Positions 1-64,000 of a stretch of DNA of 64,000 nucleotides are shown one piece after another. A program made the translations under genes and the position numbers. Numbering within the stretch: the first letter of the stretch is position 1; each line of letters begins with the position of its first letter. The notes under the pieces are model-generated. The model was given only the letters and a program-made list of their open reading frames with translations, made no database searches and was not told the origin of the DNA. Location of the stretch: positions 744,001-808,000 of the forward strand of contig NZ_JAQQKV010000001.1 of assembly GCF_028550435.1 (NCBI RefSeq), written 5' to 3'. This DNA comes from Asticcacaulis machinosus (lineage in GTDB: Bacteria; Pseudomonadota; Alphaproteobacteria; Caulobacterales; Caulobacteraceae).

Positions 1-801
1 CATATCCAGACCGCCGGTCACGTTGACCAGCACAGCCTTGGCACCCTTAAGCGAGGTTTCATCCAGCAGCGGGTTCTGAATGGCGTTTTGCGCCGCCTGC
101 ATGGCACGGTCATCGCCCGAAGCTTCGCCGGTACCCATCATAGCCTTGCCCATTTCGGACATAACCGAGCGCACATCGGCGAAATCGAGGTTGATCAGGC
201 CCGGCAGCACCATCAAGTCGGTGATGGAGCGTACGCCCGAATGCAGCACCTGATCCGCCAGCCCAAAGGCTTCGGCAAAGGTGGTGCGCTCATTGGCGAT
301 GCGGAAAAGGTTCTGATTAGGAATAATGATCAGCGTATCGACATAGCGTTGCAGCTCGGAAATCCCGGCATCGGCCAGACGCATACGGTGGCGGCCCTCG
401 AACGAGAACGGCTTGGTCACGACCCCGACAGTCAATATGCCGCGTTCACGCGCCGCGCGCGCGATAATGGGCGCCGCGCCCGTGCCCGTGCCGCCGCCCA
501 TACCGGCGGTGATAAAGACCATGTGCGCGCCTTCGAGGTGTTCGGCGATTTCATGGATGGATTCTTCGGCGGCGGTCATGCCGACTTCGGGATGCGCACC
601 GGCCCCAAGGCCTTGCGTCACGCCAATGCCAAGCTGCACACGCGCGTCAGTTTTGGAAAACTGCAATTGCTGCGCGTCGGTATTGGCGACGACGAATTCG
701 ACCCCTTCAAGGCCGGCTTCGATCATGTTGTTGACGGCATTACCCCCAGCGCCACCAACGCCGAACACGATGATCCGCAATCCTACTGGACGATCACTCA
801 T
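1..801 (-). CDS. ftsZ: Cell division protein FtsZ (3' end beyond window)
   Basis: Tubulin-like GTPase that polymerises into the Z ring at midcell. About 267 codons are visible; the C-terminal part lies beyond position 1. The reverse strand reads [20 protein letters not shown] at the N-terminus, then the tubulin signature GGGTGTG and the T7-loop motif NLDFADVR, so both halves of the GTPase site are intact. A TAA stop lies in frame directly upstream of the ATG, which fixes the start at 801; the Shine-Dalgarno is weak. In relatives ftsA sits immediately upstream in the dcw cluster, but here that side holds about 300 bases without a gene and then unrelated genes. It could be the sole FtsZ or a second copy; the strong match to Caulobacter FtsZ favours a functional one. 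Confidence 0.97.
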
Positions 802-1105
802 TTAAGATCCAGAAGCTTTAAGTCTCGCAAAATTTCCCTCAATGATTGTGATAGTTCAAACTTTCATACTTGCCAATAGCTGATAAGCCGAATTCCGGCT
901 TCGTCAGATCTCAGCTCGCGGCGAAATAGGTTTTCGCGTTTTGGATCCTCCGACCTTGTGATTCTGAGTCCGAGCTCTTGGGCTTGACAAGTTCGCCCGA
1001 TCTAGGCGTGAAATTTTAGTATGGCTTCACTTTGTATAGGTTTGCCTCTTACTTTTTTTAACTAACTCCGCTATCTCAGATTGAAATTAATATTTGGGTG
1101 GTGCC
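802..1105. other. Gene-free stretch between ftsZ and the accessory region
   Basis: No convincing coding sequence or RNA gene is seen here. It should hold the promoter of ftsZ (minus strand) and that of the plus-strand unknown gene at 1106. The A/T-rich part around 1010-1090 is the likeliest promoter area for the plus-strand operon, and GGTGG just before the GTG at 1106 is a possible ribosome site. I found no perfect TTAA-N7-TTAA CtrA box, which might have been expected upstream of ftsZ in this family. Confidence 0.5.
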
Positions 1106-1693
1106 GTGAAATTTGAAGTCGAGATCGATGACGCCCTGATTGCGTCCCTGTCGCCCGTGATCGGCAAGCAGTTGGAAGCCGATGCCGGAAAACGTGCGCA
1201 ACTGGCGGGATTCGCCCTTCAGCAGATGTTGGGCTGGATGAACGGCCAGGTCCGTCACCAGTCTATGACGGAGCAGCACACCGAATGGTTGACAGAACTC
1301 CTGCCGGTCTTTTATCCGGGTGAGGCACCCTCGGCGGAGAAGATCTTCAACAACTTTTCCGTCCCCTATGGCCGCGCCGCCTATATCTCCCGCGTTCTGC
1401 TCGAGAAGCAGCAGACCGAGTGGCGCAAGAAGAGCAAGGCGAACCTGCTGGCGGCGCTCAAGACGAAGAACGCTGAGGCTGAAAAGAACAACAAAGGTGG
1501 CGACGCCTTCAAATATGTCCCGGTATCCATCGACAATGTCAGTTACCGCGAACTGAGCGTCATCCTCGAGGAACTTTACGAGGTAGAGGCTGAACTGCCG
1601 CCGCCGGTCAACAAAAGCACCTCGCCAGGCCGCCGGACCCTAGATGTGCCGTCGATGCTGTTTCCGAAACTGATCGCAAAACTGGAGAACTGA
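1106..1693 (+). CDS. Unknown protein, first gene of a helicase-containing operon
   Basis: A 195-residue protein that I do not recognise. I prefer the GTG at 1106 (protein starts VKFEVEIDDALIASL) because GGTGG lies just before it; a TTG at 1094 is an alternative. It looks soluble and mainly helical, with a charged Lys/Glu/Ala-rich stretch around residues 100-130 and no signal peptide or membrane segment. The stop lies 2 bases before the GTG of the next gene, and that gene overlaps the helicase, so the three form one transcription unit. A defence or mobile-element role is possible from context only. Confidence 0.7.
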   Translation: MKFEVEIDDALIASLSPVIGKQLEADAGKRAQLAGFALQQMLGWMNGQVRHQSMTEQHTEWLTELLPVFYPGEAPSAEKIFNNFSVPYGRAAYISRVLLEKQQTEWRKKSKANLLAALKTKNAEAEKNNKGGDAFKYVPVSIDNVSYRELSVILEELYEVEAELPPPVNKSTSPGRRTLDVPSMLFPKLIAKLEN

Positions 1694-1695
1694 TC

Positions 1696-2133
1696 GTGGA
1701 GCCCACAACCCTGACCTCGCTCGCCGGATCGTTGATGAGCCTATTCGGCGTCCTAGTCAGCCTCTTTTCCGTCCACCTCGGCAACTGGCTAGCCAAGCTC
1801 CAGGGCCTGCGGACGAAATGGGACATGAACAACGGGTCGGACGAGAAAGAAATCTCCGCCCGGCGGGAGTGCCGCTATACCATGGCGGAGATATATACCT
1901 GGCAACCGTTCATCATGACGGTCATCATCCTAGGGTTTGCCATCGGCGTCATCTACTTCTTCCATGATGTCAGCTGCCATCTGAAGGTGGTCTTTCCCAG
2001 CATCTTCGTGCCGCTCTATTATAGCTTCTTCGGGATCATGATCGTCCTGGAACTCTTCCTGCTTTATAGCGGCTGGCAGTTGGGTAGGGCTCTGACGGCT
2101 GACATCAAGGCGCAGTTCAAGCCCCAGGGATGA
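1696..2133 (+). CDS. Small membrane protein, second gene of helicase operon
   Basis: A 145-residue integral membrane protein that I cannot assign to a family. Hydrophobic segments lie at about residues 8-27, 72-90 and 100-125, with a charged stretch (about 40-62) between the first and second. The GTG start at 1696 follows the previous stop by 2 bases, and the 3' end overlaps the helicase start (ATGA at 2130-2133), which implies translational coupling. A small membrane protein coded with a helicase and an unknown soluble protein resembles defence operons that have a membrane effector; this is inference. Confidence 0.75.
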   Translation: MEPTTLTSLAGSLMSLFGVLVSLFSVHLGNWLAKLQGLRTKWDMNNGSDEKEISARRECRYTMAEIYTWQPFIMTVIILGFAIGVIYFFHDVSCHLKVVFPSIFVPLYYSFFGIMIVLELFLLYSGWQLGRALTADIKAQFKPQG

Positions 2134-3414
2134 TCACCAAGCCGCAGGCCAGGACCTTTCTGCGCCAAGCCCTCGATCGCGGCGCCGAGTTCAACGCATA
2201 TGATCTGCGCGCCTACCAAGTGACCGCGGCCTATAAGGCCGCGGATGCCCTTCTGGCCGGGCGCCACGCCGTCCTTACGCTCCCGACCGGCACCGGCAAG
2301 ACCCTGATCTGCGGCATGGCGGCAGCGCTTTATCTCCAGAACCGAACCGTCGGCCGCGTGCTTTTCACCGCGCCGCGGAGGACGCTGCTCAACCAACTGG
2401 GCACGAGATCAGCCTGGCTCAACCCGACCTTCCCGGCGACGGCGGTTGGTGCCGATCCGCGCGAGGACGACCGGCATGTCATGGCCAAATTCCGCCACGG
2501 CCGGGTCATCTTCGGCATGCCGGAATTCATGGGGACGCGTCTGGCAGCCGGCGTGATTTCTGAGAAGATCCTGTCGCAGGTATCGCTTCTGATCATCGAT
2601 GAGTTCGATCATTTCCTGACCCTGCGCTACCGCGTAGCCGATGCCGTGGTCACGTTTCACGAGGCGATCGAAAACCTGCTCTCGGCCTTGCCGAGGGACT
2701 GTCGCCTTCTCATGGTCAGTGCGACGACGCCTGCAGTGGCTAAGTCACCTGCCGGACTTCGTCTATGAAGACATGGCCCAGGACGTGTCGTCCTATGTCG
2801 CCGACACGTTTCGCTACGATCAGGAGCTCGAGCGCAAATACGAAGCCCAGGTCAGCCGGATCGATGGACCGCCGGAGGGCCCGGACGGGACTAAGGTTAT
2901 GTATCCGCGGCTGGGCCGCAAGGCTGAGGCCCTATTCCGTATCCTTAAGCGCCACCCCGGGCAGCGCGGGGTCCTGTTCTTCCGCAACATTCGCATCCTA
3001 GAACGCTTAGAAGCGGAGCTTGTTGCGGTCGGCTATCCTTGTGTCACCGTTCACGGCCAGAAGAAGCCGTCGCAGAACGACCAAACGCTTGACCAGTTCC
3101 GCCAGACTGACGGCTTGCTCCTGCTGATCACGCGAGACACCGGAAAGCGCGGTCTCGATCTGCCCGAGGCCGATTTCGCCGTCTTCTACAGCCCCAAGTC
3201 GCGCGACGACGTCACGTGGCAGGAGGTTAGCCGGATTCGGAGCACCCTCACAAATCGCAAAAGCACCTATATTCTATATTACAAAGGCACTGGTGAGGAA
3301 GAAAAACTCGACAATATGGTAGCGGGCCTCCGCGAAACAACTTATTCGGTTGGTATCCGGAAGGTGAGCGTTTCATTATTCAACGATCTAGATGATTTTG
3401 CCGAGACGGCTTGA
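2130..3414 (+). pseudogene. Superfamily 2 DEAD/DEAH-like helicase, interrupted by one frameshift
   Basis: A compact helicase of about 428 residues, split by a +1 frameshift near 2736. The first frame (2130-2768) has Walker A PTGTGKT (52-58), motif Ia TAPRRT, Walker B DEFD (157-160) and motif III SAT (197-199), then ends early after VAKSPAGLRL. The next frame continues as WLSHLPDFVYED and carries the second RecA-like lobe, including TRDTGKRGLDLPEADF (motif V) and EVSRIRS (motif VI). Removing the single G at 2736 in gcagtgg restores one frame. This may be a real inactivation, programmed slippage or an assembly error. DEFD in place of DEAH is unusual. It is coupled to the upstream membrane protein gene by a 4-base overlap. 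Confidence 0.85.
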
Positions 3415-3479
3415 TCTATCTTAACAGGCTTATCTTTTTATGTTTGGGCTCTGTGTGCTCATGTCAGGAATTCTTTATT

Positions 3480-4862
3480 TCAAGCAGTGAGAAGAGTTTG
3501 TAGATACGCCCTTAAGTTGTCAAAGCTGTACTTCAGTGCGGGCTCAGCCTCTAACTGTAGGGTCGCGATTTCTTCCAGAGCCTGTGACGCTGTCCGCCAT
3601 GGACCGCTTGCCGGTACGCAAATTCGGTCCTTAAATTCCCTACTTATTTCTGTGCGATGTTGTTCGGTAAGCAAGTGGGGGCGTTCGAAATAGGCCAGTC
3701 GAGCAGCAAAAGTTTTCAATCGAATGTCTGTCATCCTGTCGACGATGCTGCCTCGCTTTTCCCAGGGCAAATTATGAAAATCGACAGACAGCCGTGCGTC
3801 TAAATCCGAGATCCATTCACCATGTAGTCTCTCTTCGGGGTGTATCGACTGGGGATAAAACTTTTCTTTAGATCGGGCTAAGGCAAGCAGCCGTGCCTTG
3901 AGTTGGGGATGATCAGCTATGAATGCTGCGCTCTCTTCGGCCTGATCGCAACCGATACCGGTGACGGAAGCATCGTCGAGGTCCCACGCTGCCCAAAGCA
4001 TGGGCGAGGCATTTGTACGGAAACTACGAAAGACGCCGTCGTAAGTCCCCGCCAGCGCATCGAGATCCTCGTCGGTCATTTCCGCCATCGCGTGGGCATT
4101 CGCTCGTAGGTCAAGGCAATGAACCAGGTTTTGATCGCTAATACTGCGTCCCAGTTCTGCTGCCATTGTGAGACCAGGAATGCCGCCACGCACTTCCAGC
4201 AGGGCGAAAGCGGGCTCGTTCGCGATGAAAGCATTCGTTGCTTGCTTTGACACGAAACGCAGGAAGGCTGACCAGATATTTGACGCTCGCGATCGTATCA
4301 GAGCGCATAACGCAATGGTTGTTTCAACGTCGGCGGCCGCATCATGCTGTTTTCTGACCTGAATGTTGTTTGCAGCGGCCAATGCCTGCAGGGCAAAAGT
4401 TGGATTGCCAGTTGGCGCCGTTGGGACCTGCAGCACACCTGGAGCGACGACCGCCGTCGCGCGGGCCACATGCAAAGCATCCCCCCGCAGATTGCCGTTT
4501 AGACTGGTAAAGTAAGGTGGATGTAGGGTCTGGAAAAATGCTTGGCGCAGAAACTCTTCATCGAACTTGATCGAGTTGAAACCAACGTAGATTGCTGGGC
4601 CCCACGAAGTCAGCTTCTGAACTATCTCGCGAACCATCTCATAATGAGAGAGGCGATCTTCACTGTGCAATTCAGAGAGACTAAGTCCCGTAATACTCAG
4701 CGCTTTTGGCGCAGGTATGACGTTAGGTAGCAATTTAGACTTTACTTCGAACCGATCCATTGGAACCAGATTGTCGTCCGTCTTAACAGCGGCGAAATGC
4801 AAAATCTGATCGAAGCTTCTGTTCAAGCCCGTGGTTTCAACGTCGTAGAAAATCAGGGGCAT
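3480..4862 (-). CDS. Exodeoxyribonuclease I-like DEDDh exonuclease
   Basis: A 460-residue protein resembling SbcB/ExoI, a 3'-5' single-strand DNA exonuclease. All DEDDh residues are visible: D7 and E9 in DVETTG, D101 in FNSIKFDEEF, H173 and D178 in HDAAADVE. The length fits ExoI, which carries SH3-like and helical domains after the nuclease; those are not separately recognisable to me. It is the last gene of a minus-strand operon, 9 bases after the ImmA/IrrE peptidase gene. That partnership suggests a regulated, conditionally used nuclease, possibly in defence, rather than the housekeeping enzyme. It is not named sbcB because orthology cannot be checked here. Confidence 0.88.
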   Translation of the reverse strand: MPLIFYDVETTGLNRSFDQILHFAAVKTDDNLVPMDRFEVKSKLLPNVIPAPKALSITGLSLSELHSEDRLSHYEMVREIVQKLTSWGPAIYVGFNSIKFDEEFLRQAFFQTLHPPYFTSLNGNLRGDALHVARATAVVAPGVLQVPTAPTGNPTFALQALAAANNIQVRKQHDAAADVETTIALCALIRSRASNIWSAFLRFVSKQATNAFIANEPAFALLEVRGGIPGLTMAAELGRSISDQNLVHCLDLRANAHAMAEMTDEDLDALAGTYDGVFRSFRTNASPMLWAAWDLDDASVTGIGCDQAEESAAFIADHPQLKARLLALARSKEKFYPQSIHPEERLHGEWISDLDARLSVDFHNLPWEKRGSIVDRMTDIRLKTFAARLAYFERPHLLTEQHRTEISREFKDRICVPASGPWRTASQALEEIATLQLEAEPALKYSFDNLRAYLQTLLTA

Positions 4863-4871
4863 ATTGATCTA

Positions 4872-5387
4872 TCAGGGCTCCTGAAACGCCAGCAGCCGAA
4901 ATTGAAGCGCCATTGTGCTGACCTTAAACCGTCGAGCCAATTCGGATAGGCTTTCCTCGTCCTCAACGTCCAGGCTCTTATCCCTCAGGAACTCTCTCAG
5001 GAAGGTCTCGGGCATAAGTAGTTCAGCAGCAAACCGATTCGCTTGAATCTCTATGGGGTCGCTCCCTGTCGTAGCCAAGAAATCACGCCGCAATGTGCCC
5101 GTGTCGACGTGAACTGAACTTTCGAGAAGTTGCTGGTGCAAAATCATGTGCCCCAGTTCATGTGCAATAGTGAACCGTTGGCGATTCGGGTGATGGGCAT
5201 TGTTGACCCCAATGACCTTCACACCGTCCTTGATGAAGGCCATGCCGGAGAGTTTGTCGTCAAAGGCGCCGTATTGAATAGTGATACCTAACGATTTTGC
5301 GATTCGCTCGACATGTACGGGTGGCGACTTGACTTCAAACCTGGAAATCACGTCTCTAGCGGCTTGAATTTCTAGCAAAACGCTCAC
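4872..5387 (-). CDS. ImmA/IrrE family metallopeptidase
   Basis: A 171-residue zinc peptidase. HELGH (H76, E77, H80) is the catalytic motif, and the EIQANRFAAELLMP block (E113) carries the third ligand. Family members cleave a partner HTH repressor after DNA damage or another signal, as ImmA does for ImmR and IrrE for DdrO. The start overlaps the stop of the HTH gene (5384-5387), so the two are translationally coupled, the classic repressor-protease arrangement. The likely substrate is the HTH protein at 5384-5713, and the downstream exonuclease would be derepressed on cleavage; this is inference from family and context. Confidence 0.93.
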   Translation of the reverse strand: MSVLLEIQAARDVISRFEVKSPPVHVERIAKSLGITIQYGAFDDKLSGMAFIKDGVKVIGVNNAHHPNRQRFTIAHELGHMILHQQLLESSVHVDTGTLRRDFLATTGSDPIEIQANRFAAELLMPETFLREFLRDKSLDVEDEESLSELARRFKVSTMALQFRLLAFQEP

Positions 5388-5713
5388 GACGAGCGGCCCA
5401 TCGAGCGTAGAAATTGGTTTACTTGCGCCAGTTGAACGTCGTTAATCGAACTGCCGGACAACTGAATATTGTCGGGTTCAGCACTGAACAAAAACGCAGG
5501 CGGAACCAATTCCGATATCGACGATAAAGATAAGGCGTTCGCCAATTTATAAATATGATGCAGCATAAACTTCTGCCTTCCTGTCTCAATATTGGCCAGT
5601 GAGGCTCTTGTTAGGCCAATTTCCTTGGCAACTTCAGCCTGGGTCAAATTGAGCTTTTTGCGTTGCGCTGCGACCGCCGCTCCGACGACCTTATATAGTT
5701 CCATTTCAGACAT
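5384..5713 (-). CDS. XRE-family HTH regulator paired with ImmA/IrrE peptidase
   Basis: A 109-residue protein with a Cro/C1-type helix-turn-helix near the N-terminus (LTQAEVAKEIGLTRASLANIE, about residues 23-43) and a C-terminal part probably used for dimerisation or protease recognition. It is the first gene of the three-gene minus-strand operon. Two short perfect palindromes (5726-5738 and 5754-5772) lie 12 to 59 bases upstream of its ATG, as expected for autoregulation. The same intergenic space drives the divergent ubiquitin-like operon, so this regulator could control both. Confidence 0.93.
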   Translation of the reverse strand: MSEMELYKVVGAAVAAQRKKLNLTQAEVAKEIGLTRASLANIETGRQKFMLHHIYKLANALSLSSISELVPPAFLFSAEPDNIQLSGSSINDVQLAQVNQFLRSMGRSS

Positions 5714-5725
5714 GTTGTAACGCTA

Positions 5726-5738
5726 GGCCGTAACGGCC
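5726..5738. promoter_or_regulatory. GGCCGT-A-ACGGCC palindrome upstream of HTH gene
   Basis: A perfect 6+1+6 inverted repeat, 12 bases upstream of the HTH start codon. It could be an operator or lie in the 5' leader. Function is inferred only from position. Confidence 0.4.
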
Positions 5739-5753
5739 GTTGATGTCAATAGC

Positions 5754-5772
5754 ACAAACAATATATGTTTGT
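5754..5772. promoter_or_regulatory. ACAAACA-N5-TGTTTGT palindrome, likely HTH operator
   Basis: A perfect 7-base inverted repeat around ATATA in the 180-base divergent region between the HTH gene and the ubiquitin-like operon. Dyads of this size with short A/T spacers are typical XRE operators. It lies about 41 bases upstream of the HTH ATG and about 35 bases before the proposed promoter of the Ubl operon. Confidence 0.55.
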
Positions 5773-5806
5773 GATAAAAACATTATGAATAAATACGTGC
5801 TTATCA

Positions 5807-5837
5807 TTGACATTTATTGAGTCGTCTGTGCTTTATA
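5807..5837 (+). promoter_or_regulatory. Candidate sigma-70 promoter of ubiquitin-like operon
   Basis: TTGACA at 5807-5812 matches the -35 consensus; a weak -10 (CTTTAT or TTTATA, 5831-5837) follows at 18-19 bases. It would place transcription start some 50 bases before the first ATG at 5894. The -35 is good and the -10 poor. Confidence 0.4.
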
Positions 5838-5893
5838 GCGACACCGCTCTCATCATCCCTATGCTGGCGGCCAGTTGAAGGATTGTTTTTCCT

Positions 5894-6598
5894 ATGAGTG
5901 TTCCTCCCCCCAATGAAGGCGTGAACGGTCATCCCGGCCGCCGCGTGTATGTGTTCGAAACCGGCAATGAGAATTTCGATTTTCAGCGCCATGAGACGGA
6001 CGACGAAAAGGTCGTTGGCGTCCAGATCTGCGCTGCCGCTGGCAAGCACCCCGTCGAGGATTACGCGGTCCTCCAACAGCTGCCGTCTGGCGAAATCGAG
6101 TCGATCCGCCCGACCGAAAGCGTCACGCTGTCGATCGGCCAGGTCACCCGCTTCTTCGTTATCGAAGGCTTCAGCAATCGTCGATTCACCATCGATGGCT
6201 TGAGCTTCGAATGGCCGAAATCGGCGCTCGCTGTGTGTCACGCCAAGACACTGGCAGGGGCTCACCCGGAAGACGTCTTGGTCCTGGATCGCGATGATGG
6301 CGACATTGTCCTTCACGATCATGATTTCGTCGATCTGGACTCCGATGGTGTCGAGCGTTTGAAGCTGCGTAAGCGCCCGAAGTTGGTCGATGTGATCTAT
6401 AATGAGGCGGTCTTCCAGCTCGAACGCCGTGACTACACGGTGGCGGAACTGATGGCTTCGTTCGGCGTCAAGCCGGGCTACGTCCTCGAATTGATCAAAC
6501 CTGACGGCGAGTTCAAAGAACTGAAACCTAACCAGATTGTCAATGTTCACGAAGGGCTGGTCTTCGTTTCGCACGCCTACTGCGGTCACTCGTCATGA
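5894..6598 (+). CDS. Multiubiquitin protein: three tandem ubiquitin-like domains
   Basis: A 234-residue protein of the Multiubiquitin type. Three beta-grasp repeats can be aligned by eye: about 17-92, 95-162 (RRFTIDG ... AKTLAGAHPEDVLVLDR ... VDLDSDGVERLKL) and 164-228 (VDVIYNEAVF ... YVLELIKPDGEFKELKPNQIVNV). The repeated pattern is an initial strand, an AG-x-x-P turn, a hydrophobic strand, then VDL or VTL before a (V)ERL or TRF strand. It is presumably the modifier, or a scaffold of modifiers, for the E1 and JAMM proteins coded downstream. The C-terminus is AYCGHSS, with no Gly-Gly, so canonical conjugation would need trimming or another chemistry. First gene of a tight four-gene operon; its stop overlaps the next ATG. 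Confidence 0.92.
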   Translation: MSVPPPNEGVNGHPGRRVYVFETGNENFDFQRHETDDEKVVGVQICAAAGKHPVEDYAVLQQLPSGEIESIRPTESVTLSIGQVTRFFVIEGFSNRRFTIDGLSFEWPKSALAVCHAKTLAGAHPEDVLVLDRDDGDIVLHDHDFVDLDSDGVERLKLRKRPKLVDVIYNEAVFQLERRDYTVAELMASFGVKPGYVLELIKPDGEFKELKPNQIVNVHEGLVFVSHAYCGHSS

Positions 6599-6933
6599 CC
6601 GATCTCAACCATGAGATCGCGCGGTTGAAGGCCGTGTGCGCTCTGGCTGAGCCCTGGCAGGAGGGCGGCACGATCGCTGTCTATCTGCCGGGGCTCAAGA
6701 TCATAGGGCCCAAGGGAGAGGTTCACATCTTGGACGCGCTCCTTTGGCCTCACGCGCGCGATAGCTATCCAACCCGCCTCTATTTGGAGCGGGCAATTCC
6801 GCATTCAAGCACCGCTGGTTGGACGGAGTCGGTCATCATGGGCCGTACCTGGCAAGTCCTATCCTGGCGCGATGTTCCGGCTCATCTGCCATGGATCGAA
6901 ATCCTGGCGAACCACATGAGGCCCTTTCGATGA
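6595..6933 (+). CDS. E2/UBC-like protein of prokaryotic ubiquitin-like system
   Basis: A 112-residue protein whose position and pattern fit the prokaryotic E2 family E (Prok-E2_E): a strand with YLPGLKIIGPKGEVHILDALLWPHARD, then TRLYLERAI, then GRTWQVLSWRD and a C-terminal helix HLPWIEILANHM. The only cysteine is C15 near the N-terminus, not in the core where E2 enzymes carry the thioester cysteine. It may be a non-catalytic E2-fold adaptor. It overlaps the modifier gene (ATGA 6595-6598) and the JAMM gene (ATGA 6930-6933). The E2 assignment rests partly on the operon, so it is less sure than its neighbours. Confidence 0.75.
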   Translation: MTDLNHEIARLKAVCALAEPWQEGGTIAVYLPGLKIIGPKGEVHILDALLWPHARDSYPTRLYLERAIPHSSTAGWTESVIMGRTWQVLSWRDVPAHLPWIEILANHMRPFR

Positions 6934-7436
6934 ACGTGTGCCTGAAAATTACGTCAGCCATGTTGGCGGCCATCCGGGAGGATCTCGGTCGGCGTCATGC
7001 GTTCGCGCATGAACGGGTCGGCTTTCTGACGGCGGGCGCTTCGGCGCTGCTGGGTCCCGACCTTCTGCTGACCGCAAGGACCTACCGTCCCGTCGACGAA
7101 GAGGACTACATGCCTGACCCATCGGTCGGAGTGAAGATCGGCCCGGGCGCAATGCGCAAAGCACTTCAGGCGGCTTACCGTCCGCCGGCCGCGATCCTTC
7201 ACATTCACACTCATGGTGGATGTGGCCGACAGCATTTCAGCGGCGTGGACAAGCAAAGCGCCGGCGACTTCGTACCGAGCTTCTTCAACGTGGTGCCGCG
7301 CATGCCTCACGGGATCGTAGTGCTGAGTGATGATTGCGCCAATGGGCTCCTATGGCTCGGTCCCGACCATCAAGCTCGATCCTTCGTCGACATCGTTGCC
7401 GTCGGCGCCCCGTTATCGAAATACGGAGATATGTAG
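6930..7436 (+). CDS. JAB/JAMM metallopeptidase (deubiquitinase-like)
   Basis: A 168-residue Zn peptidase of the Mov34/MPN/PAD-1 type. E28 (in HERVGFLTAG), H93 and H95 (HIHTHGG), S104 and D107 (SGVD) match the JAMM set, with one extra residue between the second His and Ser compared with the usual x7. Such enzymes in ubiquitin-like operons mature the modifier or remove it from targets. I chose the ATG at 6930, which overlaps the E2 stop, over the upstream ATG at 6819, which would run through the E2 gene. The substrate is presumably the three-domain modifier. Confidence 0.9.
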   Translation: MNVCLKITSAMLAAIREDLGRRHAFAHERVGFLTAGASALLGPDLLLTARTYRPVDEEDYMPDPSVGVKIGPGAMRKALQAAYRPPAAILHIHTHGGCGRQHFSGVDKQSAGDFVPSFFNVVPRMPHGIVVLSDDCANGLLWLGPDHQARSFVDIVAVGAPLSKYGDM

Positions 7437-8345
7437 ATGGCCTGGTTGGATCGGCAAAGCTTCCTCGGCGCGAATTCCGATACGGTATTGCGCAATGCGA
7501 AAGTCGGCCTTGCGGGGCTCGGCGGCGGCGGCTCGCACGTCGCCCAGCAGTTGGCCCACGTGGGAATCGGTACCTTCGTCTTGGTGGACGATGACAGCCT
7601 TGAGGATTCAAACCTAAATCGACTAGTCGGGGGGCGGTTCGACGACATCGCGCCCGAAACCGAAAAGTTTGAAATCGCGCGACGCCTAATCCTCGGCATC
7701 AACCCGAATGCTGACATTAAGGGTGCTGCCAAACACTGGCAGGCCTTCATCGATGAATTCAAGTGCTGCGACCTGATCATAGGCGGGCTTGACTCTGTGA
7801 GGGCCAAGCACGAACTTGAAGGCTTCTGTCGGCGGTTCATGATCCCTTACATAGATATGGGGATGGATGTGAACCCGATTGGAGAAGGCGAATTTTTCGT
7901 CTCTGGCCAGGTCGTACTTTCTATGCCTGGGCGACCATGCCTTCAATGTTTTGGTGTGGTGAGGGAAGAAGACCTTGATCGAGAGGCGCGCAACTATGGT
8001 GCCGCCGGCGGCAAGCCCCAGGTCATCTGGCCGAATGGTGTCCTTGCTTCCAGCGCGGTTGGACTTTGCATTCAAATACTGACGCCTTGGCACGGTCGGC
8101 CAAGCGACTCCATCTATCTTGAGTATGATGGCAACGAGCATACGGTGAAGCGCCGCGAAGGCCTCGACCGAATGTTGGTCCACGGATGCCACCACTATCG
8201 CGCTGAAGACACTGGTGATCCGGGGTTTGACATTCGAAAGCACTTGCTCAACTCCACAACGGTCTTCGCCGAAGCAGTGTCACCAACTCCAGAAAGGTTG
8301 TCATGGTGGCAAGCGCTCTGGGCGCAAATTCGACGGAAGAATTAG
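7437..8345 (+). CDS. E1-like ThiF/MoeB-family activating enzyme
   Basis: A 302-residue adenylating enzyme. The ATP loop GLGGGGSHV (28-35), acidic VDDDSLEDSNLNR (50-62; NLNR supplies Arg62) and GLDSVRAK (117-124) are the ThiF/E1 hallmarks. C168 and C171 (GRPCLQC) look like half of the zinc site, perhaps completed by C251 and H252/H253 (HGCHHY); the second CxxC of MoeB is absent. Possible thioester cysteines include C131, C211 and C251; I cannot choose. The ATG follows the JAMM stop directly. Last gene of the Ubl operon; it would activate the C-terminus of the modifier. Confidence 0.93.
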   Translation: MAWLDRQSFLGANSDTVLRNAKVGLAGLGGGGSHVAQQLAHVGIGTFVLVDDDSLEDSNLNRLVGGRFDDIAPETEKFEIARRLILGINPNADIKGAAKHWQAFIDEFKCCDLIIGGLDSVRAKHELEGFCRRFMIPYIDMGMDVNPIGEGEFFVSGQVVLSMPGRPCLQCFGVVREEDLDREARNYGAAGGKPQVIWPNGVLASSAVGLCIQILTPWHGRPSDSIYLEYDGNEHTVKRREGLDRMLVHGCHHYRAEDTGDPGFDIRKHLLNSTTVFAEAVSPTPERLSWWQALWAQIRRKN

Positions 8346-8586
8346 GTTTCGCGCACCAAATTTGCAAGCGCTCACAATATCTGTTTTTGAGATGATCGCG
8401 CAGAGGCAATGGCTGATAACGGCGCACTAGGACCTGAAGCTATATGTCTGCATTGGAAACAGCTCTACCGCCCGCTTAAGGCCATAGGCCGAACCCGACG
8501 GAATGTCCGGTTTGCGCCGCTGCGTAAAATCAGTGAGTGTCCGCTAAGGGCCAACTCCGGTCTTCCGGAAAGAGGTCATCCGGCAC
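8346..8586. other. Gene-free spacer after the Ubl operon
   Basis: Contains GAATGTCCGGTTT and GAGTGTCCGCTAAGG, two related strings that may belong to a dispersed intergenic repeat. The open frame 8409-8627 has a composition unlike a real protein. No clear terminator with a T-run was found. Confidence 0.35.
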
Positions 8587-9373
8587 TCACCTACCTAGTA
8601 ACCGCCCATAGCCGCCCTGGGTCATGAAGCGCCCGTGGCTTAAAAGCCGCTTGATCCGTAAGCGCAAGAAATCTGACTGACCATTCCAGTCATCTTCAAC
8701 GGCCTTACGGCCAAACAAGCCGATGGCGATTTCCCTTTGGCTCGCCCCCTCCAGATACCCATCAAATGCTCTTAGCGCTAAAACCCACCGCTCGGCCTTC
8801 GTTTCCATCGGGTATAGCTTTGGTACGAACTGGCGGTGCTGGTGGAGACCAATCAAGCGCCGCAGACTTAATATGCGCGTTTCCAAATGATTGAAGCCTG
8901 ACAAGGCATAGCGAAGATAAACCGGCCCATTGAGGACTGAACCTTCAAGAACGAACAGTTGCAGATGCCTGACACCATCGGTCAGCAGTACCACTTCGAA
9001 GCCTTCCTCCAGGATCAGGACAGTGGCGAGCGCACCATAGCTATGCAGATCAAACGCGTTCTCAGGTGTAAAGGCGGGTAAGGTGCGCACCATCAGCACT
9101 GATTTGTCCCAATCCGGACGCCAGAATACGCATGCCTTATCGTGTTCAGCGCCTACGACGAAAGGATACCCCCCAGTGACCGGCATCAAAAGCCGATCTC
9201 GCACGGATGATTTGTACCTCATTTCGCACAGGTTTAAGATCGATGTTTAAGTCGCGCCCTCCCCGGTCGCGATAACGCTCATTTCGGCGCAACCACAGCC
9301 AGGCCCAACCGGCGCGGTCCATTTTGAGCAAAGGGTGATAGGCCGAGGCCTCCCTCCAATCGACTTGCGCCAT
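8587..9373 (-). pseudogene. DUF6499-DUF2285 protein, frameshifted
   Basis: Two overlapping minus-strand frames together match a single DUF6499-DUF2285 protein, a family common on alphaproteobacterial integrative and conjugative elements. The first frame (ATG at 9371-9373; 75 residues to 9146) has DWREASAYHPLLKMDRAGWAW then WLRRNERYRD, and reaches AGHWGVSF before a stop. The second frame resumes at EHDKACVFWRPDWDKSVLMV and carries the DUF2285 part with ASQREIAIGLFG near its C-terminus. In intact homologues HWGLRF and FWRPD stand about 20 residues apart in one protein, so a frameshift lies near 9145-9180, close to a run of six G. The role is probably DNA binding; function is not established. 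Confidence 0.8.
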
Positions 9374-9713
9374 TTCTTCCTCCGCCAACGGCCTAAATCC
9401 CCATACCCACCCCTGTATGATAATGCCGCAAACGACGTATCCGCGAATTGAAATCGCTATTTGGATGCAATTCAAGTCCGCAACTCACCCACTGATTGTA
9501 TAGGTGTTTAGCCTTTGCTTTACGCCCTCCCCGTAACCTGCAACCCTATCTTCACGCAAAAAAGTTCATGGTTAAGATATACCGTCTGTCCATAGGTTAA
9601 CCCTTTGCGCCGGTAGAACTTATCCAGACTCCATCCCCCTACCGCCATATTCTGTCAGCATTAGATCTGAGCGACGTTCCCCCATCGTCCTATTGACTCC
9701 CACCACGCTTATG
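9374..9713. other. Gene-free region upstream of imuA
   Basis: No supported gene. It contains the minus-strand start region of the DUF6499 gene and, to the right, the promoter area of imuA. TTAA motifs near 9575 and 9598 do not have CtrA spacing. Confidence 0.4.
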
Positions 9714-9728
9714 GAACAAAAAGAGAAC
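9714..9728. promoter_or_regulatory. LexA (SOS) box upstream of imuA
   Basis: GAAC-AAAAAGA-GAAC is a perfect match to the alphaproteobacterial LexA operator GAAC-N7-GAAC (GTTC-N7-GTTC on the other strand). It lies 45 bases before the GTG I choose as the imuA start and inside the longer open frame, arguing against the upstream ATGs at 9693 and 9711. Confidence 0.85.
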
Positions 9729-9773
9729 TTAATTAATGTAAAGCGCCCTCATGCCTCAGAAAGATGCAAACCT

Positions 9774-10532
9774 GTGCCCGCCCCGTCCCGTTCCACCCTC
9801 ACCGATCTCAGAGCCCGTATCCGACGTCTGGAAACCGTTGATGGTCGCGAGCGGACGTACCTGCCGTTTGGCATCCGGGAGATTGATCAACGGCTGCCGG
9901 GGGGCGGCCTGGCGTTAGGCTCTCTGCATGAGGTGGCCGGTGGCGGCTCCGGGGCCATTGATGGCGCGGCAGCCGCCGGATTTTGTGCCGGCATTGCGGC
10001 CCGGACGGGTGGCCAGGTGCTGTGGTGTCTAACCCGCCTCGATTTATTTCCCCCCGGCATTGCTCAGGCAGGTCTGCCTCCGGAGCGTTTGATCCGGGTC
10101 AGGGTTGATGACGAAAAATCTGTGCTTCTGGCGTTCGAAGAAGGCTTGCGCCACGGCAGCCTAACGGCGGTGGTTGCCGAGGTCGCCAAACTTGACATGA
10201 CCACATCAAGACGCCTGCAGCTTGCGGCTGAAAGCACGGGTACGCTGGCTTTAGCCTTAAGACGCTGGCGGCGCGAGACGGAGGCCGGGGATTTCGGGCA
10301 ACCGACGGCGGCGCGCACCAAATGGCGGGTAAGCGAGGTGATGCCGGAAGCCTTGAGCGTGCCTGGCGTTGCCCGGGCCCGCTGGGCGCTGGAATTGTTA
10401 CGCGTGCAAGGTGCGAATTGCGCCGATTTTATAGTGGACGCTTGTGATGAGCAGGGTTTTATCGCTCTACCTTCCGTATTGGCCGACCGAACGGCTGCGC
10501 CGGACGTCGGGATCTGGGGCGCCCGGGCGTGA
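9774..10532 (+). CDS. imuA: ImuA, RecA/SulA-like mutagenesis accessory protein
   Basis: A RecA-fold accessory protein for SOS mutagenesis with ImuB and DnaE2. PFGIREIDQRLPGGGLALGSLHEV is characteristic; the frame continues with LWCLTRLDLFPPGIAQAGLPPERL and a conserved C-terminal core ending near GFIALP. The GTG at 9774 gives 252 residues; longer forms from ATG 9693 or 9711 would include the LexA box in the coding sequence and are less likely. imuB begins inside the 3' end in another frame (85-base overlap), so the two are co-translated. Regulation by LexA is predicted. Confidence 0.88.
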   Translation: MPAPSRSTLTDLRARIRRLETVDGRERTYLPFGIREIDQRLPGGGLALGSLHEVAGGGSGAIDGAAAAGFCAGIAARTGGQVLWCLTRLDLFPPGIAQAGLPPERLIRVRVDDEKSVLLAFEEGLRHGSLTAVVAEVAKLDMTTSRRLQLAAESTGTLALALRRWRRETEAGDFGQPTAARTKWRVSEVMPEALSVPGVARARWALELLRVQGANCADFIVDACDEQGFIALPSVLADRTAAPDVGIWGARA

Positions 10533-11964
10533 GGTCCCTCTGGTTTTAAAAGGGGTTGAGCGCGGCAAACGGGTGGTGACCGCCGTGGATGACCTGGCGC
10601 AAAAAATTGGCGTGCGTCCCGGCATGGCCATAGTGAAAGCCCAAGCCCTGTTCAGCGATCTTGTCCTGATGGACGCCGATCCCCGCGAAGATGCTCAAGC
10701 CCTCGAACGATTAGCGCTATGGGCGCTACGCCTGTCGCCTGTGGTTGCCGCCGATCCCCCCGACGGGCTGGTGATCGACACGACGGGGGCGGATCACCTG
10801 CATGGCGGCGAAGCTAACATGATCGAGACGGTTACCCGGCGCCTTAGCGAGACCGGGATTACCGCCGTGCCGACTTTGGCTGACACTTGGGGTGCGGCCC
10901 ATGCTTTGGCGCGTTTTGGTCGCAGCGTGTCTCCTATTACCCCGCCGGGCGAAACCGCTCAGGTTCTTCTCGACTTGCCGGTGGCCAGCCTACGGCTCTC
11001 CCCCGCCCTCGTTGACAGTCTAAGGGGACTGGGGTTTGAGCGCATAAGCGATCTGGCCTCTCAGCCGCGGGCACCGCTGACCTTGCGGTTTGGCCCGGAG
11101 CTTGGCCGGCGGCTGGATCAGGCGTTCGGTCGTGAGCGGGAGCCTATCAAGGCGGCGGTTGAGGCTAAAACTATTAGGGTGGAGCGTGTCTTTGCCGAGC
11201 CCATTGGCGCACCCGAGACGATCAGGCGATACGCACTCAAGCTGATTGTTCAATTGTGTGACGCGCTGGAAGTGGCGGGGCTTGGGGTCCGCACCGCCGA
11301 TCTGTTGTGTCAGCGGGTCGACAACCGGGTGGAAAGTGTTCGGATTGGGACGGCGCGCCCTTTGCGGGATGTTAAACAGTTAACGCGGTTGCTCGGGGAT
11401 AAGCTCGATACTGTTGATCCGGGGTTTGGGATTGAGGTTATGAGCCTGGCCGCCACACTGACGGAGCCCCTGGGGGCGCGCCAACTGCACTCCAGTCTGA
11501 TCGGCCCTGACACGCCGGACGTCGGCTCTCTGGTTGATATTCTGGCCAATCGACTAGGGGAGAACACCATTGAGCGCCCCTGCCCGGCCGCTTCTGACCT
11601 GCCTGAGCGCAGCGTGCAGTGGATCAGCCCCATGAGCGCGGTTAAAACGCCGTGGGCTCATGACTGGAAGCGGCCGACACGGCTTTTGCCCCGGCCTGAA
11701 GCCATTGAGGTTCTGGCCTTGTTGCCGGATAGTCCACCCCGGACCTTTAAGTGGCGTGGCATACGGCGCCGGGTCATGCAGGCCGATGGACCTGAACGGG
11801 TCTTTGGGGAATGGTGGAAGCGTGATCCTGAGCTGGAATCGATCCGGGATTACTACTACCTCGTCGATGAGACTGGCAAACGCTACTGGGTGTTTCGAAT
11901 GGGCGATGGTGAGTTTGATGCCACCGGCGATCAGAGTTGGTATATGCACGGCCTTTTCGCTTGA
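10447..11964 (+). CDS. imuB: ImuB, Y-family polymerase-like mutagenesis protein
   Basis: A DinB/UmuC-like protein of 505 residues starting MSRVLSLYLPYWPTERLRR, a typical ImuB N-terminus. ImuB members keep the Y-family fold but generally lack the catalytic acidic residues; they bind the beta clamp and recruit DnaE2 to lesions. A helix-hairpin-like stretch LRGLGFERISDLA lies near residues 193-206, and the C-terminal part (GEWWKRDPELESIRDYYYLV) is typical. The ATG at 10447 overlaps imuA and is preferred over GTG at 10444. Expected to share the LexA-controlled promoter of imuA. Confidence 0.93.
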   Translation: MSRVLSLYLPYWPTERLRRTSGSGAPGREVPLVLKGVERGKRVVTAVDDLAQKIGVRPGMAIVKAQALFSDLVLMDADPREDAQALERLALWALRLSPVVAADPPDGLVIDTTGADHLHGGEANMIETVTRRLSETGITAVPTLADTWGAAHALARFGRSVSPITPPGETAQVLLDLPVASLRLSPALVDSLRGLGFERISDLASQPRAPLTLRFGPELGRRLDQAFGREREPIKAAVEAKTIRVERVFAEPIGAPETIRRYALKLIVQLCDALEVAGLGVRTADLLCQRVDNRVESVRIGTARPLRDVKQLTRLLGDKLDTVDPGFGIEVMSLAATLTEPLGARQLHSSLIGPDTPDVGSLVDILANRLGENTIERPCPAASDLPERSVQWISPMSAVKTPWAHDWKRPTRLLPRPEAIEVLALLPDSPPRTFKWRGIRRRVMQADGPERVFGEWWKRDPELESIRDYYYLVDETGKRYWVFRMGDGEFDATGDQSWYMHGLFA

Positions 11965-12039
11965 TCACGCCTATCAAGCCCCTATGAGCCCCCGCACAGT
12001 CCAATCCGCACATGGCTCGCACCCAGATTCTCATGGAGT

Positions 12040-12426
12040 CTAGGCCTCCTGATGCGCGTCCACCTCTTCTTTCAGACCCTGAAGGCTATGGTCTAGGACG
12101 GGCGTATCGGCGTCAGTCGAGCCACTGTCATCCACGCTTTGCTCCTGATCCTCAAGCGGCTGAGTGTGAAGGTGTGCGACATGCCCATCGTCATCAGCGT
12201 GTGGGGCCACGTTCCCGGCTGCGACGGGTAAGGGTGCGGATTGTGGTGCATGCTTCATGGCTTCTTCGCGCAGCCAACGGGCGATGGCCTGGTCCCGTTC
12301 CTGGAGGGCGCGCAAACCTGCCCGGATCACTTCGCTGGTGGCGGCATAGTCACCGGACTTCACCTTTTCGTCGATATAGGCCACCTGATCCCGGGTTAAG
12401 CTGATGGTTCTTTTTTCAATAGACAT
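12040..12426 (-). CDS. ParD/CopG-like antitoxin with long acidic His-rich tail, no toxin partner
   Basis: A 128-residue protein. The first 62 residues (EKRTISLTRDQVAYIDEKVKSGDYAATSEVIRAGLRALQERD) match the ParD ribbon-helix-helix antitoxin family. The remaining half is an unusual tail rich in His, Asp, Glu and Gln (APHADDDGHVAHLHTQ, then acidic). No ParE toxin gene lies beside it: imuB precedes in the opposite direction and dnaE2 follows divergently. It may be an orphan antitoxin or a repressor acting near dnaE2. Confidence 0.8.
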   Translation of the reverse strand: MSIEKRTISLTRDQVAYIDEKVKSGDYAATSEVIRAGLRALQERDQAIARWLREEAMKHAPQSAPLPVAAGNVAPHADDDGHVAHLHTQPLEDQEQSVDDSGSTDADTPVLDHSLQGLKEEVDAHQEA

Positions 12427-12569
12427 GGATCACCTAGGGTCTTTGCCGACTCAGTTTGACGGCGTGTCATCGGCGGACGTGCTCATGAAAAAAAAAGAGC
12501 CGCCCCACAAGGCCGTTTGGCAGAGGTAATGGCCGGCCTCACCTGCGGCCATAGACTCCCATGTGAAAA

Positions 12570-12584
12570 GAACATAGAGTGAAC
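12570..12584. promoter_or_regulatory. LexA (SOS) box upstream of dnaE2
   Basis: GAAC-ATAGAGT-GAAC is a second perfect GAAC-N7-GAAC operator, ending 31 bases before the ATG at 12616. With the box before imuA it marks a split imuAB and dnaE2 SOS regulon, since the antitoxin gene separates the two. Confidence 0.88.
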
Positions 12585-12615
12585 ACATTATTCATTCGGG
12601 CCTTACGTGATCGTC

Positions 12616-15600
12616 ATGCGTTATGCTGAACTTCAGGTGACCAGTCATTTTTCCTTTCTGCGCGGGGCGTCTTCAGCCGATGAGCTATTTGCCACGGCTA
12701 AGGTCTTAGGGATTGCGGCCTTAGGCGTTACCGATCGCAACAGTTTGGCGGGCATGGTGCGCGCGCATGTCGCGGCGCAGGCGCACGGGGTCCGCCTGGT
12801 GGTTGGGTGTCGTCTGGATCTCAGGGATGGGAGTTCTGTCCTCGTCTACCCTATGAACCGCGAGGGCTATGGTCGTTTATGCCGCCTGCTTACGCTCGGC
12901 AAAGGCCGGGCCGGCAAAGGAAAGTGTGACCTGGATTGGGATGATGTGGGTCATTACCATGAGCATTTGATCGCAGTGCTCATCCCCGACGCCCCTGATG
13001 AGGTGACCGTTCGTAACCTGCGGCGCCTGAAGATGATATTTGGTGACCGGGCGTACCTGTCACTGTGTCTACGCCGTCGTCAGAACGATCAGGTACGTCT
13101 GCTTGATCTGTCAAACATGGCCATGGCGGTCGGGGTCGATACGGTTGTGACCAATGATGTGCTCTATCATGAGCGGGGACGTCGTCAACTTCAGGACGTT
13201 CTGACCTGTATTCGTAATCGCACCACGATTGATGATGTGGGATTTCATCGTGAGCGTTTTGCCGACCGCTACCTCAAGCCCCCTGAAGAAATGGCCAGGC
13301 TTTTTCCGTCTTATGGCGCCGCCCTGCGACGGACAATGGAGATCAGCGAGCGGTGCACGTTTTCCATGTCGGAACTCACCTATCAATATCCTGAGGAAAG
13401 GGTGCTGACCGGCATGTCGGCACTTGAAGCGCTCAAGCGATACACCTGGCAGGGCGCACGGCAACGCTACCCTGAAGGCGTGCCCGATAAGGTTATGACG
13501 ATCCTGCGTCACGAACTGGCGTTGATCGAGCAACTGGACTATGCCCCCTATTTCCTGACGGTGCATGCCATTGTCCGCTATGCCAGAGGTCAGGGCATAC
13601 TCTGTCAGGGACGCGGGTCTGCGGCCAATAGTGCGGTGTGCTATGTGCTCGGCGTGACGTCGATCGATCCGGATCGCAATGATTTGCTATTTGAGCGGTT
13701 TATCTCGGCGGAGCGCAATGAGCCGCCGGATATTGATATCGATTTCCAAAATGACCGCCGTGAGGAGGTCATTCAATGGGTGTACGAAACCTATTCCCGT
13801 GATCGGGCGGCCCTGTGCTGCAATGTCAGCCGTTATCGGACCAAAGGCGCGCTCAGGGACGTCGGCAAGGCTCTGGGGCTGCCGCTTGATGTGATCGAGA
13901 CCCTGACGTCGCAGGTATGGGGCTGGTCCAGCGAAGGTCTTCAGCCGCAACACACCCAAGGCTTAGGGATTAATCTCAATGACCGGCGCATTCGCCTGAC
14001 CCTGCAATTGGCGCAAGAGCTTGAAGGGACACCGCGCCACCTCAGCCAACATCCGGGCGGCTTTGTGCTCACCCAGGATCGGCTTGATGAGTTGGTTCCG
14101 ATCGAGCCCGCCACCATGGAAGACCGCCAGGTCGTCGAATGGGACAAGGACGATATCGACGCCCTCAAGTTTATGAAGGTCGATCTTCTGGCGCTGGGAA
14201 TGCTGACCTGTGTGCAAAAGGCGCTTGATCTTCTCTATGCGCATAAGGACATTGATCTCGATATGGCGAGCATTCCGGCCGAGGATCCGCGCACCTACGC
14301 CATGATCCGTAAAGCCGATACCTTGGGGACCTTTCAGGTCGAAAGCCGCGCGCAAATGAACATGCTGCCGCGTTTGAAGCCGCGCAGCTTTTACGATCTG
14401 GTCATTCAGGTGGCCATTGTCCGGCCCGGTCCAATTCAGGGAGATATGGTCCATCCCTATCTGAGACGCCGAGACGGATTGGAAAAGGTCGAGTTTCCTA
14501 CACCTGAACTGGAAAAGGTCTTGGGTAAGACCTTGGGCGTTCCGCTTTTTCAGGAGCAGGCCATGCAGGTGGCCGTCGTTTGTGCTGGCTTTACACCTGG
14601 GGAATCCGATCAATTGCGCCGAAGCATGGCGACATTCAAACACACGGGCGGGGTGTCCAAATTTAAGGACAAGCTGATCAGCGGTATGCTCACCCGGGGC
14701 TACAGCCAGGCATTTGCCGATCAAACCTTTGGGCAGTTGGAAGGCTTTGGGGCTTATGGCTTTCCGGAGAGCCATGCGGCCTCGTTCGCCTTGATTGCCT
14801 ATGCCTCGTGCTGGATAAAATGTTGGCATCCGGACGTGTTTTGCGCCGGCTTACTCAATTCCCTGCCCATGGGCTTTTATCAACCGGCCCAGATCATACG
14901 GGACGCTCTTGAACACAAGGTTGAGGTCCGACCGGTGTGCATTAACGCCTCACGTTGGGACAGTACCTTGGAGCCTACCAAAAACGAGGGGCGGTTCGCG
15001 GTGCGCCTGGGCTTTCGAACCATCAAAGGCGTGAATAACGCCCATATTGCCACCCTACTGGCCAGTCGTATGGACCGGGCGTTCACCAGCGTTGAAGATG
15101 TCTGGCGCCGCGCCAAGGTCCCTACCGCCACCCTGGTCACCTTAGCCCATGGTGACGCCTTTCAAGGTTTGGGTCTCAGCCGTCGTGAGGCCTTATGGGC
15201 GATTAAGGGCCTGCGTGATGAACAATTGCCCTTATTTGCCGCTGCGGCGCGCGCAAGTGAGGATCAGTTTATACCGGAGTTTGAGGAAGCCCCGGTGCAA
15301 CTGAAGGCCATGACAAGGGGCGGCGAAGTGGTTCAGGATTATAATCACTTAGGTCTAAGCCTTCGAGACCATCCGGTGACGTTCCTGCGCCCGAGCCTGA
15401 CCAATCGTAAAATCCTGTCCTGTCGTGAGGCGGGCCTGGCTCAGGACGGTAAATATGTCCCGTGTGCCGGCCTGGTGTTGGTGCGACAGCGGCCCGGATC
15501 GGCATCGGGGGTCGTCTTTATCACCATGGAAGATGAGACCGGGATCATTAATGTGATCGTGTGGCCGAAAACTTTTGAGCTTTATCGCCGCACGGTGATG

Positions 15601-15840
15601 CAGTCGAGCCTTCTGCTGGTCTCAGGGACGATCCAGCGCGAGGGCGAGGTTGTCCATTTGATCGCGCGTAGCCTTACAGACCTCACACCTGAACTGTCAG
15701 AGATAGATAAGCTTGAAGGCCCTTTACAGGTGCGCTTTGGCCGGGGGGATGAATTTGCGCACGGCGGGCCAGGCCGGGACAGCCGCACACATATGCCCAA
15801 TGGACAGGCACTGCGGCTGAAATCCAGAGACTTTCATTGA
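12616..15840 (+). CDS. dnaE2: Error-prone DNA polymerase DnaE2
   Basis: Alternative C-family DNA polymerase III alpha subunit, about 1074 residues, shorter than the replicative DnaE as expected. The PHP domain opens at [20 protein letters not shown] with the Asp/Asn-rich [14 protein letters not shown] block. Catalytic aspartates lie in [14 protein letters not shown], and the fingers carry [16 protein letters not shown]. The C-terminal OB-fold ([19 protein letters not shown]) is intact. ATG at 12616 is preferred over GTG at 12607. With ImuA and ImuB it does mutagenic translesion synthesis under LexA control; a LexA box lies just upstream. Confidence 0.96.
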
Positions 15841-15920
15841 AAAGGCATCACCGCAATAGTCTTGCATCCCTTTTACATCTTGGGATAGCGGATGAGAAAA
15901 AGTCGTGATAAATATAAGGA

Positions 15921-16580
15921 ATGAACAAAAAGACCCTCTACCGACTCACCGCCGCGGCCTGCGCCGTGCTGTTCATTACCGGCTTTTCAGGGCTTGCGGG
16001 GGTAGAATACCAAAAGTCAAAGCCCGGCCCTGCCCTACCCGTCGACCATTTTAAACAACGGGTCAAAGCTGTGATTTCACAAGCCAGCCAGGTTCAGGCC
16101 GAGACCTTGATCGTCGGTGACAGTCTCACGGAATTTGCGTATTTGCCGGAGCTGTGTGGGGCCAGCGTTTTGAACGCCGGGATCAGTTCGGCTACCATTC
16201 AGGACGCCTCAACATGGACACGCAGCTTGATTGAGGCGTCGAAACCTAAGCGGGTCGTGTTCGCGCTTGGGACCAACAATGCCAAGCTGGCCGAATCGAA
16301 GACGCCGGTACCTATGGTTATGCAAACCTATGCCGCCCTGATAGATGAGGCCAAGGGCCACGACATTTATGTGGCGACCTTGCCCGCGGTTTCGCCTGAA
16401 CGGCCTGGCTTTGATGCCACTCACATTAAGGCCCTAAATGAAGGCATTAAAACCCTGGCTGCCGAAAAAGGGGTCACCCTCATCGATCTTGACCGGGAAT
16501 TACCGATGACCGATGGCGTTCATCTGACCTCAGAGGGTTACGCAATTTGGCGCACACAGTTAAACGCAGTCTGCACGTGA
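15921..16580 (+). CDS. Secreted SGNH/GDSL-type hydrolase
   Basis: A 219-residue protein with an N-terminal hydrophobic segment (MNKKTLYRLTAAACAVLFITGFSGLAG), either a signal peptide or an anchor. Block I is IVGDSLTEF with the nucleophile Ser, Block III GTNNAKL, and the catalytic Asp and His sit in DGVHLTSEGY. The fold is complete. The substrate cannot be read from sequence; family members act as esterases or on acetylated polymers. It follows dnaE2 by 80 bases and looks unrelated. Confidence 0.88.
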   Translation: MNKKTLYRLTAAACAVLFITGFSGLAGVEYQKSKPGPALPVDHFKQRVKAVISQASQVQAETLIVGDSLTEFAYLPELCGASVLNAGISSATIQDASTWTRSLIEASKPKRVVFALGTNNAKLAESKTPVPMVMQTYAALIDEAKGHDIYVATLPAVSPERPGFDATHIKALNEGIKTLAAEKGVTLIDLDRELPMTDGVHLTSEGYAIWRTQLNAVCT

Positions 16581-16628
16581 GGTCGACTACGCGGAAAGCC
16601 TCGCGTACGGTAGTCCTCCCCCACAAGG

Positions 16629-17600
16629 TCAGGCTTTAAAGCGATCAACCGCTGACATCAGCCGCACGAGCGGCTCAGCGTCCGACCTCTGGTAAATTTC
16701 GGTGCGCAGGTAGGTGAGTTCGGTGTCCAAGTCCGCCTCGCCCACCTCTGTCCACCACGATTTGGGTTGGCCGTCGCTGCCATCCGACCATCTGTAGCCT
16801 CGGCCCTTAAGCAAATCCTTGGCCTCGAACGGGCTATTGAGCGCCCAGATCCTCGCCCTCGATTGCAGGCTGGCCTGATAAAGCTCAACAAAAGGGGACG
16901 TCCCGTCCAGGTCATCGCCAGCGGTGAGCACTTCAAGTAGGGCAAAGCAATCATCGACGGCCCGATGGCCGTCATGAAAAAAACCAGACTGCGCCACAAG
17001 GTAACCGAGCTTTGAGCCTTCAAAGCCACGCGTGCTCCATCCGATCTCACTGTTGGAACAGGCCCATGGCAGGTCGGCAAACCTTGGTGAGATGCGCTCA
17101 CAAAACGGCCGATCAAAACGGGCATTGTGGGCAATGACCAGGTCGGTGCCCTTCAGCAAGCGCTCGATAAGACCTACGTCCAGAGTTTGTCCCGATACCA
17201 TAGCGTCGGTGATGCCGGTGAGCTTTGTTATCTCCTCGCCGATCGGAGAGCTTGGTTGCTGCAGGCCGCTGTAAACTTCTAAAACATCGCCAATCTTACC
17301 GTCATCCGAAAAACTAAAGACCACGGCGCCAAATTCTATGACTTCATGCGTTCGAAAATTAAGTCCGGTGGTTTCGGTATCGACAATAACCCCTATTCTG
17401 GGAAAACCCGGCCGCGGATCCTCGACAACGGGGCGTGGGGACAGCTTAGACAAGATACGGTAGCGTCCGGTAGCCTTCAGGCGTCGCACCATCTCGGCGT
17501 CATCAATAGAGGCTTCGACCTTAGACGCCTTCACTCTACGGTTTCGCGCACATGTCACCGCCACGCCTTCGAACATTTCAAATTGGTCAGGGCTCTTCAC
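16629..17600 (-). CDS. DEDDh 3'-5' exonuclease, DnaQ-like
   Basis: About 323 residues. DTETTG (D75, E77), HNARFDRPF (D164) and HRAVDDC (H213 and D217) give the complete DEDDh set of DnaQ-type exonucleases. There is an N-terminal extension of about 65 residues and a C-terminal region of about 100 residues not recognised beyond WSDGSDGQPKSWWTEV. The start is uncertain: GTG at 17600 or TTG at 17603, or ATG at 17576. It lies 66 bases after the HIRAN gene on the same strand, probably in one operon acting on damaged or branched DNA. Confidence 0.85.
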   Translation of the reverse strand: MKSPDQFEMFEGVAVTCARNRRVKASKVEASIDDAEMVRRLKATGRYRILSKLSPRPVVEDPRPGFPRIGVIVDTETTGLNFRTHEVIEFGAVVFSFSDDGKIGDVLEVYSGLQQPSSPIGEEITKLTGITDAMVSGQTLDVGLIERLLKGTDLVIAHNARFDRPFCERISPRFADLPWACSNSEIGWSTRGFEGSKLGYLVAQSGFFHDGHRAVDDCFALLEVLTAGDDLDGTSPFVELYQASLQSRARIWALNSPFEAKDLLKGRGYRWSDGSDGQPKSWWTEVGEADLDTELTYLRTEIYQRSDAEPLVRLMSAVDRFKA

Positions 17601-17666
17601 CAAAGCCGCCCCAAACCTTCGATCGGGTAGTTGGCCCGGACAATGGGTATGGTGGGTGACGCCGGA

Positions 17667-18122
17667 TCAGGCACGCTTGGCCTGCCGTTCGTTAAAGCTA
17701 TGTCCCGGCGGGGCCAGAGCCACGAATTTAACATCGATATGACCCGTGATTTCCACATAGATGCTCTGGAGTTCACCGCCCAGACGCAATCCCTTTGAGA
17801 CAATATCCGTCTGCAGTTCGGCCGCCGTCAAGGCCGGCACATAGCCGATATGAAACCGCTCGGTGATAGGTGCCATGAATGGCCACTTTCTTGCCACCAC
17901 GCCGATGATCTGAATGGCATTTTCATCATGCGCATTGGTAGGCTCCGGCACCAGTTCCAGGCCATAATATAGCCCAAGCCTTTCGGCCCGTTTGACGGCG
18001 CGCATCCAGGAACGAACATAGGGCAATAGGTAGGGAATGCCTGCGACCGATTCCGCTAAAGTGGCCTCTACCCATGCACCGGCCGGTGTGTGGCGGTCCA
18101 GGCCGAATTTTTGATAGGCCAT
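17667..18122 (-). CDS. HIRAN-domain protein
   Basis: A 151-residue protein whose centre matches the HIRAN pattern: GLELVPEPTNAHDENAIQI (about residues 54-72), then HIGYVPALTAAELQTDI. HIRAN domains bind 3' ends of DNA and mark damaged or stalled replication sites in Rad5/HLTF-type proteins. Here the domain stands alone with short flanking extensions. It precedes the DEDDh exonuclease on the same strand, which suggests it guides that nuclease to 3' ends; inference. Confidence 0.85.
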   Translation of the reverse strand: MAYQKFGLDRHTPAGAWVEATLAESVAGIPYLLPYVRSWMRAVKRAERLGLYYGLELVPEPTNAHDENAIQIIGVVARKWPFMAPITERFHIGYVPALTAAELQTDIVSKGLRLGGELQSIYVEITGHIDVKFVALAPPGHSFNERQAKRA

Positions 18123-18292
18123 CTAACACCCCAAGTCCTGACGATTCAGCAAGAATCAACGACCACATATATTACCTAAAGCCTGTCAGCCAGAGCAATA
18201 GCCGGTCGGCGCTTAGCGCGTTTGCCCCGGTATTTGCTCTGGCCAAGCGATCGGTTAGTCGCTAACGCCTTATTTGGTCGGTGACGCAGACC

Positions 18293-19249
18293 TCATGCCC
18301 GCGCGTCTGCATCGACGTCGCAAGGACTGACTGACACTTGTGTGTCTCGGTCTTTGAGCGAAGTCCCTGATGGCAACACCTCACAGGTCTCATAGCGTCG
18401 GATCAACTCCGAAAGGGATTGCGCCGGAGGGTTGGAGATGAGTTTTCGGATTTCAGACAGCCGGGCATAGGGTATGGACGGCCAAAAATGGTGCTCCCAG
18501 TGATGCCAGGACTTATGTGGCGCGAGCAGTGGCCCCTGCCACCAGTTTAGATGTAGCCGTTGAGTTGTATCTGTCTCCTGATGCTCGATCCACATCCGTA
18601 GTCTGAAGAACATGATAAATGACGTAAGCAGAGATACATACCAAAGCAGGGCCACCCACCACAATCCGAGGCCGATGAGAGCCGCATTGAATGTCGCATG
18701 CCAGACGCCCAACATGACGTACGAGCTCGACTTGGTCGGTTTAGAGTATTGAAAGATGATTTTGTAATCTATCACCCCACCACCAACGAGATCCCCAACC
18801 GCAAGCTTGAGAACGCTAGATAAACGGTTTGGGAGATCCCACTGGTTTGCCCGCAGGCCTTTGTAAACGATTTCAGGATCCTGGGCGGTGCCCAAATCGC
18901 GATGGTGTAGCAGGTGCAGGTTTCGATAGCCATCACCGGTCAGACCCAAGGGCATCCAGGCCAGTAGATCGTTGAGGCCATCATTGAGGCGCTTGTCATA
19001 GCAAATGGTGAAATGGGTTCCGTCGTGCCCTAGTAGGGCCAGGGCGTGCTGCCGATTGCCGATTATAAGGATAGCCGGCAGGATCAGCCAAAAATTCTGC
19101 GTAATAGCTAAAACGGCAAAGCTGGCGGCGATAACCGCCCAGTCGAGACAGGCATCCTTGATCCAGGTCAAGGGGATGCGTTTACTAAATCGTTTGAGGT
19201 CGGCGGGGGCCAACATTCCATTGATGCTCTGGCTGCGGTCGTAGTCCAT
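18293..19249 (-). CDS. Membrane fatty acid desaturase
   Basis: About 318 residues in the preferred form. Three histidine clusters of the di-iron desaturase family are in order: GHDGTHF, LHLLHHRD and HKSWHHWEHHFW. Hydrophobic pairs surround them (AVIAASFAVLAITQNFWLILPAILI and later LLWYVSLLTSFIMFF). ATG at 19247-19249 is chosen because CAGGAG lies 5 bases upstream; the ATG at 19306 would extend the frame to the edge of the palindrome at 19308-19327. It is divergent from the luxR gene, and the palindrome lies 58 bases before the start, so quorum control is likely. Acyl-chain substrate unknown. Confidence 0.92.
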   Translation of the reverse strand: MDYDRSQSINGMLAPADLKRFSKRIPLTWIKDACLDWAVIAASFAVLAITQNFWLILPAILIIGNRQHALALLGHDGTHFTICYDKRLNDGLNDLLAWMPLGLTGDGYRNLHLLHHRDLGTAQDPEIVYKGLRANQWDLPNRLSSVLKLAVGDLVGGGVIDYKIIFQYSKPTKSSSYVMLGVWHATFNAALIGLGLWWVALLWYVSLLTSFIMFFRLRMWIEHQETDTTQRLHLNWWQGPLLAPHKSWHHWEHHFWPSIPYARLSEIRKLISNPPAQSLSELIRRYETCEVLPSGTSLKDRDTQVSVSPCDVDADARA

Positions 19250-19307
19250 TTTGTGCTCCTGATCTGAAAACAACCTCTGGAGCGTAAGGGCATCACCGAT
19301 GGTCAAA

Positions 19308-19327
19308 CATCACGCGCGCGCGTGATG
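19308..19327. promoter_or_regulatory. lux-box-like palindrome between desaturase and luxR
   Basis: CATCACGCGCGCGCGTGATG is a perfect 20-base palindrome. Its half-site TCACGCG reappears in the palindrome upstream of luxI. It lies 58 bases before the desaturase start and 104 before luxR, so it could serve both. Confidence 0.75.
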
Positions 19328-19431
19328 CCGATAATTTTCCCCTAAAGCGCGAATTGTTCACCATAACTAAATTGGCCAGCATCCGGCGGGAGGTGCCCGA
19401 TGTGAGAGGCCATTCGTAATGGGAGCTAAAA

Positions 19432-20178
19432 ATGTTATTCAAATCTGAGGGCTATAAATTCGAGGACTATGTCGAACACACCAACCGGATACTCAACGCT
19501 GACATACTGTTTGACCACTTCGTTGAGACTATGAAAGGTCAGGGTTACGATCGTATCATTTTTTCAATTCCAAGAGATATTGAGCTATCCAAGGCTCAGA
19601 ACCGCCTCGGCCTGTTTCACAACTATCCCGATGACTGGCAGAAATTCTATGCTGAGAAAAAATTTGAGAGTCTGGATCCGGTACTCAAATTTGCAGGGTC
19701 CTACCCGTGGGCTTTCAGATGGCGTGACATTGAACGGACACACACCTTAAGTCACAGGCAAATCCGCTTTTTCCGGCAAGGCGAAGAGGCTGGTCTGAAT
19801 AACGGCATAGGCATTCCCCTGCATGGCAAACATGCCCAGATAGCCGGCGTTGCTATGGCATGTTCGGTGATGAACCCGGGGCGGCAATCGAACCTCGACC
19901 TCATCAGTGCCTACTGCCAGCAGTTTTACTTGAGCTTCAAGCGCTTAAACTGCCGGGACGCTCCCCCTGTGGGTGTCGTTGCGACGCTAACACCTAAGGA
20001 GACCGAGGTCCTGACCTGGCTGGCCACAGGCTGCAGCGACGAGGAGATTGGCCGCAAACTCGGCATAAGCGCCAACACTGTGGATAGCCACCTACGGAGT
20101 ATTTATCATAAGCTTCAGGTCAACGGGCGTCTCCCCGCCGTCGTTAAGGGGATAATGTCAGGTCTAATAAATCCTTAG
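19432..20178 (+). CDS. luxR: LuxR-family quorum-sensing regulator
   Basis: A 248-residue regulator with an N-terminal autoinducer-binding domain and a C-terminal LuxR HTH. W69, Y73 and D82 (DWQKFY ... LDPV) and W97 match the acyl-homoserine-lactone pocket residues of TraR-type proteins. The HTH is LTPKETEVLTWLATGCSDEEIGRKLGIS with TVDSHL after it. It sits 70 bases before luxI on the same strand, so this is the cognate receptor. Palindromes flank it on both sides. Gene symbol is by family; the exact orthologue name is unknown. Confidence 0.93.
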   Translation: MLFKSEGYKFEDYVEHTNRILNADILFDHFVETMKGQGYDRIIFSIPRDIELSKAQNRLGLFHNYPDDWQKFYAEKKFESLDPVLKFAGSYPWAFRWRDIERTHTLSHRQIRFFRQGEEAGLNNGIGIPLHGKHAQIAGVAMACSVMNPGRQSNLDLISAYCQQFYLSFKRLNCRDAPPVGVVATLTPKETEVLTWLATGCSDEEIGRKLGISANTVDSHLRSIYHKLQVNGRLPAVVKGIMSGLINP

Positions 20179-20180
20179 GG

Positions 20181-20196
20181 TCACGCGAGCGCGTGA
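20181..20196. promoter_or_regulatory. lux-box-like element upstream of luxI
   Basis: TCACGCG-AG-CGCGTGA, an inverted repeat with a 2-base centre, ends 52 bases before the luxI ATG. It shares both 7-base arms with the palindrome at 19308-19327. It fits positive autoregulation of luxI by the adjacent LuxR. Confidence 0.75.
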
Positions 20197-20248
20197 TGTT
20201 TTAAGGCGCCAAGCGGACTCAGACTGTAGCCTCCAAAGGAGGTGCTAC

Positions 20249-20899
20249 ATGATTATCGCCATTTCATATCACAATCTCAACGCTCACTACGGTCTCTATC
20301 TCAGTTCACTTAGACTGCGGCACCAGGAGTTTATTGAACGCCAACGCTATGACGTCCGCACGCTTAACGGCATGGAGTTCGATGAATATGACACCCTTGC
20401 CGCAGTCTACCTGGTTTACAGTGAAAATGGACAGGATTGTCTCGGTGTCAGCCGGCTAACCCCCACCGACAAAGGTTGCATGCTGGCGGACCATTGGCCG
20501 GAATTGGTCGATGATAAGTCGCTACTCAATTCGCCGGAAATCTGGGAAGGCACAAGGTTTTGCATTGACAAGGGCCTCCCCTCAGACCTTAGGCGCCGTA
20601 TTTGTCACGAGCTTGCCTGTGCCTATCTTGAATTTGCGATGGCGAACGGCATTCAAAAGATCATCGGGTTGATGCCAACCTTTATCCTGCGTTCAGTCTT
20701 CGAGAGATCGGGCATTACTTTGGAGCGCTTGGGTAAAATCATGCAGATCGGCGCACATCCCAAGATTCAAGCCGCGTCTATTTTGGTGACGAACGATCAA
20801 CTCAAAAGCGTTGAAGCCACGACCGGATTGTCGGGCGTATTGGAGCAAATGCAGTCCACGGCGAACTATCTTCTGGCCCGCGAGGGTCGGGCCGCTTGA
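20249..20899 (+). CDS. luxI: LuxI-family acyl-homoserine lactone synthase
   Basis: A 216-residue synthase that joins acyl groups from acyl-ACP to S-adenosylmethionine to make AHL signals. R24, F28, Y34 (Trp in most), E43, D45, D48, R69, E100 and R103 fall at or near the canonical conserved positions (FDEYD and the WEGTRF block are clear). A strong GGAGG precedes the ATG. The following small gene overlaps its stop. Acyl chain length cannot be predicted. Confidence 0.95.
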   Translation: MIIAISYHNLNAHYGLYLSSLRLRHQEFIERQRYDVRTLNGMEFDEYDTLAAVYLVYSENGQDCLGVSRLTPTDKGCMLADHWPELVDDKSLLNSPEIWEGTRFCIDKGLPSDLRRRICHELACAYLEFAMANGIQKIIGLMPTFILRSVFERSGITLERLGKIMQIGAHPKIQAASILVTNDQLKSVEATTGLSGVLEQMQSTANYLLAREGRAA

Positions 20900-21081
20900 C
20901 TCCGATAAATCCGCGGCCAGCACTGTCGACGCGCGACGATACCCTAATGGGTATCGTCGACTCACTGCTTTTTTTGCATCAATCCGCGTCTGAGCAGCAA
21001 CTCTATGAAATCGCTGATATTCTGGAACAGGCGCTTACCGCCTGTTTGATTGAAGGGTCACAGTCACGCTTAAAGTCATAA
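20896..21081 (+). CDS. Small protein overlapping luxI stop
   Basis: A 61-residue protein starting at TTG 20896, overlapping the luxI stop by 4 bases; an internal ATG at 20947 is an alternative (MGIVDSLLFLHQSASEQQLYEIADILEQAL). It is helical and acidic in the middle, with no known domain that I recognise. The overlap suggests translational coupling with luxI. Confidence 0.55.
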   Translation: MTPINPRPALSTRDDTLMGIVDSLLFLHQSASEQQLYEIADILEQALTACLIEGSQSRLKS

Positions 21082-21199
21082 ATAAATTTCTAATGTGGTA
21101 AATTACAACCGGGTCCGCAGGCGTTGTAAGTGCGTGCAACACATGCTACCTGCAACCCTAGTGTGTAAAATATTCCCTCAAAAATCAGGATATAAAGCT

Positions 21200-21598
21200 A
21201 TGAGCGATGACGCTAAAAGCCCTCACCCAATTGATGTTCATGTCGGCAACAAGGTCAAACTTCGGCGAAAATTTATGGGCATTAGTCAGGAAGAACTGGG
21301 CTTGGCCGTCGATGTAACCTTTCAGCAAATTCAGAAATATGAAAAGGGATCGAACCGTATTAGCGCTTCAAAGCTCTACGAGATTTCAAGATATCTAAAG
21401 GTCCCACTTGATTATTTTTTCGATGTTAACATGCCAAATGACAACCCCGTGGAAGAGATTGCTGCGGAGCAAGCCGTGTCCGCGTTTTTGCTGACCTCTG
21501 AAGGCCTGGAAATCGCGCAATCCTTTCCAAAGATTCGCAAGGGCCCGACACGCCGCAAAGTCCTGGATCTTGTTCGTACTCTAACTGACGAAAACTGA
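21200..21598 (+). CDS. XRE-family HTH transcriptional regulator
   Basis: A 132-residue protein. The N-terminal HTH (VGNKVKLRRKFMGISQEELG, then VTFQQIQKYEKGSNRISASKLYEI) is typical of Cro/C1 regulators, close to the common alphaproteobacterial SinR-like group. The C-terminal half is a short helical segment. ATG 21200 is chosen: AGGA lies upstream, and the 35 residues before it look non-coding. Target unknown; it may act in the quorum-sensing neighbourhood. Confidence 0.85.
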   Translation: MSDDAKSPHPIDVHVGNKVKLRRKFMGISQEELGLAVDVTFQQIQKYEKGSNRISASKLYEISRYLKVPLDYFFDVNMPNDNPVEEIAAEQAVSAFLLTSEGLEIAQSFPKIRKGPTRRKVLDLVRTLTDEN

Positions 21599-21814
21599 CC
21601 CTTGAGCATCGCAATATTTGCGAAAAAATTTATGCGACATCACGAAGGTTCGTTATGCACAAATCACTTATCTGATGATTGAATCGGGGTGTGGTTAGGA
21701 GCTTTATAATGATACATTTCAAAGATTTCCCCCCCGGCGCCGTGAAGTCATACCCTCGTGCCATGGGCTCGAGTTATATTCCCACAGCCACTTCACGGGT
21801 TAAGGGCATTTGTC

Positions 21815-22072
21815 ATGCCATCTAAACTCGCACGAAAGCCGGCCAATAATTCGGGTTCGAACGATCTGCAGTATGACGATTTTGTCGATCGTTTAGTCAA
21901 CGCGCTAGAATATTTAAGCCGGGAAGCCAAGGCCGCTAATCTTACATCCATCTCCGAGGTGATCACTGACGCGGCACAAAAATCACTGGACATCTATGTG
22001 ACCCAAAAGTGGGCCGAACTTGAACAAGCGTTGCAGGGTCAGTCCTCGGAATTGAAATCCAAGATGAATTGA
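21815..22072 (+). CDS. Small helical protein of unknown function
   Basis: An 85-residue protein from ATG 21815, with two helices rich in Ala, Leu and Glu (DFVDRLVNALEYLSREAKAA, then KWAELEQALQGQSSELKS). A longer start at 21758 is possible but its extra 19 residues look atypical. No domain recognised. Confidence 0.5.
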   Translation: MPSKLARKPANNSGSNDLQYDDFVDRLVNALEYLSREAKAANLTSISEVITDAAQKSLDIYVTQKWAELEQALQGQSSELKSKMN

Positions 22073-22254
22073 CCTTGCAGGGGATGCGGACGTCCCCCCG
22101 CATCCCCATTCATATCGAAGTTCCTGCGTCCAGAACTTGATTTGCATTGACGATAATCCGCGCAATGCGACATAGTTTCGCTTAGGCATTGACAGCAAGC
22201 CTACGGGACTTGTCCTCGCCCCGTCGAGACCATGCCTATGACCAGAAGGACTTG

Positions 22255-22476
22255 ATGAACAAACCCAATCCGTTTCTAACCAAGATTGTGACTAACGGCC
22301 GGATGAGAGATTTCCGCCGCGCGCCCTTTCATATTCGGCGCGGCAATTGGATCTCACATTTTCCACCACGCCTAATCCTTGCGGTGATATTTTTAGCTCT
22401 GATGTTGGCCGCCGGCACCCTAACGGCTTTTGCACTGAGACGCACAGATGGTGTCGTAAGCCTCAAGGGTGAATAA
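22255..22476 (+). CDS. Small single-pass membrane protein
   Basis: A 73-residue protein starting at ATG 22255 with AAGGAC upstream. It has a basic N-terminal half and one membrane segment (LILAVIFLALMLAAGTLTAFAL). Its end overlaps the convergent LuxR gene by a few bases. Function unknown. Confidence 0.55.
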   Translation: MNKPNPFLTKIVTNGRMRDFRRAPFHIRRGNWISHFPPRLILAVIFLALMLAAGTLTAFALRRTDGVVSLKGE

Positions 22477-23194
22477 CACCTATCATAATACCCCGCACGG
22501 ATGCGGCTACACGGCTATTGACGTCAAGTTTCCGAAAGATATGGCGCATATGCGAATCAACGGTGTTACGAGAAATGTTAAGGGCTGCGCCAATCTCATC
22601 ATCCGTTCGTCCCGTCGCCACGCGCATCAGTATCTCTCTTTCCTGAGGGGTTAGGGTGATAGGCAAAGAAGGCTTAGACTTTGCATTTAAACGCTTATAC
22701 GCCGTGTAAAACCAGGTGCAGTAGGCGTTGATCAGATCCAGATCTTTGAGGCATTCGTCCTGTTTGTGGGACGTTGCCAGGGCGACACCCGCTATTTGAG
22801 CGCCTTTTCCGCGCAAGGGGATGCCCACACCGTTATTTAGGCCCGCCTCTTCGCCTAAGCGCATGAATTTAACTTGCGCCTTGCTTAGGGGCAGGTCGCG
22901 CTCAAGGTCAGACCACTGAAACGCAAAGTCATAGGTAGCGGCGCATTTCAGGACGGGATCGATTCTCGCAAAATCTTTCTCAAGGTAGAACTTATGCCAG
23001 TCCTCAGGGTAGCGGTGAAACAGTCCGATCTGGTTTAAATGCTCAGGCAGATCGGGATCGCGGGGAACGGAAAAAATAAGGCGATCATAGCCGTAGCTGC
23101 CCATGACAGAGGTGAACCTGTCAAATAGCGCTTCAGTCGATGTCTCTTGAGAGTTTTGCGAGATAAAGTCCCCGAAACTATCAGATCGCATCAT
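22463..23194 (-). CDS. Second LuxR-family regulator (no adjacent synthase)
   Basis: About 243 residues. It is a clear paralogue of the regulator at 19432-20178: YPEDWHKFY, then RIDPVLKCA, then FMRLGEEAGLNNGVGIPL align, and the pocket residues W, Y and D are conserved. The HTH is LTPQEREILMRVATGRTDDEIGAALNIS. No luxI lies next to it, so it is a LuxR solo or shares the signal made by luxI 2 kb away. Start ATG at 23194 or 23191; GTG at 23221 is possible. No copy of the TCACGCG palindrome was seen upstream. Confidence 0.9.
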   Translation of the reverse strand: MMRSDSFGDFISQNSQETSTEALFDRFTSVMGSYGYDRLIFSVPRDPDLPEHLNQIGLFHRYPEDWHKFYLEKDFARIDPVLKCAATYDFAFQWSDLERDLPLSKAQVKFMRLGEEAGLNNGVGIPLRGKGAQIAGVALATSHKQDECLKDLDLINAYCTWFYTAYKRLNAKSKPSLPITLTPQEREILMRVATGRTDDEIGAALNISRNTVDSHMRHIFRKLDVNSRVAASVRGIMIGVIHP

Positions 23195-23481
23195 TGGACA
23201 CCCCGAATCTATCCCACCCACACTGATCCTTTATCACTGCGTACTCAATTGCAATCCATGTCGAATTCACACACTCGTTACCACCTATGGGTGTGCCCGT
23301 CATTCAAACTGAGAATTAGCAGATTGGGTTTGATTGAATTGCTTCGCTATCGCTAAGGGTGGCCTTGCGTCCTTGAGGACGAGGTGACGGACAAGCGCAG
23401 TATTTCAAGTCATTAGGCGTACCCAAGGCAAACCAATACCTCAGTCGCTGCCACAAAAAAACAGGCACGACTTGACCCGGC

Positions 23482-23838
23482 TCAGACTTTTGTCGCCTCT
23501 TGCAAAGATATCCTTATAGCTTCCATTGCCTCGACAAATGACAGCTTAGCGCTCATTTCCGGCAGGCCGAAGTAGACGCCTTCAAAATCTGCCGCAGTAT
23601 CCTTGAGTAGCCACTCCAATGTCGAAGCATCTTGCGACACCTGACGAAGATCGGCCTCGGTCATGGCCCGTGTTTCCCAAACGGTCAGGAGGTTCTCAAC
23701 CCGTTTGAGGATGGCCGCGAGCGTACCCAAGGCGCAGGCCCTCCCCTTAACAATCGGCTGTGGCAAACTTTTCATGGCGTCCGTAACCGCGGTCAGCCGT
23801 TGCTGATATAACCGGGTGCCTTCCGGATTTAGGCTCAT
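23482..23838 (-). CDS. Hypothetical helical protein
   Basis: About 118 residues from ATG at 23838, with GGAG six bases upstream. Mainly helical and charged, no membrane segment, and no family recognised. The divergent SRAP gene starts 111 bases away, and the extended open frame reaches its start, so the two share an intergenic region. Confidence 0.6.
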   Translation of the reverse strand: MSLNPEGTRLYQQRLTAVTDAMKSLPQPIVKGRACALGTLAAILKRVENLLTVWETRAMTEADLRQVSQDASTLEWLLKDTAADFEGVYFGLPEMSAKLSFVEAMEAIRISLQEATKV

Positions 23839-23948
23839 ATCTCGCTCCATACTCAACCTGGCACGGCGTAATCCGACTCGCCCATGCCGTATAGGCTTGG
23901 CAATCCGACCGTATTGGTTTTCATTGGACGCTCGCGGAGGATCGGCCA

Positions 23949-24620
23949 ATGTGCAATCTATATTCGATGACGAGCAACGCAGAAGCTATCCGAGCTTTGG
24001 CGAAAGCTATGAAGAGTTCCGTTGGCAATCTGCCCATCTACGAATTTGTCGGCGCGAATGGATTTGGCCCGTTGGTGCGCAATACACCAGGGGGCCGCGA
24101 GTTGGCCCTGAGCCGCTGGGGCATGCCGACACCGGCCAAGTTTCTGATTGGCAAAAATTACGATGCCGGGGTGACCAATGTCCGAACGACCGCGTCACCA
24201 CATTGGCGGCGATGGCTGGGCGTTGAAAACCGATGCCTGGTGCCTTTCACCTCTTTCAGCGAACCGGATCAAGCCAGCGGAAGTAAAATCCTTCATTGGT
24301 TTGGCGCCAATGCGGAAAGGCCACTTATGTTTTTTGCCGGAATCTGGACGCCAGCGTTCACCAGTGTCCGGAAGGTCGCAGAAGGTCCCACCACAAACGA
24401 TCTCTACGGGTTCCTGACGACAGATGCCAATGCGGAAGTAAAAGCCATCCACCCCAAAGCGATGCCGGTGATTCTTCGGTTCGAAGAGGAGCGCGAGCTT
24501 TGGATGACCGGAACATGGGAAGAGGTGCAACACCTACAACGTCCCTTGCCCGACCGCAGCCTGACCGTGGTCGCCACGGGGCGAAGAAAGGACGGAACTC
24601 ATCTCGACGGGATGGCGTAA
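23949..24620 (+). CDS. SRAP (SOS response-associated peptidase) protein, HMCES/YedK-like
   Basis: A 223-residue protein that forms a DNA-protein cross-link at abasic sites in single-strand DNA. Cys2 (MCNLYS) is the cross-linking residue. Also present are the NVRTT motif, the conserved FTSFSEP segment and HPKAMPVIL with the conserved His. Family roles are established for human HMCES and E. coli YedK. It lies beside other DNA-damage genes in this half of the window, but no LexA box was found before it. Confidence 0.93.
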   Translation: MCNLYSMTSNAEAIRALAKAMKSSVGNLPIYEFVGANGFGPLVRNTPGGRELALSRWGMPTPAKFLIGKNYDAGVTNVRTTASPHWRRWLGVENRCLVPFTSFSEPDQASGSKILHWFGANAERPLMFFAGIWTPAFTSVRKVAEGPTTNDLYGFLTTDANAEVKAIHPKAMPVILRFEEERELWMTGTWEEVQHLQRPLPDRSLTVVATGRRKDGTHLDGMA

Positions 24621-24661
24621 TCTGTGCCCCCTGCCGCTTCCGGCCAAGGCGATCTGTTCTA

Positions 24662-25096
24662 ATGGTCGACGATCCGTTTCGACTCGAACGGTTCGTCGAG
24701 GCCCAGGAGACAGTGTACGATCAGGTCACGTCGGAACTCGCCGCCGGACGCAAGCGCACACATTGGATGTGGTACATATTTCCGCAACTGGCAGGCTTGA
24801 GCTTTTCCAGTATGGCGACGCATTTTGGCATCACTTCGCTATTAGAGGCCGAAGCCTACCTTGCTCACCCCGTACTGGGTCGACGACTGTACGAATCAAC
24901 ACGACTAGCCATCGAGGCCCCAGCCCCATCCCTTAAGCACTTACTCGGATCGCCAGATGATCTGAAATTTCGCTCATCGATGACACTGTTCGAAGTTGCG
25001 GCAAACAGCCGGGAATTCATTTTCCACGAGGCTCTCGACAAGTGGTGCAGTGGCGAGGCGGATCAGCGAACTCTAAAAATTTTGGCTTCAAAATAA
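24662..25096 (+). CDS. DUF1810 family protein
   Basis: A 144-residue protein with the DUF1810 signature: DPFRLERFVEAQETVYDQVTSEL, RKRTHWMWYIFPQ and GSPDDLKFRSSMTLFE. Function of this family is not established. The ATG at 24662 is chosen; an upstream extension reads through the overlapping SRAP gene in another frame. Confidence 0.88.
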   Translation: MVDDPFRLERFVEAQETVYDQVTSELAAGRKRTHWMWYIFPQLAGLSFSSMATHFGITSLLEAEAYLAHPVLGRRLYESTRLAIEAPAPSLKHLLGSPDDLKFRSSMTLFEVAANSREFIFHEALDKWCSGEADQRTLKILASK

Positions 25097-25258
25097 GTCA
25101 GTATGAAAGAGATCAAAACGCGGTAGGTTAGGAGAGCTATTCGGTTTGGGTGCCAGAATGACCTACAACCCGACACTTACCTATCCTCATAAACACCCCC
25201 TGAAAATAGGTCGAGGAATTTTTCCCCTTTTAAATCAACTCTCTATTTTTAAAGTAGG

Positions 25259-25423
25259 ATGATCCACAATCACCCCAGTGGCGACCCCATGCCCTCGCAG
25301 GGCGACATCGATATGACCAAGGCCATCATCGCCGCCGGAAAGCCGCTCAAGATCACCGTCCACGATCACCTGATTGTGGGCCGCGAGGGCGTCGCCAGCA
25401 TGAAACAGATCGGGTCGATCTGA
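25259..25423 (+). pseudogene. radC: radC remnant (C-terminal JAB domain only)
   Basis: A 54-residue frame starting [10 protein letters not shown] and ending [10 protein letters not shown]. It matches the C-terminal end of RadC with the JAMM ligands HNHPSGD and the Asp downstream retained. The N-terminal helix-hairpin-helix and the catalytic Glu region are absent. RadC occurs widely on mobile elements, so this may mark an old integration or deletion border. A start from ATG 25259 is possible but function is unlikely. Confidence 0.8.
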
Positions 25424-25432
25424 ACCTAAGAA

Positions 25433-25482
25433 CTCCCCCTGTTGCAGGGGGAGCTTTCATTTAAGCTGAGCTTAAATGAAAG
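25433..25482. repeat. Pair of perfect inverted repeats after radC remnant
   Basis: CTCCCCCTG-ttg-CAGGGGGAG (25433-25453) is followed at once by a 14-base perfect inverted repeat CTTTCATTTAAGCT-g-AGCTTAAATGAAAG (25454-25482). A related C/G run, CCTCCCC ... GGGGAGG, occurs at 25550-25575. They resemble the dispersed intergenic palindromes of this family and could act as terminators. Confidence 0.6.
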
Positions 25483-25586
25483 AGGGGGTAAATTTTCTGG
25501 CTTGCGTCAACTTACCCCACCACCATCTACGCCCTGCGTGCTTGATGGTCCCCCTCCCCTCCAAGAGGGGAGGCTCCCCCCCCCCC

Positions 25587-26945
25587 TTACTGCCTGTACC
25601 CCCAGGTGATCATCCAGCGATCCAGTTCGACCAGCGACGTCAAATCCTTGCCGCGGTCGTACTCAAGCCCAAACGCGAAATGGCTGGTGTCGGTGGGATA
25701 ATACATAGCCCGCGCCCCCAGCCGGTCGGCACTGGCACGGTTTGAGGTCACATCTTCGCGGGCGCTATATTGCATATTCATGCCAAAGGTCGGCAACCCC
25801 GCCGGCCGTTTAAGGCGCACACCCCATTCAATATCATATCCCAACCGGCCATATTGCTTAACGTTATTCAGCGTGACCTTATCGCCGGGATCATCAATGC
25901 CGACATAGTCCGCCACAATGGTCATGTTGGCGTTCTGGCACCATACGCAGTATTCGCGCTTGGGGTCACTATCGCCATAGAGCCAGTATTGCACTGGCGG
26001 CTTTAGCGAGGCCTCAAAACGCGTCAGAGACGACTGGAATTCATCATCAGACTGCCAGGCCGCCGTCAGATTGCCGATATAGGCATGTTCGGCCTCATCA
26101 TCGGCAAAGCGGAAACGGCTGCGGATACCGAAATCAAGGTTATTGACTTCGCTATAACGGTTCCAGTGGGTGACCCGCTCATAGGCCACGAACGGACGGA
26201 TATTGCCCGAGGTCTTGGTTGCGTCGGCTTCATCGCCCCACTGGGCTATATCAGGCGCGGCAATCGCGGCGCGGATATTGACGATCGCTGACTTGTCCGA
26301 AGCGCTTTTGTAATATGAGATTCTGGCCGGATCACGTTGAGAATATTTCTCTTTTTCGGTTTGGCTAACGTTTGACGCGATCCTGAACCGTGACAGGAAA
26401 CTGCGCTTTTCCTGAATGGCGGGCAGGGTCTTTTCCGTGACGGTTGGCGGCGTGACCTCAGCCACCACCGGCGGCGGCGGCGGGGTCGTGCAGGTCAGGA
26501 CATAGCCCGCATTATTCGGATCATAAAAGGCAGCTATACGGGCGATATCGCCTTCGGGTTCCGGCCAGTTGGCTTTCCATTCCAGCTTAAAGCCCCGCCC
26601 CTCACGCACGCTCAGCATACGCGAGGCGGCATTACGAAGTTGCGCCAGTGACGCCTCAGCAGGCTGACAGGATGCACCGTCGCAGATGGTCGTGGCTATC
26701 CGCTCCCCCAACGGCACCGATTGTGGCCCCATGAACGTCACATCCAGCGTCACCGGATAGCGTGATAACAACTGGGCAATCGCCAGATCACGCGGCAGGA
26801 CACGCTCATCGCCACTGGGTTCGCACGCTTTGGCTTCCAGTTCGACAAAGGCCGCGTCTGTAAAGTTGACGGTACGCACCGGCATTTCGGAGCTGGCCAT
26901 ATTGGCGCTTAACAGCAAGGCAGCGATCAGACTTCCCAAGGACAA
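25587..26945 (-). CDS. Probable outer membrane beta-barrel protein
   Basis: A 452-residue protein with an N-terminal signal peptide (SLIAALLLSANMASSEM). A Pro-rich stretch PPPPPVVAEVTPP near residue 155 separates an N-terminal soluble domain from the C-terminal half. The latter alternates hydrophobic and polar residues with aromatic endings such as WGVRLKRPAGLPTFGMNMQYS, as in an outer membrane barrel, and ends in YRQ. No specific family recognised. Confidence 0.7.
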   Translation of the reverse strand: MSLGSLIAALLLSANMASSEMPVRTVNFTDAAFVELEAKACEPSGDERVLPRDLAIAQLLSRYPVTLDVTFMGPQSVPLGERIATTICDGASCQPAEASLAQLRNAASRMLSVREGRGFKLEWKANWPEPEGDIARIAAFYDPNNAGYVLTCTTPPPPPVVAEVTPPTVTEKTLPAIQEKRSFLSRFRIASNVSQTEKEKYSQRDPARISYYKSASDKSAIVNIRAAIAAPDIAQWGDEADATKTSGNIRPFVAYERVTHWNRYSEVNNLDFGIRSRFRFADDEAEHAYIGNLTAAWQSDDEFQSSLTRFEASLKPPVQYWLYGDSDPKREYCVWCQNANMTIVADYVGIDDPGDKVTLNNVKQYGRLGYDIEWGVRLKRPAGLPTFGMNMQYSAREDVTSNRASADRLGARAMYYPTDTSHFAFGLEYDRGKDLTSLVELDRWMITWGYRQ

Positions 26946-27058
26946 AACCCGTAATCGTGTGTTTGGCGGTGAGTTTGCAATGCAATAGTTTTCAAACTTT
27001 TACCGCCCACACCAGCATTTGCAAGCGCCAAGGGATAAAATCAATTTGAATAGGGTGA

Positions 27059-27661
27059 TTAACGGCGGCGCTTTGCCGCCTCAAACAACCGCCAACCTAA
27101 CAGAACCATCAGGATCGCCCCATAAATCAGCGGCATGGTCTTATCGGCCTTGGCCAGCAGGAAATAATGCAAAACCCCCAGCGGCACGATGACATAAATC
27201 AGCTTATGCAGGTTGCGCCACACCCGCCCGCCGATGGCCTTGATCGCCGCATTGAACGACGTGAGCGCCAGCGGGATCAGCAACACAAACCCGATCATGC
27301 CAAAGGTGATATAGGGGCGCTTGACAATATCCTTCCAGATCGCGGCCCAGTCGAAATACTGATCGACGGCGATATAGCTGGTCAGATGCAGTAAAATGTA
27401 GGCAAAGGCAAAAAGGCCGATCGGGCGGCGCCAGCGGATCAGGCGCGGCTGTTTGAAGATGCGCGCCACCGGCGTAATGGCCAAACCGACAATCAATAAT
27501 CGCAGGCCCCACACCCCAAGCTGGCGCACAATCGTCTCGATCGGATTAACGCCCAGGTCACCGTTATAACCCCGCCAGATCAGCCACAGAAGCGGCAGCA
27601 GACACAACAGGCAGATAAAAGCGATATCTAAGGTAAAGCCTTTTTTATTTGATTTTACCAT
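27059..27661 (-). CDS. msrQ: MsrQ, heme membrane subunit of methionine sulfoxide reductase
   Basis: A 200-residue multi-span membrane protein with heme-ligand His residues (FAYILLHLTSYIAVDQYFDW and NLHKLIYVIVPLGVLHY). MsrQ passes electrons from the inner membrane to the periplasmic MsrP, which repairs oxidised methionine in envelope proteins. The ATG lies 3 bases after the stop of msrP, so the two form one operon. Confidence 0.93.
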   Translation of the reverse strand: MVKSNKKGFTLDIAFICLLCLLPLLWLIWRGYNGDLGVNPIETIVRQLGVWGLRLLIVGLAITPVARIFKQPRLIRWRRPIGLFAFAYILLHLTSYIAVDQYFDWAAIWKDIVKRPYITFGMIGFVLLIPLALTSFNAAIKAIGGRVWRNLHKLIYVIVPLGVLHYFLLAKADKTMPLIYGAILMVLLGWRLFEAAKRRR

Positions 27662-27664
27662 GAC

Positions 27665-28633
27665 TTAGAAAAACTTCTTCAAGTCCATATTGCGGTACAT
27701 GCCAGCCACCTGATCACCGTAACCGTTGAACATCAGGGTATCGCGCCGGCGGAACTCACCAATGCGTCGTTCCGTGGCCTGCGACCAGCGCGGATGATCA
27801 ACATTCGGGTTCACATTGGAATAGAAGCCGTACTCATTAGCGCCGTACCTCTGCCACGAAGTCGGCGGCTGGCGCTCGGTAAAGGTGATGTCGGTGATCG
27901 ATTTGATCGACTTAAAACCATATTTCCACGGCACCACCAGCCGGATCGGTGCGCCGTTTTGGTTGGGCAAAAGATCGCCGTACAACCCTACCGCCAGAAA
28001 GGCCAGCGGGTTGAGCGCTTCGTCCAGCCGCAAACCCTCCACATAAGGCCAGTCGAGAACATTTGAGCGCAAACCACGCATTTCTTTTGGCTTTTCGGCC
28101 GTCTGAAACGCAACATATTTCGCTTTTGAATTGGGCTCAGCCTGCTTGATCAGGCTGGCAAGCGGAAACCCAATCCACGGAATAACCATCGACCAACCCT
28201 CGACGCAGCGCAGGCGGTAAATACGTTCTTCAAGTGCGTTTTTCAGAAGGGTTTCAATGCCAATCGTCTGCGGTTTTCCGCACAGCCCACCGATTTTCAC
28301 CGTCCACGGCCGGGTGTTCAGGCTGGCGGCATATTTGGCCGGATCGAGCTTATCGGTGCCAAACTCATAGAAGTTATTGTAGCCGGTAACCGCGTCATAT
28401 TCTGTCTTTTTCTCATGGGTCGAAAACGGCCCCGGCTTATAGGCCAGCTTGCCCTTGACCTGCGCGGCCTCGGCATCCGTACCGTCCATCATATCGCAAC
28501 CGGCGACCGCCGCGGTTATACCAAAGCCTAAGCCCAGCTTCATAATCTGGCGGCGCTGATCATAGACGCCTTTGGGCGTGACCTCGTTTTCGCTGATGTC
28601 GCCATTACCCGGACGGATGCGTTTGATGAACAC
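27665..28633 (-). CDS. msrP: MsrP, periplasmic methionine sulfoxide reductase catalytic subunit
   Basis: A molybdopterin protein of about 322 residues. GTG at 28633 is chosen because AGGAGG lies 5 bases upstream; the protein starts [12 protein letters not shown] twin-arginine segment [15 protein letters not shown] indicates Tat export. The Mo-ligating Cys is in [15 protein letters not shown]. It repairs methionine sulfoxide in the periplasm using electrons from MsrQ. First gene of the msrPQ operon. Confidence 0.95.
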
Positions 28634-28720
28634 GGTAACCTCCTGCATTTACGAAAGCCTACACTAACTACTGTAAGTGTATACGCCCGTCGCCGGATTC
28701 AGGTTACCGCTTCATCGGAT

Positions 28721-30007
28721 TTAATGCAGCGACACGCCCAATTCTTTGGCCGCATCGACCGAAATCTGCCCCTGCGCCAGACCCTGATCGGCCTGAAATT
28801 TCTGCATGGCAGTGACGGTCTTGGTGCCCAGAACGCCATCAATCGCGCCCGGATCATAGCCGCGCTTTTTCAGCGCCGTCTGGATTTCACGAATCTTGGC
28901 AGGCGTCGCGTTACGCTCACACAGAACCTCTGACCATACCGGCTCAGCGTCCTTTAGGGTACGGGTTTTGGTCACCATCCTATAGGTCGCGGGGATGACG
29001 ATCTTTTCCGTGCGGGCCTCTTTGACCACTTCCTGAACTTTTTTGGTGCCATAGACTGCCGGAATGACACGCTCTTCAAAGCGTTCCGGTTCAATGATCT
29101 CAGTCCGCGTCACCTCACGGGTCACCGCCGGTATTTTGATTTTACGGACACGCTCAGGCTCGATCTCAACCTTACGCTCAACGATGTCGTACTCTGCCGG
29201 GATCAGTTCCAGACAATAGACATCCTGCGTGCGGGCGTCCTTGCGATACTTTTTGCCATCATTATGGTGACCGTCATGGCTGCGGGTCGGCTGTTCCTTA
29301 CCCGGCCAGGTCAACTTGCCATCCTGACGGTAAGCGACCGGCTGATAGTCCCCGGCGGAGATCACCGCCACCTTCGGGGCGATCGATTTTTGCAGCACCC
29401 ATTCCTCGCGCGCCTCACGCACCATGACGCGTTCCTTGCGGTACTCATAACGGGCGGGGATGATCTCTTCGCGGTAGCTGGCCGCTTCTACCACCTCGGT
29501 GTCACGAACCTGACGGGTAACGGCGGCGATACGCACGCGCTCGACCCGCTCAGGGCGGATAACGGTGTCTTTCTCAACCCAGCGCGTCACGGCGGGAATG
29601 GTGCGGGTTTCATAGCGCTCAGGTGTGGCCTCAACCTTGGCCTGATAGGTCTCGGTCACTGGCGGCTTAATCAGGCGCGTATAGCACTGACCGGCGCGCG
29701 CCATCTTGCGCACGTCGGTCGGCAGGGCGTGATGTTCTTTGGTGCCTTCCGGGCAAGGTTCTTTCAGTTCAGCGCGCACCTTGGCCGGTTCGGGCGCCGG
29801 CGCCGGCGGCATCGGGCCGGAGGTCACCTTGACGGTTTCCGTCACATCGGCCACACGTACCGGCCTTTTGGCCTGCTTTTCGACCTTTTTAACGACGGGA
29901 CGGGCCTTTACGGGCGGCGCATCATCTCCACCGGCAAAGGCAGGCATCGACGGAGCGGACAGGCTAAGGATGGCAGCCACCGCCACCGAGATATTCAAAC
30001 CGCGCAT
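28721..30007 (-). CDS. Secreted peptidoglycan-binding protein with internal repeats
   Basis: About 428 residues. A signal peptide (MRGLNISVAVAAILSLSAPS) follows the chosen ATG at 30007, which has TTAGGAGA upstream. The middle holds charged repeats of the type ERYETRTIPAVTRWVE and ERFEERVIPAVYGTKK, rich in Val, Arg and Glu. The C-terminus is a PG_binding_1 domain (IREIQTALKKRGYDPGAIDG). It probably binds the cell wall and scaffolds an envelope structure. A CtrA-type box lies 74 bases upstream. Confidence 0.87.
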   Translation of the reverse strand: MRGLNISVAVAAILSLSAPSMPAFAGGDDAPPVKARPVVKKVEKQAKRPVRVADVTETVKVTSGPMPPAPAPEPAKVRAELKEPCPEGTKEHHALPTDVRKMARAGQCYTRLIKPPVTETYQAKVEATPERYETRTIPAVTRWVEKDTVIRPERVERVRIAAVTRQVRDTEVVEAASYREEIIPARYEYRKERVMVREAREEWVLQKSIAPKVAVISAGDYQPVAYRQDGKLTWPGKEQPTRSHDGHHNDGKKYRKDARTQDVYCLELIPAEYDIVERKVEIEPERVRKIKIPAVTREVTRTEIIEPERFEERVIPAVYGTKKVQEVVKEARTEKIVIPATYRMVTKTRTLKDAEPVWSEVLCERNATPAKIREIQTALKKRGYDPGAIDGVLGTKTVTAMQKFQADQGLAQGQISVDAAKELGVSLH

Positions 30008-30080
30008 GTTTAATCTCCTAAACCGTAACGCCGTGCCCACGGCTCATCCTACCACGAATAACGCGGCACAGTTTAGAATA

Positions 30081-30095
30081 TTAACACAAACTTAA
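30081..30095. promoter_or_regulatory. CtrA-type box upstream of peptidoglycan-binding gene
   Basis: TTAA-CACAAAC-TTAA is a perfect match to the TTAA-N7-TTAA CtrA motif. It lies 74 bases before the start at 30007. It suggests cell-cycle control, but the motif is short and A/T-rich and needs testing. Confidence 0.5.
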
Positions 30096-30261
30096 CCAAC
30101 ATTAATCTCCCGCAGGCGGGTAAATTAACGATATTATTCAGCTTTTTACTTCCGCTCATCCGCGATGAACGGCAAGGGCGACCGCCCGCCCGAGCGCTTG
30201 TGCTCAAAAAGCGAAGCGTTAGCACGCTTCATGGGCGAGGAGCCTAGCGGCGCTTGAGCGA

Positions 30262-32190
30262 CTAATTTGAAGAAATATAAGCGGCTAACCAGAACAAAGG
30301 CGCGTTCCAGTTAATGGCCACTTCGTTGGTCGAATAGCTGTCGATATGGTCGATATAGCAGGTCTGCGGCTTGCAGTTGGCGAAGATTTCTTTCAGCGCC
30401 GGGTCAGCCGCATTACGGTTTTGCGGCCCACCGGCCAGCACACCCGGTGGCGGTGGCGGCAAGGTTTTGTCCTTCGACGGTGCCCAGAAGCGGTGGTGCG
30501 GGTGCTGCATTGCGTTTAAGCCATAACCGGACACATAGGAAATCATATTGGGGTTACGGCCCAGCAAATAGTCCATCAAATGAATAGATTGATCGAAATA
30601 GTTCTGATTTTTGGTGAAGCTATGCGCGTAGCTTAAAATCATGCCGCGGTTGGCGAAATCGGCGTTCGATCCCCACACATAGGGCCGGGTCATCGGGATC
30701 ATATAGCCCTCGCCCGCCGTCTGGGCGGCATAGGCGTCGGCGGTTTTGATAATCGCCTGACGCGCCCCGTCACGCATATCCGCCGGGATATTGGGCGCGA
30801 TGCTTAAACTCAGCGTGCCCAGCGCCTGCACCGAGCCCCAGGAAATATCACCGTTACCTTGGGCGTCACCGCTGGGCGAGGCCAGATAGTCTGGGGATGC
30901 CCGCACGATTTTCTCATACTCCGCCTCACCTGTGGTGATGAAAAGCTCCGCTGCCGCCCAGTAAAACTCATCCGTGGCCTTGGGGTCGCCATAGCCGCCC
31001 CCGCCGCCTTGCAGCACATCAATGGCCAGCACATCCGGTAATCTTTGCGCAGCCGCGAACGCCCGTTTGGCCGAGATCAGACATTTGGCGGCATAGGCAT
31101 CATCGACACCTTTGAACAGGCGCGCACATTGGGCCGCCGTGGCCGCCAGATTAAGCGTCGCGGTCGTTGACGGATAGCTCAGGTAACGCTTTTCGGTATC
31201 CAGATGCGGCAGCATGGGTACGGCGGTCCAGTGCTCATCGTGCATCTTATGATGAGCCATGCCCGACGCATCGACCGTGCTGAACTGAAGTTTATCGAGC
31301 GTTTTCATCTGGTTGCCGCGCGGCAGTTTCAGGGTCGTGCCGTCCGGCACCTGCATGGCCATCATGAAGTCCATTTCAAAGCGAACTTCGTCGAGCAGAT
31401 CATTGATGCCGTTAGTATTTTCCGGAATGTGGACCTTGCCGTCGGCAAAATCAGAAGCGCCCTTTGAGAACTCATACCAGTTCATCAACGTCCAGACGGC
31501 GATCCCGCCATTGACGACATATTTGCCCTGATCGCCCGCGTCGTACCAGCCTTTGGAGACATCGAGCGTGTAGGGGCAGCCACCCCAGTCATTGCCACGA
31601 AAATCCTTAGGCCCATAGCAGGTGGCCTTATCAGGATTGTGCGCCACCGGCCGCGCCCAGCGTTCCCCGACATATTTGGCCTCAATCGCCACACTGGCGC
31701 GCTGATGATAAAAGAAGGCCAGCGAATCGTAGCGCAAGCGGTCATAGACTTTAGGGTCGATATCGAAGGGTTGGCTGACCTTATAGCTCTGCCCCTGCTT
31801 AACCCCGACCAGATAACCCTGCCCCGGTGTTTTCAGGCTGGAAAAATCGATCCGGTATACCACCTTGCCCGATCCGGTATTCAGGCCGAACGGCTCAGAC
31901 GTACCGGACAGGACTATTTTATTGATCGCATCCTTAACCACCCATTCGATAGGGCCATAGGCCACATCGCTGCGCGCGGGCGCATCTTCCGGCACGGCAT
32001 AGATAGCCATCTTGGGCGATACCGGTAAAAAACCGGTCTGGTTCAGGGCCGGAAACTCTTTGTAGTGGTATTGCAAGGCTTTCGGAAACTGCGGCTGCCC
32101 CACGGCCCCGCCGCCGTAAAAACCAGCGCAGGCCGACACAATAAGGGCTAACCCCATACCGATGACCGACGTCAAAACACGTTTAGCCAT
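30262..32190 (-). CDS. Lipoprotein glycoside hydrolase family 9 (cellulase-like)
   Basis: A 642-residue protein with a lipobox (LIVSAC near residue 21). An N-terminal Ig-like part (to about 170) precedes the GH9 barrel: catalytic Asp in VSKGWYDAGDQGKYV, then LGRNPNMISYVSGYG, and the catalytic Glu in SYSTNEVAINWNAPLFWL. The enzyme cuts beta-1,4-glucans from the outer surface. A plant-polysaccharide lifestyle fits with the large TonB receptor at the right edge. Confidence 0.93.
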   Translation of the reverse strand: MAKRVLTSVIGMGLALIVSACAGFYGGGAVGQPQFPKALQYHYKEFPALNQTGFLPVSPKMAIYAVPEDAPARSDVAYGPIEWVVKDAINKIVLSGTSEPFGLNTGSGKVVYRIDFSSLKTPGQGYLVGVKQGQSYKVSQPFDIDPKVYDRLRYDSLAFFYHQRASVAIEAKYVGERWARPVAHNPDKATCYGPKDFRGNDWGGCPYTLDVSKGWYDAGDQGKYVVNGGIAVWTLMNWYEFSKGASDFADGKVHIPENTNGINDLLDEVRFEMDFMMAMQVPDGTTLKLPRGNQMKTLDKLQFSTVDASGMAHHKMHDEHWTAVPMLPHLDTEKRYLSYPSTTATLNLAATAAQCARLFKGVDDAYAAKCLISAKRAFAAAQRLPDVLAIDVLQGGGGGYGDPKATDEFYWAAAELFITTGEAEYEKIVRASPDYLASPSGDAQGNGDISWGSVQALGTLSLSIAPNIPADMRDGARQAIIKTADAYAAQTAGEGYMIPMTRPYVWGSNADFANRGMILSYAHSFTKNQNYFDQSIHLMDYLLGRNPNMISYVSGYGLNAMQHPHHRFWAPSKDKTLPPPPPGVLAGGPQNRNAADPALKEIFANCKPQTCYIDHIDSYSTNEVAINWNAPLFWLAAYISSN

Positions 32191-32337
32191 GACTGATCTT
32201 CCCTGATGTTAGCGTTATCTTTCGTTAGCCCTAGCTAACCCCGTCAATCCCCAAAAGTACATTTAAATCTTGACTCAGCGCCCGCATCCGCCCAACAGAA
32301 CCGCATATTTTCTGTCCCCCAAAATCGGATGCCCGCC

Positions 32338-33642
32338 ATGATCCCCCGTTACGCCCGCAAAGACGCCACCATCATCTGGGACCCGGCCACCAAGTATAAA
32401 ATCTGGTTCGAGATCGAAGCCCACGCCGCCACCAAGATGGCCGAACTGGGCGTGATCCCGACTGAGGCGGCTGAGACCCTGTGGGCCAAGGGCAAGGACG
32501 CCGCTTTTGATTCCGACCGGATCGATGAGATCGAGCGCACTGTAAAGCACGACGTCATCGCGTTTCTGACCCACGTGTCGGAAATCGTTGGCCCCGAAGC
32601 CCGTTTCCTGCATCAGGGCATGACGTCATCGGATGTGCTCGATACCTGTTTCGCAGTTCAGCTTCAGCGCTCGGCTGATCTGCTGATCGAAGATGTCGAT
32701 CTGCTGCTGGCGGCGATTAAGAAACGCGCGCTGGAGCATAAATTCACCCCGACCGTGGGCCGCTCACATGGCATCCATGCCGAGCCCGTCACCTTTGGCC
32801 TGAAACTGGCCGGTTACTACGCTGAGTTCGTGCGCGCCCGTAAGCGCCTCGAAATCGCCCGCGAAGAAATCTCGACCTGCGCCATTTCCGGTGCCGTCGG
32901 CACCTTTGCCAACGTCTCCCCCGATGTCGAAGCCTATGTCGCCGATAAGATGGGCCTGAGCATCGAGCCGGTATCGACGCAAGTCATCCCGCGCGATCGA
33001 CATGCCGCGTTCTTTGCCGCTTTGGGCGTGGTTGCGTCCTCGGTTGAGCGTCTGGCGACCGAAATCCGTCACCTGCAACGCACCGAAGTGCTTGAGGTCG
33101 AAGAATTTTTCTCCGCCGGCCAAAAAGGCTCATCGGCCATGCCACATAAGCGCAATCCGGTGCTGACTGAAAACCTGACCGGCTTGGCCCGTCTGGTGCG
33201 CTCCGCCGTCGTGCCCGCCATGGAAAACGTCGCCCTGTGGCATGAGCGCGATATCAGCCACTCCTCGGTCGAACGCGGCATCGCGCCGGATGCCTGCGTC
33301 CATCTGGATTTTGCCCTGCGCCGTCTGACCAATGTGGTCGATAACCTGCTGATCTATCCGGAAAATATGCAGAAAAATATCGATCGCCTGGGCGGTCTGG
33401 TCTATTCGCAGCGCGTGATGCTGGCCATGACCCAAAAAGGCATGTCGCGCGAAGACAGCTATTCGGCCGTTCAGCGCAACGCCATGAAGGTCTGGCGCGG
33501 CGAAGGCAACTTCCTCGATTTCCTGTCGGCCGACGAAGATGTCTCGAAATTCTTCACCCGTGCCGAACTGGAGCCGTTCTTTGATATCGGTTACCACACC
33601 AAGCATGTCGATACGATCTTTGCCCGCGTGTTTGGGGCGTAA
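32338..33642 (+). CDS. purB: Adenylosuccinate lyase
   Basis: A 434-residue enzyme of purine synthesis; the signature GSSAMPHKRNP is present. It catalyses two lyase steps, on SAICAR and on adenylosuccinate. ATG at 32338 (MIPRYARKD) is preferred; 32329 adds MPA. It is the first of five purine genes in this part of the window. Confidence 0.97.
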   Translation: MIPRYARKDATIIWDPATKYKIWFEIEAHAATKMAELGVIPTEAAETLWAKGKDAAFDSDRIDEIERTVKHDVIAFLTHVSEIVGPEARFLHQGMTSSDVLDTCFAVQLQRSADLLIEDVDLLLAAIKKRALEHKFTPTVGRSHGIHAEPVTFGLKLAGYYAEFVRARKRLEIAREEISTCAISGAVGTFANVSPDVEAYVADKMGLSIEPVSTQVIPRDRHAAFFAALGVVASSVERLATEIRHLQRTEVLEVEEFFSAGQKGSSAMPHKRNPVLTENLTGLARLVRSAVVPAMENVALWHERDISHSSVERGIAPDACVHLDFALRRLTNVVDNLLIYPENMQKNIDRLGGLVYSQRVMLAMTQKGMSREDSYSAVQRNAMKVWRGEGNFLDFLSADEDVSKFFTRAELEPFFDIGYHTKHVDTIFARVFGA

Positions 33643-33650
33643 AAGGTAAA

Positions 33651-33772
33651 GCCTCCCCCCTGATATCAGGGGGGACACCGGCTAAAAGCCGGAGGGGGGT
33701 TAATCCAGCGGCAGTAACCCCACCCGTCTCGCCGCTTCGCGCCGATCCACCCTCCCCTGATATCAGGGGAGG
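33651..33772. repeat. Palindromic intergenic repeat
   Basis: Two copies of CCCCTGATATCAGGGG in C/G flanks, centred at 33664 and 33761, enclose a GGCTAAAAGCC hairpin and about 70 bases. This looks like a REP-like element of the family also seen near 25550. It lies between purB and the oxygenase gene. Confidence 0.6.
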
Positions 33773-33788
33773 TGCTTTGGAGTACACC

Positions 33789-34490
33789 ATGTCCCTCGCC
33801 CTTAACGACGCTTTCGATTTTGCCGGTTACCAGAGCCGCTTTGCCTCCAAGGGCCGTATCCGCCTCGAAGGCGCGCTCGACAGCGAAGACGCCCTGCAGG
33901 TGCATCACGCGCTGGAGCAGCAAACAGCGTGGGAGTTGCACCTGATGTCGGCCCAAGGTGAGCCCGATGTGATTTCACGCACCGAATTGTCGGAACTGAA
34001 CGACATGGCCATTCAGGATCGCCTGTCGGCGGCGGCGGAACGCGCCCAGACCGGCCTGTCCTATCTGCACCTCGGTTATGACCTGACGTCGAAAGCGGCC
34101 ATTGAAAATCTGGACGAAGGCCATCCGCTGCTTGATCTCACCCGCCTGATCTGGTCGGCAGAGTTTGCGGCGTTTTGTGAAAACCTGACGGGCCTCAGCG
34201 GGTTGAAACTGCGGTCTTTGATTGCCACCGCCTATCGCCCCGGTGATTTTTTCACCATGCACCAGGATTCCGGCGCAGCGCTCAGTTTTGAATGGAACTT
34301 CACCCACGACTGGCGCTCGGACTGGGGTGGTCAGATCCTGTTTCATTCGCCGTCCGGCGATATCGAAGGCGGCATCATGCCCCGCATGAATGACTTAAGC
34401 CTCTACAGCGGCGAACAGCCACGCTCCATCAACAGCGTCGCCGCCTTTGCCGGTGCCCCGCGCTTTGCGGTTTCCGGCCGGTTTGAATAG
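33789..34490 (+). CDS. 2OG-Fe(II) oxygenase-like protein with altered third ligand
   Basis: A 233-residue protein. GGAG six bases upstream supports ATG at 33789. H158 and D160 (FFTMHQDSGA) are the first two metal ligands; in the last strand, where a His is usual, the sequence reads PRSINSVAAFAGAPRFAVSGRF, without one. The fold matches prolyl-hydroxylase-like 2-oxoglutarate oxygenases. It may be inactive, use a different ligand, or belong to a variant family. Substrate unknown. Confidence 0.8.
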   Translation: MSLALNDAFDFAGYQSRFASKGRIRLEGALDSEDALQVHHALEQQTAWELHLMSAQGEPDVISRTELSELNDMAIQDRLSAAAERAQTGLSYLHLGYDLTSKAAIENLDEGHPLLDLTRLIWSAEFAAFCENLTGLSGLKLRSLIATAYRPGDFFTMHQDSGAALSFEWNFTHDWRSDWGGQILFHSPSGDIEGGIMPRMNDLSLYSGEQPRSINSVAAFAGAPRFAVSGRFE

Positions 34491-34576
34491 ATCAATATTA
34501 AACGGCACGCCTTTTGCTTTTGTTCCGACCTCAGCTTTTAGTTGAGCCGAAATAATACAGAAAAAGGCGTACTCAG

Positions 34577-35296
34577 ATGGAACCGCAATCCGCCACGCTT
34601 ACGATGTGGAGCAAGCTTGTCGACCTTCATGTCTTTCATGATAACTTAAAGCAGGAGCGACTGCGCCGCTTCATGCCCTTTCAGCTTGGGCTGATGGCAG
34701 GCTTTGCCCTGTCGGTCATGCAACTGATTGCCCCGACCTACCCGTTCTCGGTGCCGGATGTGGGCTACCGGATCATATGGTTCACCTTTGCACTCGGCTT
34801 TTGTTATATGGGCTTCAACTATGCCCGCCGCACGATGGCGATCGATACGCGCAATGCCGAATATGCCCGCACCATCAAGAACCAGCTTCGTCACTTTGAA
34901 CAGCGCCTGAAACCTCTGTTCGGTGATATCGACTTCATGCCCTATGAAGGCCAATATAAGGTGCTGAACGAACATTCGGTCCATCTGGATTCCAACGGTG
35001 ATTACCTGATCCCGCGCACCCGCCGCTCAGAGCCCGCCCGTATCGATCACCTGGGCGAGCATGATGAAGACATGGTCGAGACTTTGCCCGCCGAAGACGC
35101 CCCGCGTCGTCGCTCATCATCCAGCCGCCGCCGCAAGTCCGGCAAATATTTTCTGGACTTCACCCATGTGGCCCGCCCGGCCGCCTTTCATGAGGCCCGC
35201 ATCCTTCAGGTCGTGTCGTGGACCTGGGTGGCGTCGCTGATCTGCCTTTTGATGACCTCGGCCTTTGTGTTTAATTTCATTCACTGGCGCGTGTAA
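34577..35296 (+). CDS. Membrane protein of unknown function
   Basis: A 239-residue protein with hydrophobic segments near residues 35-52, 63-82 and 213-235. The middle cytoplasmic region carries a basic patch (RRRSSSSRRRKSGK, about 176-189) after an acidic stretch. No known domain recognised. A clear terminator follows. Confidence 0.75.
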   Translation: MEPQSATLTMWSKLVDLHVFHDNLKQERLRRFMPFQLGLMAGFALSVMQLIAPTYPFSVPDVGYRIIWFTFALGFCYMGFNYARRTMAIDTRNAEYARTIKNQLRHFEQRLKPLFGDIDFMPYEGQYKVLNEHSVHLDSNGDYLIPRTRRSEPARIDHLGEHDEDMVETLPAEDAPRRRSSSSRRRKSGKYFLDFTHVARPAAFHEARILQVVSWTWVASLICLLMTSAFVFNFIHWRV

Positions 35297-35310
35297 TCGA
35301 CAACGACAAT

Positions 35311-35345
35311 AAAAAAGGCGGCGCATACCAGCGCCGCCTTTTTTG
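35311..35345. terminator. Rho-independent terminator (both strands)
   Basis: AAAAAAGGCGGCGC-atacca-GCGCCGCCTTTTTT: perfect 8-base GC stem with A and T runs on either side, so it can serve the converging genes on both strands. Confidence 0.9.
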
Positions 35346-35367
35346 TGTCTTGCAAAGACGTATGGAT

Positions 35368-35691
35368 TTATTGCTCGCCCTTCAAAGCTTCGCGGGCCTG
35401 AGCGTGATATTCGGCAACCTTAGTGCGAACTTCTGATTCGCTGACCGACAGGTTCGACGCCTTAAGATCACCTAAAACCTTGCGGATCACATCTTCTTCG
35501 CCGGGCTGCTCAAAGTCAGCGCGCACGACGGCCTTAGCATAGTCTTCAAGGATTTGGCCTGTCAGGCCCATTTTTTCACCGGCCCAAAGACCCACCATGC
35601 GGTTGCGGCGGGCAGCAGCCTTAAATTCCAGTTCCTCACTGTGGGCGAACTGGTTTTCAAAGCCCTTGGAACGATCTTCAAACGTAGTCAT
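35368..35691 (-). CDS. DUF1476 protein, F1-ATPase inhibitor zeta subunit
   Basis: A 107-residue protein. MTTFEDRSKGFENQFAHSEE and AARRNRMVGLWAGEKMGL are typical of the alphaproteobacterial zeta subunit, known in Paracoccus as an inhibitor that blocks ATP hydrolysis by F1. It precedes the purine genes but is on the other strand. Confidence 0.93.
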   Translation of the reverse strand: MTTFEDRSKGFENQFAHSEELEFKAAARRNRMVGLWAGEKMGLTGQILEDYAKAVVRADFEQPGEEDVIRKVLGDLKASNLSVSESEVRTKVAEYHAQAREALKGEQ

Positions 35692-35952
35692 CTGGTAAAA
35701 ACCTCTATAGTGCTTTTAAGCTTTAATGCGGCTTATTCCGGCGTGCAATCGAAACCGTCATTTACATCGTAAAAGTTTTTGATTATTTGCAGCCACTACA
35801 CGCATCAGATATGATGTACAGGCCTTATCCCAAGGTATCCGAAAGGCAGTTTCAGACGGCAAATCCTGCTCCGCCCCCTGATGTTTTCTATCATCAGGGT
35901 TTTGGTGTTTTTGCTGACCACGCCGCCTTTCTTAGTTTGACTGGAGATGGTG

Positions 35953-36717
35953 ATGACCACCAAAAGCCGTAAGAAAATCTACGAAGGCAAGGCCAAGATC
36001 CTTTATGAGGGCCCTGAGCCCGGCACACTGGTGCAGTATTTCAAGGACGATGCCACCGCCTTCAACGCCCAGAAAAAGGCGGTTCTGGACGGCAAGGGTG
36101 TCATCAATAACCGCATCTCCGAATTTGTGATGACCAAGCTGAACAATATCGGCGTTCAGAACCACTTCATCAAACGCCTCAACCTGCGTGAGCAACTGAT
36201 CCGCGAAGTCGAGATCATCCCGCTTGAGGTGGTGTGCCGTAATGTGGTCGCAGGCAGCATGGCCAAGCGCTTTGGCCTGCCGGAAGGCCAGCAACTGCCG
36301 CGTTCGATCATCGAATTCTACTATAAGAACGACGCCCTCGAAGATCCGATGGTCACCGAAGAGCATGTCACGGCGTTTAACTGGGCCAACACTCAGGAAA
36401 TCGACGAAATCCTGGCTATGACCCTGCGAGTCAACGATTTCCTGTCAGGCATGTTTGCTGCGGTCGGCATCACCCTGGTCGATTTCAAGATCGAATATGG
36501 CCGCCTGTTTGAAGGTGAGTTCTCGCGCGTTATTCTGGCCGACGAAATCAGCCCTGACTCGTGCCGTCTGTGGGACGCCCAGACCGGCGATAAGCTGGAC
36601 AAGGACCGCTTCCGCCGCGATCTCGGCAATGTCATCGAATCCTATGCCGAAGTCGCCAAACGCCTCGGCATCATGGGCGATATGCCCAAGGTGATCGAAG
36701 GTGGAATCACCTCGTAA
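35953..36717 (+). CDS. purC: Phosphoribosylaminoimidazole-succinocarboxamide synthase
   Basis: A 254-residue enzyme of purine synthesis. [26 protein letters not shown] and the conserved [12 protein letters not shown] are present. ATG at 35953 (MTTKSRKK) is chosen: GGAG lies 6 bases upstream, whereas the ATG at 35947 would touch it. It forms SAICAR from CAIR and aspartate. purS and purQ follow. Confidence 0.96.
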
Positions 36718-36865
36718 GAAAGTCCCTCGGCCCCAAAGCGTTGCTCTAACGCTTCGCTTGTTGAGAGCGGCCTCGGTGTACTTTCTTACGTTTCGATATT
36801 AAGAAAATTTTCTTGGGGCGGCCCTTCGAAAATTTTCGCTTTGATTATTAGATGAAGTGAAAATT

Positions 36866-37117
36866 ATGAAAGCTAAAGTTCACGTATTCCTGAAACCCGG
36901 CGTTCTGGACGTTCAGGGCAAGGCGGTTGAGGGCGCCCTCAATGGTCTGTCGACCGTTCAGGGCTGGGCGAATGTATCCCACGTCCGCGTCGGCAAGGTG
37001 CTGGAGTTTGATGTCGCGGCCACCACCGCCGAAGAGGCCAAGGCTCAGGTCAAGGACATGTGCGATAAGCTGCTGGCCAATACCGTCATCGAATCCTATA
37101 CCATTGAGGTGGCGTAA
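36866..37117 (+). CDS. purS: Phosphoribosylformylglycinamidine synthase, PurS subunit
   Basis: An 83-residue small subunit ([20 protein letters not shown]). PurS bridges PurL and PurQ in the three-part FGAM synthase. ATG at 36866 is preferred over the GTG at 36857. Its stop is one base before the purQ start. Confidence 0.95.
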
Positions 37118-37118
37118 G

Positions 37119-37793
37119 ATGTCGTTTAAGGCCGCCGTACTCGTATTCCCCGGCTCTAACTGCGACCGCGACTGCAAGGTGGCTGTTGAGCGCTCAACTG
37201 GCGGCCATGTCGATATGGTCTGGCATCAGGACACCGCCCTGCCCTCTGGCCTCGATCTGATCGTAGTCCCCGGTGGCTTTTCCTATGGCGATTACCTGCG
37301 TTGCGGCGCTATGGCATCTCTATCGCCGGTGATGGCTGAGGTCGTCAAGGCGGCTGAGCGTGGCGTCAATGTTATCGGCATCTGCAACGGTTTCCAGATC
37401 CTGTGCGAATCCGGCCTCCTGCCCGGTGCCCTGATGCGCAACAACACCCTGAAATATATCTGCAAGCCGATCGAGCTTAAGGTCGAAAACCACAACACCG
37501 CCTTCACCCAGGGCTTTACCCCCGGCAAAAGCGTGTGGATGACGCAAGGCAACGCTGACGGTAATTTCGTGGCCGATGCCGACACACTCAATGCCATTGA
37601 GGGCAACGGTCAGGTCGTTTTCCGCTATGTCGAAAACCCCAATGGCTCAGCCAATGACATCGCAGGCCTGATGAATGAACGCGGCAATGTGCTGGGCATG
37701 ATGCCCCACCCTGACCGCGCATTCGAAGCTGAACTGGGATCAGACGATGGGGCTATCTTATTCCGCAGCCTGATGGAACGGGTGGCTGCGTAA
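37119..37793 (+). CDS. purQ: Phosphoribosylformylglycinamidine synthase, glutaminase subunit PurQ
   Basis: A 224-residue class I glutamine amidotransferase. The catalytic Cys is in GICNGFQIL and the His in [10 protein letters not shown], with [11 protein letters not shown]. It supplies ammonia to PurL. The ATG at 37119 begins one base after purS ends; a longer frame from 36927 overlaps purS in another frame and is rejected. Confidence 0.96.
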
Positions 37794-37795
37794 CG

Positions 37796-38473
37796 TTATT
37801 TCTCGTTTGGCAACCCGATCATGCCCGTCGCGGCCTGCACCGTGACATCGACAAAACCCTCGTGCGAGAATACGCGATTCACCGTATTTTCAATGCCATG
37901 CTGAGTTTGGTAGCTGGAGCCATAGCCCGTCGCCGGATTTAACGCGTAGCCGTGATTTGTTCCGATACGCGTCTCGAGCGTATTGACACTTTTACCCACA
38001 AGCTTTGGATTCGATTGCACCAATATATATCGTTCATGAGGCAGAGGACGAAACTGAACCCCCACGATATTGCCGAGAACCGCAAAGCGATCATCAGCAA
38101 ACTGACGTGTGGTTTTACCGTCCGCATCTAAAAGCCGAACCGACGGAGCAAACGTCCTTATAGCCTCTTGCCTGCCGCCAACGGACACGGTGTGGTTTTC
38201 CGCACTCAGGGGCAAGGCATAGACAACATAGCGGCTAACCTCGGTATCCGCAGTCAAGCACGGCCTGACCTCATTGATCAGGGTAGAAACCGTGTAATAG
38301 GCCTTCTTTTTCTCAGGCGTTAAGGACACCGCATCCGTGAGCAAGGGGGCCGCCACACAGCCCTCGCCCGACAGGGTCAGAACCGCTACGGATGGCGGCG
38401 GAGGCGGCGTGGAGGCGCAAGCCGACACCAAAACAGCCGTCAAAAGGCCAAAAGACCATTTTAAGTTACGCAT
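37796..38473 (-). CDS. Lipoprotein of unknown function
   Basis: A 225-residue protein with a lipobox (LVSAC near residue 19) and a Pro-rich linker. It is secreted and mainly beta-strand in the rest. No family assigned. It ends 2 bases from purQ in convergent orientation and probably forms an operon with the lipoprotein gene that precedes it. Confidence 0.75.
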   Translation of the reverse strand: MRNLKWSFGLLTAVLVSACASTPPPPPSVAVLTLSGEGCVAAPLLTDAVSLTPEKKKAYYTVSTLINEVRPCLTADTEVSRYVVYALPLSAENHTVSVGGRQEAIRTFAPSVRLLDADGKTTRQFADDRFAVLGNIVGVQFRPLPHERYILVQSNPKLVGKSVNTLETRIGTNHGYALNPATGYGSSYQTQHGIENTVNRVFSHEGFVDVTVQAATGMIGLPNEK

Positions 38474-38483
38474 GGGATGGCCC

Positions 38484-39230
38484 CTATTTCAGGAGTTGCG
38501 CCGTCGCCCGCGCCGATTCAACGAGAGCAATTCTCAGACCCTCGGTGGCCTTGGCCGGATCGGCTTCAATATCCTCGACCTTATCAAAGGCATAGTCGGG
38601 ATTTCCGGGGACATTAACCGTCAAGGGCACGGGGGCCACCGCATTATATTCGACGCGATTGTCGAGCAGGATTTTTTTAGGGTCTTTGCTGTCGACCATT
38701 CTGACCAAAATCACGACGTAGGGCCGCCACTTCGTGCCGCCGACCTGCTGGTAACCGTAGGCTACACCAGCGACATCGAGCACAGCGCTTCCGTCCGGAG
38801 CGTTGGCTTGCGGCGTTACGGCCACGAGGCTGCGGCTGGTATCACGCTCTGCCTTGAAGCTTGAGACTTCGTAATTCAGCCCCTTTAAGGACGCTTCAAA
38901 AGCTTCGTCGAAAATCGCTTCACCATCAAACTTTTGCGACTCTAAAACTGTGTTGATCTTGCCGTTTTGGTTGTTGGCGATACCGGCTTCAATACCCGCA
39001 GCCGCCATCCCCACAACAAGCCCTGCCAAACCAAGGCCGCTGGTGGCAGCGGCCATATTTTGGCCGTTGGTAGCCAGTTTGCGAACGCCGGTTTTGGCCG
39101 GTATCGCATCTTCGACCACCTGAATTTTTGATATCCCGGATGTCGCCTGATCGAAAGGCACGGGCCGGTAAGGGCTTGCACAGCCACCCAGCAAGCCAAC
39201 AACCAGAAGTGATCCCATTAAACGCTTCAT
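38484..39230 (-). CDS. Lipoprotein of unknown function
   Basis: A 248-residue protein with a signal peptide and lipobox (GLLGGC near residue 16). A Gly/Ala-rich membrane-like segment (GLGLAGLVVGMAAAGIEAGIA) is present. ATG at 39230 is chosen; the longer frame from 39287 begins in a poorly coding stretch. It is followed 10 bases later by the second lipoprotein gene, and the two may work together. Confidence 0.75.
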   Translation of the reverse strand: MKRLMGSLLVVGLLGGCASPYRPVPFDQATSGISKIQVVEDAIPAKTGVRKLATNGQNMAAATSGLGLAGLVVGMAAAGIEAGIANNQNGKINTVLESQKFDGEAIFDEAFEASLKGLNYEVSSFKAERDTSRSLVAVTPQANAPDGSAVLDVAGVAYGYQQVGGTKWRPYVVILVRMVDSKDPKKILLDNRVEYNAVAPVPLTVNVPGNPDYAFDKVEDIEADPAKATEGLRIALVESARATAQLLK

Positions 39231-39446
39231 AATAGCCCCCAATATTTTGTGACGATCCAATAATAACAAAGACCTACCCCCCGCCACATACCCGGATACA
39301 GACCTTTATGGGTTCCTTATTATTGTTAAATGTGGCATCTGGCAACCTCCCCGATTATTTTTCCAAAGCAAAGTTGTTGTGCCCTCCCAAGGTTTCTCTC
39401 CGGCTGACATGGTGACATGGTGATAAGAATCCGCTAGAGACCGCCC

Positions 39447-41669
39447 ATGAGCACGACATCTCCTTCCCCCGCCCCCAAAACCATGATGCAATTGGCCGCC
39501 GAATTTGGTCTGAAGCCTGATGAATATCAGGTCATTCTCGACCGGCTGGGGCGCGAACCGAACTATGTCGAACTGGGCGTATTTTCGGTCATGTGGTCGG
39601 AGCATTGCTCCTATAAATCCTCGCGTCTGCACCTGAAGAAGTTTCCGGTCACCGGTGATCGCGTCATCTGCGGGCCGGGCGAAAACGCCGGCGTCATCGA
39701 CATTGATGACGGTCAGGCGTGCATATTTAAAATGGAATCGCACAACCACCCGTCCTATATCGAGCCCTATCAGGGGGCGGCGACCGGCGTCGGCGGCATC
39801 ATGCGCGACGTGTTTACGATGGGCGCGCGCCCGGTCGCCCTGCTCAACGCCCTGCGTTTCGGTGAGCCTGACCATCCCAAAACCAAGCGCATCGTCGAAG
39901 GCGTGGTCGCCGGTATCGGCGGCTATGGCAATTGCGTCGGCGTGCCCACGGTTGCCGGTGAGACCAATTTCCATGCGGGCTATAACGGCAATGTGCTGGT
40001 CAACGCCATGTGCGTAGGCCTGGCCGATGCCGATAAGATTTTCTATTCCGCTGCGCCTGAACCCGGTCTGCCGGTCGTCTATTTCGGCTCCAAGACCGGC
40101 CGCGACGGCATCCACGGCGCCACCATGTCGTCGGCTGAGTTCACTGAGGATTCCGAGGAAAAACGCCCGACCGTTCAGGTTGGCGATCCGTTTGCCGAAA
40201 AGCTGCTGATCGAAGCAACACTTGAGCTTATGGCGACTGGTGCTGTGGCCGCCATTCAGGACATGGGGGCCGCGGGCCTTACCTCATCATCGGTCGAAAT
40301 GGCCGGTAAGGGCGGGCTTGGGATCACGCTCGACCTCGATAAGGTGCCACAGCGCGAAGAAAACATGTCGGCCTATGAGATGATGTTGTCGGAATCGCAG
40401 GAGCGCATGCTGGCCATCCTCAAGCCCGGCCGCGAAGCCGATGGCTACCGCGTGTTTGAAAAATGGGGCCTTGATGCCGCCGTCATTGGTGAAACCAATA
40501 CGTCCGGTCATATTGTGCTGACCCATAAGGGCGAAGTGGTGTGCGACCTGCCGCTGGCCCCGCTCTCGGACGATGCGCCGCTCTATGACCGTCCGTGGGT
40601 TGAGCCTACGTGCGAGCCGGAACTTAACCTGGCGGATATCCCCGCCCCGGCCAACCTCAATGACGCCCTGCTGACCATTATTTCCAGCCCTGACATGTCG
40701 TCAAAGCGCTGGCTGTGGGAGCAGTATGACCGTCACGTCATGGCCGACACCCTCTCCGATTCTTCGACCGGCCACGATGCCGGTATGGTCCGCGTTCACG
40801 GCACGAAAAAGGCGCTGGCGGTCACGTCCGACTGCACCCCGCGCTATGTCAAGGCCAACCCCTATGAAGGCGGCAAGCAGGCCGTGGCCGAAGCGTGGCG
40901 CAACCTGACCGCTGTGGGGGCTGATCCGATCGCCATCACCGACAACCTCAACTTCGGCAGCCCCGAAAAGCCTGAGACTATGGGCCAGATCGTGCGCGCC
41001 ATTGACGGCATGGCCGAGGCCTGCCGCGAGCTGGCCTTCCCGGTCGTATCGGGCAATGTCTCGCTCTACAACGAAACCAATGGCGTTTCCATTCCGCCTA
41101 CCCCGACCGTCGGCGCGGTCGGCCTGCTGAAAGACTATGATCAACGCGCGGGCTTTAATGGCCTGAAAGCCGGTCAGGTTCTGGTGCTGATCGGGGCAAC
41201 CGTCGGCGAACTGGGCTCTTCCATTTACTTGCGCGAAGTCCACGGCATCGAAGCCGGTGCCCCGCCCAAGGTCAATCTCAAGGTTGAAAAGCGTAACGGC
41301 GACTTCGTGCGTGACCTGATCAAGTCCAAATCCGTCAGCGCTGTGCATGACCTCAGCGACGGTGGCCTTTTGATCGCGACTCTTGAAATGGGACTAGCAT
41401 CTAAGGTCGGGATCGAGCTTAAGAACCCGAGCGACCTCGACGACCATGTGTTTGCCTTTGCCGAAGATCAGGCCCGCTATCTGGTTGGCGTGGAAGACGC
41501 ATCCGCTCATACCTTGCTGGCGCAGGCCGCCGAAGCGGGCGTACCGGCGCAGGTGGTGGGTCTCGCGACCGGCTCAGACCTGTGCTTCAAGGGCCTGTGC
41601 CTAAGCCTGTCGTCGCTTAAAGCCGCCAATGAAGCGTGGCTGCCGGCCTATATGGGCGCGGCCACTTAA
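39447..41669 (+). CDS. purL: Phosphoribosylformylglycinamidine synthase subunit PurL
   Basis: A 740-residue small-type Pur[36 protein letters not shown] and later [12 protein letters not shown] with [11 protein letters not shown] are typical. It makes FGAM from FGAR with ammonia from PurQ. It stands apart from purQ by the two lipoprotein genes on the opposite strand. Confidence 0.97.
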
Positions 41670-41841
41670 GCGCAAAAGCTGAACCAAACCCAATACACAA
41701 CCCTTGATTTTAAATCAGGTTGCGGATGGTTGAAATATTGGCCCCTGCCCCCATTTTCGCCGTAAGCTTAACCAGCTTGTTAACCTTCGGGTCATAACCG
41801 CAAGGCTAAGATTTTCATGTTCATTGCCTTTGAGTCCCATC

Positions 41842-42072
41842 ATGCCCATTGCCCAGAGCGACCTTGAAACCCTTTTGAAAGACGCGTTCCCGCACGCGCA
41901 GATCGAGGTTGTCGATCTGGCGGGTGATGGCGATCACTATAAGGCGATTATTGCCGACGCGTCGTTTGCGGGCCTCTCAAAGGTCAAGCAGCACCAAAGC
42001 GTCTATGCCGCACTAAAGGGTCGCGTCGGGGGGGAAATTCACGCCCTGGCGCTAGAGACCCGCGCCCCCTGA
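41842..42072 (+). CDS. bolA: BolA-family protein
   Basis: A 76-residue protein. LKDAFPHAQIEVVDLAGDGDHYKAIIADASFAGLSKVKQHQSVYAAL has the BolA fold pattern with the conserved His in KQHQ. BolA partners with monothiol glutaredoxins in Fe-S cluster traffic. The glutaredoxin gene is two genes downstream. ATG 41842 is chosen over the TTG at 41824. Confidence 0.9.
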   Translation: MPIAQSDLETLLKDAFPHAQIEVVDLAGDGDHYKAIIADASFAGLSKVKQHQSVYAALKGRVGGEIHALALETRAP

Positions 42073-42085
42073 CGGAGCGCGCGCG

Positions 42086-43000
42086 ATGCGATACCGCCCC
42101 TTTGGACGTTCCGGCATGGCGCTATCAACCGTAGGCCTGCGCCTGAGTTGGGACACGTTCAATAAAAACCGCAATACCGCCTCAGCTCTGATGACGGCGG
42201 CGCTCGAAAACGGCATCAATACCTTCCATTTCGACACCACCGATCTTGAGTTGCTCAAACTGGCGGCTGAGGTATTTTCCGTCGTCGATCGTAAGCTGTT
42301 GTTTATCGGCTGCACCGCGCACGGCCGCACGATTGACGGCCCGGCCACCAGCTATGAACTGACACCTCTCAGATCTCGCCTGAAAGGAGCCATCAAGGAG
42401 TCCGGCCTGATGTGGCTCGACATGCTGGCCTTTGAGCGGCCCATCAACTACGTCCTGCCCGAAGACAGCCGCGCCTTTTTGAGGAGCCTCAAAGAAGCCC
42501 GTATGCTGCGTTACACCTGCGCCACTGTCGATGTCGCCGACATGGACGAAGTGATCATGAGCGGAGATTTCAACGTCATTGATACCCGCTTTGACCTCGA
42601 CACTTCATGGGATAAACGCAACCTGATGGATAAGGCGGTGGCCAGCGATATGTGCGTTTTGGCCCGCGACTACTACCCCGATGCCTATAAAAAAGCCTCC
42701 GATCTCATGCCGGCGGATGGCAAGAAATCGTGGTTCTTTAAGAAGCCTGAAAACCCGCTGACCGGCGCCGGCACCTATGCCTTTTTGCACCAGACCCCGG
42801 ACTGGACGGCGGAGGAACTCTGCTTATCTTATGCTCTGCACCAGACGGCTATTTCCTGCGTGCTGATCGAGCCAAAGTCGGTGGACCAACTGGAACTGCT
42901 GGCCCAGGTGCCCGAACGCCACATGCCCTCCTCCGTCCCGGCCCAGATCGAAATGGCCCGCTTTACCGAGCATGGCCCGAAAAACCGCGTAAAGGCTTAG
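42086..43000 (+). CDS. Degenerate aldo/keto reductase-like protein
   Basis: A 304-residue protein with an AKR barrel start (MRYRPFGRSGMALSTVGLRL) and C-terminal region (LSYALHQTAISCVLIEPKSVDQLEL). The catalytic Asp is kept (FHFDTTDLE), but the usual Tyr, Lys and His are replaced. It probably does not reduce substrates. It lies between bolA and grxD and follows bolA by 13 bases, which suggests a role in the same Fe-S traffic. Confidence 0.8.
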   Translation: MRYRPFGRSGMALSTVGLRLSWDTFNKNRNTASALMTAALENGINTFHFDTTDLELLKLAAEVFSVVDRKLLFIGCTAHGRTIDGPATSYELTPLRSRLKGAIKESGLMWLDMLAFERPINYVLPEDSRAFLRSLKEARMLRYTCATVDVADMDEVIMSGDFNVIDTRFDLDTSWDKRNLMDKAVASDMCVLARDYYPDAYKKASDLMPADGKKSWFFKKPENPLTGAGTYAFLHQTPDWTAEELCLSYALHQTAISCVLIEPKSVDQLELLAQVPERHMPSSVPAQIEMARFTEHGPKNRVKA

Positions 43001-43160
43001 ATACTTATCTTAGTCCCTCGCCGGGCGGTGGCTATGCCACCTTGGCCACCGCCTCAATGGCGGCTTGAGCGGAATGATTTCCACAAAAATCATTCCGCTC
43101 TGGATTTCCATCCGCCACACGCCTATATCGAAGTCATACATTTATGCGGAGCCTGATACC

Positions 43161-43502
43161 GTGAGCACAGACATCAACACCGAAGCCCACCAGTTTATTG
43201 AGACGACGATCAAGAACAATCCTGTCGTCCTGTTCATGAAGGGCACACCCGATGCGCCGCGCTGCGGGTTCTCGTCACTGGTCGTGCAGGTGCTCGACCA
43301 TCTGGGCGTAGAGTTTGCCGGCGTTGACGTGCTTCAGGACGAAGACCTGCGCGAAGGCATTAAGGCCTATACCGACTGGCCGACCATCCCTCAACTTTAT
43401 GTCGCCGAAGAGTTCGTGGGCGGTGCTGACATCGTGCGCGAAATGTTTCAGTCGGGCGAACTGAAACAACTGCTGACCGACAAAGGTATTGTCGCGGCTT
43501 AA
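43161..43502 (+). CDS. grxD: Monothiol glutaredoxin, CGFS type
   Basis: A 113-residue protein with the CGFS active-site motif (RCGFSSLVVQVLDHLG) and WPTIPQLYV. Such glutaredoxins carry and hand over 2Fe-2S clusters and bind BolA. GTG start at 43161. Confidence 0.95.
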   Translation: MSTDINTEAHQFIETTIKNNPVVLFMKGTPDAPRCGFSSLVVQVLDHLGVEFAGVDVLQDEDLREGIKAYTDWPTIPQLYVAEEFVGGADIVREMFQSGELKQLLTDKGIVAA

Positions 43503-43521
43503 TCTCGCCACTTATTCTTGG

Positions 43522-43553
43522 AAAAGGCCTGAGTAAACTCAGGTCTTTTTTTG
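43522..43553. terminator. Terminator after grxD
   Basis: GGCCTGAGT-aa-ACTCAGGTC followed by a T-run; one G:T pair in the stem. It overlaps the 3' end of the convergent acyltransferase gene and could serve both strands. Confidence 0.75.
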
Positions 43554-45602
43554 TGTCTCGTGCGTAGGGATCTGTACGCGCAGCCCCACCCCCAGCATCT
43601 GGACGATATCAGACGACAGGAAATCGGCACCATAGCCATTCAGGTGCAGATTATCATAATAAAGCGGCTTCCCGCCTTTTTCCGACGCACAGCCGGAGGC
43701 CGTGACTGAACAGAGCCTTTGCGCCGGATCGTAATACATGACCCCCGCCTTGGCGCTTTGGCGATCCAGCAGATTACGCGCCACCCGCGTGCGCTTAAGA
43801 TGATCCTCAAGCGACAGGTTGGGCAGATCATGATTACGGCGCGCACTCTTGATCGATGAGAACATGTAACGCGGCACATGGTGGCTCATCTGCGGGATGG
43901 GATAGACCACGATGATCTTCTTACCGGCCTTAAGATAGGCATCAAACTCACGGTCCATAACCGCGGCAATGGCCGCTTCCCGTTCCGGTTCCCGACGGCC
44001 GCGTACCAGTTCCGGCCGCTCCGCCGAGGTGTAGCATTGGCGGGCCTGCGGGCAGCTAAAATAGTCGGCCCAGTTCGAGACGACGATGACGGTATCGATG
44101 TTTTTCGAGTCCAGAATATACTGATGGGCCTTGGTGTGAAACTGGGCACACGGCTCAGGGTCTTCGCGACGGATAAGCCCCGCAAACGGCGGGCAACCGG
44201 TCCAGGTAAACTGCTGCATACCGATCGGTTGCCCGGTCAGGTGTTCGGCCAGTTTCCATGACACCTCGGTCGACATGCTGTCGCCGACCACCGCCACCGT
44301 GCGGCCCGACGTGTCGCCAAACCGACAGTAGCTGTCGAACGAGGTCGGTATCTGGTTCAGGCAATCCTTGCCATAGGGGCTGGTATATTCGTTGCCCGCC
44401 GAGATCATGCGCTCTTCGGCCGTCAGGCGCTGAGGCAGTCCACCGGTGATATGCAGGGTCAGGCCCACCGCCACCAGCCCCACTGCACAGGCCGCGGCAC
44501 CGGCAAATAGCTGATATTTTGGCAGTTTGAGCCCCTTACGAAAGGGTTGCTCGATATAGCGCCAGGTCAGGTAAGCCAGCCCCAGCGAAAACACTATCAG
44601 CAGAATATACCCACCCGGCGATACGCCGTCCGGCGACAGCAGACGCGCAAACACAAATACCGGCTGATGCCACAAATAGGCGCTGTAACTGATCAGGCCG
44701 ATACCGACCAGATAAGGCTGGGTCAAAACCCAGTATGCCCATGTGCCTTGCCGCGCACATCCAATGATCAGCATGGCCCCGCTGACCGGAATGAGCGTCA
44801 TCAGGCCAGGCCAGGGAATAAAGTGTTCAATCACCAGAACCGGCGCAATGATCATGATCAGCCCTGCCATAGACAGTATCTGATGAACTTCCGCCCGGCT
44901 CAGCAGGCCGAGCAGGCGCTCCATGACCGGCGGGTGGACGGTTTCATGTCGGTCATTGTGGAGCCAAATCGCCAGAAGCGCGCCCGCCAGTAATTCCCAC
45001 GCCCGGCTTGTCAGCAGGTAAAAGGTAGCGTTAGGATCATGGCGCCAATTGTATTCCGCCCAGATCAGGCTGATGAGCGCAATCCCGCCGAAGATCGCCA
45101 TCAAATAGCGGCGGGCGTACGTCCATACCGCAAACAACAACAGCGGAAACAGGACATAAAACTGCTCTTCGACCGCCAGAGACCAGGTATGGAGGAAGGG
45201 TTTGTATTCCGAGGCGCCTTCGAAATAACCGCTTTCGCCCAGAAAAAACACGTTCGACAGAAACAGGTTGACCGCAACCAGACTCTGGCCGAAATCGCGA
45301 AACTCTTCGGGCAGCATGGTGAACCATGCAAACGGGATCGATACCGCCATGACAAGGATCAGCGCCGGCGCGATGCGTCGCACCCGCCGCTCATAAAACC
45401 TGAGCAACGAGAACCGGCCTTGCCCGATTTCATCAGCCAGTATGCGCGTGATCAGGTATCCGCTGATGACGAAAAACACGTCAACACCGACGAAACCACC
45501 TGAAAACATTGAAAAACCGGCATGACTTAGCATGACCGGCAACAGTGCCAGTGCGCGCAGCCCGTCTATTTCGGGCCTGTACTTGTCTTGTACGTACCTC
45601 AA
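43539..45602 (-). CDS. O-acyltransferase, OafA-type with SGNH domain
   Basis: About 687 residues. N-terminal acyltransferase-3 membrane domain (YRPEIDGLRALALLPVMLSHAG, then DVFFVISGYLITRIL) with ten or so hydrophobic segments, and a C-terminal SGNH domain (VAVVGDSMSTE, then DNLHLNGYGADF). It moves acyl groups across the membrane onto surface polysaccharide or peptidoglycan. TTG at 45602 fits, because GAGG precedes it by 5 bases; the longer frame to 45725 looks poor. Confidence 0.9.
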   Translation of the reverse strand: MRYVQDKYRPEIDGLRALALLPVMLSHAGFSMFSGGFVGVDVFFVISGYLITRILADEIGQGRFSLLRFYERRVRRIAPALILVMAVSIPFAWFTMLPEEFRDFGQSLVAVNLFLSNVFFLGESGYFEGASEYKPFLHTWSLAVEEQFYVLFPLLLFAVWTYARRYLMAIFGGIALISLIWAEYNWRHDPNATFYLLTSRAWELLAGALLAIWLHNDRHETVHPPVMERLLGLLSRAEVHQILSMAGLIMIIAPVLVIEHFIPWPGLMTLIPVSGAMLIIGCARQGTWAYWVLTQPYLVGIGLISYSAYLWHQPVFVFARLLSPDGVSPGGYILLIVFSLGLAYLTWRYIEQPFRKGLKLPKYQLFAGAAACAVGLVAVGLTLHITGGLPQRLTAEERMISAGNEYTSPYGKDCLNQIPTSFDSYCRFGDTSGRTVAVVGDSMSTEVSWKLAEHLTGQPIGMQQFTWTGCPPFAGLIRREDPEPCAQFHTKAHQYILDSKNIDTVIVVSNWADYFSCPQARQCYTSAERPELVRGRREPEREAAIAAVMDREFDAYLKAGKKIIVVYPIPQMSHHVPRYMFSSIKSARRNHDLPNLSLEDHLKRTRVARNLLDRQSAKAGVMYYDPAQRLCSVTASGCASEKGGKPLYYDNLHLNGYGADFLSSDIVQMLGVGLRVQIPTHETQKKT

Positions 45603-46006
45603 AGCCTGCCTCACGAACTGCTGCAGCGACGCACATGCGCCACCCGGGTTTTCTGCCCGTGCATTAGTCAAAAGCCAGTGCTGTTCGTTTCCCCGATACC
45701 GTTCAAAATGCGAACGGCCCCTCAAAAAGCGCGCGGATTAAAAGTTTCTGCCTTGCGCGCCCGGCTGGCCCTTTGGGCCCGCCATAAGCGTTATGCTACC
45801 GTACAAATACGCAACGCCACATTAACCATAAAATCGCAGAGCCTTATGGATACACGACTTTATCGCCTGTGGATAGAAAAAAGTCATATCGACTACGTTT
45901 TTGCATGACTATAACCATACCGGCACAATTGACATTATTGAGATCAATCTTCATCGTTGACCGATGGGAAAGGGATGTTGCGATCAACATCCGATTGGGG
46001 GATTAA
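45603..46006. other. Gene-free region between acyltransferase and secreted protein
   Basis: About 400 bases without a supported gene. TTAACCATAAAATCG at 45821 resembles half a CtrA site but lacks the second TTAA. The promoter of the gene at 46007 must lie here. Confidence 0.4.
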
Positions 46007-47629
46007 ATGAGATTATTACAACGGATGGCCATATCCGTGGTCATGACTTTGGTTACGCTGCTGGTGGCAGTCCCCACTCAGGCCGCCGGTTGGCTACGCG
46101 TCGAAAGCCCTAATTTCATAGTCTACAGTGATGTCACAGAGGCTCAGACACGCGAATATATTCAAAAACTGGAGTCGTTTCAGTACATAAGCGATCTGTT
46201 TTACATTGATCTGGGTGACGCGCCCCTGCCCCAGCAAGACAAAACCGTCTTCTATCTGATGCGGTATGTGAATGATTACCGTATCGTGCGGCCCGACACG
46301 AAACCGAACAGCTTCAATCCATATTATGTCTGCGAAGAAGGCGATCAGTTCTTCTCCACCAAAGAAGTCAACACCAATAATGAAAGCGCCATGGGCGGCG
46401 AACTGATTCAGGGGCTCGACCTCGACCTTGGCTACATGCTGTTTTCACTTAACCGGACACGGTTGCTTCAGCATTTTTCTTACCGGCCGCCCGCCTGGCT
46501 GGCCAACGGGCTCAACTGGTACATGATGACAACCATCATTGATGAGAACCGGGTGATTATAGGCAGGCCTGAACCGCGCATTGCCTATGCCTATACTTAC
46601 GGCGAGCGTGAAACCGACATTACAGGCGGTGGTTATCTTTCGGACTTTGCTGATATCATTGCCGAAAAACCAGTAGCTGAGAGAAAGGAAAAGGCGCTCA
46701 CCTTACAAAACTGGGTCATTACCCACTATATGATGAGCGATAAGGATCGCCGCGCAAAACTCAAAGCCTTTCTGGACGTCTACGCGACAAAAAGCAAACC
46801 GCCGCTGGAGGCTTTCATCAGCACCACCGGTATAACCCCCGAAACGTTTTCAACCGTTCTGAAAGACTATAAAACGAAAGGCATTCCAGCCACAGCCTAT
46901 ACCCTGCCCTCACTGGAGCAGACCAAGGTCGCGATTACGGTCACGAAACTGCCCGATTATAAGGAACCGCTACCGCTGCTGAATGCGGCGACCCTGACCT
47001 GCCCGGATGCAGAATATGGGGCAAAACTCCTCAAACGTATCCGTAAGCAGGCGCCGTTGAGTCCGAACGACGATCTGACACAAATGGCCCACGCAAGGGC
47101 AGAGATCCTGTTTGGCGCCCCCTCTGTGGCGCTGCCCATACTCACCGCCCGTTTAGCCGCTGACCCTAAAAATTTCGAGGCTCAGTACTGGCTCGGGCGG
47201 CTCTACCTGCAACTGGCCCAAAACGGCCCGCAGCCGGATAAGGCTAAAGCCTACGTCAATGCCCGGCGCGAATTGGGCAAGGCCTACCAGTTGAATGATA
47301 ACTCGGCTCTGGTACTTTATAACTATGCTCAAGCCAATGAGAACAAGCCGGGCTTCCCGGATGATAATGCCCTGAATGCCGCCAAAATGGCCTATGAGCT
47401 TACGCATGGCCGGTACAACACATATTATATCCGGCTTTTGATCCTTCGCGGCGATTATACAGCCGCCTCAGCACTGATCGCGGACCTCATACCCCGGATA
47501 AAAGATCCTGAATGTCTCAAACTTCTGACGAGCCTTCGGGACTCTATAACCGCCAAACAACCTGTTGAGACCGTGATAAAACAGGTCGATGCCTATGAAG
47601 TTTGGGAAGACACCCACAAAGAAAGCTAA
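46007..47629 (+). CDS. Secreted protein of unknown function with TPR-like tail
   Basis: A 540-residue protein with a signal peptide (ISVVMTLVTLLVAVPTQAAG). The first half (WLRVESPNFIVYSDV to IYRRV-like segments) resembles a peptidase fold without HExxH: WLANGLNWYMM stands where the zinc site would be. The second half has repeated helical pairs such as EAQYWLGRLYLQLAQNG and NSALVLYNYAQANENK, like TPR repeats. Role unknown; an envelope function is probable. Confidence 0.75.
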   Translation: MRLLQRMAISVVMTLVTLLVAVPTQAAGWLRVESPNFIVYSDVTEAQTREYIQKLESFQYISDLFYIDLGDAPLPQQDKTVFYLMRYVNDYRIVRPDTKPNSFNPYYVCEEGDQFFSTKEVNTNNESAMGGELIQGLDLDLGYMLFSLNRTRLLQHFSYRPPAWLANGLNWYMMTTIIDENRVIIGRPEPRIAYAYTYGERETDITGGGYLSDFADIIAEKPVAERKEKALTLQNWVITHYMMSDKDRRAKLKAFLDVYATKSKPPLEAFISTTGITPETFSTVLKDYKTKGIPATAYTLPSLEQTKVAITVTKLPDYKEPLPLLNAATLTCPDAEYGAKLLKRIRKQAPLSPNDDLTQMAHARAEILFGAPSVALPILTARLAADPKNFEAQYWLGRLYLQLAQNGPQPDKAKAYVNARRELGKAYQLNDNSALVLYNYAQANENKPGFPDDNALNAAKMAYELTHGRYNTYYIRLLILRGDYTAASALIADLIPRIKDPECLKLLTSLRDSITAKQPVETVIKQVDAYEVWEDTHKES

Positions 47630-47631
47630 AT

Positions 47632-47663
47632 AAAAAAGGCTCCGGAAACTCCGGAGCCTTTTT
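47632..47663. terminator. Terminator after secreted protein (both strands)
   Basis: A6-GGCTCCGGA-aac-TCCGGAGCC-T5: perfect 9-base stem with A and T runs, serving this gene and rpsD. Confidence 0.92.
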
Positions 47664-47685
47664 AATTCTATCCCGAAGGAAAACC

Positions 47686-48303
47686 TTACGACGAATAATA
47701 TTCGACGACCAGGTTCGGCTCCATCTTGACCGGATAAGGGACTTCCGACAGTTCCGGCATGCGGATGTAGGTAGCCTTCATACCCTTGGCGTCCAGTTCG
47801 ATGTAGTCCGGCACATCGCGCTCAGGCGATTGCAGGGCTTCGAGAACCAGAGCCATGTTGCGCGAACGCTCACGCACCTCAACGACGTCGCCGACCTTGA
47901 CGCGGTAAGAGGCGATGTTCACCTTCTTGCCGTTGACCAGGACGTGGCCGTGGTTGACGAACTGACGCGCCGCCCAAACGGTCGGCACGAACTTGGCGCG
48001 ATACACCACGGCGTCCAGACGCGACTCGAGGAGTGCGATCAGGTTTTCCGAGGTGTTGCCCTTGCGGCGATCGGCCTCTTCGTAGGTCTTGGAGAATTGC
48101 TTTTCGGTGATGTTACCGTAGTAACCCTTCAACTTTTGCTTGGCGCGAAGCTGGGTCCCGAAATCGGAGATCTTTTGCTTGCGACGCTGACCGTGCTGGC
48201 CGGGGCCATAGGAGCGCTTGTTGACGGGAGACTTAGGACGGCCCCACAGGTTTTCACCCATGACGCGGTCGAGTTTGTACTTAGCGGCATGGCGCTTAGA
48301 CAT
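47686..48303 (-). CDS. rpsD: 30S ribosomal protein S4
   Basis: A 205-residue ribosomal protein. [21 protein letters not shown] and the S4 RNA-binding domain ([14 protein letters not shown]) are typical. It binds 16S rRNA early in 30S assembly. Stands alone here, as often in alphaproteobacteria. Confidence 0.98.
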
Positions 48304-48547
48304 ATCTTAGACCTTATCAAACCCTGACCGGCCTGAAACCCTTATGTTTCAGACGATTGCAACGGCGGCGCAGGATCAATCCGTACTAAACTCGGGCAGT
48401 ATCCGAATTTGAAGCGGCGCTTATGACCGTTAAACCCTTAAGAGTCAAGGCGCAGATGTCATCAAAACATCATAGCGGCAGCCATTATGGTTAACCTTTG
48501 CGCAAGGGATTCACCACAGACTTACACACAGCTTTATCACAACCCGG

Positions 48548-50635
48548 ATGCTTTGTATGTTTTCTCGCTCCCTGTCCGCCAAAATCGCCGGCGCTGGCGC
48601 GCTGACCGTCGCGGTCGTCTTTGGCCTTGGCACCCTGTTCATCTCCCAACAGACGAACACCACCCTGTCCAGCCAGAACCAGAACCTGCAAACCCAGGCC
48701 GCCGAAAATCAGGCCGCCAGAGTGCAGAACCGGCTGGATCTGGCGGCGCGCACCGCTCAGGAAACCGTCACGGCCCTGTCTGCCATCCGCCAGCAGGGGG
48801 TGACAGACAGGGCGGTCTATGACGGCGTGCTCAAGGCAGGCCTTGAGACCAATCCGGATCTATTGGGCGTGTGGTCAGGATGGGAGCCCAATGCACTCGA
48901 TGGCAAGGACGCCGAATTTGCCAATACACCAACCAATGACGCCACCGGCCGTTTTGTGCCTTACTGGAACCGCGGGTCGGGTCAGGCCATCCGTGAACCA
49001 TTGGTCGATTATGATAAACCCGGCGCCGGCGACTATTATCTGCTGCCCAAGCAACAGGATCGCATGATCGCCATCGAGCCCTATAGCTATACGGTTGGCG
49101 GCAAGAACATGTTGATCATGACGTTTAGCGCCCCCATCAAGGTCGATGGTCAGTTCTATGGCACCGGAGGGGTCGATATCGCCCTTGATACCCTCAATAA
49201 GGAAATCGCCGCCGTAAAGCCGTTTGGCACCGGCTTTGTCACCCTGGTCAGCCATTCCGGCATCGCCGTCAGTTATCCGGACGAGGCCAAGACCGGCAAG
49301 CTGATGAAGGATGTCGATCCTGCGGCGGCCCGCGCCGCTGCGGACGCCATCGCTGGCAATAAGGCTGCCACCATTGATGCCGCCGGCACAGGCGGCGACT
49401 GGCGCTATCTGGCCCTGCCGGTATCGGCTGGCGGCACGAAAGATCGCTGGGCTGTGGTTGTGGCCGTACCGGTCGCGACGCTCAATGCCGAAGCCAATAA
49501 AAACAACACCACCATGCTGACCCTGTCGGCCCTCAGCATTGTGATTGCCGCCCTGATCCTGTTCTTTGTGCTGAGCCGTCTGGTCGGTTCACCGCTCAAA
49601 GGCCTCGGCAAAACCTTTGATCGCATGGCATCCGGTGACCACAATGCCGAAGTTCCCGAAGCCAAACGCATCGATGAAATCGGCCTGATCGGTAAGGCGG
49701 TCATGGGTTTCCGCGAAAGCCTGCGCCTGAAAGCGCGTGCCGATGCCGACGAAGACACCCGCCGTCAGGCTCAGGCTTCAGAGGAGCGCAAAGTCGTCAT
49801 GGCCCGTCTGGCTCAGGAGTTTGAGGCGGCGGTCGGCGGGATCGTCGAGACGGTCTCTCAGGCGTCACGCGACATGAAAAACTCGGCCGAAGCGCTTAAC
49901 ATGATCGCCGCCAATGCGTCGGGCCAGACCATCACTATCGCCTCGGCCACCGAAGAAGCAGCCTCCAATGTGCGCACGGTCGCCGCCGCGTCTGAGGAAC
50001 TGACCGCCTCGATCAACGAGATCACCTCGAAAGCACAACAGTCCGGCGCCATTGCCCGCAAGGCGGTCGAGGAAGCCAACAAATCCGACGCCCGTATTCA
50101 GGAACTGGAATCCGCCGCCTCAAAGGTCGGTGAAGTCATCAACTTCATTCAGGCCATCGCCCAGCAGACCAATCTGCTGGCGCTCAACGCCACGATCGAA
50201 GCAGCCCGCGCCGGTGATGCCGGCAAAGGTTTTGCCGTCGTCGCCACCGAGGTCAAATCTCTGGCCAGCCAGACTGCCAAGGCCACGGACGATATTTCCG
50301 AGCAGATCGACGCCATCCAGAACGCCACCCGCGGCACGGTTGAGGCCATCCACGCTATCCGCGACGTCATTCACGACATGAGCGATATCGCGCTCGCTAT
50401 CTCGGCGGCGATGGAGCAGCAGGGGGCGGCCACTGACGACATCGCCCGCAACGTCCACGAAGCGTCCAAAGGCACGGATGAGGTCGCCAGCCACATCCAT
50501 TCCATCTCGGTCGCCACTCAGGAAACCGGAGATGCTTCCTCGCAGGTACTGGAGACCGCGGATAATCTGGTCACCCAGTCGGACTCACTGCGCCAACAAG
50601 TGCAGCAGTTCGTGGCGCAGGTTCGCCACGGCTGA
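48548..50635 (+). CDS. Methyl-accepting chemotaxis protein with Cache sensor
   Basis: A 695-residue chemoreceptor. An N-terminal segment (about 10-32), a periplasmic dCache-like domain (about 60-320, VDYDKPGAGDYYLLPKQQDR and GTGGVDIALDTL), a second membrane segment near 325-345, HAMP, and the signalling hairpin with [20 protein letters not shown]. Ends without a CheR-tether. Ligand unknown. ATG 48548 or 48557 both possible. Confidence 0.93.
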   Translation: MLCMFSRSLSAKIAGAGALTVAVVFGLGTLFISQQTNTTLSSQNQNLQTQAAENQAARVQNRLDLAARTAQETVTALSAIRQQGVTDRAVYDGVLKAGLETNPDLLGVWSGWEPNALDGKDAEFANTPTNDATGRFVPYWNRGSGQAIREPLVDYDKPGAGDYYLLPKQQDRMIAIEPYSYTVGGKNMLIMTFSAPIKVDGQFYGTGGVDIALDTLNKEIAAVKPFGTGFVTLVSHSGIAVSYPDEAKTGKLMKDVDPAAARAAADAIAGNKAATIDAAGTGGDWRYLALPVSAGGTKDRWAVVVAVPVATLNAEANKNNTTMLTLSALSIVIAALILFFVLSRLVGSPLKGLGKTFDRMASGDHNAEVPEAKRIDEIGLIGKAVMGFRESLRLKARADADEDTRRQAQASEERKVVMARLAQEFEAAVGGIVETVSQASRDMKNSAEALNMIAANASGQTITIASATEEAASNVRTVAAASEELTASINEITSKAQQSGAIARKAVEEANKSDARIQELESAASKVGEVINFIQAIAQQTNLLALNATIEAARAGDAGKGFAVVATEVKSLASQTAKATDDISEQIDAIQNATRGTVEAIHAIRDVIHDMSDIALAISAAMEQQGAATDDIARNVHEASKGTDEVASHIHSISVATQETGDASSQVLETADNLVTQSDSLRQQVQQFVAQVRHG

Positions 50636-50674
50636 TGTGAGCTTACAGCCCTACTCACGGTGTTTGTTATTTGC

Positions 50675-50710
50675 CAACGCCCTGTCTTTTCTGGAAAAGA
50701 CAGGGCGTTG
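50675..50710. terminator. Perfect 16-base inverted repeat between MCP and YqhA genes
   Basis: Stem CAACGCCCTGTCTTTT with loop CTGG and exact complement. There is no T-run after it. It could end the chemoreceptor mRNA or sit in the leader of the next gene, whose ATG is 24 bases downstream. Confidence 0.6.
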
Positions 50711-50733
50711 ACATATTCAAAGGAACCCTAAGT

Positions 50734-51249
50734 ATGCTTGAACGGCTGATTGAGCGCCTGATCTTATCCAGCCGTTGGATACTGGTGATCTTCATATTAG
50801 GGCTGTCGGCCTCGCTGCTGATTTACGCGGTGTCGTTCTGCCTGAAGTTCTACAAGGTCGCGCTCCACGTTTTCGACTATTCCGAAAACCAGATGATACT
50901 GGCCATGCTGGGCCTGATCGATGCGGCGCTGGTGGCGTCACTGATCGTTATGGTCATGATCTCAAGCTATGAGAATTTTGTCTCACGGTTCGGCGATGAT
51001 CATGACGATAAAGAACAGGTCAGCTTTCTGGGTAAGCTTGATTCCGGATCGCTCAAAATCAAGGTCGCCTCTTCAATCGTTGCCATTTCGTCGATCCATA
51101 TGCTGCAGATATTCCTCAACATCGACACCATCGCTAATGACAAGGTGATGTGGATCGTGATCCTGCATATGGCGTTTGTCGTGTCGGCGCTGTTGCTGGG
51201 CTTTCTGGAACGGATCATGGACAAGAAAAAAGACCTGCCGAAAACCTGA
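50734..51249 (+). CDS. YqhA/UPF0114 family membrane protein
   Basis: A 171-residue membrane protein with the UPF0114 pattern (LERLIERLILSSRWILVIF, then LGLIDAALVASLIVMVMISSYENFVS). Function unknown. ATG at 50734 with AAAGGAA before it. A 16-base hairpin lies in the leader. Confidence 0.9.
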   Translation: MLERLIERLILSSRWILVIFILGLSASLLIYAVSFCLKFYKVALHVFDYSENQMILAMLGLIDAALVASLIVMVMISSYENFVSRFGDDHDDKEQVSFLGKLDSGSLKIKVASSIVAISSIHMLQIFLNIDTIANDKVMWIVILHMAFVVSALLLGFLERIMDKKKDLPKT

Positions 51250-51360
51250 TAAAAAAAGCCCGCTGGTTTCTTTGACGCGCATTTACTTCCGAAAACCGCT
51301 TACACTTTTGACTACGTCGAACTGCGTTTCAGAATGCGCTTTTGCCAGCTGGCATTTTCC

Positions 51361-52653
51361 TTATCGGTTTTCCGGATGGAACAGCACCTTATCGATGCGC
51401 CGTTCGTCCATATCCATGATTTCGACATCATAGGGCCCGACCCGGACGATTTCGCCCTCTTTCGGGAAGCGGCCCAGTTCATTGAGAATGAGCCCGGCCA
51501 CCGTGTGAAAGCCCGCACCGGATTCAAAGTTTTCACCAATGGCGTCGCCCAGTTCCATCAGATCAGCGCGGCCATCGACCAGAAACGAGCCGTCCTCGCG
51601 GCGCACGATCATCAACCGGCCATCGTCATGGGCCTCGTCAAAATCACCGGCGATCATTTCCAGCAAATCGGTTGGGGTCAGAACCCCTTCGATGGTGCCA
51701 AACTCATTGACCACAAGGGCAATATGCACCTTTGACGACTTAAACAGTTCCAGAGCGTGCAGCAGCGATGTCGTATCCGGGATAAAGATCGGATCATGGA
51801 CCAGCGCTTCGAGATCAAATTTTTCCCCACGCATAAAGGCATCGGCAATGTCGCGTTTATGAGCGACACCAACCGGATTTTCAAAGTCCTGCCCGCGTAC
51901 CACCACAAAGCGTGAATAGGGACAGGCGCGGATATCATCGATCACCACCGCTTCGGGGTCATCCAGCGACACCCAGTAAACTTCGGGGCGCGGTGTCATG
52001 GCCACCCGCACCACCCGGTCGCCCAGGCGCATCACTTCGGTCATCATCTGCTGCTCGGCAGGTTCAATCAGCCCCGCCCCCATGCCTTCGGCCAGAGCGG
52101 TTTCGACCTCTTCCTGAGTGATGGTCTCGCCCTTTTCGTCCTTGATGCCCAGCCCCCGCAGCACCAGCATGGTCGATCCGGTCAAAAGCGACACGAACGG
52201 CCCCATTGCTGCGGCCAGAAATGACAAAGGCCGCGCCACGACACCGGCGATCGTTTCAGGGAAAATGAGGGCAATGCGCTTGGGCACCAGTTCGCCGACG
52301 ATCAGCGACAGATAGGTCAGCATAACGACCACAACACCGGTGGCTATGGCTTCGGAATAGGGCGCCAAGGTTGGGACACTGGTTTCCAGCAGCTTATCCA
52401 GTTCGCTGGCGATCGTCGCCTGTCCATAGGCGCCGGCCAGAATACCGATCAGGGTGATGCCGACCTGAACGGCCGACAGGAAACGGGTGGGATCTTCGGA
52501 CAGTTTGAGGGCGGCCTTGGCCCCCTTATCACCCCGGTCGGCACGGCTTTGGAGTTTGGCACGGCGGGACGACACCACGGCCAGTTCGGACATGGCAAAT
52601 ATGCCGTTCAGCACTACCAGCAGCAGCACAACAGCACAGGCAAAAAGTAACAT
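51361..52653 (-). CDS. CNNM/CorC hemolysin-family transporter
   Basis: A 430-residue protein: an N-terminal CNNM domain with several membrane segments, two CBS domains in the middle (PRPEVYWVSLDDPEAV and DTTSLLHALELFKSS), then CorC_HlyC at the C-terminus. Related proteins export or handle Mg or other cations. It is unlinked to its neighbours as far as I can see. Confidence 0.92.
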   Translation of the reverse strand: MLLFACAVVLLLVVLNGIFAMSELAVVSSRRAKLQSRADRGDKGAKAALKLSEDPTRFLSAVQVGITLIGILAGAYGQATIASELDKLLETSVPTLAPYSEAIATGVVVVMLTYLSLIVGELVPKRIALIFPETIAGVVARPLSFLAAAMGPFVSLLTGSTMLVLRGLGIKDEKGETITQEEVETALAEGMGAGLIEPAEQQMMTEVMRLGDRVVRVAMTPRPEVYWVSLDDPEAVVIDDIRACPYSRFVVVRGQDFENPVGVAHKRDIADAFMRGEKFDLEALVHDPIFIPDTTSLLHALELFKSSKVHIALVVNEFGTIEGVLTPTDLLEMIAGDFDEAHDDGRLMIVRREDGSFLVDGRADLMELGDAIGENFESGAGFHTVAGLILNELGRFPKEGEIVRVGPYDVEIMDMDERRIDKVLFHPENR

Positions 52654-52774
52654 TGAAAGTGGATTCCAGACGAAGCCTCATTCGGCTCCGTCTGTTATGG
52701 TAGTCATTAAGCTTAGCAGATGCAATAAATTACCCTGAAATTTTCAGGGGACGGCGGCTAACAGTTTCGTTATT

Positions 52775-53614
52775 TCAGATTCTCGATTTCAACCGTGCGG
52801 CATGGAACGCCAGATGATCATCGATGAAGCTTGTGATAAAATAATAGCTGTGGTCATAGCCCACGTGGCGGCGCACGGTGATCTTCTGACCCACACTGGC
52901 CGCCGCCGCTTCCACCAGATGCGGCTTAAGCTGACTTTCCAGAAACTGATCGCCAAGCCCCTGATCAATAAGGATATCGTCGAAGGGAGCCGCCTTCCCC
53001 TGGGCCATCAGCGCGGCGGCATCGTGACGCTGCCACGCGGATTGGTCATCGCCCAGATAGGCGCTCAATGCCTTTTGCCCCCACGGGCAGTTGAGGGGCG
53101 AAGCGATCGGCGCAAAGGCCGACACCGACTTGAAATGATGCGGGTGATTCATGGCTAGCGTCAGCGCGCCATGTCCGCCCATAGAATGGCCACTGATGCC
53201 CACACGCGTCATATCCGCCGGAAAATGCTCAGAAATTAAAGCCAGTACATCCTTGGTGACATAGGATTCCATCTGAAAATGCGGGCCCCACGGCGCCTCG
53301 GTGGCATCGACATAAAAGCCCGCGCCCTGCCCCAGATCGTAGCCGTCATCATTCGCGACCCCATCTCCGCGCGGGGAGGTATCGGGGGCGACAATAATCA
53401 TCCCAAGTTCAGCCGCCTTTTTATAGGCTCCGGCCTTTTCGGTGAAATTATTGGCCGTGCAGGTCAGGCCCGACAGCCACACCAGCACCGGATGCGGCCC
53501 CTCACCTTTGGGAGTAAACACACTCAAGGCCATAGATGTGCCGGTCGCCGCCGAATCATGACGCACAAATTTCAGATCGCCGCCAAACAGGCGGTGATGG
53601 GCCGTGACTTCCAT
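52775..53614 (-). CDS. fghA: S-formylglutathione hydrolase
   Basis: A 279-residue serine hydrolase. GHSMGGHGAL holds the nucleophile, with Asp and His in DQGLGDQFL and GYDHSYYFI. It releases formate from S-formylglutathione, the last step of glutathione-dependent formaldehyde oxidation. The alcohol dehydrogenase of the pathway is coded on the same strand two genes upstream. Confidence 0.96.
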   Translation of the reverse strand: MEVTAHHRLFGGDLKFVRHDSAATGTSMALSVFTPKGEGPHPVLVWLSGLTCTANNFTEKAGAYKKAAELGMIIVAPDTSPRGDGVANDDGYDLGQGAGFYVDATEAPWGPHFQMESYVTKDVLALISEHFPADMTRVGISGHSMGGHGALTLAMNHPHHFKSVSAFAPIASPLNCPWGQKALSAYLGDDQSAWQRHDAAALMAQGKAAPFDDILIDQGLGDQFLESQLKPHLVEAAAASVGQKITVRRHVGYDHSYYFITSFIDDHLAFHAARLKSRI

Positions 53615-53615
53615 T

Positions 53616-54380
53616 CTAACTATCTTTCACAGGCCGGCGCATATCAACCGAAGGCAAGGGAACCCCGCCCAGGTCGATATCCATAGCGCCCGCCCGCTCA
53701 AAGCCCAGCTTGGCGTAAAATGCCTCGGCATTCAGGCCCGACAGGCAGCGGATTTCGCGCACTCCGGCATTGTTGATGAGGCTACGGCAATGCCGGAACA
53801 GCTTGCGCCCCAGACCAAAACCCGAAAAATCAGGGTGAACGGCGAAATGGCGAATATGAGCGACGCCTTCAATGACTTCACCCGTGATCGGATCATCCAG
53901 CGTCCAGCCGCCCGACGCCACCACCTGCCCGTCCATGTCGGCCAGCACGTAAAACGTCCCGCTGGTCAAAAGCTTGGGGTTGATTTTCGAGATGGTCGGC
54001 AAGACCGCATCGACCAGATCCGTACCGTATGACCGCCGCAGACCTTCGGCAAAGGCAGTCTCCAGCATGTCCTCGATCTCTTCGCGGTCTTCGGGCCGAG
54101 CGACACTGATCTCCAGCGACTGGGCGTATTCCTTATCGGCCCCGGCCTCAAAGCCGTAGAGGATATGTTCCTCCCACGGCCATTGGCCTTTCCAGCCCTT
54201 TTCAAGACAGGCAGAATGGGCCCAGAAATCCTGCGCCAGCGGGGCAAACTTATCGGCCCGCCAGTGCGGCATCCAGGTCGCGGTCAGCATGACGGCTGAG
54301 CTTTCATCCTCAATCGCCACTCCGCAAAACACGCAGTGAAATTCGTGGGCATCCACAATATCGTCGTCGTCGTCGGTCAT
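53616..54380 (-). CDS. GNAT acetyltransferase with N-terminal zinc-finger-like segment
   Basis: A 254-residue protein. Residues 16-58 carry C16-x2-C19 and H55-x2-C58 (HCVFCG and WAHSACL), which may bind zinc. The rest is a GNAT domain with the acetyl-CoA motif VHPDFSGFGLGRKLF. It sits one base from fghA and inside the formaldehyde operon, so it may act in the same response; substrate unknown. Confidence 0.85.
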   Translation of the reverse strand: MTDDDDDIVDAHEFHCVFCGVAIEDESSAVMLTATWMPHWRADKFAPLAQDFWAHSACLEKGWKGQWPWEEHILYGFEAGADKEYAQSLEISVARPEDREEIEDMLETAFAEGLRRSYGTDLVDAVLPTISKINPKLLTSGTFYVLADMDGQVVASGGWTLDDPITGEVIEGVAHIRHFAVHPDFSGFGLGRKLFRHCRSLINNAGVREIRCLSGLNAEAFYAKLGFERAGAMDIDLGGVPLPSVDMRRPVKDS

Positions 54381-54406
54381 GTTCGTGTGTCGATTCCCTT
54401 AACTGC

Positions 54407-55516
54407 TTAAAAGACTACGACAGAACGGATGCTTTCGCCACGGTGCATCAAATCAAAGGCATCATTGATTTTCTCTAAAGGCAGGATGTGGGTGATCATC
54501 GGATCGATCTCGATCTTGCCATCCATGTACCAGTCAACAATCTTCGGCACGTCTGTGCGCCCGCGCGCCCCGCCAAAGGCCGAGCCTTTCCAGACACGCC
54601 CCGTCACCAACTGGAACGGACGGGTCTTGATCTCAGCGCCGGATGGGGCAACCCCGATAATGATGCTCTCGCCCCAGCCGCGGTGGCACGCTTCCAGCGC
54701 CTGACGCATGACATCGACATTACCGGTGCAGTCAAAGGTATAGTCCGCCCCGCCGCCGGTCAGTTCGACCAGATGAGCCACGATATCGCCGTCAATTTTC
54801 TTAGGGTTGACGAAGTGGGTCATGCCAAAGCGCCGACCCCATTCGGCCTTGTCGTCATTGATATCGACGCCGACGATCTTATCAGCCCCAACCATCTTCA
54901 GGCCCTGAATGACATTAAGCCCGATCCCGCCCAGACCAAACACCACCGCATTGGCGCCCGGCTCAACCTGAGCCGTGTTGGTCACCGCCCCAACCCCGGT
55001 CGTGACCCCGCAGCCGATATAACAGACCTTATCAAACGGCGCGTCAGGACGAATCTTGGCCAGAGCGATTTCCGGCATGACGGTGTGATTGGCGAAGGTC
55101 GAGCAGCCCATATAGTGGTGGATGGCCTGACCTTTGTAGGAAAACCGCGACGTACCGTCCGGCATCAGGCCCTTACCCTGAGTTGCACGAATCGCCGTGC
55201 ACAGATTCGTCTTGCGCGACAGGCACGACTTACATTGGCGGCATTCCGGCGTGTAAAGCGGGATAACATGGTCACCCGGCTTTAAGGAAACGACGCCCGG
55301 CCCGACCTCCACCACCACGCCGGCACCTTCGTGACCGAGGATCGAGGGGAACAGTCCTTCCGAATCCAGACCATCCAGAGTGTAGGCATCTGTATGACAA
55401 ATGCCGGTCGCCTTGATCTCGACCAGAACCTCACCGAATTTGGGCCCTTCGAGATCAACCTCCACGATTTCCAAGGGCTTTTTGGCTTCAAAGGCAACGG
55501 CGGCACGGGTCTTCAT
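54407..55516 (-). CDS. S-(hydroxymethyl)glutathione dehydrogenase (class III ADH)
   Basis: A 369-residue zinc dehydrogenase. Catalytic zinc site in [14 protein letters not shown] and [12 protein letters not shown], structural zinc cluster in [17 protein letters not shown], and Rossmann fold [12 protein letters not shown]. It oxidises the formaldehyde-glutathione adduct. The chosen ATG at 55516 has AAAGGAT upstream. First gene of the detoxification operon. Confidence 0.96.
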
Positions 55517-55722
55517 GTGGTATCCTTTTAGGGGCATAAACTAATGGACATGGTAACATGTCACATGCCCGATGCCAGCGTTTATATTTGAAATTATTTT
55601 CCAATGAAATCAAAATATTGACCTACCCACACAACTGAACGTGATGGTCAAAAATCAGCTTTTGTTAACGATAATTGACTATGTTCGGAGGTCTCAGAGT
55701 TTCGCTTAACCGGAATACACCC

Positions 55723-57396
55723 ATGACTATAAAGTCCAGAATTCTCGCCCTGGTTGCTGCGTTCGCGCTGATGGCCAGCGCTATCACCGGCCTTGGCCTG
55801 ATCACCATCGGTGACTATGATAAAATGATCGATGACTACGGCAGCGCCTATGAAAACGCCTATAATGGTGAACGTCTGAACCGCATCGTGACCGCCGTTG
55901 TGATGGAATCACGCGGCGTCTATATGGCCAGCGACATTGATGGCGCCAAGAAATTCGCCGATGGCATCGACAAAAACCTTGATGAAATGATGGGTATGCT
56001 GACGACGTGGAAAGCCTCCCTTGGCGCCAATGAACTGCCGGAATTCGCCAAGGTTGAAGCCCGCGCGCAGGAATTCAATACCTTCCGCCGCGAAGTCGCC
56101 CGCCTCGGCCGTGACGTGTCACCGCAGGATGCCAATGTCATGGGCAATAACGACGCCAACCGTGAAAACCGCAAGGCATTCCAGCAAGAGATTGACGCGA
56201 TGGTCAAGACCATCCGCGCTGATCTTGATCACTCCGAAACCGCGATCAACAAATATAACGACACCCGCGCCATGCTGTTTCTGCTGATGGCGGCATCGGG
56301 CATCATTGCTCTGGTCTGCGCCTCTTTGTGGGTGGCCATTAATTCGATATCCCGCCCGCTGCAAAACGTCACCGGCAGCGTCACCAAAATCTCTGACGGT
56401 GCTTACGACACGGTTATCCCCGAAGCCAAGGGCAAGGACGAAATTTCCAGCCTGTGGCGCTCCATACGCGTCCTGCGTGACCGCGCCGCCGAAGCCGAGG
56501 CGCTCAAGGGCGAACAACAACTGGCCGAAAAACGCGCCTACACTGAGCTGATGCAGGAACGTAACCGGATCGCCTCCGAGTTTGAAAAGCATATGGGAGA
56601 CCTGGCGACCCGCTTTATCAACTCGTCGCGCACTGTGGCCGATGCCGCCCGCGGCCTGTCGGAAACGGCAGACGATACCAACCACCGTGCGGCGTCTGTG
56701 TCCTCGGCCGCGATCGAAGCCGCCAACAACGTCCAGAACGTCGCTGCCGCTACCGAAGAATTGTCGGCCAGTGTTGGTGAAATCAACCAGCAGGTCATCC
56801 GCACCTCTGAGGTTACCCGTCTGGCCGTCGATGAGGCCCAGAAGACCGAGCAGGCCATCCAGACCCTTCAGGTCGCCGCCAATGAAATCGGTGAGGTTAT
56901 CAACCTGATCCAGGCCATCGCCGCCCAGACCAACCTTCTGGCGCTCAACGCCACCATCGAGTCGGCCCGCGCCGGCGAGGCTGGCAAAGGCTTTGCGGTT
57001 GTGGCCTCCGAGGTCAAGCAACTGGCCCAGCAAACCGCCAAGGCGACCGACGATATCCGCACCAAGATCTCGGAAATCCAGTCGGCAACCACCATCACCG
57101 TGGGCTCGATCGACGCCATTGTCCGCACCATTGAAACGATCGGTCAGTTGACCTCATCGATCGCCGCCTCGGTTGAACAGCAAGGGGCCGCGACCAATGA
57201 AATCGCCAATAACACCAACCTGGCGGCTTCTGGCACCCGCGACGTGACCGGCCACATCACCGGCGTCGGCCGCGCGGCCCAATCGACCGGCGAAGCGGCA
57301 CAGTCGCTGCTCAGCCTGTCGTCCGATCTCGAAGGCCGCTCAGAAGACCTTCAGGCCGAAGTGGTCAGCTTCGTGACCCGCCTGCGTGCCGCATAA
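55723..57396 (+). CDS. Methyl-accepting chemotaxis protein with 4HB-type sensor
   Basis: A 557-residue chemoreceptor. Signal/TM near residues 5-25, a helical periplasmic region to about 190, a second TM ([21 protein letters not shown]), HAMP, and the signalling hairpin [20 protein letters not shown]. Start ATG at 55723 (MTIKSRIL) is preferred over 55675. Ligand unknown. Confidence 0.93.
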
Positions 57397-57412
57397 ACCT
57401 CTAAACACCTCA

Positions 57413-57448
57413 ATAAAAAGCCGCCAGTGTCACACCGGCGGCTTTTTT
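57413..57448. terminator. Terminator after second chemoreceptor
   Basis: AAAAAGCCGCC and GGCGGCTTTTTT form a stem with a loop of about 11 bases; it can serve both strands. Confidence 0.85.
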
Positions 57449-57465
57449 CATGCCTGATCCAAAGT

Positions 57466-57822
57466 TCAAGCCGTTTGGGCTGCCGGCATAAACTGCTCAA
57501 AGGCAGCAATGGCATCAGCCGCATACATCAGCGACGGGCCGCCGCCCATATAGATGGCCATGCCGAGCGCTTCCTCAACCTCGGCCTTGCTTGCGCCCAG
57601 CCGAACCAGTGCTTCGCTGTGAAAGCCTATGCAGCCGTCGCAACGCGTCGATACGCCAATGGCCAGCGCAATCAACTCCTTGGTTTTCTTATCCAGCGCA
57701 CCGTCTTTGGTCGCCGCCTGCGCCAGAGCAGAAAAGCCCGCCATTGTCTCAGGAATATCGCGACGCAGGGTCTTCATATTCGCTGAAATACGACGCGTGA
57801 TGTCGGGATAGGATTTTGTCAT
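57466..57822 (-). CDS. AhpD-like carboxymuconolactone decarboxylase family protein
   Basis: A 118-residue protein with the CxxC-x3-H motif (RCDGCIGFHSEAL), the redox-active pair of AhpD-type proteins. It lies divergently from the BigR-like repressor, so a role in peroxide or sulfane-sulfur stress is likely. Confidence 0.9.
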   Translation of the reverse strand: MTKSYPDITRRISANMKTLRRDIPETMAGFSALAQAATKDGALDKKTKELIALAIGVSTRCDGCIGFHSEALVRLGASKAEVEEALGMAIYMGGGPSLMYAADAIAAFEQFMPAAQTA

Positions 57823-57869
57823 GTGTTTTAGACCTCAATAAAATTTCGCCATCATTGGCTCTTGAATAA

Positions 57870-57885
57870 ATTAGATAATGCTAAT
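57870..57885. promoter_or_regulatory. ATTAG-N6-CTAAT operator, divergent region
   Basis: ATTAGATAATGCTAAT between the AhpD-like gene and the ArsR-type repressor gene. The same ATTAG-N6-CTAAT dyad recurs before the rhodanese gene. Probable repressor site. Confidence 0.75.
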
Positions 57886-57917
57886 ATATTTGCAAGGCCA
57901 CAAGGACAAATAATTTT

Positions 57918-58229
57918 ATGCCCACACCCGACACCCCCGCCGACGTTCTGGAACGCAATGCCGCTGAAGCCGAGGCCATGCTCAAACTTTTGGCCAACCG
58001 GCATCGCCTGCTCATCCTGTGCCAGCTTATTGATCAGAGGAAATCTGTCGGAGAAATAAATGAAAATATTAAACTTTCTCAGTCAGCACTCTCTCAGCAC
58101 CTGGCCAAGATGCGCGCACAAGGTCTGATAGAGGCCGAAAAACAGGGGCAGATGGTCTATTACCGCCTGGCTAACCCCAAGGTCACCGCCCTGTTGTCCA
58201 CCCTTTATCTGATTTATTGCCAAGCCTGA
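57918..58229 (+). CDS. ArsR-family repressor, BigR/SqrR-like persulfide sensor
   Basis: A 103-residue winged-helix repressor (NRHRLLILCQLI, KLSQSALSQHLAKMRAQGLI). C35 and C101 are the only cysteines, 66 residues apart, the same spacing as the redox pair of SqrR. This supports a sulfane-sulfur (persulfide) sensor that releases DNA on disulfide or tetrasulfide formation. It is followed by the rhodanese gene, 35 bases away. Confidence 0.88.
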   Translation: MPTPDTPADVLERNAAEAEAMLKLLANRHRLLILCQLIDQRKSVGEINENIKLSQSALSQHLAKMRAQGLIEAEKQGQMVYYRLANPKVTALLSTLYLIYCQA

Positions 58230-58234
58230 TATAA

Positions 58235-58250
58235 ATTAGATATTACTAAT
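58235..58250. promoter_or_regulatory. ATTAG-N6-CTAAT operator upstream of rhodanese gene
   Basis: ATTAGATATTACTAAT, second copy of the dyad at 57870-57885, 14 bases before the rhodanese ATG. A second site within the operon suggests that the rhodanese gene has its own controlled promoter. Confidence 0.75.
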
Positions 58251-58264
58251 AAATTGAGTGAAAC

Positions 58265-58798
58265 ATGTCTGTAAAATCTGTTGACGCCCTAACGCTAAAA
58301 CAATGGCTCAACCATAATGAAGCCATTCTGATTGATGTACGCGAACCTTCTGAATATGCCGCCGAACACATTGCCGGAGCCCACCTGATTCCGCTCGGCG
58401 CTCTGGGCACCACGCCCCTGCCCGATATGAATGGTCGCATCCTTGCGGTTCACTGCCTTAAGGGCGGGCGCGGTCAGTCGGCTTGCCAGACCTTAAGCCA
58501 GCTTTATCCTGATCTGGAGATACATAATCTGGACGGCGGTATCGGCGCGTGGTCGGCGGCGGGCTTTGCCACCGAAAAGCTAAGCCCCCGCCGCACCTTG
58601 CCGCTGGATCGCCAGACGCAACTTACGATCGGGCTGGGGATTTTGGCGTTCACCTTACTGAGTGCCTTTGTAAATCCTCTGTTTATCTGGGGCGCAGCCT
58701 TTTTCGGCGCGGGCCTGACCTTTGCGGGTCTGACCGGCATCTGCGGTCTGGCCAGAGTTCTGGCGCACATGCCGTGGAACCGCCCAAAGCCCACCTGA
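58265..58798 (+). CDS. Membrane rhodanese, YgaP-like
   Basis: A 177-residue protein: rhodanese domain (VDVREPSEYAAEHIAG, active-site HCLKGGRGQS) then two membrane segments (TIGLGILAFTLLSAFVNPLF and AFFGAGLTFAGLTGI). It handles sulfane sulfur at the membrane. Controlled by the BigR-like repressor. Confidence 0.92.
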   Translation: MSVKSVDALTLKQWLNHNEAILIDVREPSEYAAEHIAGAHLIPLGALGTTPLPDMNGRILAVHCLKGGRGQSACQTLSQLYPDLEIHNLDGGIGAWSAAGFATEKLSPRRTLPLDRQTQLTIGLGILAFTLLSAFVNPLFIWGAAFFGAGLTFAGLTGICGLARVLAHMPWNRPKPT

Positions 58799-58926
58799 TA
58801 ATCTTTGGTAATCACTGTTGAGTGAGCATTTCAGAGGCGGGCGCGTAACAGGCTTTACATTTTTAACTGATTGGTCATGTCTATACTTTGAATATACGCT
58901 CTACGATAACAGAGAGGACAAAACCT

Positions 58927-59625
58927 TTGAGTCCCGCGCCAACCTCCGAAGCCACCGCCCGCCATCTGCTGGTCGTCGATGACGATGACCGCATCCGCAC
59001 CCTGCTCAAGGAATTCCTGTCCCGGCAGGGCTTTCGTGTCACGGCTGCCGCCCATGCCGACGCCGCCAAGCGCATGTTGCAGCTTCTGGATTTCGACCTG
59101 TTGATTCTGGACGTCATGATGCCGGGCGAAGACGGCTTTTCGCTGTCAAAGTGGGTGCGCGCCAATTCCAATGTGCCGATCCTGATCCTGACGGCGCGCG
59201 GCCTGCCCGATGACCGGATCATGGGCCTGTCGCTGGGGGCCGATGATTATCTGTCCAAACCTTTCGAGCCACAGGAACTGTTGTTGCGGATCGAAGCCAT
59301 CCTGCGTCGTACCGGTGTGAAACCCGCTCTGCCGCGTGAAATCCACATCGGCGCCTTTACCTTTGATCTTGAGCGCTCCGAACTGACTAAGGGCGGGTCT
59401 CTGGTGCGCCTGACCGAAGCCGAGGCCCAACTGCTGAAATATCTGGCCGAGCGGGCCAATGTGCCGGTCGACCGCATGGAACTGGCCAAGGACAGCGTCG
59501 ATACCACTGGGCGCGCGGTCGATGTTCAGGTCACCCGCCTGCGCCGCAAGATTGAAAACGATCCGAAAAACCCGCGCTACCTGCAAACCGTGCGCGGTAA
59601 GGGCTACATGCTGGCCCCGGATTAA
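58927..59625 (+). CDS. OmpR-family response regulator
   Basis: A 232-residue two-component regulator. Receiver acidic pair VDDDD, phosphoryl Asp in LLILDVMMPGEDG, Lys in SKPFEP, and a winged-helix DNA-binding domain ending VRGKGYMLAPD. TTG at 58927 has GAGAGGA upstream and is preferred over TTG 58888. Histidine kinase follows. Confidence 0.93.
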   Translation: MSPAPTSEATARHLLVVDDDDRIRTLLKEFLSRQGFRVTAAAHADAAKRMLQLLDFDLLILDVMMPGEDGFSLSKWVRANSNVPILILTARGLPDDRIMGLSLGADDYLSKPFEPQELLLRIEAILRRTGVKPALPREIHIGAFTFDLERSELTKGGSLVRLTEAEAQLLKYLAERANVPVDRMELAKDSVDTTGRAVDVQVTRLRRKIENDPKNPRYLQTVRGKGYMLAPD

Positions 59626-59638
59626 TGGAAAAGCCTTA

Positions 59639-61006
59639 ATGCGCTTGCGCCTGCCCAAAATCAGCCTGTGGCCAAAGTTCATCAAACGGAGCATCCCCAA
59701 GACCTTATGGGGGCGCGCCCTGCTGATCATTGTCCTGCCTATAGGTCTCATGCAGTTTGCCGTGACCTGGGCGTTTTTTGACATGCACTGGGAAACCGTT
59801 ACGGCGCGTCTGTCGGAGGGACTGGTCGGTGATATTGTCTGGGCCGTAGATGCCTATGAAGCCGACCCGACCACGCAAAACATGACACGCATCTCCGAAC
59901 AGGCCCAAAAGGCCATGCAGTTGTCGATCGTTTATCAGCCGCACAAGACCCTGCCCGAAGGTAAGCGGCCTAACCCATGGGCAGCGCTAGATCGCTCGCT
60001 CAAGCGCGCTTTACAAACCCAGCTTGACGATCCGTTCTGGTTCGACACGACCCGTTATGCCGGCGCCGTCGATATCCGCGTTCAGGTCGATGGCGGGGTC
60101 ATGCGCGTTATCGCCCCCCGTGAACGCGCCTTTGCGACGCGTGCCCATATCTTTATCCTGTGGATGGGCGGGGCGACCTTTATTCTGACGACCATCTCCA
60201 TCCTGTTTATCCGCAATCAGGTCCGCGCCATTGAGCGCCTGTCCCACGCCGCCGAAGCCTTTGGCAAGGGTGAGGATGATCCGGGCTTTAAACCCTATGG
60301 GGCGGCTGAGGTGCGCGCCGCCGCCCACGCCTTCCTTAAGATGAAGGCCCGCATCCAGCGCCACATCGAACAGCGCACAACCTTGCTGGCGTCCGTCTCC
60401 CACGACCTGAGAACGCCACTGACCCGGCTCAAGCTCGAACTGGCTATGGCCCCGCAGGACACCGCGACCGAGCGCATGAAGCAGGACGTATCGGAAATGG
60501 CCTATATGATCGACGAATATCTGGCCTTTGCCCGCGGTGAGATGCAGGACACGCAGGATGATGTCTCGATCAATAGCCTGCTGACCACCCTAAATGACAG
60601 TATCGAACGCTCAGGTCATAAGCTGGCTGTGTCGCTGCTTGGCGAAGATGTCACCCTGTCGGCCCGTGAAATGGGCCTTCAGCGCGCCCTGACCAATCTG
60701 ATCATGAACGGCTTTCACCACGCCAAAACCGTGGCGGTCAGCGCAGAGATCGAAACCAGAGCCAATACCACCCGCGTCCTGCATATCTATGTTGATGACG
60801 ACGGCCCCGGCATTGCGCCTGATAAGCGTGACGACGCCATGAAGGCCTTTTCACGCCTGGATGCCGCCCGCAACCAGAACATCAAGGGTGTGGGCCTTGG
60901 GCTGTCGATTGCACAGGACATCATCCGTGGCCACGGCGGCGAACTGGTGCTGGACCAAAGCCCGCTGGGCGGGCTTCGGGCCGATATCCGGTTGCCGGTG
61001 GCATAA
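59639..61006 (+). CDS. EnvZ-like sensor histidine kinase
   Basis: A 455-residue kinase. Two membrane segments (LLIIVLPIGLMQFAVTWAFF and HIFILWMGGATFILTTISIL) surround a periplasmic sensor, then HAMP, H-box SVSHDLRTPLTRLKLEL, N-box NLIMNGFHHA, DDDGPGIAPDK and GVGLGLSIAQ. Partner of the regulator 13 bases upstream. Signal unknown. ATG at 59639. Confidence 0.93.
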   Translation: MRLRLPKISLWPKFIKRSIPKTLWGRALLIIVLPIGLMQFAVTWAFFDMHWETVTARLSEGLVGDIVWAVDAYEADPTTQNMTRISEQAQKAMQLSIVYQPHKTLPEGKRPNPWAALDRSLKRALQTQLDDPFWFDTTRYAGAVDIRVQVDGGVMRVIAPRERAFATRAHIFILWMGGATFILTTISILFIRNQVRAIERLSHAAEAFGKGEDDPGFKPYGAAEVRAAAHAFLKMKARIQRHIEQRTTLLASVSHDLRTPLTRLKLELAMAPQDTATERMKQDVSEMAYMIDEYLAFARGEMQDTQDDVSINSLLTTLNDSIERSGHKLAVSLLGEDVTLSAREMGLQRALTNLIMNGFHHAKTVAVSAEIETRANTTRVLHIYVDDDGPGIAPDKRDDAMKAFSRLDAARNQNIKGVGLGLSIAQDIIRGHGGELVLDQSPLGGLRADIRLPVA

Positions 61007-61007
61007 A

Positions 61008-61037
61008 AAAGCGCCTGCCGTTTCGGGCAGGCGCTTT
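61008..61037. terminator. Terminator between kinase and TonB receptor
   Basis: AAAGCGCCTGCC and GGCAGGCGCTTT, 9-base GC stem with a six-base loop; works on both strands. Confidence 0.85.
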
Positions 61038-61057
61038 ATCAGATGATCAAGACACAC

Positions 61058-63754
61058 TTAGAAGTTAAAGCGCACCCCGCCAACGAAGCGGCGTCCGAAC
61101 TTCTCAAACTCAATCGGATTGCCAACCGAGTCGGCATAGCGCTTGGCACCTTGATTGGTCAGGTTGGAACCGTCGAAGAAGACTTCAAAGTTCTTGTTGA
61201 CCTGATAGCGGGCCGAGAAATCGACTTCTTCGTCGGCATCCCAGAAGATATCGCCATTGCCAGACGGCACAAGTGCGCCACCGACCGTCGTGTAATCACC
61301 GACCGACTGACCCCACGGTGTGCGGTACTGATAGGCCAGACGCACGGTCAGGCCGTACTTTTCATAGGTCGCCTGAACATTATAGATCGCATCGGACGAG
61401 CCCTGAACGTTGATATTCCGGGCAGGAGACGTGCCGACTGCCAGAAGCTTGACTTCCGACTGGGTGAAGGTTGCCGACGCCTTGGCGCCAAAGCCTTCCA
61501 TCCAGGTCGGCAGGCCCGCATCCTGAACCCACGGCGAAATATTGCCGGAGTAATAGATCTCGGCGCCTTGCAGATAGCCGTCACCGCCATTGTCAACGGT
61601 ATTGTAGCCGTAGGTCGAACGGTCAAAGCCCGGGGTGTTCAGATCGGTACGACCAAAAGTTACCTTGCGACGCAGAAGGACATCGGTAATGTCCTTATAG
61701 AACAAGCCTGCCGAAATAAAGGTGTTGGGCTGATACCATTCCAGATAAGCGTCGAAGCCGACCTGCTTTTCCGGCTTGGCGTCAGGGTTGCCGCCCGTGA
61801 TTTCGTCCAGCGTGTCATCGATGGTGAAGTTCGGGCGCATATCGTCATAATCTGCGCGCGACGCCGAGGTGGTGACGCCAAAGCGCGCCTTAAGATCGTC
61901 TGAAACGTTCCAGTTCAGATGAATGCTCGGGTAGAACAGAGTTTCATCGCTTTCGGTTTCAACCAGACGGTAGTTCAACGCCGAAGAGGTGTCAAAATCG
62001 ACATAGGCTTTACCGGTGTTTTTGATCTGCTCGACACGGGCACCGTAAACCACATTACCCCAGTCGAACTGAGTGGTGGCCATCAGATAACCGGCGGCGA
62101 TATCTTCACCGACGTTCCAGTAATCAGGGATCGAATAAACCAGATTGTTAGCGCCTGCCGAACTGTTGAGCAGGTCATAGGCCTTTTGGCGGTCGGTGTA
62201 GCGGAAGGTGTAACCCAGACGCTGCTCACCCAGATAATCGCCGTTTTGAGCGATCGAGCTGTAGGTGGCGGTTGTCGACAGGGCCCCCGTGCCGTTGAAA
62301 ACTTCGTTCTTCTTTTCCCGCATGGTGTAAAGGCCGCCGAACTCGATCTTGGTCTCACGGCCGAACAGTTCAGTTTCATAATCGAAATCAACCTTGGCCG
62401 TGTAGGCTTCGGTGGTCTCGGAGGCGTTCTGACGGGTGGCCTGGCTCATCGGCATCGCAAAGTCTTCGACGTTCTGAACCTGCGCGCCCTGAGTACGGGC
62501 CGAAGTTGTGCCGGTTGTACGATACAGAGTCGCAATATTGCTGTCACCATCACGGAAGTCATAAACAACCGTTGGGCGAGCGGTAAAGGTCGAGGGGCTC
62601 TGGAAGCGAATTTCCAATGGGTTATCCCCGGTGTTGTCAGCCCAAGTGTAGTTCAGGCGCCATGATGCGTCGAGCTTACCGAATTTGTGCTCACCACCAA
62701 AGGTATTGGTCGACATACGGTCGTCGTTGTCGCGGTAAGTCACGCGGGCCGAAATGCGCGCACCATAGACCGTGCCGAACTTCGGGTCGTTGCCGGTGAC
62801 GAAATTGGTTGACGTGTAGCTCTGACCGGCAGCATTAGTGCCTTGGTTCAATTGGAAGATGAACTGGTCGCGCAGCTCGTCGTCATGAAACACAGTGTTG
62901 ATGGTCGAGAAAAAGACCTGATGATTGTCGTTGAACTTATAGTCCAGACGGGTCGAGGCCGAATAGTTTTCACGGATCAGACGGTAGTGCTTGTTCTTGG
63001 TTTCCTGGGCGAAACGCTTGCGGATGTCGGCCGCATTGACCGTCAGATAGGGATCGGTTTCCCAGTTTTCCGTGGCCATTTCACGCTTATAGTACGACCC
63101 CTGAACGACAACGCCCAGTTTGCCGTCGAGGAAGATGTTGGAATAGACCAGCGACGAGTCGTATTCATTGCCTTCGCCCAGTTCAACGCGGCCGGCAGCC
63201 AGCTTACCGGTGATCTTCTGACCATTGTAATCAAAGGCGCGACGGGTGCGGATATCGACATTACCGGCAACGGCATCGCCCGGCATGGACGGCACCAGCG
63301 CCTTTTGCACGCTGATTTGCGAGGCAATGGCCGATGGGATGTTGTCGAAGCGCGAGGCGCGGCCTTCGGGAGAGACCACCGACAGGCCGTCGAACGACAA
63401 GGTCGTCCAGTAGTTCGGCGCACCACGCAGGTTGACATAGCGGGCCTGCCCCTGATCGCGTTCAATGGCAACACCCGGCAGTCGACCAACAGCGAAGGCG
63501 ATGTTCTGGTCAGGCAGGTCGCCGACGTCATCGGCGGCAATGATGCTGACCAGCGAGTCAGAGGCGCGTTGCGCTTTCAGCGCTGAAGCTTCCGACTCCG
63601 CGATCGGGCGACGGCCCGTGACGGTGACTTCCGTGACATCCTCGTCAGCAGCAGCATCAGCCGAAGCGGTTGCAACCGTCAGCGTGCTGGCCAGCGCGGT
63701 GGTGGCCAGAAGCGTCACAGCCATAAGGTTGCGGTTTTTAAAGGTGGTGAACAT
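61058..63754 (-). CDS. TonB-dependent receptor
   Basis: An 898-residue outer membrane receptor. Signal peptide ending in ASTLTVATASADA, then VTVTGRRPIAESEA and the plug domain (DVGDLPDQNIAFAVGRLPGV, RGAPNYWTTLSFDG, PGDAVAGNVDIRTRRAFD), then a large barrel ending in FVGGVRFNF. The Gly-Asn-Val-Asp-Ile plug pattern resembles receptors for carbohydrates in this family. Ligand unknown; linkage to the two-component system on its right is possible only by closeness. Confidence 0.94.
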   Translation of the reverse strand: MFTTFKNRNLMAVTLLATTALASTLTVATASADAAADEDVTEVTVTGRRPIAESEASALKAQRASDSLVSIIAADDVGDLPDQNIAFAVGRLPGVAIERDQGQARYVNLRGAPNYWTTLSFDGLSVVSPEGRASRFDNIPSAIASQISVQKALVPSMPGDAVAGNVDIRTRRAFDYNGQKITGKLAAGRVELGEGNEYDSSLVYSNIFLDGKLGVVVQGSYYKREMATENWETDPYLTVNAADIRKRFAQETKNKHYRLIRENYSASTRLDYKFNDNHQVFFSTINTVFHDDELRDQFIFQLNQGTNAAGQSYTSTNFVTGNDPKFGTVYGARISARVTYRDNDDRMSTNTFGGEHKFGKLDASWRLNYTWADNTGDNPLEIRFQSPSTFTARPTVVYDFRDGDSNIATLYRTTGTTSARTQGAQVQNVEDFAMPMSQATRQNASETTEAYTAKVDFDYETELFGRETKIEFGGLYTMREKKNEVFNGTGALSTTATYSSIAQNGDYLGEQRLGYTFRYTDRQKAYDLLNSSAGANNLVYSIPDYWNVGEDIAAGYLMATTQFDWGNVVYGARVEQIKNTGKAYVDFDTSSALNYRLVETESDETLFYPSIHLNWNVSDDLKARFGVTTSASRADYDDMRPNFTIDDTLDEITGGNPDAKPEKQVGFDAYLEWYQPNTFISAGLFYKDITDVLLRRKVTFGRTDLNTPGFDRSTYGYNTVDNGGDGYLQGAEIYYSGNISPWVQDAGLPTWMEGFGAKASATFTQSEVKLLAVGTSPARNINVQGSSDAIYNVQATYEKYGLTVRLAYQYRTPWGQSVGDYTTVGGALVPSGNGDIFWDADEEVDFSARYQVNKNFEVFFDGSNLTNQGAKRYADSVGNPIEFEKFGRRFVGGVRFNF

Positions 63755-64000
63755 GAGTGCCCCTCAATGAAATATACAGCGGGGCAGGTAGCGCCAGGCC
63801 ATGACAGTTTTATAACAAACCAGAACATCGATAGCCTGAAACAACAACTGTTGCCAAATTACCAGATACATTCGCCATTTAAACACTTAATAATAGAGTT
63901 TAATTTTGCACATGCGTTTTGAAAAATAACTGCTATGAGGCATATTAAATTCTGACGCGGAGACTTTGAGATGCTTTTTTTACAGTTTCATGACAAATTC

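Follow-up and report, generated by a model that had tools for sequence, protein, structure and literature searches.

What kind of ubiquitin-like system is encoded by the four tightly packed genes at positions 5894 to 8345 of a 64,000-nucleotide stretch of the Asticcacaulis machinosus genome (hereafter the window), and what controls it? The initial annotation read them as a complete ubiquitin-like conjugation operon, akin to the Bil systems and possibly a distinct branch. We examined this proposal by comparing the four proteins, their neighbors and the intervening DNA with those of related loci (denoted by L numbers; H numbers denote plasmid records).

A rare four-gene conjugation cassette

The cassette comprises the following genes:

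5894..6598, + strand: three-domain ubiquitin-like modifier, BubA-like, 234 aa (Pfam Multi_ubiq, PDB 9d59)
6595..6933, + strand: small E2-like (UBC/RWD-type) protein, BubB-like, 112 aa, lacking an invariant cysteine
6930..7436, + strand: JAMM/JAB metallopeptidase, 168 aa, gene separate from that of the E1 (E28...HxHx8SxxD; hhalign match to JAB domains)
7437..8345, + strand: E1-like ThiF-fold adenylyltransferase, 302 aa (Pfam ThiF; profile match to Citrobacter BubCD)

In the window genes 1 and 2, as well as 2 and 3, overlap by 4 bp, and gene 4 begins immediately after gene 3. Searches across genomes recovered the same four genes at 11 further loci (L005–L010, L012, L048–L050 and L060), giving 12 complete cassettes from plasmid records, other genomes and one viral contig; L006 represents three near-identical Rhizobium leguminosarum plasmid records (H2–H4) and is counted once. 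The order modifier-E2-JAMM-E1 is kept in 12/12, as are the 4-bp overlaps between genes 1 and 2 and between genes 2 and 3, with the last junction ranging from -14 to +1. These observations bear out the reading as a complete operon, and its homologues are consistently found with both E1 and JAMM partners (12/12).

The cassette is rare. A tblastn search with the E1 against 72,556 plasmid records matched 121 of them, and the ten best (44–58% identity) are the same ten returned by the E2 and JAMM searches. Counting its own genome each time, the E1 is present in 1/385 genomes of the class at E 1e-40, by profile in 4/299 genomes of the order at 1e-40 and, with looser relatives included, in 7/398 genomes of the phylum at 1e-20. 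Multi_ubiq domains of any kind occur in 12/385 genomes, in 11 of these above the family cut-off. The search of genome contigs added one more distant locus (L003). Outside the complete cassettes, L013 is an E1 fragment, and L011, on the Spirosoma plasmid pSLIN02, has a single ORF for the fused JAMM-E1, immediately preceded by a Tn3 transposase gene; the same record encodes an E2 homologue distant from the JAMM-E1 ORF, at 684–1001.

Viral contigs yielded no relative by E1 single sequence, E1 profile or modifier profile, and the modifier search of phage records was without a match. The JAMM profile matched one viral contig, L060 (IMGVR_UViG_3300045912_000815, 4370–6306), where the E2-JAMM-E1 set goes with a one-domain modifier, and two further viral-contig scans returned L060 again along with one short match (L077). 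The L060 cassette lies just upstream of a portal-like ORF, with capsid and sigma factor ORFs adjoining (read by eye); thus, phage-like elements carry such sets as well. In L009 and L010, the E1 gene is followed directly by a pair encoding an ATP-binding protein and an S8 peptidase. Whole-locus tblastx comparison with relatives was too noisy to place island borders.

The modifier, its probable processing peptidase and the E2-like protein

Three Multi_ubiq stretches (Pfam, E 2.5e-23) confirm the triple modifier that had been proposed, and a ubiquitin fold is indicated by its PDB matches (9d59, E 2.8e-21), which are solved structures of “multi-ubiquitin domain-containing” proteins (247 and 261 aa). 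The modifier of the window ends in Y-C-G-H-S-S, i.e., Gly231 followed by three residues. Glycine occupies the fourth-last place in 12/12 modifiers, and the tail after it is x-S-S in 10/12, x-A-S in L060 and x-A-A in L049, where x is H, Q, G or A. Given this invariant position, the three-residue tail must be clipped, and a processing protease is needed. A candidate calcium site in the modifier (DLDSDG, a DxDxDG stretch) was dropped because the stretch is not conserved across the family.

The JAMM protein retains E28, H91, H93, H95 and D107 in 12/12 cassettes and S104 in 11/12, the Ser of SxxD being absent from L060. Its relatives form the N-terminal domain in each of seven fused E1s of the polyUbl type, all of which share the E, HxHx8 (x9 in L014), S and D; hhalign against these JAB domains gave 99.1% (E 4.2e-19, 142 columns), and Pfam Prok-JAB gives weak matches to four of the seven (best E 1.9e-5). 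The JAMM profile had no PDB match at E up to 1, the protein matched no PADLOC family at all at that limit, and a structure model from two sequences reached pLDDT 29.

The E2-like protein, 109–114 aa long in the cassettes, has nine residues invariant across the 12 (P32, L50, P52, Y58, R61, L62, W76, W86 and S90). No cysteine is invariant among these sequences, the best cysteine columns reaching 6/12, and C15, the single cysteine of the window protein, is found in 6/12; the earlier description of the E2 as cysteine-poor is hence accurate. The comparison with Pfam Prok-E2_E proposed alongside that description gave no match, and hhalign against Prok-E2_E-type proteins was poor (26.5%, 42 columns). 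Alignment with seven BubB-type proteins places W86-x3-S90 on W and S columns common to 17/19 sequences. The E2 profile found only unrelated proteins in the PDB (best E 1.2), and Foldseek with a weak model predicted from one sequence (pLDDT 61.4) returned no significant match. Tentatively, and with this weak model in mind, the fold may be placed with that of BubB.

An E1-like enzyme with no visible thioester relay

The glycine-rich nucleotide loop and D119 of the E1 are intact, and four cysteines (C111, C168, C171 and C251) are invariant in the 12 cassettes. C168, C171 and C251 align with MoeB C172, C175 and C247, which are zinc ligands, and C168xxC171...C251xH253 is likely a zinc site. The column of MoeB C187 and ThiF C184, the reactive cysteines of those enzymes, holds no cysteine in the 32 other E1s compared, in a loop that is hard to align and in which one row is gapped. 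C111 precedes D119 and begins a core strand; from the fold we infer that it is not catalytic. With no cysteine at the catalytic position of the E1 and no invariant one in the E2, no conserved thioester relay is visible. The E1 shares the crossover-loop pattern P-x-V...N...A with many polyUbl-type E1s. In a quick FastTree analysis of 34 rows including MoeB and ThiF, from which L013 (a fragment) and L051 (a contig end) were left out, the E1s of the 12 cassettes and Spirosoma L011 form a clade with support 0.916.

A divergent HTH-CapP-SbcB module

Transcribed away from the cassette is a regulatory module that the initial annotation overlooked:

5384..5713, - strand: HTH repressor, CapH-like by position, divergent from the cassette (Pfam HTH_3, E 7.7e-13)
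4872..5387, - strand: M78/ImmA-IrrE peptidase of the CapP family (Pfam Peptidase_M78, E 2.4e-28)
3480..4862, - strand: SbcB/ExoI-like DEDDh exonuclease, third gene of the regulatory operon (NCBIfam, PADLOC)

The peptidase gene overlaps the HTH gene by 4 bp, and its product has CapP (7t5t, E 1.4e-7) as its best PDB match and matches PADLOC capP at E 1.2e-36. The exonuclease matches NCBIfam exodeoxyribonuclease I at E 3.8e-48, which is below that model's cut-off, and PADLOC RTasSbcB (listed under DRT) at E 5.8e-98; its D, E, D, H, D set is invariant in 9/9.

The three genes occur together at nine loci. Five are cassettes (the window, L006, L007, L048 and L049), one (L037) is an operon encoding DUF6527 and a short modifier of a single domain, two are plasmid operons matching PADLOC BilA, BilB and BilD (L061 and L063), and one is a plasmid CBASS operon with a cyclase and a SLATT effector (L062); at the Bil and CBASS loci the module likewise faces the operon. 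Among plasmid matches of the exonuclease, the closest 7 of 13 (H101–H107, with H108–H113 left out) all lie in Ub-like, Bil or CBASS settings: H104–H106 correspond to L061–L063, and the other four carry the cassette within a few kb. L009 and L010 have a different HTH and M78 pair, L060 has only a homologue of the M78 peptidase, and no part of the module turned up at L012 or L050. The presence of the full module in only 5/12 cassettes indicates that this regulator is not obligatory.

Xre-RES toxin-antitoxin-like pairs lie near the cassettes of L005 and L008 and near the polyUbl-type operon of L014, with the HTH-CapP pair not seen at these three loci. A PD-(D/E)XK nuclease and/or a UvrD-like helicase sits directly beside the Ub-like operons of L006, L008 and L061, perhaps marking a shared plasmid insertion site.

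A candidate operator with half-sites shared across loci

The intergenic region between the module and the cassette contains an inverted repeat:

5754..5772, no strand: candidate operator ACAAACA-ATATA-TGTTTGT, between divergent -35-like boxes

The boxes are TTGACA at 5807–5812 (+) and TTGACA at 5749–5744 (-). We counted exact ACAAACA half-sites, a motif chosen after seeing the inverted repeats of the window and L006, in 11 HTH-to-operon intergenic stretches, namely those of the nine full-module loci and of L042 and L043 (HTH and M78 genes with no exonuclease seen, the L043 contig ending just after the M78 gene). There are 14 exact half-sites in 9/11 stretches, against nine in the remaining 197,269 bp of the same loci and an average of 0.72 in shuffles; leaving out the window and L006, 11 remain in 7/9 stretches. 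Short similarities link some of the stretches, which are therefore not all fully independent. Four stretches have more than one exact half-site, five have one, and the two with none (L048 and the Bil locus L063) have one-mismatch copies. The arrangement thus varies, and the palindrome of the window is not a fixed form. Half-sites also face the Bil and CBASS operons; of the two Bil loci, L061 has exact copies. GTCAA and TTGAC, as candidate -35-like boxes on opposite strands, lie 50–85 bp apart in 11/11 stretches, and the exact half-sites lie between them, except for one of two in L061. No half-site was found at the four cassettes with other neighbors (L005 and L008–L010), and a promoter scan found no forward promoter.

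Other features of the window

The window opens with the end of ftsZ (1–801), which is conserved in a genome of the same genus (G640) where the cassette E1 was not found at E 1e-40. A DEAD-box helicase gene at 2130–3414 has its N- and C-terminal parts in two overlapping frames and looks broken. A probable ImuA/ImuB/DnaE2 mutasome lies at 9693–15840 (Pfam IMS identifies ImuB; ImuA and DnaE2 were named by eye), and together with a SRAP peptidase gene (23949–24620) it places damage-response genes near the cassette. Two LuxR-type autoinducer-binding regulators are encoded close together (19432–20178 and 22463–23221).

A functional model and its alternatives

We favor, with a probability of about 0.77, the reading that the locus encodes a compact Bub-type (polyUbl, type 6e) conjugation system under a divergent CapH-CapP-like module. 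In this model, the HTH protein would keep both divergent promoters shut via the ACAAACA half-sites. DNA damage or phage replication would yield ssDNA and thereby activate the CapP-like peptidase, leading to cleavage of the repressor, and the SbcB-like exonuclease, which is expected to digest ssDNA, would probably end or limit the signal. The JAMM peptidase would clip the H-S-S tail to expose Gly231 of the modifier; the E1 would adenylate this glycine and, with the E2-like protein, pass the modifier to targets by a non-thioester route, and the JAMM peptidase may also take it off again. What the analysis shows is the content, order and conservation of the genes, the active-site residues, the absent cysteines, the half-sites in common and the position of the module beside Bil and CBASS operons; these reactions, together with a role in phage defence or the DNA-damage response, are what we infer for the locus. 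The same module and half-sites opposite Bil and CBASS operons suggest DNA-damage-induced expression of the cassette and, less firmly, a defence role, for which this shared control is the best hint, an association and not a proof.

The modifier could instead be mainly filament-forming, with the E1, E2 and JAMM proteins building or dismantling the polymer and conjugation to foreign targets being secondary. Three-domain bacterial Ubls reportedly assemble into filaments (Gong 2025), as do, by report, the solved multi-ubiquitin proteins of 247 and 261 aa that the modifier matches. Yet the family does not conserve the DxDxDG stretch, and the L060 gene set, with its one-domain modifier, indicates that three domains are not needed for it; we regard a primarily structural role as unlikely. 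A biosynthetic or sulfur-carrier pathway, in which a peptide carrier would be adenylated in the manner of MoeB/MoaD or MccB in place of protein conjugation, strikes us as quite improbable. It would fit the single-sequence PDB search with the E1, where MccB and ThiF are the best matches and BubCD is third, as well as the absence of a thioester cysteine and the retention of the CxxC site aligned with the MoeB/ThiF cysteines. Against this, the profile search makes Citrobacter BubCD the best PDB match (E 4.1e-18), the E1 is encoded alongside a JAMM, an E2-like protein and a Ubl modifier in 12/12, and no sulfurtransferase is named in the annotated neighborhoods of six cassettes.

We give very little credence to a Bil-type (ISG15-like) anti-phage operon tagging virion proteins by an E1-E2 thioester cascade, even though two Bil operons have the same divergent module upstream. 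The initial annotation held that the gene order differs from the tested Bil layout; it in fact follows the letters BilA-B-C-D, as far as the excerpted text of PMC11354881 indicates, and the Bil locus L063 (A, B and D, with one further gene in third place), so the order does not set the cassette apart. The proteins do: the PADLOC BilA, BilB and BilD models match the true Bil operons L061 and L063 at 1e-40 to 1e-124, whereas the modifier and E2 of the window match no PADLOC family at E up to 1, the JAMM protein likewise matches no PADLOC family, and the best 25 of 30 PADLOC rows of the E1 are all CBASS E1-E2 (E 4e-12) and none is BilD. The E1 has 302 aa against 453 positions in the BilD model, and the E2 has no invariant cysteine, whereas BilB uses that of its CEHH motif (excerpt of PMC11354881). 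Bil membership was rejected on these PADLOC results and on the lack of an invariant E2 cysteine, in line with the earlier view that the operon lies outside the tested Bil systems.

Within the preferred Bub-type reading, a bolder version is possible, to which we lean less than evenly: a Bub sub-branch would conjugate without a cysteine relay, its E2 perhaps acting via Ser90, and would be governed by a portable three-gene sensor whose exonuclease destroys the trigger ssDNA. If this is true, the same sensor and half-sites would serve Bil, CBASS and Bub, and unrelated immune systems would all respond to a single damage signal, with the off switch built in. The Bub family is known. In this variant, four small separate proteins and a sharply conserved cleavage tail make processing, activation and transfer testable singly, without a fusion enzyme, and the shared sensor module and half-sites tie Bub, a putative immune pathway, to types of operon with proven anti-phage activity.

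Relationship to known systems

In CBASS, Cap2/Cap3 also include a JAB partner, and the cassette E1 is a distant relative of the CBASS E1-E2 proteins (see above); in contrast, the cassette has neither an E1-E2 fusion nor a cyclase. It shares with BilABCD the succession of four genes and, at two plasmid loci, the HTH-CapP-SbcB module, but differs in its three-domain modifier, its E1 with a single ThiF domain, its lack of an invariant E2 cysteine and the absence of matches to the Bil models tested.

The cassette belongs with the polyUbl (type 6e) / Bub pathways, a known family from which this variant differs. According to the excerpted text of Iyer 2006 (PMC1779556), type 6e operons have one to three Ubl repeats, an E2/RWD-like domain without a cysteine that sometimes stands alone between the modifier and the JAB and E1, a JAB and E1 that are fused or adjacent, and a sporadic, mobile distribution. 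Thus, what was suspected to be a distinct branch was described, missing E2 cysteine included, in 2006. Judging from the BubCD and BubB structures and the Citrobacter operon L057, type 6e is apparently the same as Bub, for which structures have been solved. The excerpted text of PMC13373217, which cites Gong 2025 and Ye 2026, presents Bub as putative immune pathways with no demonstration of phage protection by Bub operons, and places 219/544 of these operons with CapW or CapH+CapP.

The cassette resembles this family in its tandem-Ubl modifier, E2-like protein lacking the catalytic cysteine, JAMM and ThiF-type E1, in its mobile plasmid setting and in having CapH+CapP nearby; the JAMM gene adjoins the E1 gene in 12/12, a layout known for type 6e. 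It differs from Bub, as described by the citing paper and structures, in having the JAMM and E1 as separate genes, in its short E2 without a Pfam Prok-E2_E match and in lacking a DUF6527 partner: a profile from four DUF6527 proteins matched 0/12 cassette stretches and 10 other loci. Since a DUF6527 or metal-binding partner is reported for type 6e without being ascribed to all of its members, this absence is not defining. As in CapH+CapP, an HTH repressor gene is followed by a capP-family M78 peptidase gene beside an immune-type operon; the third gene, for the SbcB-like exonuclease, sets this module apart, and one literature search for CapP, CapH and SbcB together listed no paper with all three. 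The new part of the locus is the divergent HTH-CapP-SbcB-like module beside the cassette.
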